Part shown: one piece after another, positions 1-45,527 of the stretch | Layout: each line of letters opens with the position of its first letter | How positions within the stretch are numbered: position 1 is the first letter of the stretch | Assembly: GCA_005799265.1 (NCBI GenBank) | Contig: SYHD01000090.1 | Coordinates: 1-45,527, forward strand | Direction of reading: 5' to 3' | Source of the DNA: Planctomycetia bacterium | GTDB taxonomy: Bacteria > Planctomycetota > Planctomycetia > Gemmatales > Gemmataceae | Length of the DNA stretch: 45,527 bases | Program-made: the position numbers and the translations under genes | The notes under the pieces: generated by a model | Database searches by the model: none | Told to the model about the DNA's origin: nothing | The model's input: the letters and a program-made list of their open reading frames with translations, nothing else

Positions 1-138
1 CATGTGCGACAACGTCAACAGCGCGAACACGACTGCTTCTTCGCCTTTGGCGAAGATGGCCCGAGCCTCCGCTTCTGTGAGGCTCGGCCCCAGAGAGACA
101 TCCAGTGCCGTGATGGTAAAACCCTCCGTGTGTCTCAC
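1..138 (-). CDS. IS66-type transposase, N-terminal fragment (runs off the window)
   Basis: The minus strand reads open from a GTG at 138 to the left edge. It contains the stretch LGPSLTEAEARAIF followed by AKGEEAVVFALLTLS. This E-A-E-A-R-A-I-x-x-K-G-E-E-A-V-V-F-A-L-L pattern is, from memory, how many planctomycete IS66-family TnpC transposases begin, ahead of the coiled-coil and DDE domains. Only about 46 codons are inside the window, so completeness and terminal repeats cannot be judged. The start is uncertain: a GGAGGG sits just upstream of an ATC codon (about 111-113) rather than of a normal start, so GTG 138 is simply the first conventional start. It could instead be the start of a related coiled-coil protein. 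Confidence 0.45.
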   Translation of the reverse strand, partial: MRHTEGFTITALDVSLGPSLTEAEARAIFAKGEEAVVFALLTLSHM

Positions 139-194
139 AGACGGGAGGGGTAGCCGTGTGGTGCGGGTGGGGTTTGCGTGGAGGCGAGGTAATA

Positions 195-272
195 TCATTG
201 GCGGGTCTGCTTGTCGGTAAGCGAGAAGCCAAGTGGGCCTTTGGGGCCGTAGGAATTGGTCGAGGTTGCCAT
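195..272 (-). CDS. possible 25-residue peptide upstream of the transposase
   Basis: A 26-codon reading frame, MATSTNSYGPKGPLGFSLTD plus five residues, starts with ATG at 272 and has a good ribosome site (TGGAGG, six bases ahead). It lies just upstream of the IS66-like gene on the same strand. I recognise no family. It could be a leader peptide, a small genuine gene, or the 5-prime stub of a gene cut by the insertion element. Confidence 0.2.
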   Translation of the reverse strand: MATSTNSYGPKGPLGFSLTDKQTRQ

Positions 273-381
273 AAAAGCCTCCAGGTCTGAAAACCCAGAG
301 GCATGGTAGATGAATGATTACGCTATCGGAAGAGAGAAACGATAGCTTACAGAAGAATGGGAATAGACTAGGCGTCAATGG

Positions 382-1191
382 CTATTTCTCAAATTTTAGG
401 TTTGGTAGAATCTTCTGAAGCGATGCCTTCCCTTCCTCGGTCACATTGGTGGATGACACCCCAAGCTTTGACAAGCTGTTAAGAGCGGAAAGCTCGGCCA
501 ACCCAACATCGGTTATTCTAGTCCCATCAAGATACAGGTGCGTTAAACTTGAGAGTTTCTTGATTTTCAGAACGCCCGCATCGGTGATGTTAGTACGCTT
601 TAAAGAGAGCATACGCAAATGCTTGAGGTTGACGAGTTGATCAAGCCCGTTGTCATCGATTTGTGTTGCATCCAGCCCGAGTGATTGCAGGTTTTCCAGT
701 GACCCGATTGTTGACAAGGCCTGATTTCCTAACGAGGTTCCGATGAAGCTTACGGTATACAAGGATCGTTGCTTCTTGAGAAGCCTGCTAGCCGATTTAT
801 CTGTGATTTGGCTGTAACTCAGGTCGAGAGTTTCTAACTCCGCCGGAATTTTCTCAAAGCGAATTATTGAGCGGTCGGTTATCTGCCTGGTTATCCCAGA
901 AATCACCATGAGATTCTTGACTCGGGAGAAAGCAGAAAAATCAATCGACTCGATGTCCTCGTCCGTGAATCCAACTAACGGCGATTTAGGCTTACCCCAT
1001 AAAATGATGTCCCGCACCTTACCATCAGGATCTTTTGTTATCTTCCCCCCTAAAGACTCTACATGTGAAGCCGCTTTTTCTTCTTCACTCTGTCCTCGGC
1101 AACAAATGACATTTACGCAAAACAAATGAAGCGAGGCGCATAAAACCACGATTCCTTTGGTCAGATCAAGGCGCAATAACTTCTGGTACAT
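382..1191 (-). CDS. exported leucine-rich-repeat protein
   Basis: A 269-residue protein of unknown partner. After a charged start (MYQKLLRLDLTKG) comes a hydrophobic segment at about residues 14-30 ending in Cys residues (VICCRG), consistent with a signal peptide or lipoprotein signal. From about residue 110 on there are six or seven leucine-rich repeats of 23-24 residues, with the T-x-I-T-D-x-G-L consensus (for example TNITDAGVLKIKKLSSLTHL), the form common in planctomycete genomes. Such solenoids usually bind protein. I chose the ATG at 1191 because AGGGAG lies seven bases upstream and the signal sequence follows at once; a longer reading to 1398 would overlap the neighbouring gene and has no such site. 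Family call is firm; role is unknown. Confidence 0.75.
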   Translation of the reverse strand: MYQKLLRLDLTKGIVVLCASLHLFCVNVICCRGQSEEEKAASHVESLGGKITKDPDGKVRDIILWGKPKSPLVGFTDEDIESIDFSAFSRVKNLMVISGITRQITDRSIIRFEKIPAELETLDLSYSQITDKSASRLLKKQRSLYTVSFIGTSLGNQALSTIGSLENLQSLGLDATQIDDNGLDQLVNLKHLRMLSLKRTNITDAGVLKIKKLSSLTHLYLDGTRITDVGLAELSALNSLSKLGVSSTNVTEEGKASLQKILPNLKFEK

Positions 1192-1342
1192 TTCGTTTCT
1201 CCCTAGCGGTCGTACAAGAACCGTAACTAGGTGAAATTCTCCACGCTTGCTAACAAGACTGCTGCTGTCCTCCACCCAGTCCTGGGTCCAGAATGGCCAG
1301 AATTGAATTCCCACGGAATTCGGTAGTTCCAAATGAATGCAC

Positions 1343-3325
1343 CTACACAAGTGGTCGTATGCTGTTCCGACGCCCGCGGAGATACATGATATGTTCATCG
1401 AGCGTACTGACCTGATTTTGCCAAAACTCGCGGATTGCCGAAATCCGACTCATTTCTGACGTTAGCAAGACGAAATCGGGGGAGGTGCTGAAATGGAAGG
1501 GGTTCGAGACAATGATAGCGGCCAAAAATGGCGCGCTGGCATTCAACAGGTTAGTGCCCTGATCAACCATTCGCTGAGCGGCGTCTGCCGCCTGGATGGC
1601 CCGATTAAGCTCACGCTGAATATATTGTTCGTCGCTCTCGAAAGGCATTTGGCGGGACGGGCGGAAAAGGGGCGGCGCAGCCTGAGCGTACACGTTGTTT
1701 GCGCCGCCGGCAGGTTGGGCCAGCATTTGCGGTTGTTGCTGTGCCCCAGGGTTGAATCCTAAGAACGGAACCACTGCGGCAACTTCCACGGGTGCAGGCG
1801 CATTGATCCTTTGGCCGAATTCTAGTGCTCCCGGCAGGCCTGCCATCCCTGTAACGTATGTTGTCCAAGCGGTCGTCTCATCCGTTGACCAGCTGGAAAA
1901 GGCGGTGGAAACGCGCGTGTTGAATTGGTCTTGCGCAGAGGCCTCTGCAGACGTTCGGTTCGACTCCAAATTGGAGAGGCCGCTAGTATAGTTATTCCAC
2001 GCAGTGGCCTCCGCGTCGATAACGGACGCCTCCGCGTTGTTGGTTGCACCAGTGTAGGTGCCCCATGCCGTTGTGTTCGCAGACGTCCAAGCTGCCCCGG
2101 CGGTCTCCGCGCTTGCACGGAACGTGGTCGCCGCTGCATCAATGGCGACGCCCCAGGTTTGTTCGTTTTGCGATTGGCTCCCTTGATAATTGGCGAGAGC
2201 AGTTGCGTACGCTTGATCCTTGGTCGCGGAAGCCAAGGCTTGCGCGTTCGTTAATGCCGCTTGCACGGACATTACCGCGATCTGCGCACTCTGGTTGGCG
2301 GTATCGGCCTGGTCCCGATCGACTTGGAACGGCGCGACTGTGGACACATACATTGCCTGGGCCGCGGCGAGCGCATCGGCGTATGTCTGCGCCGCGGCGT
2401 CAAGTTCTTCTTGCGAATTAGCCTGCGCAGCCTCGTAAGCTGCCAGTGCCAGTTGTTCGCTGGCATCGCGACTGGTAGTGGTGGAACCGATTACCGCGTT
2501 TAACGATGCCTCCGCGCTGCTCAGCCACGATTGGGTGCTTGCGGCGTCAGCCGACGCCTCATCGAGCGAGGTTTGATAGGGTGCGACGGTCAAAGCATAA
2601 GCAGCATCGGCTGCCGCCAACACATTTAGGTAGGTCAGATGCGCCGCACTCGATGCGTTCTCGAAGGCATTGTCAGCGCTAGCGGTGGCTGTGTCATAGA
2701 CAGATTGGGCCTGGGCATATGAGGAATTGAGGGCATTGTCAGCACTTTGCACGGCACCTTGATAAGCGGCGAGCGCGTTTGCAATGGCCGACACGTATGC
2801 TGCGTTGGCTTGCGCAAGTTGGCTTTGGTAATTCGCATAAAGGCCGACTGCAGTTGATTCCGCCTGGGCACGGGCGGTGATGATCGTCGTCAGCCGTTCA
2901 CTCGACGCGTCAGCGATCTGGCCCGCATATGCTTGATCGGCCTGAGCGACGGTGGTTTGGTAATCAGAGTACAATTCGCTCGGCGACTTGAAAATATCGA
3001 TGTAAATGTTGGCGGAAGCGGTTTCTTGGCCATTGGTGACGACGTAGCCCAAGGCAACCGACCCAATCATATCCATGAACGGATTGAACGTGACCGTGTT
3101 GTCCGGGTTGACTGTCGCAATTCCTTTGGGATCTTGCGTGAGGTTGACGATGGACAACGTATCGCCGTGTTGGTTGATGTCGTTTACCAGTACGTCAATG
3201 GTGATTGGCGTGTTCTTGTATGTGGAGATAGGGCCGTCGGCGTCGGCGATCAGGCCTGAAGCCGACATGAGGGTACGATCTTCCAAGAGTTCCACGATGA
3301 GCCTGGCGGTGCGGTTGTTCGACAT
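1343..3325 (-). CDS. large exported Ala-rich coiled-coil protein with planctomycete LEDR motif
   Basis: A 660-residue protein. Its N-terminus, MSNNRTARLIVELLEDRTLM, carries the R-x-x-V-E-x-L-E-D-R-x-L-M-S motif found at the start of many very large extracellular planctomycete proteins. Residues about 25-115 look like a cadherin/Ig-like domain (ITIDVLVNDINQHGDTLSIV, then TVTFNPFMDMIGSVALGYVV). Residues about 120-500 are almost entirely Ala, Gln, Ser, Asp, Tyr and Trp in short helical repeats such as A-x-A-x-A-x-x-A-Y and W-x-x-Y, predicting a long coiled coil. The tail (about 500-660) has a Pro/Gln-rich linker and then more helix. The ATG at 3325 has AGAGGG upstream. It probably acts at the cell surface, but no enzymatic motif is visible. 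It is convergent with nothing: the LRR gene follows on the same strand after 151 bases. Confidence 0.7.
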   Translation of the reverse strand: MSNNRTARLIVELLEDRTLMSASGLIADADGPISTYKNTPITIDVLVNDINQHGDTLSIVNLTQDPKGIATVNPDNTVTFNPFMDMIGSVALGYVVTNGQETASANIYIDIFKSPSELYSDYQTTVAQADQAYAGQIADASSERLTTIITARAQAESTAVGLYANYQSQLAQANAAYVSAIANALAAYQGAVQSADNALNSSYAQAQSVYDTATASADNAFENASSAAHLTYLNVLAAADAAYALTVAPYQTSLDEASADAASTQSWLSSAEASLNAVIGSTTTSRDASEQLALAAYEAAQANSQEELDAAAQTYADALAAAQAMYVSTVAPFQVDRDQADTANQSAQIAVMSVQAALTNAQALASATKDQAYATALANYQGSQSQNEQTWGVAIDAAATTFRASAETAGAAWTSANTTAWGTYTGATNNAEASVIDAEATAWNNYTSGLSNLESNRTSAEASAQDQFNTRVSTAFSSWSTDETTAWTTYVTGMAGLPGALEFGQRINAPAPVEVAAVVPFLGFNPGAQQQPQMLAQPAGGANNVYAQAAPPLFRPSRQMPFESDEQYIQRELNRAIQAADAAQRMVDQGTNLLNASAPFLAAIIVSNPFHFSTSPDFVLLTSEMSRISAIREFWQNQVSTLDEHIMYLRGRRNSIRPLV

Positions 3326-3445
3326 GATGAGCGCCCTCTGCTGAAAGTTCTGGGGAATGAGATGTGGAGGTGAAGGTAACAAAGAAATGACAATTGGCAA
3401 GAGGCGCCGAGAAACATTTTGAAATTATTTTGTCCTCATGATCGG

Positions 3446-3802
3446 TTATCCCGCTTTATCGCCCCACGGTACAGTTGGCAATCCTTGCGACTCGTGTGCC
3501 TCGTTGATGGTCACGATGCCGTACTCCAAGTTGATGTTCAGGGTTTGCTATTGCTGCTCGGGATCAATCGGCGACGGATCTTCGGATGCCAAGAAAAGCC
3601 GGCGCGTTGGGTCGTAGAACGGAATCAACTGCTCGTTCAACTTCTCGTCACGAAGCTGCAAGCGCGGGCCGATTGCTTTCGTCATGTGCTGATGCTCGGC
3701 GGTTTGCGGCTTGGCGGATTCGTGAACGCCGGTCCCAGTTCCCATTTCTGACGAAATCAGATCGGTCCCCAGAAACGTGCTTTTTCCTGACGGTTTCTTC
3801 CC
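3446..3802 (-). pseudogene. decayed C-terminal part of a phage portal-like protein
   Basis: One minus-strand frame from 3802 down to TAA at 3446-3448 reads as a protein tail interrupted by a single TAG at 3548-3550. Before the stop it reads GTDLISSEMGTGTGVHESAK, then LNEQLIPFYDPTRRLFLASE; after the stop it continues as LEYGIVTINEAHESQGLPTV and PWGD. The G-x-x-T-I-N-E-x-x-x-x-x-G-L-x-x-V-x-W-G-D ending is typical of phage portal proteins (recalled, not searched). Another TAG (3803-3805) and a TAA (3815-3817) close the frame upstream, and no start with a ribosome site is evident. This is best read as a relic, not a functional gene. It points against the direction of the capsid gene nearby. Confidence 0.5.
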
Positions 3803-3852
3803 CTAGCTCGTGGATTAGTGATTCATGGACCAAATGCCCGACAGGAGGACAA

Positions 3853-4203
3853 ATGGTTGACGAAACGCAGATTGCTGAGGACTTTCTTTCGTTCGCCAAT
3901 GCGCTCGTGCGGAAACTCAGGCCAAGACAGCACGACTGGAACCAGCAGGATGTCGAGGATGCCAGCCAGCTGCTGTTCTTGGCTGGTTGGCAGGATTACA
4001 AGGACAACGGCGACGTTGGCCTCGCCAAGAATCGGATGAAAGACCGCAGGAAGAATCTCCTGCGCGACCGCGAAGTACGCTTGGCACGCGAGCCGACGCT
4101 CCGCCTGCGTAGTCTTGGCCATCTGTTCTTCGATGCAGTTGATTCATTCAAGTCTGATTCCCGAAGCATATCTGAAATATGCTTTTGTTGCTTCCTCCGT
4201 TGA
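3853..4203 (+). CDS. small hypothetical protein, sigma-factor-like helical N-terminus
   Basis: A 116-residue protein with an excellent AGGAGG ribosome site (3843-3848) before the ATG. The first 80 residues are charged and helical: MVDETQIAEDFLSFANALVR, then DVEDASQLLFLAGW and GLAKNRMKDRRKNLLRDREV. The D-V-x-D-A-x-Q-x-L-F-L-A-G-W pattern loosely recalls region 2 of ECF-type sigma factors, but that is a resemblance only. The last 35 residues (from about LAREP) change to a composition unlike the rest and end in ICFCCFLR, so a frameshift or truncation is possible. It stands at the left of the phage-derived block. Confidence 0.45.
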   Translation: MVDETQIAEDFLSFANALVRKLRPRQHDWNQQDVEDASQLLFLAGWQDYKDNGDVGLAKNRMKDRRKNLLRDREVRLAREPTLRLRSLGHLFFDAVDSFKSDSRSISEICFCCFLR

Positions 4204-4329
4204 ACGTGAGGAATCCGCACTGGCTGACCACACGAAACATGGCGGGATTCTGGAAAAATCTTCTTCATCGGAACCCCTGATCTCAAAGCCACTTGCGGCA
4301 ACAAACAGAACAGCACCTGACAGCACGCA

Positions 4330-4362
4330 TTGACACAGCACATGCGGTATGAAATAATACCG
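4330..4362 (+). promoter_or_regulatory. sigma-70-type promoter overlapped by an operator-like palindrome
   Basis: TTGACA at 4330-4335, a 17-base spacer, and AATAAT at 4353-4358 make a near-consensus promoter about 35 bases before the gene at 4393. A perfect 6-bp inverted repeat, CGGTAT (4345-4350) and ATACCG (4357-4362), straddles the -10 box, as a repressor operator would. Confidence 0.55.
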
Positions 4363-4392
4363 TAGTCAACCGAACTGCACTTGAGGTGTCAC

Positions 4393-5097
4393 ATGAAACA
4401 GCACAAGGGAACTGGCTTCGTCAGCGACCAGGATATCGCGGCCAAAGCGTATTTCGGCCCGCCAGAAGGGGCAAAAAACTGGCTCGAAATCGGGCGTCGC
4501 CGCCTGAGTTACCAAATCGACCGCTACATCGAGGCTATCCGAGAGCGTTCCGAGGGACGTTTCATATTCCGCTTTCCGCTCGAAACGGAGAACGCCTTTC
4601 TGATGCTAAACGGGTTGGGATACCGCGCTTCGCGGAAGGAGTTTGACTACTGTGTTCGCCACGAACACATTGAGCCGCCCAAGAGCGAGGAACGCAGATT
4701 GCTGTGGTCGCGGGAGAACGTCATTGATTTCGCCATGCAGTTGGAAAGGATGCGCTATTGGCAGTACGGTCGTCACGATGAGAAGAAGACCGTCTGGGAA
4801 CTCCAACATGAAGCTGAAATCGTGGCAATCCCTTACGACGACGAATTGCAAGCTCGAATTGACGCTTCGACTGTTGACGAGTTGATCGACCTGATAGTCA
4901 ACACAGATGGCAAGCACGCACGCGAAGTGCGGGGACACATTTACGGCTATCTCCACATCAAGCGATGGGAGATGGGCCGACGGCTGAATGCCGTCGATCA
5001 GGAACTGGTCCAGCAACTCATCAACGAATCGACCAAAGAAGGCCGCAAGGCCATCGCTTTCACTCTCCGTCGTCGTCTCAACAAGGAGCAAGAATGA
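4393..5097 (+). CDS. hypothetical protein, first gene of the capsid operon
   Basis: A 234-residue soluble protein that I do not recognise. It begins MKQHKGTGFVSDQDIAAKAY and is rich in charged and aromatic residues, with no membrane segment; the C-terminal third is helical (ELVQQLINESTKEGRKAIAF). ATG 4393 was chosen over an in-frame TTG at 4381 because GAGGTG sits seven bases upstream. The stop overlaps the start of the capsid gene (ATGA at 5094-5097), so the two are translationally coupled. That position suggests a structural, assembly or regulatory role in the phage-derived element, but the sequence does not say which. Confidence 0.6.
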   Translation: MKQHKGTGFVSDQDIAAKAYFGPPEGAKNWLEIGRRRLSYQIDRYIEAIRERSEGRFIFRFPLETENAFLMLNGLGYRASRKEFDYCVRHEHIEPPKSEERRLLWSRENVIDFAMQLERMRYWQYGRHDEKKTVWELQHEAEIVAIPYDDELQARIDASTVDELIDLIVNTDGKHAREVRGHIYGYLHIKRWEMGRRLNAVDQELVQQLINESTKEGRKAIAFTLRRRLNKEQE

Positions 5098-6938
5098 CCA
5101 CAGCACTTGATGAATTGTTGCTCTCGGCTTCCGAGGTCGAGATTCAGGCCACGGCGGGCAAGCCGCCATCGGTGAACATCACGGCTTACACCGGCGGCCT
5201 TATGGTCGTGCCTGGCTGGGGGCCGGTCGTCATAGATCTTGCCGGCCTCGACGCCGGCGCGGAGCAGATTGGCATCCTGGCGGATCACGACGCCACGCTG
5301 TCCGGCATCGTCGGGCACGGCAAGGCCGTGGTCGCCGGCGATCGGTTGCTGGTGCAGGGCATGATCACGCCATCGACCGAGGCGGCACGCCAGGTGGTCG
5401 ATCTGGCGCGCGCCGGCTTTCGCTTCCAGGCATCGGTCGGCGTTGCGCCTAACGACTACGAGCGCGTGCGCCCTGGCGAACAGATCCAGGTCAACGGACG
5501 TTTCATCAAAGCGCCGACCAGCGGGTTCACCCTGGTCAAGGCATCCGTTCTCAAAGAGGTCAGCATCGTGGCGATTGGCGCCGACGCGAATACGTCCGTC
5601 GCCATCGCTGCCAACGGGAAGGAGAAGACCATGACGAAAGACGAGACCATGTCCGCCGAGCAAATCCGGGCTGCTGCCCTGGCCGAATCGGAGCGGGTCA
5701 ACGCGATCCGAGCGGCGTGCGACGGTCGGCACGGTGACATTGAATTTCTGGCCATCCGCGATGGCTGGGACGTTCAGCGCACCCGGCTTGAAGTGCTGAG
5801 GGCATCGCGTCCGGTCATTTCCGGCATCCAAGGTCGGCACGAGCCGGCGATGGGCGTCGTGCTCGAGGCCGCGATCCTGGCCCGCATGCGATGCGGTCAC
5901 CTGGCCGAGAAACACCTCGGCGCCGGCGTGGCGCAGCGGGCACACGATCTGCGCGCGACCAACCTGATCGACCTGTGCCGAACCGCCCTCGAGCTCGAAG
6001 GCAAAGACGCGCCGCACAGTCGTGAGGCCATGATCAGGGCCGCACTCAGCACCTATTCGTTGCCGGTCGCCCTGGGCAATGCAGCCAACAAGGTGTTGAT
6101 GGAAGCTTACACCGAATCGCCGGCGACCTGGCGTGCCTTCGCCAGCGTGAAGTCTGCGAATGACTTCAAGGACCAGACTGGCGTGCGGCCCAGCGACGCC
6201 GGCGACCTGACGCAACTGGCTCCTGGCGGCGAGATCAAACACGGCTCAGTCAAGGAGATGACGTATCCGTTCCGCATCGACACGTTCGCGAAGATGCTCG
6301 GCATCGACCGCCGCGACATCATCAACGACGACCTGTCGATGTTCGATGAGACGGCCCGGGCGCTCGGCCGCGCGGCCATGCGGTCACTGTCCGATCTCGT
6401 GTACCAGGTGCTGCTGGCCAACGCGGGCAGCTTCTTCTCGAGCGGCCATGCCAACTACGACACCGGCACGGCGACGGCGCTGTCGAGCACATCGCTGGGC
6501 ACCGGCATCGCCAAGATGATGGCCCAGCGCGACGACGAGAATCGCGACCTGGACATTCGCCCGCAGGTGTTACTGACGCCGCCGGAGCTTCAGCAGACGG
6601 CCAAGGAACTGTTGCTGTCCGACTACATGCAGCGGGCCAGCAACGATCAGCCGACCGGCAACGCACTCAAGAACGCCGTCACGCTGGAGGTCGAACCACG
6701 CTTGTCCAACTCGGTGCGGTTCAACGGCACCAGCACGAAGGCATGGTACTTGTTTGCAGGCGCGGCCGACACGGCACTGATCGTGGCGTTCCTCCAAGGG
6801 CAGCAGACGCCAACGGTCGAGTTCTTCGGCCTCGACGCCGAGCCAAACAAGCTGGCGGTGTCCTGGCGCGTCTACTTCGATTACGGCGCCGCCCTCGCAG
6901 ACCATCGAGCAGCCTACAAGGCCAAGGGCGAAAACTGA
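5094..6938 (+). CDS. prohead protease-major capsid protein fusion (Mu gpT-like)
   Basis: A 614-residue fusion. Residues 1 to about 180 match a phage prohead protease: a beta-rich domain with His65 in ILADHDATLSGIVGHG and Ser114 in FRFQASVGVAP, the expected catalytic His and Ser. About residues 185-245 are a charged helical stretch like a scaffold (delta) region, starting around TMTKDETMSAEQIRAAALAE. Residues about 300-614 match the Mu gpT-like major head subunit: FASVKSANDFKDQTGVRPSD, GGEIKHGSVKEMTYPF, LGIDRRDIINDDLSMFDETA, HANYDTGTATALSS. Normally the protease cleaves the scaffold and the capsid subunit then builds the shell; here all parts are one polypeptide, an arrangement known from some phages. 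ATG 5094 overlaps the previous stop. A longer upstream reading would lie inside the preceding gene. The frame is intact, with both catalytic residues present. Confidence 0.85.
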   Translation: MTTALDELLLSASEVEIQATAGKPPSVNITAYTGGLMVVPGWGPVVIDLAGLDAGAEQIGILADHDATLSGIVGHGKAVVAGDRLLVQGMITPSTEAARQVVDLARAGFRFQASVGVAPNDYERVRPGEQIQVNGRFIKAPTSGFTLVKASVLKEVSIVAIGADANTSVAIAANGKEKTMTKDETMSAEQIRAAALAESERVNAIRAACDGRHGDIEFLAIRDGWDVQRTRLEVLRASRPVISGIQGRHEPAMGVVLEAAILARMRCGHLAEKHLGAGVAQRAHDLRATNLIDLCRTALELEGKDAPHSREAMIRAALSTYSLPVALGNAANKVLMEAYTESPATWRAFASVKSANDFKDQTGVRPSDAGDLTQLAPGGEIKHGSVKEMTYPFRIDTFAKMLGIDRRDIINDDLSMFDETARALGRAAMRSLSDLVYQVLLANAGSFFSSGHANYDTGTATALSSTSLGTGIAKMMAQRDDENRDLDIRPQVLLTPPELQQTAKELLLSDYMQRASNDQPTGNALKNAVTLEVEPRLSNSVRFNGTSTKAWYLFAGAADTALIVAFLQGQQTPTVEFFGLDAEPNKLAVSWRVYFDYGAALADHRAAYKAKGEN

Positions 6939-7088
6939 TCCCAACCTGACCAACCCAGCCATCTACCGACTCTTCGACCGACCCTCTTCGCTTCCTGGCG
7001 AACGCGGCTTGCCACAAAAGGCCAGCCGTCGCCTGAACCCTCAACGGGTTCTTCCCTGCAAATGCATGAACTCAGCAGGAGAGGGATC

Positions 7089-7268
7089 ATGGCAACCAGC
7101 ACCGAGACCATCGGCCGGTTCACGTTCAGCGTGGACTTCCGCGAACCAACATCCGAATCACAAGCCCGTTTTGACCAGCGCGTCGAGACGCTGGCGACGT
7201 GGCTCGTTGCGCAATGGCGCAAGGAACAAAAGGAGGTGGATCATGGCGACCACAGCCAAGCCGGATGA
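7089..7268 (+). CDS. small hypothetical protein in the phage-derived block
   Basis: A 59-residue protein, starting MATSTETIGRFTFSVDFREP and ending in a short amphipathic helix (VETLATWLVAQWRKEQKE). AGGAGAGGG lies just upstream of the ATG. Its last 26 bases overlap the start of the ATPase gene at 7243, so they are probably co-translated. No family recognised. Confidence 0.45.
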   Translation: MATSTETIGRFTFSVDFREPTSESQARFDQRVETLATWLVAQWRKEQKEVDHGDHSQAG

Positions 7269-8889
7269 TCCGGTTCGCTTCTACGACGATGGCTCGAACC
7301 CACCCGATTCGCCGCTGCGGGTTGACGCAGAGCGTGCCTACCGCGAGGCGTTCCTCGATGCGGCCAACGAGGCAGTCCGGCTGGACGATTGCTTCGACCA
7401 GGCCGTGCTCGACCAGGCTTGGAAAGAACGCCGGCACACGCGCGATGAGGCCGAAATCAAGCCGGACGAATTCCGCGCCGATCACATCGTGGCGGCGGCA
7501 CGGGTTCGCGGCCGCGTCCAGGCGTTCGAGTTCGTGGCCCAGACGTGGGATCGTGGCGAAGATCGTGGCCTTTCCGACAAACGGATCGCCGCCGAGGTGA
7601 TCGCGCCCTGGGGCCAACGTGTTGCGTCGTGGGCCGCGAAGGAACTCGACCCGGCCAGAGTTTCGATCCCGCCACGCCCCGATGACGCATGGCCAGACGA
7701 ACCCAAGGAGCAGCTCATGACGCCAGAACCTACGCTCATCTCACGCCGGGTCAGCGAGGTGCCACGCATTGGTAACCTGGCGTTTCTGCGCACGGGTGCG
7801 AAGCCGGTGATCGCCCCCGTTGAGAAAGGGGAGCCACCGCCACCGTCACGGCTGCCAACCCTGACGCTGCGGCAATTGGTGGATCAATACCCCACCCTCC
7901 GCGAGCCGGTGATTCATGGACTGCTGCGGCAGGGTGAAACCATGAACGTGATTTCCTCCTCGAAGACCGGCAAGTCCTGGCTCGTCAGCGACCTGGCCCT
8001 TGCCGTTGCCCTCGGCCGATCTTGGCTCGACGCGTTTCCTTGCGAACCAGGGCGCGTGCTGATCATCGATAACGAATTGCACAAGGAGACGAGCGCCTTC
8101 CGCATCCCGAAAGTGATGCAGGCCCGCGGCATCGGCATGAACGAGGTCGGCGACCGCATCGTCATCTCGAACCTGCGGGGCCGGTTGAAAGACATCGTGG
8201 GCCTCGGCACCTACTTCGCGGAGATGGAGTCGGGCGAGTACAAGGTCATCATCCTCGACGCCTTTTACCGGTTCATGCCGAAGGACGCGGACGAGAACTC
8301 GAACGCCAACATGGCGCTGCTTTACAACTACCTCGATTCTTACGCCGACAAGCTTGGCTGCTCGTTCGTGCTGGTGCATCACAGCACCAAGGGAAACCAA
8401 TCCGCCAAGAGCGTGACCGATGTCGGGGCGGGTGCTGGTTCGCAATCACGGGCCACCGATACGCATCTCGTGCTGCGGGCGCATGAGCAGGAGGACGCGG
8501 TGGTCGTCGATGCCGCCGTGCGATCCTGGCCGCCGATCCTGCCGCGTTGCCTGCGCTGGGCATTCCCCGTCTGGACGCTCGATGACGCCCTCGACCCGGC
8601 CGACCTGCGGTCCGAGCGACCTCGCCGGCGTGCCAAGCCCGAGGCCGTCGAGGCCAAGCCAAGCGAGCCGACCTGGGATGCGGAGCGGTTCGCAAACGAA
8701 TTCGTCGGTGCAAACTCAGCGACGACGTTGGCCATCATCGAGGCCGCGACGGATGCCGGCCTGTCCGAACGTCGGGCCACCAAGCTGCTCAAGCAAGCCG
8801 AGCGCAAAGGGCTGATCCACCGCTGGCATTTCGGTGCTACCCATCCAGTCCAATTCGCGACGGTCGCTCAACCGAAGCCAGCTTCGTGA
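7243..8889 (+). CDS. RepA-like ATPase (AAA_25 type), probable replication helicase
   Basis: A 548-residue protein. Residues 1-150 are a hydrophilic N-terminal region. The ATPase core starts near residue 205: Walker A variant ISSSKTGKSW (residues 237-246), ELHKETSAFRIP (acidic motif after strand 2), Walker B KVIILDAFYRF with Asp339, and VLVHHSTKG (sensor-like His). This order is that of RepA/AAA_25 hexameric helicases used by plasmids and mobile elements to unwind an origin. The C-terminal 70 residues look like a winged helix (TLAIIEAATDAGLSERRATK). ATG 7243 has a perfect AGGAGG seven bases upstream. The Walker A lacks the usual first glycine. The next 227 bases contain no gene but a large hairpin, fitting an origin-linked role. 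Confidence 0.75.
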   Translation: MATTAKPDDPVRFYDDGSNPPDSPLRVDAERAYREAFLDAANEAVRLDDCFDQAVLDQAWKERRHTRDEAEIKPDEFRADHIVAAARVRGRVQAFEFVAQTWDRGEDRGLSDKRIAAEVIAPWGQRVASWAAKELDPARVSIPPRPDDAWPDEPKEQLMTPEPTLISRRVSEVPRIGNLAFLRTGAKPVIAPVEKGEPPPPSRLPTLTLRQLVDQYPTLREPVIHGLLRQGETMNVISSSKTGKSWLVSDLALAVALGRSWLDAFPCEPGRVLIIDNELHKETSAFRIPKVMQARGIGMNEVGDRIVISNLRGRLKDIVGLGTYFAEMESGEYKVIILDAFYRFMPKDADENSNANMALLYNYLDSYADKLGCSFVLVHHSTKGNQSAKSVTDVGAGAGSQSRATDTHLVLRAHEQEDAVVVDAAVRSWPPILPRCLRWAFPVWTLDDALDPADLRSERPRRRAKPEAVEAKPSEPTWDAERFANEFVGANSATTLAIIEAATDAGLSERRATKLLKQAERKGLIHRWHFGATHPVQFATVAQPKPAS

Positions 8890-8900
8890 GCGTGTGTGTC

Positions 8901-8980
8901 CTGCGCGCGCACCCCCCTTATACCCCCCGGATGCGTGCGTAAGGCACGCACCGGGGGAAGGGTATATGTGTAGCGCGCAG
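8901..8980. other. 80-bp imperfect hairpin in the gene-free gap after the ATPase
   Basis: CTGCGCGC (8901-8908) pairs with GCGCGCAG (8973-8980); inside, CCCCCGG (8924-8930) pairs with CCGGGGG (8951-8957) and TGCGTGC (8932-8938) with GCACGCA (8944-8950), leaving a 5-base loop (8939-8943). Partial pairing of TATACCC with GGGTATA links the parts. No T-run follows on either strand, so it is not a typical intrinsic terminator. It is a candidate replication origin or packaging/regulatory structure. Confidence 0.6.
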
Positions 8981-9116
8981 AACACAAGCAAGGCGATGAG
9001 TGGATGGGTAGCCGTGTGCAATAGGTACTTTGAAAAAGGCGATCCCTCCGTGCCCCCCGCGGGAACAATACCCGTCATAAGCACAGTTTATTTCTTGTAC
9101 ATGTCCGAGTTTGACC

Positions 9117-9515
9117 ATGCAGACCGAAAACGAAATGGCCGTGACCCACCTACGCGAGTGCCTTGGCTTCGCGTGCCAGGTCGTTGCCGAATCCGACGAG
9201 CCAGTGATCGTGATGCGCTACCGCAAGGGCATCGTCGCCATCGTGCCGCTCTGGGAATGGCGGTTCTTCAAGGACCTGGAGGCGGACATCCGGGCCGGGC
9301 GCAAGCGGATCATCGACGTCGAAGAATCTCCCGAAATCGAGCTGGAATTGCCTGGAACCCTCGCGGACCAGCTCGTAACTGACAGTCCTGACGCGAGGCG
9401 ACGTTCGCCTCGCCAACCAGAATACCCCGAACGGGAGAACGATGATGACGACCAAGACGACAACGAAGAAGAACGCGACTACCAAGAAGACCAAGGCGCT
9501 CAAGCTGGTGGCTGA
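9117..9515 (+). CDS. Phd/YefM-like (prevent-host-death) protein with acidic tail
   Basis: A 132-residue protein. Residues about 7-55 (LRECLGFACQVVAESDEPVI, VMRYRKGIVAIVPLWEWRFF) follow the Phd/YefM antitoxin fold: an L-R-x-x-L-x-x-x-x-x-V-x-x-x-x-E-P-V-I segment, then a basic hairpin and an x-A-x-V-P-L-x-E/D-W strand. The family binds DNA and often neutralises a toxin. The last 45 residues are very acidic (D/E-rich) and overlap the start of the next gene by 74 bases, so this end may be untranslated or a low-complexity tail. The start is uncertain: ATG 9117, ATG 9135 and TTG 9111 are all possible and none has a strong ribosome site. No toxin gene is next to it, so a regulatory role in the element is as likely as toxin control. 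Confidence 0.5.
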   Translation: MQTENEMAVTHLRECLGFACQVVAESDEPVIVMRYRKGIVAIVPLWEWRFFKDLEADIRAGRKRIIDVEESPEIELELPGTLADQLVTDSPDARRRSPRQPEYPERENDDDDQDDNEEERDYQEDQGAQAGG

Positions 9516-9741
9516 AAAGCTGAGCCAGATCGCCGCTGCCGAGCGCATCCTGGCCGACGCCGGCGAGCCGATGACTTGCAAGGCGATGGTCGAGGCGATG
9601 GCGGCGAAGGGCCTCTGGTCCTCGCCCGGCGGCAAGACGCCCGAAGCCACGCTGTACGCATCGCTGCTGCGGCAGATCAAGACCAAGGGGAAAGAGGCCC
9701 GGTTCAAGAAGGTCGCTCGCGGCCAATTCGACCTGGCGTAA
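9442..9741 (+). CDS. HARE-HTH domain protein
   Basis: A 99-residue protein. A Lys/Thr-rich N-terminus (MMTTKTTTKKNATTKKTK) is followed by a helical hairpin and the domain AAAERILADAGEPMTCKAMV, EAMAAKGLWSSPGGKTPEAT, LYASLLRQIKTKGKEARFKK. This is the HB1/ASXL/restriction-endonuclease HTH (HARE-HTH) winged-helix pattern, known in eukaryotic chromatin proteins, in bacterial RNA polymerase delta, and in restriction-modification proteins. The basic N-terminus suggests DNA binding. ATG 9442 (or 9445) follows GGGAG. It sits between the Phd-like gene and the recombinase and may regulate or assist the element. Confidence 0.65.
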   Translation: MMTTKTTTKKNATTKKTKALKLVAEKLSQIAAAERILADAGEPMTCKAMVEAMAAKGLWSSPGGKTPEATLYASLLRQIKTKGKEARFKKVARGQFDLA

Positions 9742-9805
9742 TCGAACCGGATCAGATGCGCCTCGCGCCATCGCGGGGCGTGTCGCATTCAAGGAGACCA
9801 CACCC

Positions 9806-11641
9806 ATGACCAAGAAACTCATTCCGGCGGTCGGCTACGCTCGGCGCAGCACCGACATGCAAGAACGATCCATTCCCGACCAGCAGGCGTTCGTGGAGCG
9901 GTGGGCTGCGCAGCATGGCTACGCCGTCAATCGCTGGTTCATCGACGACGCCATCTCCGGCACCAGCACGAAGGGCCGCAACGCCTTCGAGCAGCTGATC
10001 GCAACCGCTGAGAACGGCCGCGACTTCGAGTCCATCCTCTGCTACGACATCTCTCGCTTCTCGCGCGGCGGCACGAACGAAACGGGCTACTACCTGCACC
10101 GTCTCAACCTGGCCGGCGTCAACGTGCAGTTCACGGCCGACGCCATTCCCGAAGGCGACGAGGGCGAGCTGATCCAGGGCGTCAAGTCCTGGCAGGCCAG
10201 GCAATACTCGATCAAGCTGGCCCGCGACACCATCCGTGGCCAGATCAGCAACATCCGCGAACGCAAGAGCGCACCGGGTGGCCAACCGCCCTACGGCTAC
10301 GACAAGCAACATCTCACGCCCGACGGCAAGGTGCTGCGAACACTGCGGTGGATGCCGGACAACACCAAGCTGGAGATCGCGCCGGACGGCACTATCGTCC
10401 GCGCCATCGCCAGCGACGTTTTCGTGGCCAAGGCCAAGGGGGACATTGTTCGCCTCGTTCCCAGCACGCCGGATCGCGTGCGAGCGATTCAGCGCATGTT
10501 CGACCTCTGTGGACAAGGCTACGGTTACCGCTCCATCGCCGTCCGCATGAACGAGGAGAGCATTCCGAGCATGTTCGGCCGGCACTGGAACATGTCGAAC
10601 ATCGCCCAGATGCTTCGCAATCCGGTCTACTGCGGTTCATTGGTTTACAACAAGCGAACCGAAGGGACGCTTTTCGGCATGAGCGTGGATGGCACGCTCC
10701 GGCCCAAGAAAGGCAAACGCGGCAGCTTCAAGAACGGGAATGAGGATTGGATTATCATCTCCGGCGTTCACGAGCCGCTGATTTCCCAAGAGACATTCGA
10801 CGCCGCCCAGGCCGCGATGGCGAAGCGACGGTACGCGGGCGGCAAGGCCCGCTCGGTGCGGCGAACGCTGGTTTCGACCTTGTTGGCCTGCAAACGCTGC
10901 GGGTCGAGCTTTACCACCGTCCGCGACACCCGCCGCAAGCCTGAGTTTGGCCCGCCGTACCGCCATTATACCTGCGCCGGCTACCATCGGTACGGCAAGA
11001 AGGTCTGCGGCCTGGTACGCATTCCCGGCCAGGCCCTCGATGCCTTCGTGCTGAAGTTGATCGGCCAGGAGCTCCAGGGCGACGCCAAGACGCGGAAGCA
11101 GGCCATCGACGCGTTCGTCAATGCGATGGCGAAACCGGCGACGGCGGCGAACGCTCCTGACACCCGGCGCGAGATTGAGCAACTGAACCGTCGGATCAAG
11201 ACAACCTTGGCCTTGATCGCCGACCCGACTTTCGACGGCTTGGAGGATATCCATGCCTTGCTGACGGATTTGAAGCGCAAGCGCGATTCACTGGTCAGCA
11301 AACAGCGGGCCGCAGAGTTGGCCGAGCAGCCCGCGTTTACCCAGCAGCAACTCCGCGAATGGGTCACGGAGCAATTCAACAAGTTGGATCGCCTGGCCAA
11401 CAAGGAGCAAGTCGATCTGGCAGACCGGCAACTGGTCGAGGCGTTTGTTCAGCGGATCGAGATTGAACCCGATTCCCAGACCGGCGTGGTGATTCTTCAT
11501 CCCGACTTGGAGTCAGTCCTCGCGTCCACACGGGTACTCGGAGGGGAGGATACCCAAACAGGCGGTTCGAGCAAAGATGTACTTCATACGGCTAAAGAGT
11601 TACGAATAGCGAGAATTATAGCCAGAATCGAACGGGGTTAA
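9806..11641 (+). CDS. large serine recombinase (site-specific integrase)
   Basis: A 611-residue recombinase. The resolvase catalytic domain begins AVGYARRSTDMQERSIPDQQ with the nucleophile Ser15, and contains YDISRFSRGG and WQARQYSIKLARDTIRGQIS. A Recombinase domain follows (ERKSAPGGQPPYGYD, then GYGYRSIAVRMNEESIPS, WNMSNIAQMLRNPVYCGSLV). A zinc ribbon has LACKRCGSSF and YTCAGYHRYGKKVCG. The C-terminal region (about 455-540) is a coiled coil (EIEQLNRRIKTTLALI), as in phage and transposon integrases that join attP and attB without divalent metal. AAGGAG lies upstream of ATG 9806. The frame looks intact. It is the last gene of the mobile block and presumably integrates and excises it. Confidence 0.92.
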   Translation: MTKKLIPAVGYARRSTDMQERSIPDQQAFVERWAAQHGYAVNRWFIDDAISGTSTKGRNAFEQLIATAENGRDFESILCYDISRFSRGGTNETGYYLHRLNLAGVNVQFTADAIPEGDEGELIQGVKSWQARQYSIKLARDTIRGQISNIRERKSAPGGQPPYGYDKQHLTPDGKVLRTLRWMPDNTKLEIAPDGTIVRAIASDVFVAKAKGDIVRLVPSTPDRVRAIQRMFDLCGQGYGYRSIAVRMNEESIPSMFGRHWNMSNIAQMLRNPVYCGSLVYNKRTEGTLFGMSVDGTLRPKKGKRGSFKNGNEDWIIISGVHEPLISQETFDAAQAAMAKRRYAGGKARSVRRTLVSTLLACKRCGSSFTTVRDTRRKPEFGPPYRHYTCAGYHRYGKKVCGLVRIPGQALDAFVLKLIGQELQGDAKTRKQAIDAFVNAMAKPATAANAPDTRREIEQLNRRIKTTLALIADPTFDGLEDIHALLTDLKRKRDSLVSKQRAAELAEQPAFTQQQLREWVTEQFNKLDRLANKEQVDLADRQLVEAFVQRIEIEPDSQTGVVILHPDLESVLASTRVLGGEDTQTGGSSKDVLHTAKELRIARIIARIERG

Positions 11642-11642
11642 T

Positions 11643-11670
11643 GGCGTTTTATTGACATTTTAATAACGCC
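11643..11670. other. AT-rich inverted repeat after the recombinase
   Basis: GGCGTT (11643-11648) and AACGCC (11665-11670) are inverted around an AT-rich middle that also pairs partly (ATT/AAT). It overlaps the end of the recombinase gene. It could be a weak terminator or part of the attachment region. Confidence 0.35.
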
Positions 11671-11772
11671 CCGGTATCGTTCCAGCACGGAGACATGCTG
11701 CATGTTCAAGCCCATTTTCACCCTCACGCCGGCCATCTAGCCTTCCTCATTCCTTCATCCCCAGGAGCAACC

Positions 11773-12702
11773 ATGAAACGAGCCGCAGTAGCGATTGTGT
11801 TGATGTGCGTAGCCTGGCCGGTGCACGCGGGTGAAAAGCCGAAGGTCGTCGAACTCTGGCCCGGCAAAGCACCTGAAGAGCCAGGCACCATCGGGCCCGA
11901 AAAGGAACTCATGTCCAAAGAGAACGTGAAGACTCAGGTCGAAATCACCGAGCCGACGCGACTCATCACCAATGTCACCAAGCCGACACTGACCATCTAT
12001 CGGCCCGCGAAGGACAAGGACACCGGCGCGGCCGTCATCATCTGTCCCGGCGGCGGCTATTGGAACCTCTTCTGGCAAATCGAAGGCGAAGAAGTCGCCG
12101 AGTGGCTGAATACGCTGGGCGTGACCGGTATCATCCTCAAATATCGTGTGCCGCGCCGGCCCGACGAACCCAAGGGCGTGCCCGCCCGGCGTCCGCTCCA
12201 GGATGCCCAGCGGGCGGTCAGCCTGGTCCGCAGCAAGGCCAAGGACTGGGGCATCGATCCCGAACGCATCGGCATCACCGGTTACTCGGCGGGCGGCCAT
12301 CTCGCCATCGCCACCGCCACGAGCTTCGAGCAGCGCACCTACGAGCCACGGGACGACATCGACAAGGTGAGTTGCCGGCCGAACTTCGCTATCCCCGTCT
12401 ATTCGGGCTATCTGAAGGAGTTGCTCGAGAAAGGCATGAAGATCCCCGCCAAGACGCCGCCGGTCTTCCTTGTCCACGGCAATGAGGACCTTATCAGCAC
12501 GCCTGAGCACAGTGCGCTGATGTATCTGGCCCTGAAACGTGCCGGCGTCTCCGCTGAACTGCACATCTACGCCCGCACCGCTCACGACTTCGGCGTCCGC
12601 CCAAGCGATCGCCCGTACGCGACCTGGACGAAGTCATGCGCGCACTGGATGCGCGACCAGGGGTTTTTGACGGCGAGCAAGGGACCGAAAGGCAACCGGT
12701 AG
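11773..12702 (+). CDS. secreted alpha/beta-hydrolase, acetylxylan-esterase-like
   Basis: A 309-residue exported esterase. A signal peptide covers about residues 1-19 (MKRAAVAIVLMCVAWPVHA). The alpha/beta-hydrolase motifs are in order: oxyanion region AVIICPGGGYWNLF (residues 87-100), nucleophile elbow GITGYSAGGHLAIA with Ser172, acid Asp239 in VHGNEDLIS, and His271 in ARTAHDFGV. This is the arrangement of polysaccharide de-esterifying enzymes of the acetylxylan/BD-FAE group, which remove acetyl or related groups from plant or algal polymers in the periplasm or outside. The exact substrate cannot be read from the sequence. ATG 11773 has AGGAG upstream and starts the signal peptide. The gene begins 131 bases after the recombinase and is probably a host gene. 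Confidence 0.8.
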   Translation: MKRAAVAIVLMCVAWPVHAGEKPKVVELWPGKAPEEPGTIGPEKELMSKENVKTQVEITEPTRLITNVTKPTLTIYRPAKDKDTGAAVIICPGGGYWNLFWQIEGEEVAEWLNTLGVTGIILKYRVPRRPDEPKGVPARRPLQDAQRAVSLVRSKAKDWGIDPERIGITGYSAGGHLAIATATSFEQRTYEPRDDIDKVSCRPNFAIPVYSGYLKELLEKGMKIPAKTPPVFLVHGNEDLISTPEHSALMYLALKRAGVSAELHIYARTAHDFGVRPSDRPYATWTKSCAHWMRDQGFLTASKGPKGNR

Positions 12703-12722
12703 AATTGAAGGTGCCCGTTCAC

Positions 12723-12765
12723 GACGCGGAGCGTCGTGCCACAATGTGGTGCGACGCTCCGCGTC
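12723..12765. repeat. perfect 14-bp inverted repeat after the esterase gene
   Basis: GACGCGGAGCGTCG (12723-12736) and CGACGCTCCGCGTC (12752-12765) form a stem around 15 bases that also pair partly. No T-run follows. It lies between two same-strand genes and may stabilise or end the upstream transcript. Confidence 0.6.
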
Positions 12766-12913
12766 GCATCGGCTCGGGTATCGCTCCAACGGCCCGTCGC
12801 CCAGAACGTTCTCCGCTCAATGGTCATGATCGAGCGGTTGCAATGAGTTTTCATTACGTGTAGATTGGATCCGGCCTGACCAGATTTTTCTTGCAGCCAA
12901 CCGCGAGGAACTC

Positions 12914-14236
12914 ATGATACGCAGTATTTCACTCTTCGCACTCGTACTCTTGACGACAGCCGCGCCCGCCGCGGATTGGCCGCAATGGATGGGCCCGAAT
13001 CGCGATGATGTTTGGACCGATACGGGCATCATCGAGAAGTTTCCCGAAGGAGGAATAAAGGCGCTCTGGCGCAAACCGATCCAAGGTGGGTTTGCCGGGC
13101 CGGCAGTCGTCAACGGCAAGGTCTACGTCACCGACTATGTAAGATCGGCCGGTGACGAAAAGCCCGCGCCGACCAAACGGAACAGCCTCCAGGGCAAGGA
13201 ACGCGTGCTCTGTCTCGACGCGAAGACCGGCGCCGAACTCTGGAAGCACGAATACGATTGCAGCTACGTGATCAGTTATCCGGCCGGACCGCGCTGCACT
13301 CCGACCGTGGACAACGGCAAAGTGTTTACCCTCGGCGCCATGGGCGATTTGTTCTGCCTCGATGCCGCGAAGGGCAACGTGATCTGGTCGAAGAACTTGC
13401 CGAAGGCGTACGCTGCCTCGGTGCCCTTGTGGGGATATGCGGGGCATCCGCTTGTCTACAAGGACATGCTCATCTGCACGGTTGGCGGCGACGGCAGCGC
13501 GGTCGTCGCGTTCGACAAAGAGAACGGCCACGAAAGGTGGAAGGTGCTGACAACACCTGAGATTGGCTATAGTCCTCCCACTCTCATCGAGGCAGGGGGC
13601 GCCACGCAGTTGCTCATCTTTCACGGCAAGAGTCTGAACAGTTTGAACCCCGATACCGGCCGGCTCTACTGGTCCGAGCCGCTCGCCACGTCCTATGCCA
13701 TGGCAATCATGGCCCCGCGGAAGGGGGGCGACTTCCTCTTTGCCGGCGGTCACAGCGGCAGATCATTGGGCCTGAAGCTCGATGCCGCCAAGCCCGCCGT
13801 AACCAGGGCCTGGCAGGGCGCGCGCGACCTTGGGCTGGCGCCGGTAAGCGGCACCCCATTCGTCGAGAATGGAATCGCCTACGGCATCGACGGCGACGGC
13901 ATCTTCCGGGCCATGCGCATGGCGACCGGGGAACGCTTGTGGGGCACATCCAAGCCCGTGAACGGAAAAGACGGCGAGGGGCGCGGCGCGTTCGAAGGAG
14001 CCACGTTCGTCACCAAAAACGGCGCGCGTTTCTTCATTTTCGGTGAGAACGGCGACCTCGTGATCGCCAAATTGTCGCCCGAAAAATACGAGGAAGTGAG
14101 CCGCACGAAACTGCTGGACCCGGTGGGCGTCGGTCTGGGCCGCAAGGTCGTGTGGAGCCACCCGGCTTATGCGGAGCAATGCGTATTTGCACGGAACGAC
14201 AAGGAAATCGTGTGCGCGTCGTTGGCTGCGAAGTAA
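12914..14236 (+). CDS. exported PQQ-like beta-propeller repeat protein
   Basis: A 440-residue protein with an N-terminal signal (MIRSISLFALVLLTTAAPAA, then DWPQWMGPNRDDVW). The W-P-Q-W-x-G-P-x-R-D start and repeated blade motifs (VVNGKVYVTDY, VLCLDAKTGAELWKHEY, LFCLDAAKGNVIWSKNL, VVAFDKENGHERWKV, RLYWSE) define the PQQ-type eight-bladed propeller common in planctomycetes. It resembles PQQ dehydrogenases but I see no clear heme or complete cofactor-binding set, so it may be a structural or sugar-binding propeller instead. GAGGAA precedes the ATG. It lies downstream of the esterase and might belong to the same extracellular carbohydrate programme; that is inference. Confidence 0.8.
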   Translation: MIRSISLFALVLLTTAAPAADWPQWMGPNRDDVWTDTGIIEKFPEGGIKALWRKPIQGGFAGPAVVNGKVYVTDYVRSAGDEKPAPTKRNSLQGKERVLCLDAKTGAELWKHEYDCSYVISYPAGPRCTPTVDNGKVFTLGAMGDLFCLDAAKGNVIWSKNLPKAYAASVPLWGYAGHPLVYKDMLICTVGGDGSAVVAFDKENGHERWKVLTTPEIGYSPPTLIEAGGATQLLIFHGKSLNSLNPDTGRLYWSEPLATSYAMAIMAPRKGGDFLFAGGHSGRSLGLKLDAAKPAVTRAWQGARDLGLAPVSGTPFVENGIAYGIDGDGIFRAMRMATGERLWGTSKPVNGKDGEGRGAFEGATFVTKNGARFFIFGENGDLVIAKLSPEKYEEVSRTKLLDPVGVGLGRKVVWSHPAYAEQCVFARNDKEIVCASLAAK

Positions 14237-14300
14237 GGAATGATTCGGCACGCGTTGCCAAGTTCGAATGCAAGCCCTTACGTGGAATCCTCGATTGCTA

Positions 14301-14342
14301 GACGGGCATGCCGCTGGTCACGATTCCGGCGTGGCACCCGTC
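14301..14342. terminator. imperfect hairpin between convergent genes
   Basis: GACGGG (14301-14306) pairs with CCCGTC (14337-14342), with TGCC/GGCA pairing next to it. It separates the propeller gene from the oppositely directed antitoxin gene and may end both transcripts, but it has no T-run. Confidence 0.3.
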
Positions 14343-14705
14343 CTATTCCTCTGCCGCCGCGCGCAGCGCCTTGTCAATCTTGGCCATGGTGGGCACGCTC
14401 GCCTGGTTCCTGCCCTGTTCGATGCGATTGAGCGTTTCCGGGCGGATGCCGGCGCGGCGGGCCAGATCGGCTTGCGACAGGCCCAGCTTGCGGCGGGCGC
14501 GGAGAATGTCGCGGGCTTGCAAAACGTCAAGTGTTTCCAGGGCCGGGTAATTTCCGTCGGCGTTCGGCGGGGGCAAGTCCGGTTCATCGACATGCACCTT
14601 TCGCAGAAGGGATTCGCAAGGGCTTTCCTCGATCATGACCAGGCGTTTTTCCTTGATCGAAATGCGCTTCACCGTCTTGCCGTTGCGATGGGGGTTAGTT
14701 TTCAT
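14343..14705 (-). CDS. XRE-family antitoxin, HigA-like
   Basis: A 120-residue protein whose C-terminal half is a clear helix-turn-helix of the XRE type: LQARDILRARRKLGLSQADL, ARRAGIRPETLNRIEQGRNQ, ASVPTMAKIDKALRAA. The N-terminal 60 residues are basic and then acidic, likely the toxin-binding part. It follows and overlaps the RelE-like toxin gene by 11 bases, giving the toxin-first order of HigBA-type modules. Such antitoxins bind the toxin and repress their own promoter; the TTGACA direct repeat in that promoter is a possible target. Confidence 0.75.
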   Translation of the reverse strand: MKTNPHRNGKTVKRISIKEKRLVMIEESPCESLLRKVHVDEPDLPPPNADGNYPALETLDVLQARDILRARRKLGLSQADLARRAGIRPETLNRIEQGRNQASVPTMAKIDKALRAAAEE

Positions 14706-14949
14706 AGAAATCGCTCCGATGGCCGATCTTGTCCACGGTTACGGCCGCACCCTCGACGCGAAAGCGGACGCGGTAATCGCCGGTCCGCAGGCGATAACAG
14801 CCTGCCAGGTCGCCGGACAGCGGTTTAGCGCCGCTCACATTCGGCCACGCCTGGAGCCGTTGGAAGAGTTTGCGGACGCGCTGGCGAATGACCTTGGGAA
14901 GGCGCGCCAGTTCCTTCCTGGCGTTCGGTGTTATGAACACGTCGGCCAT
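14695..14949 (-). CDS. RelE/ParE-family toxin, HigB-like
   Basis: An 84-residue protein: MADVFITPNARKELARLPKV, then QRVRKLFQRLQAWPNVSGAK, PLSGDLAGCYRLRTGDYRVR and a last strand with VTVDKIGHRSDFYE. The P-L-x-G-x-L-x-G-x-Y-R-L-R-x-G-x-Y-R-V-R core and the final I-x-H-R-x-x-x-Y are diagnostic of the RelE fold. Members usually cut mRNA on the ribosome or inhibit gyrase; the closer ParE or RelE assignment is open. The start codon is only five bases from the -10 box of its promoter, so translation may be leaderless or nearly so. Confidence 0.8.
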   Translation of the reverse strand: MADVFITPNARKELARLPKVIRQRVRKLFQRLQAWPNVSGAKPLSGDLAGCYRLRTGDYRVRFRVEGAAVTVDKIGHRSDFYEN

Positions 14950-14954
14950 GACCT

Positions 14955-14982
14955 ATTATCCCGTCGTGTCAAGACTTGTCAA
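14955..14982 (-). promoter_or_regulatory. promoter of the toxin-antitoxin operon
   Basis: On the minus strand TTGACA (14977-14982), a 16-base spacer and GATAAT (14955-14960) lie directly before the toxin start at 14949. CTTGACA occurs twice in tandem across the -35 region, ten bases apart, as a possible antitoxin operator. Confidence 0.6.
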
Positions 14983-15025
14983 GGAAGTCGGGCGGAAAGC
15001 CGCGCGCGTCCCAGAATGCAAGAGT

Positions 15026-16345
15026 CTACGGATAGATGCGAAACGGCGCTTCCTTCAATCCGCTCGACGGCCTGACGACACCGCCGATGCCGATCAGCTC
15101 CGGGTGGCGCGCCAGCTTGTCGGCGAAAATCTCCACGTCGCGCAGCACGCGGTCGAGGCGCGGTAGTATCCGCGTGACCATGACGGCGGAATCGTTGAGG
15201 TTGTTGTAAAGCGATGGATCGCCCAGCAGCTTCTGCACCGTGCCATCCGAGCGGGCGACCACCTGCATGAGCTCGCGCAGGTCCTTCATCGTCTTGCTGA
15301 GGTTGTCGGCGCTCTCCTCGAAGTTCTTCAGCATCGTCGGCCCCTTCTCGCCCAGAGGCTTGAGGGCTTTCTGCAGGTCGGAAATCGCGTCGTCGGCGCG
15401 CTTGAGCGAATCGCCGACTTGCTTGACCGTGACCCGGCTCTCCTTGACGAGCTCGCCGGTGTCCTTGGTGATCGATTCGAATTTGTCGCTGGAGTTTTTC
15501 ACGTTCTTGAGCGTGTCGCGAAAATTCTTTTGGTTCTCGTCGTTGAAGACGTCGCCGACCTTCTTGAGCGTATCCTCAATGCGTTCGATCGACTTGACGA
15601 TCTTGTCCTCGTTGTTCTTGAGGAGGCTGTCGGTGCGTTTGCCGACCTCGGTCCACTGCTTGACGGCGACCTGGATGTCGTCGTTGGTGCGTTTGATATC
15701 GGGGACGGCGTCGCGCGTCGTCTTGATGAGAGCGCGAATCTCCTCGCTGGTCTTGTGCAGCTCCGGGCCGACTTGCCCCGCGATTTTGCCGATCGCGCGG
15801 AAGTCCTTCAGCGTGTCCTCCAACATCGGCGCCATTTTGTCGAGACGCTGAAAGACCTTCTTCACTTCGACGAGCGCTTCCGTGGCGGGGCCAACCAGAT
15901 CGCCGGCTTTCTGCATGAGCGCCCCAGCGTCGGCGGGCGTCGCGCCTTTCAATGTCGAGCCAGGGGGGACCAGCGACTTGTCGGCACCTTCTTCGTTTTC
16001 GGGAGGCACGAACGCGATCGAGGTATCGCCGCCGAGCAGGCCCATCACGACGGTCGGACGGTCGGCCTTACGCAGCGGGTAGTTGCTGTCGATACGAATG
16101 GCGACGCGCACTTTGCCGGTGTCGTTGTCGAGCGCGATGCCGCGGACTTCGCCGATGCGCACGCCGGAGCGCCGCACGGGAGTTCCGGGAGTGATGCCCT
16201 GAGCGCTGGCGAACTCGACGGTGAAATTGTCGGTTCGCTTGAAGTAGTTCGGGAACCCGCCGAAGAGGATAATCAAGACGGCCAACAAAATCAGCGCGCC
16301 GAGGACGAAGATCCCAAATCGAAAGCGCAAGGCTTGCTCGTTCAT
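15026..16345 (-). CDS. mlaD: MlaD-like MCE-domain lipid-transport protein
   Basis: A 439-residue protein anchored by one N-terminal membrane helix (FGIFVLGALILLAVLIILFG, about residues 10-29), followed by the MCE/MlaD domain (residues about 38-115: FTVEFASAQGITPGTPVRRS, GVRIGEVRGIALDNDTGKVR). The remaining 300 residues are a long helical, Lys/Asp-rich stretch with repeated E-x-x-x-x-D-x-x-x-x-x-x-K patterns, predicting an extended coiled coil in the periplasm, longer than the roughly 180-residue E. coli MlaD and closer to plastid or mycobacterial Mce-type subunits. It binds phospholipid and bridges to the outer membrane. ATG overlaps the mlaF stop (ATGA at 16342-16345), so it is the third gene of an mlaE-mlaF-mlaD operon. 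Confidence 0.85.
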   Translation of the reverse strand: MNEQALRFRFGIFVLGALILLAVLIILFGGFPNYFKRTDNFTVEFASAQGITPGTPVRRSGVRIGEVRGIALDNDTGKVRVAIRIDSNYPLRKADRPTVVMGLLGGDTSIAFVPPENEEGADKSLVPPGSTLKGATPADAGALMQKAGDLVGPATEALVEVKKVFQRLDKMAPMLEDTLKDFRAIGKIAGQVGPELHKTSEEIRALIKTTRDAVPDIKRTNDDIQVAVKQWTEVGKRTDSLLKNNEDKIVKSIERIEDTLKKVGDVFNDENQKNFRDTLKNVKNSSDKFESITKDTGELVKESRVTVKQVGDSLKRADDAISDLQKALKPLGEKGPTMLKNFEESADNLSKTMKDLRELMQVVARSDGTVQKLLGDPSLYNNLNDSAVMVTRILPRLDRVLRDVEIFADKLARHPELIGIGGVVRPSSGLKEAPFRIYP

Positions 16346-17181
16346 GATGCGACCTCATTTCTAAGTGCTGAGTGCTCAGCACCTGAAATTTCCTGCAATC
16401 GTTCATTGGCTTTGCCTTCAATGAACTGCCGCACGCGCGGGTCGTTGGTATTGCTCAGTTCTTCCGGCGGGCCGTCGAAGAGGATCTGGTTTTCGCCGGG
16501 CTTGAGGCGCGCGAGCGGATACAGCATCACCACGCGCGTGGCGACTTTGTAAACGGTCTTCATTTCGTGCGTGACGACAATGCTCGTCACCGGATGGCGC
16601 TGGCGCACCAGCAGGATCAACTCGTTGATCACGTCCGTCATGATCGGATCGAGGCCCGTGGTCGGCTCATCGTAAAGCATGACCTCCGGGTTGAGCGCGA
16701 GCGCCCGCGCCAGGCCGACGCGTTTCTTCATGCCTCCGGAGAGTTCGGCGGGCTTCTTCGGCTCGACTTCGTTGGACAGGCCGACCTCTTGCAGCCGTTG
16801 CCGGACGATACCGCGAATCTCGCCTTCCTTGAGGTTGCGTTGCTCGCGCAGGCCGAAGGCGACGTTATCGTAGACCGTCAGGCTGTCGAAAAGGGCGGAA
16901 CTTTGAAAGAGGAAGCCGAAGCGCAGACGTTCGCGAGTCAAGTCGCGGTCACTGAGGTTCGTAAGAATCTTGCCATCGAAGACGACCGCGCCCGCCGTCG
17001 GGCGCAACAGGCCGATGATGAGCTTGAGCAAGACCGTTTTGCCGCAGCCGCTCTCGCCGATGACGACGACGGTTTGGCCGCGTTGGATTTCGAGGTTGAC
17101 GTCGGTGAGCACGCGCTGGGCGCCGAACTCGACGTTCAGCTTTTTCAAGGCGATCAGCGGTGTGGGGGCCGGGGTGCTCAT
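16342..17181 (-). CDS. mlaF: MlaF-like ABC transporter ATPase
   Basis: A 279-residue ATP-binding subunit. Walker A is GESGCGKT (residues 42-49), the Q-loop LFQSSALFDSLTVYDNVAF, the signature LSGGMKKRVGLARAL, Walker B VMLYDEPTTGLDP and the H-loop VVTHEMK are all present and intact. The D-P-I-x-T-D-x-I-N sequence after Walker B is typical of the MlaF/Mkl lineage that drives lipid movement with MlaE. I start at ATG 17181, where the protein proper begins; an upstream reading to 17253 would pass through a dispersed palindrome and has no support. Confidence 0.88.
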   Translation of the reverse strand: MSTPAPTPLIALKKLNVEFGAQRVLTDVNLEIQRGQTVVVIGESGCGKTVLLKLIIGLLRPTAGAVVFDGKILTNLSDRDLTRERLRFGFLFQSSALFDSLTVYDNVAFGLREQRNLKEGEIRGIVRQRLQEVGLSNEVEPKKPAELSGGMKKRVGLARALALNPEVMLYDEPTTGLDPIMTDVINELILLVRQRHPVTSIVVTHEMKTVYKVATRVVMLYPLARLKPGENQILFDGPPEELSNTNDPRVRQFIEGKANERLQEISGAEHSALRNEVAS

Positions 17182-17202
17182 GGTGCTTGTCGTAGGCGGC
17201 TG

Positions 17203-17252
17203 GCGGTTTGGCGCTCGCTCGACGTCACGCGAGCGCCAAGCCGCAAGAGGCA
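17203..17252. repeat. dispersed palindrome inside the mla operon
   Basis: GCGGTTTGGCGCTCGC (17203-17218) and GCGAGCGCCAAGCCGC (17229-17244) pair with one G-T mismatch, and the unit ends with GCCAAGCCGCAAGAGGCA (17235-17252), a word shared with the copies at 21071 and 21693. It separates mlaE from mlaF. Confidence 0.65.
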
Positions 17253-17259
17253 ATATGGG

Positions 17260-18099
17260 TCACAGGAACGATCGCCCCGCCCCTTGCAGGATGAAGCGAT
17301 CGTGCGCGGCCAGGAGAAAGATCGCGAGGAAAAAATCAAGCACGAGAATCGCGACGAAGGAGGCGACGAACGCTTCGGTCGCGGATCGGCCGACGCCTTC
17401 CGCGCCGGGCTGACTGTTAAGCCCGCGATGGCAGCCGATGAGGGCGATGGCAATGCCGAAGAAAAACGCCTTGGTGCAACCCATGCCGACGTCCCACATG
17501 CTGACGTAGGCGGCGCTGTTGGCCCAGTAGAAATGGGCTTCGACACCATAAAGGCGCGTGCAGATGAAGGCGCCCCCCATGATGCCCATGAAGTTTGCGA
17601 CCACCGTCAAAAGCGGAATCAACAACGCGCAGGCCAGCAATCGCGGCACGACGAGATAGTGCAAGGGATGCGCGCCCAGGCATGAGAGGGCATCGACTTG
17701 CTCGGTGACGCGCATGGTCGCCAGCTCGGCCGCCATTGAGCTGCCAACGCGCCCGGCAAGCATGGTCGCCGCCAGCACCGGGCCGAGTTCGCGGACCACG
17801 GTGATGTTGATCATCGAGCCAAGCCGGGTTGCCATACCCAGGGCGTTGAACTGATTGAACATCTGGACGGCCATCACCATGCCGATAAACATGCCGGTGA
17901 TGGCGACGACGGGAACGGAGCGAACGCCGACGATGTAAAAGGCCGGCATCAAGGTACCGGGGGCGGGGGCGCGCGTGAACATCCAGGTGAGGGTTTGCAC
18001 GCTGAAGATCGCGATGTCGCCCAGGAGCGTCACCGCGCGGGCAGCGACGATGCCCAGCGATTCGACCGGTCCCGGCGCGCTCGGCCCTGCCGTGGCCAT
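17260..18099 (-). CDS. mlaE: MlaE-like ABC transporter permease
   Basis: A 279-residue inner-membrane permease of the MlaE/TGD1 family. It has about five hydrophobic segments and the family signatures TGMFIGMVMAVQMF, ELGPVLAATMLAGRVGSSMA, AELATMRVTEQVDALSCLGA (the E-Q-x-D-A-L coupling helix that contacts the ATPase) and LLIPLLTVVANFMGIMGGAF. With MlaF and MlaD it forms a phospholipid transporter between the two membranes. It is the first gene of the operon. No MlaA, MlaB or MlaC partner is in the window, as is usual in non-proteobacterial systems. Confidence 0.9.
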   Translation of the reverse strand: MATAGPSAPGPVESLGIVAARAVTLLGDIAIFSVQTLTWMFTRAPAPGTLMPAFYIVGVRSVPVVAITGMFIGMVMAVQMFNQFNALGMATRLGSMINITVVRELGPVLAATMLAGRVGSSMAAELATMRVTEQVDALSCLGAHPLHYLVVPRLLACALLIPLLTVVANFMGIMGGAFICTRLYGVEAHFYWANSAAYVSMWDVGMGCTKAFFFGIAIALIGCHRGLNSQPGAEGVGRSATEAFVASFVAILVLDFFLAIFLLAAHDRFILQGAGRSFL

Positions 18100-18402
18100 G
18101 GTGGTGCTCCGTCATGAAGAGAAAATCCCGCACCATCGGCATCGGCACTTGGACGCGACAAGCACGCGAGATTCCGCGTCTTGGCGCTGCCAATCCGTTG
18201 CTAGAGGCGTGACAATCCGTGTGATCCGCACGCTCGCCGGAAGCGAATGGACTAATCCGACACCCTTGCTTTCTAGAGAGATCCGCACGGATTCCACTGA
18301 TTTCGGCAGCGGGGGACTTGATCCCACTACTACAATGATAGAGGAGAAGGCAAGGGCCTCCCGGCCGGCCTTCTCAAAGCACTGGTAACACGGAGAACCC
18401 CC
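18100..18402. other. gene-free region between mlaE and the DUF2203-like gene
   Basis: These 303 bases separate two divergent genes and so must hold both promoters. I find no near-consensus promoter, no strong hairpin and no credible small gene. Confidence 0.5.
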
Positions 18403-18900
18403 ATGAAACCTCGCAAAGAGCGCTCGAAACGCATGCGCGTCTTGCACCTCTGGAGCTGGTCCGAGGTCGCCAGGGCGGTTTCCTATCTCCGCTCGGTGAC
18501 CGCTTCCTTACGCGAACATTATCTTGAGGTGCTCACCGCCCAGCGCAAACTGGATCAAACCGCCAAAGACAAAGCTCCCGCGAAACGCGCAAGACTTATC
18601 GAGACGACACGGTTGACCGATGAGCGGCAACGCGCCCAGACGAAGTTCGACGAAGCCCTTGCGGAACTCAATCGCGTCGATGTCTTCCTGCTAGATCCCG
18701 TGCAAGGCCTGGCGTTAATCCCGTTCCGCAAAGGGGACGACCTGGCCTGGTACGTCTTCGATCATTTCGCGCCAGGTGTCGTCGGCTGGCGCTTCCATGC
18801 GGACCCCATCGAAGAACGGAGAGAATTGAGCTTGCTGCCCGACGTGACCGAACTGGAGCCTGGGTCGGCCTTGAATGTCCCAAACGTGCCGGGCGACTGA
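18403..18900 (+). CDS. DUF2203-like cytoplasmic protein
   Basis: A 165-residue soluble protein. A basic N-terminus (MKPRKERSKRMRV) leads into a helical region (ARAVSYLRSVTASLREHYLE), then a coiled section and a conserved beta-rich end, FLLDPVQGLALIPFRKGDDL, AWYVFDHFAPGVVGWRFHAD, PIEERREL. From memory this matches the planctomycete form of DUF2203, whose function is unknown. GGAGAA precedes the ATG. The E-R-R-x-L ending block resembles small enzyme-like folds but no catalytic residues can be named. Confidence 0.55.
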   Translation: MKPRKERSKRMRVLHLWSWSEVARAVSYLRSVTASLREHYLEVLTAQRKLDQTAKDKAPAKRARLIETTRLTDERQRAQTKFDEALAELNRVDVFLLDPVQGLALIPFRKGDDLAWYVFDHFAPGVVGWRFHADPIEERRELSLLPDVTELEPGSALNVPNVPGD

Positions 18901-18951
18901 ACCACACCGTGGTGCAGGCGAGCATTTCGCCAAAAAACGGACCGGAATTCC

Positions 18952-18979
18952 TTGACAACATTCCTGTGTATCTTAACAT
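18952..18979 (+). promoter_or_regulatory. promoter of the STAS gene
   Basis: A perfect TTGACA (18952-18957), a 16-base spacer and TAACAT (18974-18979) lie about 70 bases upstream of the STAS start at 19052. Confidence 0.55.
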
Positions 18980-19051
18980 GGGAGCATGGCTCCAGGCCTG
19001 TCGTGTCAACTTACGTGGCACACAGGCTTCGCATGCGAAGGAGATGTTCCC

Positions 19052-19414
19052 ATGTCCACGCAACCTCGGCGCCGACGCCTGGAAGTGGAAGACAACGGCG
19101 AAGTTACCGTGGTCAATTTCATCGACAAGAAAATTCTCGATGAACAGAACATCCAAAAAATCGGCGAAGATCTCTTCAGCCTCATCGATGAGCTAGGACG
19201 CAAGAAGCTCCTCCTCAATTTCGGCAATGTCGAGTATCTTTCGAGCGCCGCTCTCGGCAAGTTCATCACCTTGAACAAGAAGGTTCAATCCGTCTCGGGT
19301 AAGCTCGTGATGTGCAATATCAACGCCGACATCTTTGAAGTGTTTGAAATTACGAAGCTCAACAAACTGTTCAACATCCAAAAAGACGAGCAAACCGCGC
19401 TGCAAGCCTTCTGA
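19052..19414 (+). CDS. STAS-domain anti-sigma factor antagonist (RsbV/SpoIIAA-like)
   Basis: A 120-residue protein: EVTVVNFIDKKILDEQNIQK, LLLNFGNVEYLSSAALGKFI and LNKKVQSVSGKLVMCNINAD trace the STAS fold. The S-S-A-A-L-G-K-F segment contains the serine that partner kinases phosphorylate. In the known partner switch the unphosphorylated form binds the anti-sigma kinase and frees a sigma factor. A strong AAGGAG site sits before ATG 19052. The kinase-like gene at 19615 is its likely partner, and no sigma gene is adjacent, so the final target is elsewhere or the pair controls something other than sigma. Confidence 0.85.
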   Translation: MSTQPRRRRLEVEDNGEVTVVNFIDKKILDEQNIQKIGEDLFSLIDELGRKKLLLNFGNVEYLSSAALGKFITLNKKVQSVSGKLVMCNINADIFEVFEITKLNKLFNIQKDEQTALQAF

Positions 19415-19614
19415 GCGGTGCGCGTGAAATTGCTCTTCCATGAATCGTGTGGGAACGTTAGGATACAACTCACCCATGTCCAGTAAGGCCCGGCGCCCTG
19501 AAGATGATCCAGTTGGACGGTTGTTTCCCAAGGTCCGATTCGCCACAGACCGTCCGATGCAATCTTTAGCGTTCAGTCCAGCGTCATCGTCCGTGCGGTT
19601 GTCGAGGCCAGATC

Positions 19615-20070
19615 ATGCGTAATGCCATGCCGGATGGATCCGTCGAATTCGTTATTCCTAGCGATCTCAATGAAGCGAAGATGATTCAGGAAGTCATCGA
19701 GAACCAGCTGCGCCAATCTCTATATGAAGATAAGGAGATCTTCGGTATTCGGCTGGCGCTGGAGGAAGCCATTGTCAACGCCATCAAGCATGGCAACCAG
19801 ATGGATGACGGCAAGAAGGTGTACGTTCGCTTTCGAGTTCTGCCGGAACGCTTCGAGGTCGGCGTCACCGACGAAGGTTCCGGCTTCAATCCCGACGATG
19901 TGCCCGACCCGCTTTCCGACGAGAATCTCGAACGCCCCTCCGGCCGCGGCCTGTTGCTCATGCGCCACTACATGACCGAAGTAACCGTCCATCCGCCCGG
20001 CAATCGCTTGACCATGTCGAAGGTCCGCATGGCCGCCGCAGGGCGCCTGAATGGCGACCAGGCCCATTGA
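19615..20070 (+). CDS. RsbW/SpoIIAB-like anti-sigma serine kinase
   Basis: A 151-residue HATPase_c protein. The ATP-binding motifs are the N box LALEEAIVNAIKHGN, the G1 box VTDEGSGFNPDDVPDP, and the G2 box PSGRGLLLMRHYMTEV, all well conserved. Such kinases phosphorylate a STAS antagonist and sequester a sigma factor. The start at 19615 follows GAGG by seven bases; ATG 19627 is an alternative. It lies 200 bases after the STAS gene and ends at a strong terminator, so the two probably form one unit. Confidence 0.85.
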   Translation: MRNAMPDGSVEFVIPSDLNEAKMIQEVIENQLRQSLYEDKEIFGIRLALEEAIVNAIKHGNQMDDGKKVYVRFRVLPERFEVGVTDEGSGFNPDDVPDPLSDENLERPSGRGLLLMRHYMTEVTVHPPGNRLTMSKVRMAAAGRLNGDQAH

Positions 20071-20091
20071 TCGTCGACGCGAAATCGCCAG

Positions 20092-20120
20092 GCCCGCGGC
20101 ACAAGCCGCGGGCTTTTTTT
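20092..20120 (+). terminator. intrinsic terminator after the kinase gene
   Basis: GCCCGCGGC (20092-20100), loop ACAA, GCCGCGGGC (20105-20113), then seven T (20114-20120): a perfect 9-bp GC stem and a T-run, the clearest intrinsic terminator in the window. Confidence 0.92.
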
Positions 20121-20124
20121 CGTC

Positions 20125-21021
20125 ATGGCGCGCAACATGACCACTATCGAGCAACTCCGCCCGGGGGACTGGACCGCCGCCCTCGAATGCGCGCTCGCGC
20201 GCCTGCCTGCCGAGCAGCGCAGCGAGCGCGTGCGGCACTGCCTCGATCTGCTGGCCGAGGGCACGCTCGATCCGCGCGGCGTATTCGTCGCTCGCGCCGG
20301 TCGCGAAATTGTCGGCGTGCAGGTCTGCGTGCCGCTCGCCGGCGCGGCCTGCCTGGTCTGGCTGCCCACGACCGACGACGAGCATGCCGACGCCCTCGTC
20401 GAAGCGGCGCTGTCGTGGTGCCGGGCGCAGGGATGCAAGATTGCGCAGGCGCTGGCGGGACCCGAAGACGGCGCGTGGACGGCACCGCTGCGCCTGCACG
20501 GCTTTCGGCCGATCACGCAGCTTCATCAGTTGACGCATGAACTCATCGATCTGCCGCCGATGCCCAACGCCCCCTTGCGTTTCTTGCCGTATCGCCCATC
20601 GCTGGAGAGCGCATTCGCGGACACGCTGGAGCGAACGTATATTGGCACGCTCGATTGCCCGGAGTTGAACGGCGTGCGCACGATCGCCGAGATTCTGGCC
20701 GGTCATCGCGCGCAAGGGCAGTTCGATCCCGACTCGTGGCGGCTGGCTTATGATGACGCCGGGCCGGTCGGCGTTGTCCTGCGCGCGGAATTGTCGGACG
20801 GCTTGACATGGGAGCTGTCGTACGTCGGCGTGGTTCCCGAAGCACGCCGACGCGGTCATGGCCGGGCCCTCGTGCTGCACGCCATGCACGATCTGGCGCG
20901 GCGGAACGTGCTCGCCTTGACCCTGGCCGTCGATGGCCGCAATGCGCCGGCGCGCTCGCTTTATCGAGAACTGGGGTTCGTTGAGATCGAATGCAACGAC
21001 GTGTGGCTTTATTTCTTTTGA
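20125..21021 (+). CDS. GNAT-family N-acetyltransferase, probably two-domain
   Basis: A 298-residue protein. The C-terminal half carries a full GNAT signature: LSYVGVVPEARRRGHGRALV (motif A with the R-x-x-G-x-G acetyl-CoA loop), then LTLAVDGRNAPARSLYRELG and FVEIE. The N-terminal half (residues 1-140) also has beta strands and a helix order like a degenerate GNAT domain (VFVARAGREIVGVQVCVPLA) without the acetyl-CoA loop, as in tandem GNAT enzymes such as MshD. The substrate is unknown. It starts five bases after the terminator of the previous gene and has no strong ribosome site, so ATG 20137 is also possible. Confidence 0.8.
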   Translation: MARNMTTIEQLRPGDWTAALECALARLPAEQRSERVRHCLDLLAEGTLDPRGVFVARAGREIVGVQVCVPLAGAACLVWLPTTDDEHADALVEAALSWCRAQGCKIAQALAGPEDGAWTAPLRLHGFRPITQLHQLTHELIDLPPMPNAPLRFLPYRPSLESAFADTLERTYIGTLDCPELNGVRTIAEILAGHRAQGQFDPDSWRLAYDDAGPVGVVLRAELSDGLTWELSYVGVVPEARRRGHGRALVLHAMHDLARRNVLALTLAVDGRNAPARSLYRELGFVEIECNDVWLYFF

Positions 21022-21026
21022 TGGCC

Positions 21027-21088
21027 GCGCGCAGGATTGCGCCATTTACAACCGGCGCAATCCTGCGCGCGCCAAGCCGCAAGCGGCA
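21027..21088. repeat. dispersed palindrome after the GNAT gene
   Basis: GCGCGCAGGATTGCGCC (21027-21043) and GGCGCAATCCTGCGCGC (21054-21070) form a perfect 17-bp stem with a 10-base loop, followed by GCCAAGCCGCAAGCGGCA (21071-21088). Confidence 0.7.
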
Positions 21089-21102
21089 TCGATTCATCTT
21101 TC

Positions 21103-21130
21103 TTGACACTATTGCCCCCCCTGTTAGAAT
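21103..21130 (+). promoter_or_regulatory. promoter of the McsA/McsB operon
   Basis: TTGACA (21103-21108), a 16-base spacer and TAGAAT (21125-21130) give a near-consensus promoter with a leader of about 35 bases to the start at 21172. Confidence 0.65.
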
Positions 21131-21171
21131 GGCGCTAGAGATCCTTGGCGATCGACCCACGGAATTCGACC

Positions 21172-21651
21172 ATGCATAAGTGCGAACGCTGCGCCAGCCC
21201 CGCGACGGTGCATATCACCGAAGTCCTGGCCGAGGCCAAATTCGAGGAGCACCATGTCTGCGAGACCTGTTATCCCAAATACATGGAGGACTCGCAGACC
21301 AAGACCGGCGCCGCCATCACCAGCGACGCCGGCGCCGAACTCGAAGAGGCTCTTTTCGGCCAGCAGGAATGCCCCGACTGCGGCATCAAGTTCGTTGATT
21401 TCCGCAATAGCCATCGCCTCGGCTGCTCGCGCGATTACCAGGTCTTTCAAAATGAGCTGCTGCCGCTCCTGGAGAACATTCACGGCGAGACGCGCCACTG
21501 CGGCAAGACCCCGCGGCGTTATCCGCAAACCAAGCTCGCCGAGGCGGAACTCACGCAGTTGCGGCAGCGTTTGAAACGCGCCGTCGAGCGCGAGGACTAC
21601 GAGGAAGCCGCCCGGCTGCGCGATCAGATCAAGACGGTCGAGGATGCGTGA
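21172..21651 (+). CDS. mcsA: McsA-like adaptor, first copy (zinc and UVR domains)
   Basis: A 159-residue protein. It starts MHKCERCASPATVHITEVLA, with a CxxC at 4-7 and a second pair in HHVCETCYPKY, then CPDCGIKF and a GCSRDYQVF segment: the two zinc-binding CxxC pairs of McsA. The C-terminal end is a UVR motif (VEREDYEEAARLRDQIK). McsA activates the protein-arginine kinase McsB, which tags proteins for ClpCP degradation in Gram-positive bacteria. Here it is the first of two adjacent copies. ATG 21172 was chosen because the CxxC start is immediate; the ribosome site is weak. Confidence 0.85.
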   Translation: MHKCERCASPATVHITEVLAEAKFEEHHVCETCYPKYMEDSQTKTGAAITSDAGAELEEALFGQQECPDCGIKFVDFRNSHRLGCSRDYQVFQNELLPLLENIHGETRHCGKTPRRYPQTKLAEAELTQLRQRLKRAVEREDYEEAARLRDQIKTVEDA

Positions 21652-21653
21652 AC

Positions 21654-21710
21654 GCCGCTTGCGGCTTAGCGTTCGCGTGGCGCCGCACGAACGCCAAGCC
21701 GCAAGCGGCA
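21654..21710. repeat. dispersed palindrome between the two McsA-like genes
   Basis: GCCGCTTGCGGCTTAGCGTTC (21654-21674) pairs with a right arm ending GCCAAGCCGCAAGCGGCA (21693-21710), with one mismatch over 21 bases. The unit lies three bases after the first McsA stop and ends 17 bases before the second start. Confidence 0.7.
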
Positions 21711-21727
21711 CATGGAAGGACGTACCC

Positions 21728-22225
21728 GTGAAATGTCAATCCTGCGAGCAATCGGCAACAGTCCATCTGACGGAGATCGTCAACGGCAAGAAGAAGGAAA
21801 AGCACTTCTGCCAGGACTGCGCCCAGAAGCTCGAACTCCTCAAGCAGCAAGAGCTGAACCTGACGGCGATCTTGCAATCGGTGATCGGCCAGCACGTCGG
21901 CGGACAGACGGACGAATTGTCGCGATTGACCTGCCCCTCGTGCGGGATAAAGTATATGGAGTTCAAGGCGGCCGGCCGCTGCGGCTGCCCGCAGGACTAT
22001 CAGATATTTCGCGAACCTCTGATGCCGCTCCTGGAAAGGATCCATCGCGGCCGACGGCATGTCGGCAAAGTTCCGCCGCACGCCTTGAAACACGCAGCCC
22101 TGCAAGCCGAGCTGCGCGAGCTTCGACAACAACTGCGCAACGCCATCGAGCGCGAAGCCTACGAGGACGCCGCCAGGCTGCGCGATCAGATAAAACAGAA
22201 GGAAAACGCGGATGAACCTGGATAG
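21728..22225 (+). CDS. mcsA: McsA-like adaptor, second copy
   Basis: A 165-residue paralogue of its neighbour. It starts with GTG (VKCQSCEQSATVHLTEIVNG) preceded by GGAAGGA, and again shows two CxxC pairs (CQSCE, FCQDCAQK) and a CPSCGIKY motif, a CGCPQDYQIF segment and a UVR end (IEREAYEDAARLRDQIK). It overlaps mcsB by 14 bases, so it is probably co-translated with it. The copies have diverged in the middle (the KKKEKHFCQDC and LELLKQQELNL part) while sharing the zinc and UVR parts. Confidence 0.85.
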   Translation: MKCQSCEQSATVHLTEIVNGKKKEKHFCQDCAQKLELLKQQELNLTAILQSVIGQHVGGQTDELSRLTCPSCGIKYMEFKAAGRCGCPQDYQIFREPLMPLLERIHRGRRHVGKVPPHALKHAALQAELRELRQQLRNAIEREAYEDAARLRDQIKQKENADEPG

Positions 22226-23276
22226 CCTGACCGAACAAAGTGGTGAATGGCTGCGCGCATCCGGTCCCGAGGCCGACATCGTCATATCGTGCCGCATTCG
22301 ACTGGCGCGGAACCTGTCGTCGTTCCCGTTCACCAATCGCGCGTCCACGCATCAGAAGGCGGAAATCGAGCAGTACCTGAAAGGCCGGCTGGAGAAGATC
22401 GACTTCGAGCCGCGCCTGGAGTACGTGAACCTGGCCCCGCTGTCGGCGCTCGATCGCCAACTTCTTGTGGAGCGACAGCTCATCAGCCGCGAGCTGGCGA
22501 ACAGCGAAGGCCCGCGCGGCGTCGCCTTTGCCGGCAGCGAGATTATCAGCGTCATGGTCAACGAGGAGGACCACGTCCGCATGCAGGTCATCCGCTCCGG
22601 CTTCACGCTCGACGAAGCCTGGCAAGACGCCGACCGCCTCGACGACAAGCTCGAAGAGAAAGTCCCCTACGCCTTCAACGAGGAGCTCGGCTATCTCACC
22701 GCCTGCCCGACCAACGTCGGCACCGGCATGCGCGCCAGCGTGATGCTGCACCTGCCGGCCCTGGTGTTGACGAAACAGATCGAGAAGGTCTTCCGCGCCT
22801 TGCAGAAGATCAACCTCGCCGTGCGCGGGCTCTACGGCGAAGGCAGCCGGGCCTCGGGCGATTTCTACCAAATCTCCAATCAGGTGACGCTCGGCAAAAG
22901 CGAAACGACGATCATCAATGAGATCCGCGACGTGGTCCCGAACATCATCAACTACGAGCGTCAGGCGCGCCAGGCCCTGACGCGCGAGAACCATGCCCAG
23001 GTGCTTGATCGCGTCCGCCGCGCTTTCGGCGTTTTGAAAAATGCCGCCATGATGACCTCGGAGGAGACAATGGACCTCCTGTCGAGCGTCCGCCTCGGCG
23101 TCAATTTGGGACTCATCGACGACATCGACATATTCAAGGTCAACGAACTCTTCATCCACACGCAGCCGGCCCACTTGCAAAAATTGCTTGGGCGACAACT
23201 CGACAGCGAGGAACGCAACACGGAGCGGGCACGTTTCTTGCGGAATCGGCTGCGCGAGATGGATAGCTTGAACTAA
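22212..23276 (+). CDS. mcsB: protein-arginine kinase McsB
   Basis: A 354-residue phosphagen-kinase-fold enzyme that phosphorylates arginine residues of proteins. Family motifs include DIVISCRIRLARNLSSFPFT (ATP-binding arginines), INEEDHVRMQVIRSGF in the form VNEEDHVRMQVIRSGF, and LTACPTNVGTGMRASVMLHL with the conserved C-P-T-N-x-G-T-G-x-R active-site loop and its cysteine. The C-terminal RNTERA resembles the R-D-x-x-R-A phospho-arginine sensor of Bacillus McsB with one change. It overlaps the second McsA gene and completes the operon. ClpC and CtsR are not in the window. Confidence 0.92.
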   Translation: MNLDSLTEQSGEWLRASGPEADIVISCRIRLARNLSSFPFTNRASTHQKAEIEQYLKGRLEKIDFEPRLEYVNLAPLSALDRQLLVERQLISRELANSEGPRGVAFAGSEIISVMVNEEDHVRMQVIRSGFTLDEAWQDADRLDDKLEEKVPYAFNEELGYLTACPTNVGTGMRASVMLHLPALVLTKQIEKVFRALQKINLAVRGLYGEGSRASGDFYQISNQVTLGKSETTIINEIRDVVPNIINYERQARQALTRENHAQVLDRVRRAFGVLKNAAMMTSEETMDLLSSVRLGVNLGLIDDIDIFKVNELFIHTQPAHLQKLLGRQLDSEERNTERARFLRNRLREMDSLN

Positions 23277-23353
23277 TAACCGGGCGATTGCAACGGAACA
23301 CATTAACTGCACGGCATCGAGCGATCCCCGCCTTGCGCTCAGGGTTAGATTGC

Positions 23354-23370
23354 CCAGGGAGCGTCCCTGG
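23354..23370. other. short perfect hairpin downstream of mcsB
   Basis: CCAGGGA (23354-23360), loop GCG, TCCCTGG (23364-23370). It lies in the 294-base gap between mcsB and the next gene, in which I see nothing else. Confidence 0.4.
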
Positions 23371-23570
23371 CGTGCCGGAATCCGCCGTGGCGTTGCCTAC
23401 CACTTTCCATGGATTTGATTGACTTGCCTGAACAGGTGTGTTAGTTCTAGATGTTGGTTCGCCTCACTAGCGCCGAAAACCATCGTGCCACTCCTTTTTG
23501 TGCGGGCACTATCCAGTTGAAGAACTTTGCGCTATTGACTTGTGCGCCGTCGTGGTTGGGGGGTACTCCC

Positions 23571-26312
23571 ATGATTCGGGCATTTTCGCGCCGCTGGCTT
23601 GTCGCGTTCCTGGCATTAGCAATCGCTGCACCGCCGCTTTGGGCGGACGGCGTCACGCTTCCCGACGGCCGACGCATCGAGACGATCGATTTTGAACGCC
23701 ACGTGCAGGCCCTGCTGGGCAAACACGGCTGCAACGCGGGTTCGTGCCACGGTTCGCTTCAGGGGCGCGGCGGACTGTACTTGAGCTTGTTCGGCTATTC
23801 CGCGGAGAAAGATATCGCCGCCTTGATGCGCGACGCGCGCGGCCGGCGCGTCAGTGTAGGCAATCCCGACCAGAGCTTGATGCTGCTCAAAGCCACTGGG
23901 CAAGTCACGCACGGCGGCGACGTACGATTTTCTCCCTATTCCTGGCAGCACGAGGTCATACGCTCCTGGATCGCGTCCGGCGCCAACTGGACTCCCGGCG
24001 CCGGCAAGGTCAGCCGCGTCGAAGTGCAGCCGAACGAGTTCGTCTTCACCAAGCCGGGCGACACCAAGCAATTGAAGGTCATCGTTCACTTTGCCGACAA
24101 GACGCAAGAAGACATGACGCTCCTGTGCGACTTCCGCGCTTACGACGATTTCGTCGTTTCGGTTTCCCCGACCGGCGAAGTAAAGAGTCTACGGCCCGGC
24201 GACACGCCGATCCTCGTTACCTATCGCGGACACATCCAGACGACGCGCGTTTTCACCCCCGTCACGCTCGCCAAGGATGTCGCCTATCCGAAGGTTCCCG
24301 AAATCAATTACATCGACCGCGAAATCTTCGGCAAACTGAGGAAGCTCAACATCATCCCGTCGGACCTGTCGAGCGACACCGAGTTTCTGCGCCGCGCCAC
24401 GATCGATACGATTGGCTCCTTGCCGTCGCCCGAGGAAGTGCGCGCGTTCGTGGCCGACAAGGACCCCGAAAAACGCGCCAAGAAGATCGACGACCTGCTC
24501 AAGCATTCGTTGCACGCGGCGCTGTGGGCGACGAAATTCAGCGACATCACCGCCAACAACGTCGATGCGATGGACGGCGTGCCGCAGCTTCGGGCCAAGC
24601 GCGCCAAGATGTGGCACGACTGGTTCCGCAAGCGCGTTCATGAAAACATGCCGTATGATCAGATCGCCAAAGGCGTGCTGACCGCGACGAGCCGGGACAA
24701 GCTCGAACCACTGGCCTGGGTCCGGCACTACGGCGAAATCGATCAGGCGGCCCGCGTCGGCTTCAACACCGCTTACGCCGAGCGCGCGAGTCTCGATCTG
24801 TTCTGGCGGCGCCTCGACGGCAAGGAGTTCTTCCCCATCGAGAAGATGGCGGAGCTGACCGCGACCGCGTTCATGGGCGTCCGCATCGAGTGCGCTCAGT
24901 GCCACAAGCATCCGACCGACGAATGGACGCAAGCCGAGTATCGCGCGTTCGCCAACGTGTTCAGCCAGGTCCAACTCGGTTCGTCCGTGGAGATCAAGGC
25001 GGCCGTCCTGAAAGAGCAGACCGAACGGCAACGCGTAATCAAGGAAGCGCTCGACATCATCGACAAGGACATCAAGGCGCGCAAGGCCGAGATCGATGCG
25101 AAGCTCGACGCGGAAATCGCTCCGAAACGCAAGGACTTCGACGCGACGCTGGCGAAGGAGATCGCTGCTCGCAAGGAAGCCGCCCAGAAGGCCGTCGCAA
25201 ATGAGCCCGCCGACAAACAGAAAACCGCCCTGGCGGCCGCCGAGAAGATGATCGAGTCCTATCGCAAGAAGACGCAAACGTCGTTCGATCAATCCGTGCT
25301 CAGTCAGCGTCAGAAGGCCACGGCCGCGATTAATCAAGAATCCGCCAAGCGCAAGGCCGAGGTCAACGCGAAGTTCTCCGCGATGAATCCCTTTGGTCCG
25401 GGCGGCGGCCAGGGGCAGCTGCAAGAGATCTTCATCTCGACCAAGTTGACGCGCACGCTCAGTCATCCCGACACCAAGGCTGCCCTGCCTCCCAAAGCGC
25501 TGGGGGGACCCGAGTTGTCCTATGATGGCGACGCGCGCGAAGGATTACACCGCTGGCTGACGCAGGCGGACAATCCGTTCTTTGCGCGCAGCTTTGTCAA
25601 TCGCGTCTGGGCCCACTACTTCGGCCAGGGGCTGGTAGAACCGGTCGACAGCTTCTCCGCCGCCAATCCGCCGTCGAACGAGAAACTGCTCGACGCGCTT
25701 GCGAAGGACTTCATTGACAGCAAGTTCGACATCCGCCGGCTCGAACGCACGATCCTCCTGTCACGCACCTATCAACTGTCGGCGACGCCCAACGACACGA
25801 ATCGGCAAGACAAGAACGCCTTCGCACGCAGCTATCCGCGCCGGCCTATGGCGGAGGTCGTGATCGACGTACTCAACTCGGCTCTCGGAGTCACCGACGA
25901 TTTCGGGCCCGACGTGCCCAAGGAAAGCCGCGCCATCGAGCTGGCGCCGAACAAGCTGCAAAATCAGCAGTTCGCGAACATTCTGCGCATCTTCGGCCGG
26001 CCGCCCCGCACCTCGACCTGCGATTGCGAGCGCGCCACCGAACCCGCGCTGCCGCAGACGTTATACTTGATGACGGACCTCAACCTGCTCGGTAAGATGA
26101 CGAAGGGCCGCATGAGCCAGCTGTTGTCGTCGAAGAAAAGCGACGATGAAGTGATTGACGACTTGTTCCTGGCCACGCTGACGAGAACGCCGACCGAGCG
26201 CGAACGCATGTTCGCCCAGCAGAGCTTACAGCGGGCGGCGTCGCGCCAGGCGGGATTCGTCAATATCATGTGGGCATTGATCAACACGCGGGAGTTTGTT
26301 CTGAATCATTGA
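23571..26312 (+). CDS. DUF1549/DUF1553 cytochrome-like surface protein with coiled-coil insert
   Basis: A 913-residue exported protein of the planctomycete PSD1 group. A signal peptide covers about 1-25 (MIRAFSRRWLVAFLALAIAA). An atypical heme-like site CNAGSCH lies at residues 54-60, then a Big2-like domain (KVIVHFADKTQEDMTLLCDF, GDTPILVTYRG), the DUF1549 domain (NYIDREIFGKLRKLNIIPSD) with a CAQCH motif at 441-445, and a C-terminal DUF1553 domain (HRWLTQADNPFFARSFVNRV, WAHYFGQGLVEP). Between them (about 475-620) sits a Lys/Glu/Ala-rich coiled-coil insert (ALDIIDKDIKARKAEIDAKL). These proteins nearly always sit next to a DUF1501 gene, as here, and are thought to work in polymer breakdown; the reaction is not known. 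I start at ATG 23571 because the signal peptide begins there. Confidence 0.85.
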   Translation: MIRAFSRRWLVAFLALAIAAPPLWADGVTLPDGRRIETIDFERHVQALLGKHGCNAGSCHGSLQGRGGLYLSLFGYSAEKDIAALMRDARGRRVSVGNPDQSLMLLKATGQVTHGGDVRFSPYSWQHEVIRSWIASGANWTPGAGKVSRVEVQPNEFVFTKPGDTKQLKVIVHFADKTQEDMTLLCDFRAYDDFVVSVSPTGEVKSLRPGDTPILVTYRGHIQTTRVFTPVTLAKDVAYPKVPEINYIDREIFGKLRKLNIIPSDLSSDTEFLRRATIDTIGSLPSPEEVRAFVADKDPEKRAKKIDDLLKHSLHAALWATKFSDITANNVDAMDGVPQLRAKRAKMWHDWFRKRVHENMPYDQIAKGVLTATSRDKLEPLAWVRHYGEIDQAARVGFNTAYAERASLDLFWRRLDGKEFFPIEKMAELTATAFMGVRIECAQCHKHPTDEWTQAEYRAFANVFSQVQLGSSVEIKAAVLKEQTERQRVIKEALDIIDKDIKARKAEIDAKLDAEIAPKRKDFDATLAKEIAARKEAAQKAVANEPADKQKTALAAAEKMIESYRKKTQTSFDQSVLSQRQKATAAINQESAKRKAEVNAKFSAMNPFGPGGGQGQLQEIFISTKLTRTLSHPDTKAALPPKALGGPELSYDGDAREGLHRWLTQADNPFFARSFVNRVWAHYFGQGLVEPVDSFSAANPPSNEKLLDALAKDFIDSKFDIRRLERTILLSRTYQLSATPNDTNRQDKNAFARSYPRRPMAEVVIDVLNSALGVTDDFGPDVPKESRAIELAPNKLQNQQFANILRIFGRPPRTSTCDCERATEPALPQTLYLMTDLNLLGKMTKGRMSQLLSSKKSDDEVIDDLFLATLTRTPTERERMFAQQSLQRAASRQAGFVNIMWALINTREFVLNH

Positions 26313-26317
26313 TCTCA

Positions 26318-26359
26318 TTCGTTTAGCGCTCGCATGGCGCCATGCGAGCGCTAAACGAA
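26318..26359. repeat. 42-bp perfect palindrome between the two surface-protein genes
   Basis: TTCGTTTAGCGCTCGCATGGC (26318-26338) is followed directly by its exact reverse complement (26339-26359) with no loop. It ends 18 bases before the DUF1501 start and could be a transcript-stability or attenuation element between co-transcribed genes. Confidence 0.8.
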
Positions 26360-26377
26360 GAAAACAGGGGGTTACTC

Positions 26378-27721
26378 ATGTCGAACCGATCCCACCGCCG
26401 CGATTTCCTCAAGATCGGCGCCGCCGGTCTTCTGGGCATGACCTTGCCCGATCTGCTGCGGCTCGAAGCGACCGCGAATAATCCGCGCGCGCAATCCGTG
26501 ACCAACGGCCGCGCCCGTAACGTCATCATGATCTGGCTCTCCGGCGGCCCGGCGACCATCGACATTTGGGACTTGAAGCCCGACGCTCCCGCGCAGATTC
26601 GAGGCGAGTTCCGCCCGATCCACACCAACGCGGATGGCGTTCACATCAGCGAACACATGCCGCGCACGGCGCGCGTCATGGATCAGGCGGCCATCGTCCG
26701 CTCGCTGGCCCATGGCATCGACGACCACGGCGCGGCATCCGTCTACATGACCGCCGGCACGCGCTCGACGCAGGTGCTGCGCTACCCGTCGCTCGGCTCG
26801 ATGACGTCCCGCTTGCTCGACGCCGAACCGGGCATCCCCGCCTACGTCAAGTTCGGCCGGGGCGGGAGCAGCCAGACCACCGGCTATCTCGGCACGCAGT
26901 ATAGCCCTCTCGAAGTGGACGAGAACATCAACATTCGGCCGGCTGCCGCTCAAGCGCAGAACCGCTTCCAGCAGCCGCAACAGCAGCAACAACTCGGCGT
27001 CGCCTTGCCGCCGGGTTTCTCGCAGGACATGCTGAACGATCGCGACGGTCTGCGCAACGCCTTCGACGAACATTTCAGCCGACTTGATAACTCCGCGGAC
27101 ATCGTCGGCGGCATGGATCGCTTCCATCAGCAGGCTATCGATATCCTGCGCGCCAACCGCACGCAACGCGCCCTCGACGTCTCGGGCGAACCGAGCATCG
27201 TGCGCGATCGCTACGGCAGCGACGCTCTGGGCCGCGCCGGTCTGATCTCGCGCCGCCTGATCGAAGCGGGCACGCGCTTCGTCACTTTCACGATCAACGG
27301 CTGGGACACGCACGGCGGCAACTTCAACGCGCTGCGCACCAACCTCCTGCCGCGGCTCGATCGCGTCTTGGCCGCGCTCGTAGGCGATCTGGCCAGCCGT
27401 GGGCTGCTCGAGAACACAGTCGTTTACTGCGCCGGCGAGTTCGGCCGCACGCCGCGCGTCAACGGCGGCGCCGGTCGCGATCACTGGGGCCGCTCGATGT
27501 CGGTGTTCCTGGCCGGCGGCGGCATCAAGCGCGGCTACGTGCACGGCTCGACCGACACGAACGGCATGGCCCCCGCCAACGCTCCGTGCCGGCCCGACGA
27601 CGTCGCGGCGACGATCTTCCATTGCCTCGGCTTTGAGCCGAGCTACGAGATCAGCTCGCCGCTCGGCCGGCCCCTCCAGATCTTCCCGCTGGGCCGCGTG
27701 TTGGCGCCGCTGGTGGCGTAA
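26378..27721 (+). CDS. DUF1501 twin-arginine-exported protein
   Basis: A 447-residue protein. The N-terminus, SHRRDFLKIGAAGLLGMTLP, is a twin-arginine signal. The core matches DUF1501, a sulfatase-like alkaline-phosphatase-fold family: RNVIMIWLSGGPATIDIWDL, VRSLAHGIDDHGAASVYMTA, GWDTHGGNFNALRTNLLPRL, VVYCAGEFGRTPRVNGGAGR and DHWGRSMSVFLAGGGIKRG. The D-x-W-D, G-D-T/W-D-T-H-G and D-H-W metal-like positions are retained. A Gln-rich loop (PQQQQQLGV) lies at about residue 200-210. It is the usual partner of the PSD1 gene upstream and may act with it outside the cytoplasm. Confidence 0.87.
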   Translation: MSNRSHRRDFLKIGAAGLLGMTLPDLLRLEATANNPRAQSVTNGRARNVIMIWLSGGPATIDIWDLKPDAPAQIRGEFRPIHTNADGVHISEHMPRTARVMDQAAIVRSLAHGIDDHGAASVYMTAGTRSTQVLRYPSLGSMTSRLLDAEPGIPAYVKFGRGGSSQTTGYLGTQYSPLEVDENINIRPAAAQAQNRFQQPQQQQQLGVALPPGFSQDMLNDRDGLRNAFDEHFSRLDNSADIVGGMDRFHQQAIDILRANRTQRALDVSGEPSIVRDRYGSDALGRAGLISRRLIEAGTRFVTFTINGWDTHGGNFNALRTNLLPRLDRVLAALVGDLASRGLLENTVVYCAGEFGRTPRVNGGAGRDHWGRSMSVFLAGGGIKRGYVHGSTDTNGMAPANAPCRPDDVAATIFHCLGFEPSYEISSPLGRPLQIFPLGRVLAPLVA

Positions 27722-27729
27722 CCGATTCG

Positions 27730-27772
27730 CCGTTTGCGGCGTAGCACGGTAGTCGTGCCGCGCCGCAAACGG
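27730..27772. repeat. dispersed palindrome after the DUF1501 gene
   Basis: CCGTTTGCGGCG (27730-27741) pairs with CGCCGCAAACGG (27761-27772), and GCACG (27744-27748) with CGTGC (27754-27758), around a 5-base loop. The arm word resembles the other dispersed palindromes (CCGCTTGCGGC). Confidence 0.65.
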
Positions 27773-27840
27773 TTTCTTAGCTGCCCTGGCCTCCTTGCGT
27801 CCTGATTCATCGGCTGGTAGGATTTCATATGGAGGCCGCC

Positions 27841-28092
27841 ATGATTGAACTCACTGCCGAACAGCACCAGGCAATCACCGAAGCGGAGATGCCAACTCTC
27901 ATCGATCCTGAAACTCGAACCGAATACGTCCTCGTGCGCAAGGATCTCTTTGATCGGCTCAAAGCGCAGCTAGCTCTGGACGAGTACGACCCCGACGAAG
28001 GCCTCGTCCATATGAATGAGGTAATGGCCGGGGACGACGCCAACGATCCACTTCTGGAGAGCTATCAGCATTACCGCGAGACCCGGTCATGA
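27841..28092 (+). CDS. antitoxin-like partner of the MazF toxin
   Basis: An 83-residue acidic protein: MIELTAEQHQAITEAEMPTL, IDPETRTEYVLVRKDLFDRL, then an acidic tail (DEYDPDEGLVHMNEVMAGDD). The E-Y-V-L-V-x-K-x-x-F-x-x-L block is a common feature of small antitoxins in planctomycetes and cyanobacteria. An in-frame ATG at 27829 exists, but ATG 27841 has GGAGG just upstream and is preferred. It overlaps the toxin gene by four bases (ATGA), so translation is coupled. Confidence 0.7.
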   Translation: MIELTAEQHQAITEAEMPTLIDPETRTEYVLVRKDLFDRLKAQLALDEYDPDEGLVHMNEVMAGDDANDPLLESYQHYRETRS

Positions 28093-28436
28093 AACGCGGC
28101 GATGTCGTCCTCGTGCCGTTTCCATTTCAGGACAAACCCGGCGAAAAGCTCCGTCCCGCCGTAGTGGTACAAAGCGATGCCGAAAATGCAAGACTCGTCA
28201 ACAGTGTTGTTGTCATGATAACCGGCAACCTGCAAGACGCGGGTCAGCCGACAACCGTCCTTATTGACCCATTCACTCCTGCCGGCGCGGGCTCGGGACT
28301 GACGGGATCCTCGCTCATCAAATGCCATAACATCGCGACGGTTCGTCAGAATCGGATGAAAGTCATCGGCCGCCTTTCAACCGCGCTGATGCGCCAGGTG
28401 AATGACGCATTGCGCATCGCTCTGGAATTGCCCTGA
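28089..28436 (+). CDS. MazF/PemK-type toxin
   Basis: A 115-residue endoribonuclease-like toxin. It starts MKRGDVVLVPFPFQDKPGEK, LRPAVVVQSD with the MazF G-D-V-V-L-V-x-F-P-F and R-P-A-V-V-V motifs, and ends TGSSLIKCHNIATVRQNRMK, where S-x-I-K and the R-x-x-R segment form the mRNA-interferase active region. Family members cut RNA when free of antitoxin. Complete and in frame; full length matches the family at about 110-120 residues. Confidence 0.88.
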   Translation: MKRGDVVLVPFPFQDKPGEKLRPAVVVQSDAENARLVNSVVVMITGNLQDAGQPTTVLIDPFTPAGAGSGLTGSSLIKCHNIATVRQNRMKVIGRLSTALMRQVNDALRIALELP

Positions 28437-28525
28437 TGAGTCGCCCGCACATCCTTCTCGTTTTCTAGCGCACGTCATACTCTGTCCGTTGAACGGAACA
28501 ACGCTTCACGCACGGAGACCACGCC

Positions 28526-29536
28526 ATGTCCGACAAGAAACCCACGCCGCGCCAACAACTCTTGGGCATGATCACCAGCTACTGGACCTCGCAATCGATC
28601 CACGTCGCCGCCAAGCTCAAGCTCGCTGATCTCGTCAAGGACGCACCGAAGACCGCCGCCGAACTCGCGCAGTCAACCGGCACGCATCCGCAGGCGCTCT
28701 TTCGCTTGCTACGCGCGCTGTCGAGCGTCGAGATTTTCCGCGAGGACGAACAAGGCCGCTTCCATTTGACGCCGATGGCCGAGTGCCTGCTCGACGTGCA
28801 CGGCTCACAGCGCGCGGTCGCGATCATGATGGGAGACGAACATTACGCGTCCTGGGGCGAATTGCTCTACAGCGTCCAGACCGGCAAGCCTGGGTTCGAT
28901 CACCTCTACAAGAAGCCGGTCTTTGATTGGCTCTCGGAACATACCGAACAGGCGAAGATTTTCGACGCCGCCATGACCGGCTTCCACGGCTCCGAAACGC
29001 AAGCGATGATCGACGCCTACGATTACGCCGGCGTCAACACCGTCGTCGATATCGGCGGCGGCAACGGCACCGTGTTGGCCGCGGTCTTGAAACGGCACCC
29101 GACGATCAAGGGCATCCTCTACGATCTGCCCGGCGTCATCGAGCGCGCCAAGAAAAATCTTGCCGACCAGGGTCTGACGTCGCGCGTGCAGACGATCGCC
29201 GGCAGCTTCTTCGAGTCGGCCCCGCCCGGCGGCGACACCTATCAAATGCGGCACATCATCCACGACTGGACCGACGAGCAGTGCCACACTATCCTCACGC
29301 ACATTCGCAAGGTCATCCCCAAGGACGGCAGGTTGCTGGTCATTGAGATGGTCATCAAGCCGAAGAATGAGCCGCAGCTCGCGAAATGGCTCGATCTCAA
29401 CATGCTGGTCCTACCAGGCGGCCGCGAGCGCACCGAGACGGAGTATCGCGACATGTATGCCAAGGCGGGCTTCAGACTGGAGCGCGTCGTGCCGACGCCG
29501 ACGGAGGTGAGCGTCATCGAAGGTCGGCCCGTGTAA
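28526..29536 (+). CDS. SAM-dependent O-methyltransferase, COMT/ASMT-like
   Basis: A 336-residue class I methyltransferase of the dimeric O-methyltransferase group. A winged-helix N-terminal domain (residues about 10-90: IHVAAKLKLADLVKDAPKTA, AELAQSTGTHPQALFRLLRA) precedes the SAM-binding domain: VVDIGGGNGTVLAAVLKRHP, ILYDLPGVIERA, and MRHIIHDWTDEQCHTILTHI with the conserved catalytic His. The substrate is probably a phenolic or polyketide-like hydroxyl, but nothing here says which, and there is no biosynthetic cluster around. CGGAGA precedes the ATG. It is followed by a 300-base gap holding a repeat. Confidence 0.88.
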   Translation: MSDKKPTPRQQLLGMITSYWTSQSIHVAAKLKLADLVKDAPKTAAELAQSTGTHPQALFRLLRALSSVEIFREDEQGRFHLTPMAECLLDVHGSQRAVAIMMGDEHYASWGELLYSVQTGKPGFDHLYKKPVFDWLSEHTEQAKIFDAAMTGFHGSETQAMIDAYDYAGVNTVVDIGGGNGTVLAAVLKRHPTIKGILYDLPGVIERAKKNLADQGLTSRVQTIAGSFFESAPPGGDTYQMRHIIHDWTDEQCHTILTHIRKVIPKDGRLLVIEMVIKPKNEPQLAKWLDLNMLVLPGGRERTETEYRDMYAKAGFRLERVVPTPTEVSVIEGRPV

Positions 29537-29586
29537 GGGGCGTGGCGTTTGCTGCCTGGCGGCATCCTCATTGGCGTGCGACCTTT

Positions 29587-29730
29587 GTAACCGTTCACCT
29601 CCCCTCTCCCTCTGCACTCAGGGGGAGAGGGGTCGGGGGTGAGGGGGAGGAACAGACAGTTGCGCGACGCCTCAACCCCTCACCCCCAGCCCCTCTCCCC
29701 TGAGTACAGGGGAGAGGGGTGAACGGTTAC
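29587..29730. repeat. 144-bp MITE-like unit with 13-bp terminal inverted repeats
   Basis: GTAACCGTTCACC (29587-29599) and GGTGAACGGTTAC (29718-29730) are perfect inverted ends. Inside are two facing copies of a G/C-rich hairpin: CCCCTCTCCC with GGGGGAGAGGGG (29601-29632), and CCCCTCTCCCC with GGGGAGAGGGG (29690-29719), each with a flanking GGGGGTGAGGGGG or CCCCTCACCCCC. The same hairpin appears inside two genes at 37448 and 43575. A T-rich stretch follows, so it could also end the methyltransferase transcript. The rest of the gap shows nothing. Confidence 0.75.
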
Positions 29731-29836
29731 CGACTTTTTTGGTTTTTTCGCGTGCTTTTCACTAACGGGTCAGATAACATCGCCCACGATTTGCTTCCCG
29801 TTTCCATTCACGCCCACATTGACAGGATGTACAGCC

Positions 29837-30571
29837 ATGCTCACAGCCCGGCACCTGATGCTTTTGGTTTTCTCCTTGGCCGTGCTCTTGCACTTCCTGG
29901 GTGAATCGTTAGCAGGCCCCCATCGCGACGAGGCCCGGCATTGCACTTTCAACATTCCGAACAACTGGATTCCCGTGCCGGCGGAAATGCTCGCCGAGGC
30001 AAACCGGATGGCGAAGAACAACAACGTCCAATTTCAAGCGGGGTACGAGCCCAAGGAGCTCACGCCGGGCCCCAATGGCGAACGCTATCCGTACTTCTTC
30101 CTTCAGCACATCAAGATAAATGGCCCGGGCAGCTATGAAGACATCGAACGCAGCATCGCCAAGGGTGTGCCGAATGGCGTCAAAAAAATGGAAGGCGAGC
30201 TGAAAGATCTCGTCTCCAACATCTCGGTCGGCTCCGCGGTGCTGGATCGCACGAAAAATCGCATCATCCTGCGCATCGAATTGACGCTGCCGAACGGCGC
30301 CAAAGTGCAGGGGGTCTCCTATGGATTCATCGGCAAAGAAGGGATCTTGAATCTCCACTGCTATGCCCTGGAGAAGGACTTCAACCGTTTGTTGCCCACG
30401 TACAACGCCATGGCCGATTCCTTCGCCTACGACCAAGGCTACGAATTCGTGCCCGGCCGGGGCGTTTTCAGCTGGCTCAACTGGTCGAACGGCGGGATCA
30501 TCGGCGCCATCATCGGCGGACTCATCGGCGGCGTCATTGCTCTTGGCCGTAAACTCCTGGGGAAGGCTTGA
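29837..30571 (+). CDS. exported protein with C-terminal membrane anchor, unknown function
   Basis: A 244-residue protein. A signal or anchor segment (LTARHLMLLVFSLAVLLHFL) is followed by a soluble domain starting CTFNIPNNWIPVPAEMLAEA, which in its F-x-I-P-x-x-W start recalls PsbP/DcrB-like proteins, and by a C-terminal membrane helix with a glycine-zipper pattern (GGIIGAIIGGLIGGVIALGR) and a basic end. This suggests an inner-membrane-anchored periplasmic protein. The ATG at 29837 has AGGA upstream; an in-frame TTG at 29819 is less likely. I recognise no specific family. Confidence 0.6.
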   Translation: MLTARHLMLLVFSLAVLLHFLGESLAGPHRDEARHCTFNIPNNWIPVPAEMLAEANRMAKNNNVQFQAGYEPKELTPGPNGERYPYFFLQHIKINGPGSYEDIERSIAKGVPNGVKKMEGELKDLVSNISVGSAVLDRTKNRIILRIELTLPNGAKVQGVSYGFIGKEGILNLHCYALEKDFNRLLPTYNAMADSFAYDQGYEFVPGRGVFSWLNWSNGGIIGAIIGGLIGGVIALGRKLLGKA

Positions 30572-30616
30572 TGTTTCAAGGCCGGCTCATTCCGCGATGA
30601 GATGCGCCAGGTCGCG

Positions 30617-31270
30617 TCATGCCGGCGCCCGCTCGCGCGGCGCCGGCATCAACCAATGAAAGAAGAAGTGCGTCGGCGCAAAGATCCCCAGCGGCAGAAT
30701 TCCCATCAAGCACGCGAAGTACACGTTCGGGTCCAGCCACGTCTGCGCCTGCTTCTCATTGAAGCCTTGCACGTAGTTGATGTTCACCGGCAAATTCGGA
30801 TTGTCGTAAACCCCCGGCCCCGGCAGCAAGAAATAACACACCGGCAGCAAAATCCACGTCAGCAGCGTCCACAGGAGGATGCCGCGCTTGTCGTAGCCGA
30901 GCAGCCACACCAGGTAGATCAGCAGGAACGGCAGCCAGAAGTGAAAGAACGACAGGAAGCGCAAATAGAACGGCTTGTGCGCGTGGAACATGTATCCCGT
31001 CAGGCCAGTCAACGGAAACCCCGCCAGCTCGCCGAAGAAATCGATCACCCACAGCATCTGCGGCAAGAAGATGCCGACCAGCCCCGCCGAACACAGGAGC
31101 GGGCTTTCGATCCAGACGGCCAGCAGCGTCATCACGATGGCGACATCGCAGAAGTAAAGAAAGTTGGTCGGCCCATAGTGGTAGAGGTAGACGGGAATGA
31201 GCACCGCCATGAACGCGGTGTACGGGATCTTGACCCAGAGCGGAATGAGGCGCGGCGTAGCGGCGGGCAT
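30617..31270 (-). CDS. polytopic integral membrane protein
   Basis: A 217-residue protein with six or so hydrophobic helices (for example IPYTAFMAVLIPVYLYHYGP, VAIVMTLLAVWIESPLLCSA, FWLPFLLIYLVWLLGY, TLLTWILLPVCYFLLPGPGV). It contains conserved-looking polar groups near membrane ends (HYGPTNFLYFCD, MFHAHKPFYLRFLSFFHFWL) and a soluble loop (YDNPNLPVNINYVQGFNEKQ). I recall similar proteins in planctomycetes without a known role. Start at ATG 31270, after GGAAAGGA; a longer start at 31297 lacks this and would run into the toxin gene. Confidence 0.6.
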   Translation of the reverse strand: MPAATPRLIPLWVKIPYTAFMAVLIPVYLYHYGPTNFLYFCDVAIVMTLLAVWIESPLLCSAGLVGIFLPQMLWVIDFFGELAGFPLTGLTGYMFHAHKPFYLRFLSFFHFWLPFLLIYLVWLLGYDKRGILLWTLLTWILLPVCYFLLPGPGVYDNPNLPVNINYVQGFNEKQAQTWLDPNVYFACLMGILPLGIFAPTHFFFHWLMPAPRERAPA

Positions 31271-31293
31271 GCGCGAGTCCTTTCCTGCCAGAA

Positions 31294-31599
31294 TCATGGC
31301 CTGGAACGTCGTCTCTTCCAGAAACCGGGCCTGCGTTTTTCGTGAGCGACGGCGAGGATGCGGACGTTCTGGTCGTCAGTGTTTTCAAAGTACAGAACGT
31401 ACGGAAATTTGCGGAGGCGAATCCATCGGAACCGATCCTCGTATCTGGGCCAAAGGTGAGGATTGGCGGCAATCGCTGCCACGGCGACATCCAGCGCAGT
31501 CACGAAGCGCTCCGCGACTATCATCGAGTGCCGCGCGTATCGTCGTAGCGCCTTGAGATAGTCCTGCGACGCCAGTCGATGAAAGTGAATGTCCATCAT
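31294..31599 (-). CDS. RelE/ParE-family toxin
   Basis: A 101-residue protein: MDIHFHRLASQDYLKALRRY, ERFVTALDVAVAAIAANPHL, WPRYEDRFRWIRLRKFPYVL, YFENTDDQNVRILAVAHEKR. The A-x-x-D-Y-x-x-A-x-x-x-Y, W-P...R-x-x-x-L-x-x-F-P-Y-x-L-x-F and V-x-I-L-A-V-A-H-x-x-R-x-P-x-x-W pattern is typical of ParE/RelE toxins. It follows its antitoxin by 11 bases. Confidence 0.85.
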   Translation of the reverse strand: MMDIHFHRLASQDYLKALRRYARHSMIVAERFVTALDVAVAAIAANPHLWPRYEDRFRWIRLRKFPYVLYFENTDDQNVRILAVAHEKRRPGFWKRRRSRP

Positions 31600-31610
31600 C
31601 GGGACCAGGA

Positions 31611-31826
31611 TCAGCGGAGTTTCTTCAGGTCGGTCCAGGAGATGCTCGCATTCGGATCGTTCGTCATTTCTTCGCTGCGGCGCTCGAGTTCCTTGGCAAA
31701 CGCGTGGTCGTCAAGTTCACCCTCCTCCTCCGTGAGGCTGGACAAGAGTGCTTCGGCGATCGCCGCACGCTCGATTTCTGGCAGTGAAAGAACCGATTCA
31801 AGCAGAGATTCGGACGAATGACTCAT
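31611..31826 (-). CDS. addiction-module antitoxin (TIGR02574-type)
   Basis: A 71-residue acidic protein: LLESVLSLPEIERAAIAEAL, LSSLTEEEGELDDHAFAKEL, ERRSEEMTNDP and a terminal WTDLKKLR. The L-x-L-x-x-x-E-R-x-x-I-A-E-x-L-L-x-S-L start and the E-L-x-R-R-x-x-E segment match the addiction-module component family that pairs with ParE/RelE toxins. It comes first in the operon. The start is preceded by AAGGAGAA. Confidence 0.8.
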   Translation of the reverse strand: MSHSSESLLESVLSLPEIERAAIAEALLSSLTEEEGELDDHAFAKELERRSEEMTNDPNASISWTDLKKLR

Positions 31827-31959
31827 CGGGACTTCTCCTTGTTCTTATCCCAGATCATCATACCGGCACGCGTTGGCAAATCCTAGGCGAAAGTGACGTT
31901 CCCACGGTTACGCGCGCAGATTCTTCACGCTGCGTAACGGTGTCGGCGCTGGGCCGCGG

Positions 31960-33105
31960 TTAGCGCGGCGCGGGTGAACTCGGGCCAACGCCATACTCGG
32001 CTGGCTGCTCTTCGATGACGACGGTGAGCCGGAGCGCCTTGCCGTCGCGCACGATGTCCACGGCGGCGGCCTGGTTGATCGGCATGGCGGCGACGATGCG
32101 CTGCAGCACGTTGGTGTCCTTGACCGATCGGCCGCCGATGGCGATGACGATGTCGCCTGTCTTAAGCCCGGCCTTGGCGGCGGGGGTCATTGCGTAGACC
32201 TCTGCGATTACGGCGCCGCCGGTTAGCGCGAGATTGAACTGGGCCGCCACGGCGGGATCGATTTCGCGGATATGCGCGCCGAGGTAGCCGCGCTTCACCG
32301 TCCCGGTCGCGCGCAGAGACGGCACGACGTTCTTGGCGAGATTGCTGGCGACCGCGAGGCCGACGCCCTGGAAGCCGCCGCTCTTGCTCTTGATCGCCGC
32401 GCACACGCCGATGACTTTGCCTTCGAGGTTGACAAGCGGCCCGCCGGAGTTGCCGGGGTTGATGGCTGCGTCGGGTTGCAGGAAATCTTCGTACATGTTC
32501 ATGTTGAGCCCGTTGCGTCCCTTGGCGCTGATGATGCCGTGCGTCACGGAGCCCGCGAGGCCGAACGGAGCGCCGACCGCCAGGACTCGATCGCCGATTT
32601 CCATGGCGTCGGAGTCGCCGAAGTCGAGCGCTTGGAACCGCGCGTCCTTGGCGTCGAGCAAGATCAAAGCGACATCCGTGCGGCGATCGCTGCGGATGTT
32701 CTTCGCTGTGAACTTACGGCCATCGTTGAGCGTGACGATCGCCGACTCCGCCCCTTCGACAACGTGATAGTTGGTGACGACGACGCCGGACGAATCGATG
32801 AGGAACCCGGAGCCGAAGCCGAGCTTGTTCGGATCGAGCGGCGTGCCGGGCGGGCGGCGGAATTCCTCGGGCAAGCGTGGATCGTCAAAGAGCTGCGGGT
32901 TCGCGGTGGCGCCGGCTTTCGGCTTGGCCCGTGTTTCAATACTGACGACGGCGGGCACGACGCGCTTGACGACATCGCGATACGACGTCAGCTCACGCGG
33001 CAACGCCCCCGTCTGCGGCTGGCCGTGCAGCCACGAGCCGACGATAACGCTGCCGGCGACGAAACCAATCAGCACGAACAGACCGGATATCCATCTAGGT
33101 TTCAT
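31960..33105 (-). CDS. HtrA/DegP-like serine protease with one PDZ domain
   Basis: A 381-residue periplasmic protease. An N-terminal hydrophobic segment (ISGLFVLIGFVAGSVIVGSW) exports or anchors it. The trypsin-like catalytic triad is His114 (VVTNYHVVEGAE), Asp144 (SDRRTDVALILL) and Ser220 (AAINPGNSGGPLV). The PDZ domain follows at about residues 275-370 (YLGAHIREIDPAVAAQFNLA, PAAKAGLKTGDIVIAIGG). Family members degrade or refold damaged envelope proteins and sense stress. The length is that of single-PDZ (DegS/HtrA-type) members. The 227-base gap upstream holds a long inverted repeat. Confidence 0.92.
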   Translation of the reverse strand: MKPRWISGLFVLIGFVAGSVIVGSWLHGQPQTGALPRELTSYRDVVKRVVPAVVSIETRAKPKAGATANPQLFDDPRLPEEFRRPPGTPLDPNKLGFGSGFLIDSSGVVVTNYHVVEGAESAIVTLNDGRKFTAKNIRSDRRTDVALILLDAKDARFQALDFGDSDAMEIGDRVLAVGAPFGLAGSVTHGIISAKGRNGLNMNMYEDFLQPDAAINPGNSGGPLVNLEGKVIGVCAAIKSKSGGFQGVGLAVASNLAKNVVPSLRATGTVKRGYLGAHIREIDPAVAAQFNLALTGGAVIAEVYAMTPAAKAGLKTGDIVIAIGGRSVKDTNVLQRIVAAMPINQAAAVDIVRDGKALRLTVVIEEQPAEYGVGPSSPAPR

Positions 33106-33135
33106 GGGATAGTCCTTTCAGTCTTCGTTTTTTTC

Positions 33136-33200
33136 AATGAACCGCGACCGTCTGGGAGCATTGGTTCGCGTTTTTCACTCCCTGCTGGTCGCGGTTCGTT
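33136..33200. repeat. 23-base-arm inverted repeat upstream of the protease gene
   Basis: AATGAACCGCGACCGTCTGG (33136 on) pairs with CTGGTCGCGGTTCGTT ending at 33200, with about four mismatches in 23 bases. The core AACCGCGACC/GGTCGCGGTT is perfect and is related to the 18-bp arms at 34869 and 35108. Confidence 0.6.
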
Positions 33201-33332
33201 GGGAGTAGACCCTACCTGTCCATTTTACGCGACTTATTTTGCCTGCGCCATCGAATTCCGCCTTGACGAACGGAAGGTGGTGTGGGAGAAAGAGCGATAG
33301 GAAAAAAGTCCGCCCTCGCATGGAGAATTGCC

Positions 33333-33578
33333 GTGTTGACGAAAATCCTCACCGCCGTCGTCTTGACCGGGGCCTTGGTCGTGTCGGGCGACGCGACGTT
33401 TCAGCGTATCGGCTGCCCACTGGCGGCATTGGGCTGCTGCGTCTCGTCAAGCAGTTGCTGTTCTTCGCTGACGAAGCAAGAAGCGAGTGAATCCGAATCA
33501 ACCGGCTCCAATTGCTGCTCGGTGCCGTCGCGCGGCGCCAAGACGGCCGCCAAGTCGAGTTGCTGCTCGCAAGAGTAG
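33333..33578 (+). CDS. small secreted protein with repeated vicinal cysteine pairs
   Basis: An 81-residue protein starting with GTG (MLTKILTAVVLTGALVVSGD) after GGAG. After the signal-like stretch come Cys residues in pairs: GCPLAALGCCVSSSSCCSS, SNCCSVPSRG, KSSCCSQE. That is nine cysteines, eight of them in four CC pairs, set in Ser-rich sequence. Such spacing suggests metal binding or multiple disulfides outside the cytoplasm. The family is unknown to me; a longer upstream GTG start at 33282 exists but has no signal peptide directly after it. Confidence 0.5.
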   Translation: MLTKILTAVVLTGALVVSGDATFQRIGCPLAALGCCVSSSSCCSSLTKQEASESESTGSNCCSVPSRGAKTAAKSSCCSQE

Positions 33579-33655
33579 AGCTGTTGCTCGGCGACCAGCA
33601 CGGAGCAATGCTGCTTCGTGCCGATTAAATGAAATCGGCTCGGCTCGCCGAACTT

Positions 33656-34792
33656 CTATTTCTTCCTCTCTGCCGCCGACGCATCGAACCGACGCAGTCG
33701 TTTGCGCGGCACGGGATGATCGTGCTCGTCTTCAATGTCGCCGATGATCTCTTCGAGAACATCCTCCAGCGTAATCAAGCCATGGATCTTGCTCTCCTCG
33801 TCGCGCACCAGCGCCATCGGCCGCTTCGCCTTGCGAAAGAGCCGCAAGGCGTTGGCGATGCTTTCGTCCGGCTTGAGGAAAAGGGCGGGATAAATGGCGT
33901 CTTCGAGCACGACGATGCCGTGCAGGCTGACGAGGTAGAAGAGATTCTTGGTGTTGACGATGCCGACAATGTTGTCGATGTCCCGTTCGTAAACGGGAAT
34001 GCGCGTATGGGCGCATTCGCGAACGGCTTCGAGGACTTTGTCCCAAGATGTCGTCAATTCCAGCGCCGCCATCTTCTCGCGCGGGACCATGCAGTCGGCC
34101 ACGCGCTTGTCCGACATGCGAAAGACGTTCTGCACCATCTCGGCCTGCTCGGCGTTTAACACGCCGGCTTCTTCCGTGTCCTCGATCAACAGGGCCAGCT
34201 CCTCGACGGAGTGGACCAGTCCTTCCATCGGCGGCCGAGCGCCGAGCTTGCGAACGATGAAGTTGCCCGTGCCGTTCATGACGAGGATGATGGGCCGCGT
34301 CGCCATGACGAACCAAAAGAGCGGCGTCGCCACCCAGATGGCGATGCGTTCGGGCGACATCAACGCCAATGACTTGGGAACCAGCTCTCCGAAGACGACG
34401 TGCAAGTAGGTGATGATCGCAAACGCAATCGAGGCGGAGACGGAATGGGTGGCGATCCAATTCCAAGGCTCCGACAGATTCTGAAAAACGCCGATCAGCA
34501 CCGAGGCAAGGGCCTGCTCCGCGAAAAATCCCAAGGCGATGCTGCTCAGAGTGATTCCCAGCTGCGTGGCGGCGATCGAACGATCCAGGTGCTCAATGGC
34601 GTGCTGGACCGCGAGCGCGCCCTTGATGCCGCGCTGCACCAACTCCTCGACGCGCGTCCGCCGCACCGCGACCAGGGCGAACTCCGCGGCCACGAAATAG
34701 CCGTTCGTCGCCACCAGGATCGGCAAACTGAGCAAACCGAGCAGCGTCCACCAAAGATTTCCGCTGTCCGCGTCGGCGAACAATACAGACAC
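33656..34792 (-). CDS. CNNM/HlyC-CorC family membrane protein with CBS pair
   Basis: A 378-residue protein. Membrane domain (CNNM) covers about residues 1-190 with four hydrophobic segments, including GLLSLPILVATNGYFVAAEF and TYLHVVFGELVPKSLALMSP (the conserved G-E-L-x-P-K). A CBS pair follows (residues about 220-350: MVPREKMAALELTTSWDKVL, RIPVYERDIDNIVGIVNTKN, RPMALVRDEESKIHGLITLE, DVLEEIIGDI). The final CorC/HlyC domain seen in most members is absent: the protein ends soon after the second CBS. Related proteins move or sense magnesium or other ions. The gene sits beside a 450-base gap full of inverted repeats. Confidence 0.87.
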   Translation of the reverse strand: MSVLFADADSGNLWWTLLGLLSLPILVATNGYFVAAEFALVAVRRTRVEELVQRGIKGALAVQHAIEHLDRSIAATQLGITLSSIALGFFAEQALASVLIGVFQNLSEPWNWIATHSVSASIAFAIITYLHVVFGELVPKSLALMSPERIAIWVATPLFWFVMATRPIILVMNGTGNFIVRKLGARPPMEGLVHSVEELALLIEDTEEAGVLNAEQAEMVQNVFRMSDKRVADCMVPREKMAALELTTSWDKVLEAVRECAHTRIPVYERDIDNIVGIVNTKNLFYLVSLHGIVVLEDAIYPALFLKPDESIANALRLFRKAKRPMALVRDEESKIHGLITLEDVLEEIIGDIEDEHDHPVPRKRLRRFDASAAERKK

Positions 34793-34868
34793 GAGTGATC
34801 CTCCAGCGCAGCGTATCTACATTGATTATAGCGAGTTCGGACGCGATCCTCTCCTTCATGCGAATCGA

Positions 34869-35125
34869 CCAACGAGCCGCGACCGTAAGGGAGCGCCGAG
34901 CTCGCGCTGATGGCTGCCACCGCTCCCTAACGCGGCCGAGCCGCAACCGGGAGACGGAGAACCGAGGACCGACAACCGAGAATGAAAACACGAGCATTGT
35001 TTCTTTCACTCATTTTCGGTCCTCGGTTCTCCGTCTCCCGGTTTCCCGGTTGGATCCACGACTTAACTCCTCTGCACGTTGCGGAGAAGTTGATAGGAAA
35101 AAATCTAACGGTCGCGGCTCGTTGG
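34869..35125. repeat. nested palindromic region, 257 bp
   Basis: An 18-bp arm (CCAACGAGCCGCGACCGT, 34869-34886) recurs exactly inverted (ACGGTCGCGGCTCGTTGG, 35108-35125). Inside it a perfect 26-bp inverted repeat starts CCGGGAGACGGAGAACCGAG at 34947-34972 and closes at 35016-35041; GGGAGCG and CGCTCCC (about 34889 and 34920) form a third hairpin. No ORF with a ribosome site is present in this 449-base gap. Confidence 0.75.
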
Positions 35126-35241
35126 GAAATCCTTCATTTTGCGAGGAACCGCACATGAAAAACACTGTAATCGGCTCGTGAAATGTCTTAGAGTAAGGGT
35201 AGAAATCAACCGATTCGCTTGTCTCCGTGGGGTCTTCCGCC

Positions 35242-38181
35242 ATGAGAATTGCATCCTTCGCAATGATCTTCGTAGCACTACTGCCGACCTTGGGGCTCGC
35301 CCAGGACAAAAAACCGACGCCCGCGGCGATTCAGTTCTTCGAGACGAAGGTCCGTCCCGTGCTCGTCGAAAACTGCTTCGAGTGCCACGCCGGCAAGAAG
35401 CAGAAAGGCGGCTTGCACGTCGATTCGCTGACGGCATTGCTCGAAGGCGGCGACACCGGGCCGGCGATCGTGCCGGGGCATCCGGAAAAAAGCCTGCTTG
35501 TCAAGGCGATCCTGCAAGACGGCAAGCTCAAAATGCCCAAGAACAAGAAACTCAAACGCGACGAGATCGACGCCCTGACGCAGTGGATCAAGATGGGCGC
35601 TCCCTGGCCCGGCGGCGCTACACCCGCCAAGAAGGGCGAGTTTGCCATCAGCGACAAGGACCGCGCACACTGGGCGTATCAGCCCGTCAAGCGGCCGTCG
35701 TTGCCGGAAGTGAAGAACAAAGCGTGGCTCCGCAATCCGATCGACGCATTCATCCTTGCCAAGCTCGAAGCGAAGGGCCTCTCCCCTACCTCGCCGGCGT
35801 CGAAGCAAGAACTCGCGCGGCGACTTTATTTCGATCTGACGGGCCTGCCGCCGACACCGACGGAGGCTGATGCATTCACCAAAGACGAGGCACCTGACGC
35901 ATACGAAAAGCTCGTGGACAAGCTGCTCGCGTCGCCGCGCTACGGCGAGAAGTGGGCACGTCACTGGCTCGACCTGGTACGCTTTGCCGAGACCAACAGC
36001 TACGAGCGCGACAATCCGAAGCCGAACGTGTGGCGCTATCGCGATTACGTCATCCGGGCGTTCAACGAGGATACGCCTTACGATAAGTTTCTACGGCAAC
36101 AACTCGCGGGAGATGAACTCTTCCCCGGCGACGCCGACGCGCTGATCGCGACCGGCTTTTATCGCCTGGGCATCTGGGACGACGAGCCGGTCGATCCCAA
36201 GCAGGCGCGTTACGACGGTCTGGACGACATCATCGCCACCATCGGCCAAACAATGCTCGGCATGACGCTCGACTGCGCGCGCTGCCACAATCACAAGATC
36301 GATCCGATCGCGCAGAAGGACTATTACAAGATGCTCGCTTTCCTGCATGGCATCAACCACTATCGCGGCGGCGGCGCAGATGACGTGCGCCCCGTCGGCG
36401 ATCCGAAGCAGTCGGCCGCGTATCTCAAGATCCTGCAAGAGCACGAAGAAAAGAAGGCCAAGACCCAGGCCGCCTTGACGACCATTGAGAACGAGTTTCG
36501 CAAGCTGCACAAGCAAGCCGGGCAACTCGTCGGCAATGATCTCGACGAGCTGACCTATCGCTTCTACCGCAACGCCTGGAAGAGCCTCCCCGACTTCACG
36601 CAGCTCAAGCACGAGGACGAAGGCAAGCTTCCCAAGAAGCTCTTCGACATCAGCCCGCGCACGCGCAATGAAGCGTTCGGCTTTGTCTACGAAGGTTTAC
36701 TTATCGTTCCCGCCGACGGCAAATACACGTTCTTTCTCGATTCCGACGACGGCTCACGCCTGAGCGTCAATGGCAAGGCGATCATCACCTACGACGGCAT
36801 CCACGGCATGGGCAAGGTCCAGACGAAGACCGTCGATCTGAAGAAGGGCCGCTTGCCGATCAAGCTCGAATACTTCCAAAACATCTTCGGCTACGGCCTG
36901 TACGTCGGCTGGTCGGGTCCGGGTTTCGAGAGGCGCAACCTATCCGTGCCGACGGACAACGTGGAGTTCGCCGACATCACCGCGCAACTCCATCGCGACG
37001 GAGCGCGCGTGCTTGGCGACCAGCGTTATCAGGAGTGGTTCGCTCTTTTGAAGCAAATGAACTTCCTGCGTAAGGCCCCGGCGATGCCATCTGTCGAAAT
37101 GGCGCTCTGCGTCGTCGAAGCGGGACCGAAGGCGCCTGAGACGTTCGTATTCAACCGCGGCAATCCGCACGTGCTGGGCGACAAGGTCGCGCCCGGATTT
37201 CCGACGATATTCAACCTTCCCGATCCGATGGACGCCAAGCCCGTCGGCAAATCGTCAGGCCGACGCACTGTCCTGGCCAACTGGATTGCGTCGCAAGAGA
37301 ATCCGATGACCGCGCGCGTCATGGTCAATCGCCTCTGGCAGCACCACTTCGGCCGCGGCATCGTGCGCACGCCGAACGACTACGGCCTTCAAGGCTCGCG
37401 GCCGACGCATCCCGAATTGCTCGATTGGCTGGCAGCAGAGTTTTCCTCCCCTCTCCCCACCGGGGGAGAGGGGCCGGGGGTGAGGGGGTGGAGCCTCAAG
37501 AACATGCACCGCCTCATCCTGACATCGAACACCTATCGAATGTCGTCGCGTGCTACGCCGCAAGCGGCGGAACTGGGTACGAAGCTCGACGTCGCCAACG
37601 ATCTCTTCTGGCACTTCGACATGCGCCGCCTGAGCGCCGAGGAGATTCGCGATTCGATCCTCGCCGTCAGCGGCAATCTCAATCTCAAGATGCACGGTCC
37701 GGGCATCTATCCGCCGATCCCGAAGGAGATTCTGGCAGGCCAATCAGTCCCCGGCCGCGGCTGGCCCACGTCGAAGTCGGACGAAGCCGCACGCCGCAGC
37801 GTGTATGTACACGTGAAGCGTTCGCTGTTGTTGCCGATCCTGGAGGCGTTCGACCTCGCGGAGCCCGACCGCACGACGCCGGTGCGTTTCTCTTCGACGC
37901 AGCCGACGCAAGCGTTAAGTCTCTTGAATGGCGAGTTCATGAACACGCAAGCGAAGATCTTCGCCGAGCGATTGAAGAAGGAGGCGGGCAACGACGTGTC
38001 CGCCCAAGTGCGCCTGGGATTGTACCTGGCGACGTCGCGCTCGCCGTCGGACGTCGAGGTGCGTCGCGGCGTCGGCTTGATCGACACGATCGTGCGCGAG
38101 GACCGCGTTAGCGCAGATGCGGCGTTGCAGGCGTTTTGCTTGGTGGTGTTGAATTTGAATGAGTTCATGTATCTGGATTGA
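35242..38181 (+). CDS. DUF1549/DUF1553 cytochrome-like surface protein with PA14 domain
   Basis: A 979-residue exported protein. A signal peptide (MRIASFAMIFVALLPTLGLA) is followed by a PSCyt1-type cytochrome segment with heme motif CFECH (residues 45-49) and the usual GGLHVDSLTALLEGGDTGPA, then DUF1549 (NPIDAFILAKLEAKGLSPTS) with CARCHNHK at 345-352, a PA14 sugar-binding-like domain at about 470-575 (GLLIVPADGKYTFFLDSDDG) and DUF1553 (WIASQENPMTARVMVNRLWQ, HHFGRGIVRTPNDYG). A G/C-rich palindromic repeat lies in frame at about residues 734-750 (SPLPTGGEGPGVRGW). The family is expanded in planctomycetes and thought to act in extracellular polymer use. Its DUF1501 partner follows 900 bases later. 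The ribosome site is weak. Confidence 0.88.
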   Translation: MRIASFAMIFVALLPTLGLAQDKKPTPAAIQFFETKVRPVLVENCFECHAGKKQKGGLHVDSLTALLEGGDTGPAIVPGHPEKSLLVKAILQDGKLKMPKNKKLKRDEIDALTQWIKMGAPWPGGATPAKKGEFAISDKDRAHWAYQPVKRPSLPEVKNKAWLRNPIDAFILAKLEAKGLSPTSPASKQELARRLYFDLTGLPPTPTEADAFTKDEAPDAYEKLVDKLLASPRYGEKWARHWLDLVRFAETNSYERDNPKPNVWRYRDYVIRAFNEDTPYDKFLRQQLAGDELFPGDADALIATGFYRLGIWDDEPVDPKQARYDGLDDIIATIGQTMLGMTLDCARCHNHKIDPIAQKDYYKMLAFLHGINHYRGGGADDVRPVGDPKQSAAYLKILQEHEEKKAKTQAALTTIENEFRKLHKQAGQLVGNDLDELTYRFYRNAWKSLPDFTQLKHEDEGKLPKKLFDISPRTRNEAFGFVYEGLLIVPADGKYTFFLDSDDGSRLSVNGKAIITYDGIHGMGKVQTKTVDLKKGRLPIKLEYFQNIFGYGLYVGWSGPGFERRNLSVPTDNVEFADITAQLHRDGARVLGDQRYQEWFALLKQMNFLRKAPAMPSVEMALCVVEAGPKAPETFVFNRGNPHVLGDKVAPGFPTIFNLPDPMDAKPVGKSSGRRTVLANWIASQENPMTARVMVNRLWQHHFGRGIVRTPNDYGLQGSRPTHPELLDWLAAEFSSPLPTGGEGPGVRGWSLKNMHRLILTSNTYRMSSRATPQAAELGTKLDVANDLFWHFDMRRLSAEEIRDSILAVSGNLNLKMHGPGIYPPIPKEILAGQSVPGRGWPTSKSDEAARRSVYVHVKRSLLLPILEAFDLAEPDRTTPVRFSSTQPTQALSLLNGEFMNTQAKIFAERLKKEAGNDVSAQVRLGLYLATSRSPSDVEVRRGVGLIDTIVREDRVSADAALQAFCLVVLNLNEFMYLD
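37448..37490. repeat. G/C-rich palindromic repeat inserted in frame in a coding region
   Basis: CCCCTCTCCCC (37448-37458), loop ACCG, GGGGAGAGGGG (37463-37473), then CCGGGGGTGAGGGGGTGG. It encodes SPLPTGGEGPGVRGW within the DUF1553 region, between AEFS and the usual SLKNMHRLILTS. Confidence 0.8.
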
Positions 38182-38194
38182 GCTGCCTCGTCGG

Positions 38195-38203
38195 TGATAT
38201 AAT
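38195..38203 (+). promoter_or_regulatory. extended -10 promoter
   Basis: TGATATAAT at 38195-38203 is a perfect extended -10 (TGnTATAAT). No good -35 lies at normal spacing. It would transcribe the 20-residue frame at 38232 and perhaps the gene pair at 38472-39062. Confidence 0.5.
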
Positions 38204-38231
38204 GCCAAGTAACCTATTTTGAGGATAATAA

Positions 38232-38294
38232 ATGCCCAATCATCCCGTGACCACAGTGTTGAAAATCAAGGATTGTGGCCCTGACGCCTGTTAA
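38232..38294 (+). CDS. possible 20-residue peptide with two cysteines
   Basis: ATG to TAA gives MPNHPVTTVLKIKDCGPDAC, ending in C-x4-C. GAGGA lies seven bases ahead and the perfect extended -10 about 30 bases ahead. It might be a leader peptide, a small bioactive peptide or chance. The rest of the 290-base gap to 38471 shows nothing else but a second AGGAGG (about 38300-38306) with no long frame after it. Confidence 0.3.
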   Translation: MPNHPVTTVLKIKDCGPDAC

Positions 38295-38471
38295 CATGGC
38301 AGGAGGACAAATTGCTCTTCAAGGGCAACTAGCAACAGTTGAAGGCCACGCAGGCAGCTCACGAATGGGTTGCCAGGCGATTATTGCCTCGCGGCCTAGA
38401 GACGAGACGTGATTCCAGAACGGCCGAGGTCGGTTCCTATCGCGACTGAGGTTCTAGCTTAGGAGAGTGTA

Positions 38472-38738
38472 ATGGCCGCCAAGCAAACTTCCCGCCAGCG
38501 TCCGAGGGAGAAGAGCGTTGATTTGAAGCTACTGTGCGCCAACCTTATCGCGGAACGGGAGCGATTGCAGGAGGAAGTTAGGAAACTCCGGGAGGAGAAA
38601 TCCGAACTCATTCAAAGCCTCGGCCTGCTCTTGTGCGGACCAATTGGCAAGCTTGACAAAGAAGCAATGCTCGCCGAGGCCGCGACGCAGCCTTCGTTGA
38701 CCGAACTTATCGCGGAATTCGAAAGCGCCGAGGACTGA
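38472..38738 (+). CDS. small coiled-coil protein, possible antitoxin
   Basis: An 88-residue protein with a basic start (MAAKQTSRQRPREKSVDLKL), then a strong coiled-coil heptad stretch (AERERLQEEVRKLREEKSEL) and an acidic end (ELIAEFESAED). AGGAGAG precedes the ATG. It is followed after three bases by the toxin-like gene at 38742, with which it probably forms an antitoxin-toxin pair. This assignment is by position and size only. Confidence 0.45.
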   Translation: MAAKQTSRQRPREKSVDLKLLCANLIAERERLQEEVRKLREEKSELIQSLGLLLCGPIGKLDKEAMLAEAATQPSLTELIAEFESAED

Positions 38739-38741
38739 GAG

Positions 38742-39062
38742 ATGTCGTCCAATGGTCGTCCCCCCTACCAGCTTCGCCCGCTTCCTCGTGCAACCGATCA
38801 GATCAAGGTTCTCAGTGAGAAGGCTATCCAGGAGGGGGCGAAGAAATTGTTCGTCGACGCACTCAAGAAGTTGTCGACGGCGTTGGAAACGGAACCCAAA
38901 GAATCGGGAGATCCGGAACGGAGCCTGAAGAAGCCGGGAGGCACATTGTTCCATGCCGTATTTGGGCCTTTGTTTGTTCAGTATGCGGTGTATGAACACG
39001 AGCGAACCGTTCTGATATTGAAGGTGCTTCCCATGCCAGGTTCGGCACTTGACAAGCCGTGA
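38742..39062 (+). CDS. possible RelE/YafQ-like toxin
   Basis: A 106-residue basic protein: PPYQLRPLPRATDQIKVLSE, GAKKLFVDALKKLSTALETE, then DPERSLKKPGGTLFHAVFGP, LFVQYAVYEHERTVLILKVL. The start Y-x-L-R-x-L-P, the central helix pair, and the closing F-x-V/A-x-x-E-x-x-x-V-x-I-L-x-V strand follow the RelE/ParE layout, but motifs are weak. It ends 30 bases before the DUF1501 gene. With its small upstream partner it could be an inserted toxin-antitoxin module. Confidence 0.45.
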   Translation: MSSNGRPPYQLRPLPRATDQIKVLSEKAIQEGAKKLFVDALKKLSTALETEPKESGDPERSLKKPGGTLFHAVFGPLFVQYAVYEHERTVLILKVLPMPGSALDKP

Positions 39063-39091
39063 ACAAGCAACAATTGTTTCGAGGTTACGTA

Positions 39092-40543
39092 ATGTCGCAA
39101 CCCATGAAAAACTTCTGCCGCCGCACGCGCCGCGAGTTCCTCTGGGAAGCCGGCGCCGGCTTCACGGGCCTCGCGCTCACGGGGCTCCTGTCGCAAGACG
39201 GCTTCTTCGCGCAGGAACCCGTTCGGCCTGGCGCTAATCCGCTCGCGCCGCGCGAACCTCACTTCCCCGCCAAGGCCAAGAGCGTCATCTTTCTCTTCAT
39301 GTATGGCGGGCCGAGCCAGGTCGATACCTTCGACTACAAGCCCGACATGTATCGGCTCGATGGCCGCACCGTCAACGTGCGCACCTTCGGGCGCGGCGGG
39401 CATCGTAATCAAGGGCGCGTCGTCGGGCCGAAGTGGCGCTTCAAGCAGTACGGCCAATGCGGCAAGTACATCAGCGATCTCTTCCCGAATCTTGGCACGT
39501 GCGCCGACGATATCGCCTTCCTGCACTCGATGATCGCCGACTCGCCGATTCACGGCAGCGCCATGCTGCAGATGAATACGGGAAAGATCTTATCGGGAAG
39601 TCCCTGTCTCGGTTCCTGGGTCAACTATGGCCTCGGCACGGTCAATCAAGACTTGCCGGGTTTCTGCGTCATGCTCGATCCCACCGGCGGGCCCATCAGC
39701 GGCGCCAAGAACTGGACATCGGGCTACATGCCCGCATCGTATCAGGGCACGATCCTGCGTTCCGCAGGGCAGCCGATCCTCGATTTGCACCGCCCCGCCG
39801 GCACGACCGACGCCATGCAGCGCCGCATGCTCGACACGCTCGGCGCCTTCAATCGCGAACACGAAGCGCCGCGCACGCACAACAGCAACCTCGGCGCGCG
39901 CATCGCGTCGTACGAGCTGGCCTACCGCATGCAGTCCAACGCGGAGGACGCCGTCGATATCAATCAGGAAAGCGAGGAGACGAAAAGCCTCTACGGCTAC
40001 GACAATCCACGCACGCAAGACTTCGCGCGCAAGTGCATGCTCGCTCGTCGATTGGTCGAACGCGGCGTACGTTTCGTGCAGATCTACTCCGGCGGCAACC
40101 ACAACGACGCCAACTGGGACGCGCACGGCGACATGGTCTTCAATCACAACCTGCACGCGGGCCGCACCGACAAGCCGATCGCCGGCCTCATCAAGGACCT
40201 GAAACGCCGCGGCCTCTTGGACGAAACGCTGATCGTCTGGGGCGGCGAGTTCGGTCGACAACCGACGGCCGAGTACGCCACCGGCACCGGCCGCGATCAC
40301 AACGCCTACGGCTTCACGATGTGGATGGCGGGCGGCGGCGTCAAAGGCGGTGTCTCAGTCGGCGCGACCGACGAGCTCGGCGCGGCCGCGGTGGAGCATC
40401 CCTACCACGTCAAAAACCTGCATGCGACGATTCTCACGCTAATGGGTCTCGACCCGGATCGACTGTCGTTCTTCTACGGCGGGCTGGATCAAAAACTCGT
40501 CGGCGTCGAGGGTGCGGAGGCGATTCCGCAGGTTATGGCGTGA
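39092..40543 (+). CDS. DUF1501 twin-arginine-exported protein (second copy)
   Basis: A 483-residue paralogue of the protein at 26378. The N-terminus (MSQPMKNFCRRTRREFLWEA) contains an R-R-E-F-L twin-arginine signal. Core motifs: VIFLFMYGGPSQVDTFDYKP, FLHSMIADSPIHGSAMLQMN, YSGGNHNDANWDAHGDMVFN, IVWGGEFGRQPTAEYATGTG and RDHNAYGFTMWMAGGGVKGG. The D-x-F-D and D-H-N/G-G-E-F-G-R positions match its paralogue. It is the usual partner of the DUF1549/DUF1553 gene upstream, from which a small gene pair separates it. I start at ATG 39092 (GAGG upstream); ATG 39104 is possible, and an earlier start would overlap the small gene. Confidence 0.87.
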   Translation: MSQPMKNFCRRTRREFLWEAGAGFTGLALTGLLSQDGFFAQEPVRPGANPLAPREPHFPAKAKSVIFLFMYGGPSQVDTFDYKPDMYRLDGRTVNVRTFGRGGHRNQGRVVGPKWRFKQYGQCGKYISDLFPNLGTCADDIAFLHSMIADSPIHGSAMLQMNTGKILSGSPCLGSWVNYGLGTVNQDLPGFCVMLDPTGGPISGAKNWTSGYMPASYQGTILRSAGQPILDLHRPAGTTDAMQRRMLDTLGAFNREHEAPRTHNSNLGARIASYELAYRMQSNAEDAVDINQESEETKSLYGYDNPRTQDFARKCMLARRLVERGVRFVQIYSGGNHNDANWDAHGDMVFNHNLHAGRTDKPIAGLIKDLKRRGLLDETLIVWGGEFGRQPTAEYATGTGRDHNAYGFTMWMAGGGVKGGVSVGATDELGAAAVEHPYHVKNLHATILTLMGLDPDRLSFFYGGLDQKLVGVEGAEAIPQVMA

Positions 40544-40720
40544 AAAACATTTTTGCCGCGCCTAACGCCAGCGCGGGTTTTGGCGAATGCGCAGCCTTGT
40601 ATTGTGTACGTACCTTCCTTGTTAGATTCCAGGCAAGTCTATTGCTCAATAAGGCTCAGGTTATTGCCGATTCTAACCCTATCTCGCCGCGTTCAGTCCT
40701 ATTTGCTCAAGAAGCGCCGT

Positions 40721-41692
40721 ATGCCCACTTTTTCCATTATTTCCTCCGTTTATGATCATGAGGCCTACGTAAGACAGGCTGTCGAATCCGTCTTGGCCCA
40801 GACCTTCACGGATTGGGAATTGATCCTTATCAACGACGGTTCCACCGATAAGTCACCAGCCTTGATTGACGCCTTGGCCAATCGAGATGGTCGAATCAAA
40901 CCGGTTCATCAGGCGAACTCCGGAGTAGCGGAAGCTCGTAATCGGGGGATCGCCATGGCTCGCGGTGAATGGATCGCCTATCTCGATAGTGACGATCTCT
41001 GGTTCCCGCACACGCTGCAAACCTACGCCGCCTACCTTCGCCAGCGGTCCGATACCCAGTTCCTCTTCGGCTACATGCATCGCTTGCGCGCCGAGCGGGT
41101 TAGCCGATTGCCCGCACCTTGGGTTTCCGGGCCTGCGCGAACGGTGGATCTGTTTCGGCGGATTTTCATGGCACCTACCGCGGTATGCCATCAACGCGCT
41201 TTGGTCAATAATGTTGGCGGCTTCGATCGGATGATGCCTGCATGCGAAGACTACGACTTGTTCTTGCGGATGAGCATGCATTGTGACCTGGAGCCACTCG
41301 GTGCGGCTATCGGATTGCATCGGCGCCATGAGCGAAACCTCTCGCAACGCTCGGGACGAAGCCAGGTCGTCGAAGCTCAGATGCTCGACCAGTTCGCGGC
41401 GCAGGCGGCGCACGTCATCGACGCGAAGGTGCGGGCGGAGCGCGTCGGACAGGTCTATGCGAGGGCGGCACGACTCTTCTTCCACGAAGGCAACTACACC
41501 GAGTGCCTGAGAACGGCCCAAATCGCCCAGGAGCTCGCTCCTACGTTTCGTGTCGGTGCGCTACGCTGGCTGTGCCGCTGGCTCGCGGGCCGCCGGGTTC
41601 CCGTCGCAACTACCCCAAGAGCGGCAGAATGCAGCGTGGCTGCGTATAGATACAGGAGCTCCCAGCGGGCCAGCACCGCATCCACGCAGTAA
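40721..41692 (+). CDS. family 2 glycosyltransferase
   Basis: A 323-residue GT-A fold enzyme. Motifs: PTFSIISSVYDHEAYVRQAV, ESVLAQTFTDWELILINDGS (N-D-G-S-T-D), ANSGVAEARNRGIAMARGEW and IAYLDSDDLW (the D-x-D metal/nucleotide-binding site), with NNVGGFDRMMPACEDYDLFL as the acceptor-side E-D. It adds a sugar from a nucleotide donor, probably to a surface polysaccharide or lipid. The last 60 residues (from about IAQELAPT on) lack motifs. ATG 40721 is the first residue of the fold; upstream extensions have no signal. No other sugar gene is adjacent. Confidence 0.85.
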   Translation: MPTFSIISSVYDHEAYVRQAVESVLAQTFTDWELILINDGSTDKSPALIDALANRDGRIKPVHQANSGVAEARNRGIAMARGEWIAYLDSDDLWFPHTLQTYAAYLRQRSDTQFLFGYMHRLRAERVSRLPAPWVSGPARTVDLFRRIFMAPTAVCHQRALVNNVGGFDRMMPACEDYDLFLRMSMHCDLEPLGAAIGLHRRHERNLSQRSGRSQVVEAQMLDQFAAQAAHVIDAKVRAERVGQVYARAARLFFHEGNYTECLRTAQIAQELAPTFRVGALRWLCRWLAGRRVPVATTPRAAECSVAAYRYRSSQRASTASTQ

Positions 41693-41755
41693 GCCCTCGC
41701 CACGACAACGCCAAGGGAAACGGCGATCCCTTTGAGCATGCGCCCACTACAGCAA

Positions 41756-41825
41756 GAAAGGCTGAAGGACGAACAAAGACAGCATTTTCATCCTTCATCC
41801 TTCATCCTTCATCCTTCAGCCTTTC
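41756..41825. repeat. 14-bp inverted repeat holding four CATCCTT heptamers
   Basis: GAAAGGCTGAAGGA (41756-41769) and TCCTTCAGCCTTTC (41812-41825) are perfect inverted arms. Between them TTCATCC is tandemly repeated four times. The right arm forms the last codons of the TVP38-like gene. It may act as a terminator for the convergent pair. Confidence 0.6.
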
Positions 41826-42569
41826 CCCAAACACCCGCGCCTCCAGCTCATCGCCGTACAACCACAGCACAAACGACACGCACATGGCTGCGGCGAAAAC
41901 GACCCAGCCGCCGCTCCAGCCCTCGCCTGCGCTGGTGCCGACGAAACACAAGACCGCCATGCCTGGCAAGCGGCCCAGGAACATCACCAGCAACAATTTC
42001 CACAGGCTGAGCCGGGTCATGCCGGCCACGAAGCAAATCGCGTCGTCGGGTAAGGCGGGCAGGACGAAAATCACGAAGAAGTTCCACAGGCCGCCGCGCG
42101 AAACCAGGGTGTCGAGCTTGGCCATCAGGTCGGCAGGCACGAAGCGGCGCACGACTTGCACGCCGAACAGCCTGCCGATGAGCATCGCGACCAGGGAGCC
42201 GATCGTCTGACCAGTCATGGTCAGGAGCAGGCCGTACCAGAAGCCGAAGAGGTAGCCGCCCAGCAAGCCAGCGAGTTGACCGGGGATCGGCGCGACGATG
42301 ACTTGCAGCGTTTGAAAGCCGATGAAGGCAAGTTCGATCGCCAAGCCCGATGACTCGAGGATCGCGCGGAAATGGTCGCGCGCTTGTTTCCAGTCGCCAT
42401 CGTTCAAAAGCGTGAGCGCCTGCTGCCAGCGCTCGGGCAAGGCGGGCGTGACCAGAACGAGCACCAGCCAGACGATGGCAAACACCACAAAGCCGACGAC
42501 GACGACCGGAACGATCGAGATCAGCTTTTGGCGCAGGCGTTCGAAAAACGCGTGGAGGACGCCCGTCAT
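41802..42569 (-). CDS. TVP38/TMEM64-family membrane protein (DedA-like)
   Basis: A 255-residue membrane protein. An N-terminal helix (SIVPVVVVGFVVFAIVWLVL) is followed by a short amphipathic region and the VTT/SNARE-associated domain: LQVIVAPIPGQLAGLLGGYL, FGFWYGLLLTMTGQTIGSLV, AMLIGRLFGVQVVRRFVPAD and FVIFVLPALPDDAICFVAGM, the F-x-P-x-x-P-D-D-x-x-x-x-x-A-G signature. The family moves or scrambles lipids in membranes. Its ATG overlaps the stop of the upstream gene (ATGA, 42566-42569), so the two are co-translated. Confidence 0.85.
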   Translation of the reverse strand: MTGVLHAFFERLRQKLISIVPVVVVGFVVFAIVWLVLVLVTPALPERWQQALTLLNDGDWKQARDHFRAILESSGLAIELAFIGFQTLQVIVAPIPGQLAGLLGGYLFGFWYGLLLTMTGQTIGSLVAMLIGRLFGVQVVRRFVPADLMAKLDTLVSRGGLWNFFVIFVLPALPDDAICFVAGMTRLSLWKLLLVMFLGRLPGMAVLCFVGTSAGEGWSGGWVVFAAAMCVSFVLWLYGDELEARVFGERLKDEG

Positions 42570-44500
42570 TTTTCGCTGACCGCCTTTCCGTCGCGCAACC
42601 ACGCTTCGTTGAAGGCGGCGCAGCCCATGCGCGTGCCGAACAGATAGATGACGCCGTCCGGGGCCTGCGTCACCGACATGTAGCCGGAGACGCCATCGAC
42701 CTTGCGAATGTGGCCCCACGTTTTGCCGTCGTCGAGTGAGAGTGCCGCGAAGGTGCCGCCATCAACGAGCATCTTCTTGTTGTCCTGCGAGCAGAGCAAG
42801 ATGGCGCCCGAAGCGAGGCGCATGGCGGCGATCTTTTGGCCAACGCTGGTGCCGGGGAACGGCGTCGTCTTCGCTTCCCAGGTGTCGCCCCAATCGCGCG
42901 AGGTCAAGACGGGCATCGGATGTTGGCCGCGCAGGAAGGAGAGGATCGCGCCGGCGGAGGTCGGCACGACCGCGGGATGGATGACGTACTTGCCGCCGTA
43001 GGCTTTACGCATGTCGCCTTTGCCCACGGTCCACGACAGGCCGCGATCCTTGGAGATCAGCAGGCGTTCATCGACGTGGTTGTCGCCGTCGCACGCCAGC
43101 ACGAGGGTTCCGTCTTTCGCTTGAAACGCGGAGCAGGGTTGGCTCAGGCGGTTGGGCTCGTCGCGCGACAGGATGATGCGCGGGTGCGACCAGGTGACGC
43201 CGTTGTCGTCGGACCAGCGCACGATGTTCGAGGCGTTGTCCCAGCCCGCGAACGATTGCGTCAGGAAATGGAAGATACGCTTGCCGTCGCAAAAGAGCAC
43301 CGGGGCATGATCGTTGACGTCGGGCGTGTCGAAGAAGAGCGATGCCTCGTCCCACTTGTCCGAGCCGGCGCGGAGCCGACTGCACGCTTGCGAAAGCTCG
43401 CGTCCCGATTCGCTGACGCACGTGTACCAACAGGCCAGCACGTCGCCGTTCGGGCAGACACAGATGGCCGTGAAGTGATTCCATGCGCTGAAGATCGGGC
43501 CCCATGTCTCGGCTGGGATCGTCGGGTTCTTTTTGTCTTTGACGAAGCCCGTGAAGAAGGGTTTCGCCTTTACTCCCCTCTCCCCCGGTACTCCGGGGGA
43601 GAGGGGTTGGGGGTGAGGGGGCGGGATTTGCTTGACGTTTTTCTGATACGCCGCCGGGACCGCGGGTAACGGCTTCGTCCTGGGCAGCTCGCCGAGGGCT
43701 ACGCGAAATCCCGTATACGCATTCGCGTCCTCGGGGATATGGCCGGAGCGGTTCGCCGAGCGGCAATACTTGACGGCGCCTTGAAATGACGGCGTCAAGA
43801 AGCTCCAGCCGCGCGCGATGCGCGCGTGGCCCGACGTGCGTCCAACAGGGTCAGTCTGCGCGCCCGCCTCATAGGGTCCGTGCCAGTCGAGGCACCATTC
43901 CGCGACGTTGCCGTGCATGTCGTGCAGGCCCCATGGGTTGGGCTTGAACGTGCCGACCTTGGCCGCCGACTTGACGGGCTTGTCGTCAACGGTTCGGCCG
44001 AAGTTCGCGTCGGCTGGAGTCAGCGTATCACCGGTGTGATACTTCGTCGTGGTCCCTGCTCGGCAGGCGTACTCCCATTCCGCCTCAGTTGGCAGGCGAT
44101 ACTCCTTGTTCTCTTTCTTCGAGAGCCATTCGCAGAACGCGACCGCTTCGTGCCAGGTGACGTGGACGACCGGTTGATCGTCGTTCACGGTCGAATTGCG
44201 CCGGCTGCGCAGGAGTTTGTGCTTGGGATCAAACGCTTCGTACTGGACGTTGGTGACTTCGTGAACGCCGAGGTGGAACGCCTTGGAGATGTTGACGCGA
44301 TGAGCGGGCGCTTCGTCGTAGTCGCGTTCGTTCCACTCCGCGCGCGACTTCGGCGCCGCCTCCCCCTGGCCCATGACGAACGCGCCGGCTTCGATACGCA
44401 CGAATTTCATGCCGAGCGAGTTCGTGAACGCTTTTCCCTCCTGTGCGGCGGCGACCTGTGCAACGATGATGGTAAACCCTATGGCAAGAATGACACGCAT
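42566..44500 (-). CDS. FGE-sulfatase-like domain fused to a sialidase-like beta-propeller
   Basis: A 644-residue exported protein. A signal (MRVILAIGFTIIVAQVAAAQ) leads into a formylglycine-generating-enzyme-like (SUMF1/FGE-sulfatase) domain at residues about 25-265: NSLGMKFVRIEAGAFVMGQG, HVTWHEAVAFCEWLSKKENK, EYRLPTEAEWEYACRAGTTT, NPWGLHDMHGNVAEWCLDW, ANAYTGFRVAL. The lectin-like fold often binds sugar or ligands when the catalytic cysteines are absent, and I see none of the usual Cys pair in the last part. A linker carries the palindromic repeat (PPPHPQPLSPGVPGERGVK). Residues about 315-640 form a sialidase-like propeller with Asp-box-type repeats (SDDNGVTWSHP, SKDRGLSWTV, SRDWGDTWEA, SLDDGKTWGH). 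It may bind or cleave sialic-acid-like glycans. Confidence 0.85.
   Translation of the reverse strand: MRVILAIGFTIIVAQVAAAQEGKAFTNSLGMKFVRIEAGAFVMGQGEAAPKSRAEWNERDYDEAPAHRVNISKAFHLGVHEVTNVQYEAFDPKHKLLRSRRNSTVNDDQPVVHVTWHEAVAFCEWLSKKENKEYRLPTEAEWEYACRAGTTTKYHTGDTLTPADANFGRTVDDKPVKSAAKVGTFKPNPWGLHDMHGNVAEWCLDWHGPYEAGAQTDPVGRTSGHARIARGWSFLTPSFQGAVKYCRSANRSGHIPEDANAYTGFRVALGELPRTKPLPAVPAAYQKNVKQIPPPHPQPLSPGVPGERGVKAKPFFTGFVKDKKNPTIPAETWGPIFSAWNHFTAICVCPNGDVLACWYTCVSESGRELSQACSRLRAGSDKWDEASLFFDTPDVNDHAPVLFCDGKRIFHFLTQSFAGWDNASNIVRWSDDNGVTWSHPRIILSRDEPNRLSQPCSAFQAKDGTLVLACDGDNHVDERLLISKDRGLSWTVGKGDMRKAYGGKYVIHPAVVPTSAGAILSFLRGQHPMPVLTSRDWGDTWEAKTTPFPGTSVGQKIAAMRLASGAILLCSQDNKKMLVDGGTFAALSLDDGKTWGHIRKVDGVSGYMSVTQAPDGVIYLFGTRMGCAAFNEAWLRDGKAVSEK
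43575..43626. repeat. G/C-rich palindromic repeat within the fusion gene linker
   Basis: CCCCTCTCCCCCGG (43575-43588), loop TACT, CCGGGGGAGAGGGG (43593-43606), then TTGGGGGTGAGGGGGCGGG. This is the same class as the copies at 29587 and 37448 and lies in frame in the linker between the FGE-like and sialidase-like domains. Confidence 0.8.
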
Positions 44501-44767
44501 AGCAATAGGCTCCAGTGAACGCGGTTACGGCAACACTGATCTTCCAGGAAGCCGCACGCGATTGCAAGGATTTTGCCAGTTGTATGAATGACGTGATTTG
44601 ATCCGATGAATCGGACAAGGAACGCGCGACTTTTCGCAATGCGCCGCCCAATTAGGCCCGCGCAACACACTTCAATTCAGCACGCCGGTTGACCCTTGAC
44701 GCCGATGGTGTACCTTCTTCATACCGGAGAACCCTTGCCATGGATTGGAACTCCCAAGGAGCTTATC

Positions 44768-45340
44768 ATGCGCCAGCTGACGGCGATTCTTGCGTGCAGC
44801 TTGATTCTTCCTTCTGCGCTGCGCGCCGATGAAGTGACGTTCGGCTGGGGCATGTCCACCAGCAACCTGGGCGGTTTGATGATCGTTCGCCAGGGAGGAC
44901 AGACTACGTTTTCCCTCGGAGGCGTCGTGTTTGGGCGTCACGTCAAAACCAAGACGCTCACTCCCGATGGTCCGGTCGTCACGCGGTTCAAGTTGCCGTC
45001 CGCCCTGCATAGCCCGAACGCGATGCCGTTTCTGGAGAAGGCGCCCGCGACCATCCTCGTTGACATTCCCGACCAGATTGGCCTTCTTTATCTCGACGGA
45101 GAACTGCTGCCGACGAAGGGCGTCTCCCGCCAACTCGAATCGCCTCCTCTTCCACCGGGCAAGGAATTTCCGCTCAAGCTGCGCGGGGTCTTCGCGGCCG
45201 GCGACCATCTCCTGATCGAGGACAAGATGCTTCTGTTGCGCGCGGGCGAATCGGTCCGCGTGTCGTTCGACGGCAGTCGGGCGGTCGCGGTTCCTCTGCG
45301 CAGGGATGCGGTTGCCGGCAACGGCCCGGCGTCCAAGTAA
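44768..45340 (+). CDS. exported TIGR03000-type protein
   Basis: A 190-residue protein. A signal peptide (MRQLTAILACSLILPSALRA) is followed by a Gly-rich start (FGWGMSTSNLGGLMIVRQGG) and one TIGR03000-like module at about residues 95-180: ILVDIPDQIGLLYLDGELLP, GVSRQLESPPLPPGKEFPLK and AGESVRVSFDG, with the V-x-x-P, DG, R-x-F/L-x-S-P-P-L and G-K-x-F/Y features. The domain is restricted to planctomycetes and its function is unknown. AAGGAG precedes the ATG. It is divergent from the fusion gene, with a 267-base gap in which nothing else is seen. Confidence 0.75.
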   Translation: MRQLTAILACSLILPSALRADEVTFGWGMSTSNLGGLMIVRQGGQTTFSLGGVVFGRHVKTKTLTPDGPVVTRFKLPSALHSPNAMPFLEKAPATILVDIPDQIGLLYLDGELLPTKGVSRQLESPPLPPGKEFPLKLRGVFAAGDHLLIEDKMLLLRAGESVRVSFDGSRAVAVPLRRDAVAGNGPASK

Positions 45341-45399
45341 TAGAACCTAACTTCTGATTTTGATGTTCTCCCCGCCGCCTTTCGATTATCATTCCTAAC

Positions 45400-45414
45400 G
45401 CGGGCTTCGCCCGC
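45400..45414. terminator. short perfect hairpin after the TIGR03000 gene
   Basis: GCGGGC (45400-45405), loop TTC, GCCCGC (45409-45414). It lies 60 bases past the stop of the upstream gene and has no T-run, so its role as terminator is uncertain. Confidence 0.35.
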
Positions 45415-45490
45415 AACCCTTGGATAGTGAAAACAGGCATCCAACTTCCGAAAATGATTGTTACCAGCAGTCATTCCGAAAGCGGATGCC

Positions 45491-45527
45491 ATGAAAACAG
45501 TATGCTCTTTCGTCGCCAAGTTTGCCA
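45491..45527 (+). CDS. possible gene start running off the right edge
   Basis: ATG at 45491 opens a frame reading MKTVCSFVAKFA to the end of the window. A weak purine-rich site (GAAAGCGG) lies upstream. Twelve residues are too few for a family call. Confidence 0.25.
   Translation, partial: MKTVCSFVAKFA

Follow-up and report, generated by a model that had tools for sequence, protein, structure and literature searches.

What kind of mobile unit encodes a phage shell protein and no genes for packaging or tails? This question is raised by a locus in a contig of 45,527 nucleotides from a planctomycete bacterium (the window), which the preliminary description had presented as a protease-capsid fusion, a RepA-like ATPase and a large serine recombinase encoded on one strand. 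Family matches confirmed all three parts, each on the + strand. The element is very likely a phage satellite that makes its own shell, borrows the terminase, portal and tail of a helper phage and has relatives embedded in their helpers. The satellite interpretation is strongly supported by precise ends, by the lack of packaging and tail genes and by the location of the closest relatives within the terminase, portal and methyltransferase genes of complete prophages.

The element is larger than the preliminary limits (3803-11670), which proved too short. When the flanks at 1-139 and 11546-11604 are joined, the resulting sequence is found without interruption in five further contigs of this genome (99-100% identity over 141-142 nt, spanning the junction). 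The whole integrated element is therefore assigned to 140-11545 (+ strand, 11.4 kb), and the precise empty sites that had been proposed as a check are present. Where both ends are defined precisely, in L038, L188 and the window copy, the element measures 10.4-11.4 kb. The insertion site of the window copy is an IS66-type insertion sequence that is multicopy in the host; a related full copy (L279) matches DDE_Tnp_IS66 in Pfam (1e-42). One part of the interrupted copy remains at 1-139 and its end lies at 11546-11603 (no strand assigned), a segment common to all five empty copies, which diverge beyond it.

attL (140-190, + strand) comprises a 2-bp core (GA, 140-141) and then the left arm TAGCCGTGTGGTGCGGGTGGGGTTTGCGTGG, which is also present at the left end of two terminase-inserted relatives (L188 and L185). 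attR (11515-11547, + strand) consists of the right arm TCCACACGGGTACTCGGAGGG and the core GA at 11546-11547; L112, L138 and L188 have this arm at their right ends, each followed by the terminase gene. A simple search for direct or inverted repeats at the ends gave nothing usable because only the 2-bp core is common to the junction. Searching for empty sites by way of the right-hand neighbor (an esterase) was uninformative, as the upstream sequences of relatives differ, because the true right end falls within the recombinase ORF.

The recombinase itself (P0007, 9806-11641, + strand) contains three recombinase domains (Resolvase and Recombinase types) and matches phrog_95 (1e-90). Its ORF runs across the junction into IS66 DNA, which supplies the last ~31 codons (those past 11545). 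The native tail is encoded at the opposite end of the element, where attL, in the circular form, encodes the C terminus ...RVVRVGFAWRRG; the predicted circle junction is ...CTCGGAGGGGACGGGAGGGGTAGCC.... In embedded relatives the recombinase frame continues into the interrupted terminase. Sister elements possess a tyrosine-type integrase instead of the serine recombinase.

Two host-like cargo genes occupy the left end of the element, both on the - strand. One encodes a leucine-rich-repeat protein (382-1398; Pfam LRR_4, 1e-9) within the element limits, and the other a large protein with a bacterial Ig/cadherin-like domain and a repetitive Ala-rich region (1343-3313; Pfam Big_9, 9e-11, and Cadherin_5, 1e-9). 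The remaining genes are on the + strand. P0001 (3853-4203) is the N-terminal part of a sigma-70/ECF-like protein that has lost region 4; it aligns with residues 1-83 of the protein encoded at 12075-12584 of L038, which carries Sigma70_r4_2 (9e-8). This truncation suggests that the window copy may be partly impaired. Between the capsid and Rep genes lies a small ORF with no family match (P0008, 7089-7268). The presumed replication protein is a RepA-like AAA_25 ATPase (P0004, 7243-8889; AAA_25, 6e-30; phrog_2597, 1e-42), and directly 3' of its gene is a strong bulged hairpin (8898-8985, + strand; DNA fold z = -4.7). The hairpin architecture is shared with nine relatives, whose stem sequences are different, and is absent from 121 other loci, making it a candidate origin or terminator.

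The preliminary description also listed two small DNA-binding-like proteins. This holds for P0006 (9442-9741), a HARE-HTH protein (Pfam, 3e-13) with homologs in complete prophages too, but not for P0005 (9117-9515), which has an acidic tail, contains no known domain and has homologs in the L038 and L138 elements. Cluster c8, a large ORF that is conserved opposite the HARE gene of prophages, proved to be a shadow ORF and was set aside. A third protein of this kind had been missed, the predicted winged-HTH protein P0002 (cluster c13, 4393-5097, + strand), whose gene is immediately upstream of the capsid gene. c13 is a hallmark of satellite loci, being present in 61 of 82 lone loci versus 2 of 78 terminase-bearing prophage loci. 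Its AlphaFold prediction (core pLDDT 90-97) has a MerR/excisionase-like fold; the best PDB match is weak and MerR/GlnR-like (E 0.75, probability 0.91), and the best viral match is an excisionase. The fold also matches an AlpA protein weakly, but the gene adjoins that of the capsid, and no Pfam match to AlpA was found in the main proteins of the element. c13 may act as a packaging selector or late regulator. It might instead be a small terminase, although the weak fold match and its near absence from complete prophages argue against this.

Pfam and PHROGs searches of the element proteins returned no terminase, portal or tail family, in agreement with the preliminary description, so the window element lacks the module expected of a prophage. 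The virion-completing genes are likewise missing from ten relatives picked for having no further phage genes: no packaging or tail Pfam family occurs in 76 ORFs from these and the window, and a PHROGs scan of the same 76 ORFs, in which 59 families matched and the 25 most frequent were listed, leaves room for a singleton match. The element does have its own integrase and replication gene (the serine recombinase and the AAA_25 Rep), together with precise ends and five empty sites. Two related loci (L059 and L074) carry a tape-measure gene, and the capsid-only content is thus not universal.

The shell protein (P0003, 5094-6938, + strand) is a fusion of a prohead protease and a major capsid protein (Phage_capsid_4, 4e-41; NF045541, the prohead protease/MCP fusion, 5e-86; phrog_4523, 9e-77). 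Seventy-three of 77 lone capsids form one clade without complete-prophage capsids (SH-aLRT 96), relatives being sampled by capsid in such a way that capsid-less ones would escape; in an earlier tree the lone-capsid clade comprised 13 rows (support 100/98). The His, Ser and Glu residues of the protease are retained in 70-72 of 77 lone copies, and dN/dS is 0.06-0.30 in 15 pairs. The lineage is therefore old and functional rather than decaying. In lone capsids the scaffold-like linker is shorter (median 166 versus 199 residues) and the lengths of the protease and shell domains are unchanged. The genome of the window also contains five complete prophages that encode a related capsid and are possible helpers; P0003 is ~40% identical to these HK97-type capsids. 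Satellite and helper shell proteins are clear pairs for asking what sets capsid size.

The same gene order recurs in other species, as the preliminary description had proposed checking, and is therefore not due to chance. In 11 related loci the block lies within a prophage and is co-oriented with the helper genes in every case. The terminase is interrupted at Walker B in L188 (GAC core); L138 and L185 share this insertion point, residue 292, and the terminase insertion in L184 has a 12-bp core. The insertion in G170 is in the portal gene (TTCAA core), whose reading frame is restored on joining; those of L181, L182, L183 and L199 are in a methyltransferase gene, that of L220 is in the tail region and that of L215 is just upstream of the terminase. 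Both junctions are seen in three embedded loci, and the predicted excision restores the terminase or portal exactly. The complete prophages that host these relatives are probably their helpers. The preliminary description had counted continuity of the block with tail and terminase genes against a satellite. Several relatives literally have such continuity, but there the block has been inserted into those genes and divides them, and this instead supports the satellite reading.

Other explanations account for parts of this evidence. Repeated loss of packaging and tail genes from Mu-like or HK97-like prophages could have left a capsid gene, a replication gene and an integrase, in keeping with the homology of the capsid to those of complete prophages and the truncated sigma gene in the window. 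This explanation is largely refuted and retains very little probability: a single capsid clade with the same gene order in many lineages does not resemble many independent losses, and purifying selection, precise att and empty sites and insertion of the block within complete prophages also stand against it. Similarly, an HK97-type shell protein without packaging genes might be a host-domesticated, encapsulin-like compartment beside unrelated integration genes. This is scarcely credible, being largely refuted by the mobility of a unit with its own integrase and replication gene, by the retention of the maturation protease and by the location of the block in prophages and insertion sequences.

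The element could also be an integrative passenger of phage genomes that is carried in the helper virion and excises only to repair the interrupted gene, much like an intron at the DNA level, with the capsid gene serving something else. Although repeated insertion in essential packaging genes, exact restoration and a recombinase in frame with the interrupted terminase fit this proposal, it leaves the strong conservation of the capsid-protease and chromosomal copies such as that of the window unexplained, and it is unlikely. Somewhat more plausible, though still improbable, is that the same satellite uses its capsid gene as a weapon: expressed late, the protein would co-assemble with or poison helper proheads or alter the size of these, restraining the helper while the satellite is packaged in helper-derived particles. 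The relatedness of the two sets of HK97-type capsids and the shortened linker beside full-length domains are consistent with this, and PICI capsid genes are reported to be dispensable for transfer (PMC10111431). However, the full protease and shell fold is strongly conserved across a very deep clade, and a working shell fits this better than a simple poison.

For a satellite that builds its own shell, we infer excision, replication, packaging, shell formation, use of helper parts and a small shell size; a shell of T=4 size would suit a genome of 11 kb. The serine recombinase would insert the element into complete prophages, at a late or packaging gene (terminase, portal, methyltransferase or tape-measure region), or, as in the window, in a multicopy host IS66 element. 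When a helper phage is active, the element would excise, replicate by means of the RepA-like protein, form a shell from the protease-capsid fusion and exit the cell by means of the terminase, portal and tails of the helper. Excision of an embedded copy would also rebuild the interrupted helper gene and thereby couple helper packaging to satellite excision.

Among known satellites, P4-like elements are ~11 kb in size, possess their own replication gene and need a helper for tails. P4 uses the capsid protein of its helper and contributes only a size-setting scaffold. The window element resembles them in size, in its replication gene and in its proposed use of helper tails, but it encodes the shell protein itself. 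Membership in the capsid-forming PICI type, suggested in the preliminary description, is unsupported: cf-PICIs share with it a capsid protein of their own and the lack of tails, but they encode all proteins for capsids and packaging (PMC12409344), and the window element has neither terminase nor portal. In function it is closer to two other groups, the Gram-negative PICIs that carry a capsid gene and the helper-embedded PICIs (HE-PICIs). Of 29 reference Gram-negative PICIs, 21 have a capsid gene (PMC10111431); like the window element, the capsid-carrying ones are small and one-directional with an integrase and a replication gene. The window element differs in that no AlpA was found and in that its lone capsid, which brings its own maturation protease, comes from an old lineage private to these elements. 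Since the capsid genes of Gram-negative PICIs are reported not to be required for transfer (PMC10111431), the element may not be packaged in this shell.

HE-PICIs, studied in E. coli, were described by Tommasini, Mageeney and Williams (2023, PMC10111431) as ~11-kb elements that occupy late genes of a helper prophage, including those for terminase and capsid. They are co-oriented with the helper and restore the gene upon excision. The founding case has its own capsid gene; HE-PICIs are PICIs that possess AlpA and Bro-network genes and are mobilized by integrases from a single clade (PMC10111431). The lineage of the window is similar in size and, in its relatives, in late-gene insertion within a probable helper, co-orientation and predicted gene restoration, whereas the window copy itself is in an IS66 element. 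It appears to differ in its integrase, a large serine recombinase by its Resolvase and Recombinase domains (tyrosine type in sister elements), and it differs in its protease-fused capsid, RepA-like gene and Planctomycetota hosts. The best reading appears to be that the element works like a capsid-carrying HE-PICI made from different parts.

Capsid-carrying elements without other particle genes are found across planctomycete bacteria, and satellites embedded within helper packaging genes have so far been described only for HE-PICIs, a different family. In the open literature, to which the search was confined, no paper joined "phage satellite" with "planctomycet" or with "serine integrase". The chances seem about even that these elements constitute a phylum-wide planctomycete satellite lineage in which a self-maturing shell protein private to these satellites has been maintained through a very deep divergence, and in which integration into the packaging genes of helpers evolved independently, by serine recombinases whose gene lies across the att site. 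On integration, the native tail of the enzyme would be replaced by an in-frame fusion to the C-terminal half of the helper terminase; excision would repair the two genes together and might serve as an inherent switch between two life cycles. The capsid-only design makes it a testable question whether a satellite can supply the shell alone and borrow the motor. If the interpretation is true, helper-embedding and capsid-carrying arose separately from known PICIs, which would point to a general rule that satellites gain from a position inside helper packaging genes.

The right end of the element lies at about 11546 of the window, where an att arm (CCACACGG...GGAGGGGA) is common to L112 and L138, two loci around related capsid genes. 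Both are inserted at terminase genes, and their recombinases share 77% (L112) and 74% (L138) identity with the window's. The matching left att arm (TAGCCGTGTGG...) is at 151, far left of the first-reported start. When nucleotides 1-139 are joined to 11546 onward, the product matches an unbroken stretch on five further contigs of the genome (99-100% over 141-142 nt), and an exact 60-mer spanning the joined junction occurs in all five. Since the joined flanks exist uninterrupted elsewhere in the genome, the limits of the element are 140-11545, replacing the interval 3803-11670 of the preliminary description, and the precise empty sites it proposed to look for are found in the element's own genome. 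The flanking DNA is the terminal part of an IS66-type element (a related full copy matches DDE_Tnp_IS66 at 1e-42), which is why the contig begins at position 1 there. The assembly consists of 6.5 Mb in 372 contigs.

The main genes of the element are all on the forward strand. They are a sigma-like fragment (3853-4203), homologous to 12075-12584 of L038, the related element of genome G170; c13 (4393-5097), with a predicted winged-HTH core; a protease-capsid fusion (5094-6938); a small ORF; a RepA-like AAA_25 ATPase (7243-8889); P0005, a small protein with an acidic tail; a HARE-HTH protein (9442-9741); and a large serine recombinase (9806-11641). The capsid is intact and belongs to prohead protease/MCP fusion families (NF045541, 5e-86; phrog_4523, 9e-77), and family searches of the element's proteins return no match to terminase, portal or tail families. 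An LRR protein and a Big_9/cadherin-like protein are encoded within 140-11545 on the reverse strand; the G170 element has a subtilase at the corresponding place, and all three look like cargo. Region 4 is lost from the window's sigma-like gene and retained in that of L038. Given a sigma-like gene without region 4, the window copy may be partly impaired.

The recombinase gene crosses its own attachment site. Read across the joined circle, the C-terminal tails are ...RVVRVGFAWRRG... in the window, ...RVERVGFAWKWG... in L188 and ...RVVTVPFAWRWG... in L184, and the left end of L185 codes for the tail ...RVERVGFAWVRG.... In the integrated state the native tail is gone and the ORF continues in frame, into terminase in L188 and L184 and into IS66 sequence in the window copy. 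Retention of the tail as protein suggests that it matters, but this DNA also serves as an att arm and may be constrained as DNA.

When the capsid was used as query, matches were found in 49 of 199 relative genomes, together with five more copies in the window's genome, and clustering of the 20-kb surroundings gave two kinds of neighborhood. One kind comprises complete prophages, in which the capsid is accompanied by terminase, portal, tape-measure and tail genes; each of the five further copies in the window's genome lies in such a prophage, with terminase and portal. The other kind comprises lone capsid loci, in which c13 immediately precedes the capsid gene and an integrase and a replication gene are also present. 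When public collections of genomes and viruses, rich in draft metagenome assemblies, were scanned as well, the lone loci came to 82, almost all of them from Planctomycetota; two Chloroflexota-titled records and one Verrucomicrobiota-titled record are possible binning errors. The order c13, capsid, Rep, HARE and serine recombinase, or its equivalent with a tyrosine integrase, is recurrent in this set; the preliminary description had proposed a search of planctomycete genomes for the gene order. Packaging genes were sought with HMMs built from same-phylum prophages and, in addition, by scans against Pfam and PHROGs. The matches listed in the PHROGs alignment scan are the 25 commonest of 59 families, and single odd matches could escape; of the ten loci scanned alongside the window, only part are established as complete elements.

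In a large capsid tree, 73 of 77 lone capsids fall on one side of a branch (SH-aLRT 96) that holds none of the 34 complete-prophage capsids; a first tree gave support of 100/98 for the 13 lone capsids then known. L055, L067 and L074 form a second small lone group of separate origin inside the prophage capsid tree, and the L245 capsid is placed with the prophage side. The loci were collected by capsid, which partly builds in the constancy of this gene across the family but leaves clade structure and selection unaffected. Fifteen capsid pairs have dN/dS of 0.06-0.30, and the protease His, Ser and Glu are retained in 70-72 of 77 lone capsids. The protease and shell parts have the same length in lone capsids as in prophages, but the linker joining them, the expected scaffold in fusions of this kind, is about 33 residues shorter in the lone capsids. 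By sequence comparison, the main group of lone capsids is one old lineage and not a product of decay.

The window belongs to a ten-row clade of the capsid tree with L186 and eight embedded loci. The preliminary description held that related blocks continuous with terminase and tail genes would speak against a satellite. Relatives do lie within complete prophages, but as insertions that interrupt prophage genes. In G170 the closest relative among whole genomes breaks up the portal gene of a prophage that also has a terminase, a capsid, a tape measure and tail genes, and joining at a shared TTCAA restores the portal ...LNMPFNVAAGNSSGYNY..., just as uninterrupted portals have it. The terminase Walker B motif is split in L188 (VVLD|DPQT, GAC core) and the terminase is split further on in L184 (12-bp core); both joined frames match intact terminases. 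L138 and L185 hold one half each, at the identical terminase residue 292. A prophage DNA-methyltransferase gene is interrupted in L181, L182, L183 and L199, while L220 is at the end of a tape-measure gene and L215 just upstream of terminase. The embedded elements have the orientation of the helper genes in 11 of 11 cases; three have both junctions on one contig and the other eight have one side or no base-level junction. Two viral contigs, L112 and L114, begin partway through a homologue of the window's recombinase and continue into terminase and portal.

Of 82 lone loci, 61 have the c13 gene, and contig ends cut several of the others; among 78 prophage loci with a terminase there are only 2 with c13, both from the window's genome. 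The two prophage homologues (L045, 3862-4548; L047, 2908-3621) lie between methyltransferase and terminase and are candidates for capture from a satellite or for a counter-measure. AlphaFold confidently predicts a winged-HTH core (pLDDT 90-97) resembling, with weak statistics, MerR/GlnR and excisionase proteins. The protein could be a small-terminase-like selector of DNA for packaging or a late regulator. The HARE protein is also common to complete prophages and is a possible point of satellite-prophage cross-talk. Directly after the window Rep gene is a strong bulged hairpin (8898-8985, z -4.7), a candidate origin or terminator. The same C-rich/G-rich architecture occurs 1.5-2.6 kb after the capsid in nine relatives (L138, L182, L183, L184, L190, L197, L203, L226 and L227), several with different yet paired stem bases, and in none of 121 other loci (1.69 Mb; expectation in shuffles 0.85).

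Related elements vary around the capsid. L040 and L041, both in genome G110, have an identical capsid and upstream gene and differ in replication genes and tyrosine integrases, consistent with a fixed capsid module around which other modules are swapped. Tape-measure or tape-measure-like genes lie beside lone capsids in L059 (10647-13109; TMP_3, 4e-16), L074 (6.8 kb), L243 (7.0 kb) and L057 (11364-12881; no family match, tape-measure-like by appearance only), and some relatives may also set tail length. Small NrdR/Ogr-like zinc-ribbon proteins are encoded upstream of c13 and the capsid in L050, L051, L059, L065, L074 and L230; Ogr-type proteins are late-gene activators in P2/P4. One of 76 scanned ORFs, probably L056 13074-14090, has an Abi_alpha (abortive infection) domain (6e-17), possibly anti-phage cargo in one element.

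The evidence is comparative throughout, and at that level it establishes that the element has precise ends and an empty site, that it is dependent in its gene content, that relatives sit inside helper packaging genes and that the capsid is under functional constraint. Helper induction would lead to excision of the element, the RepA-like protein would replicate it, its own capsid protein would assemble the shell, and the terminase, portal and tails would be those of the helper. The nearest published mechanism is that of helper-embedded PICIs, in which a late gene of the helper is held back for as long as the satellite stays embedded (PMC10111431). The capsid may instead be a weapon or modulator and not the element's own shell, a reading that stays alive because PICI capsid genes are reported to be dispensable for transfer (PMC10111431). 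With packaging genes absent, the membership in the capsid-forming PICI type proposed in the preliminary description fails. The element is classed here as a new lineage of phage satellite, functioning like a capsid-carrying, helper-embeddable PICI made of different parts.
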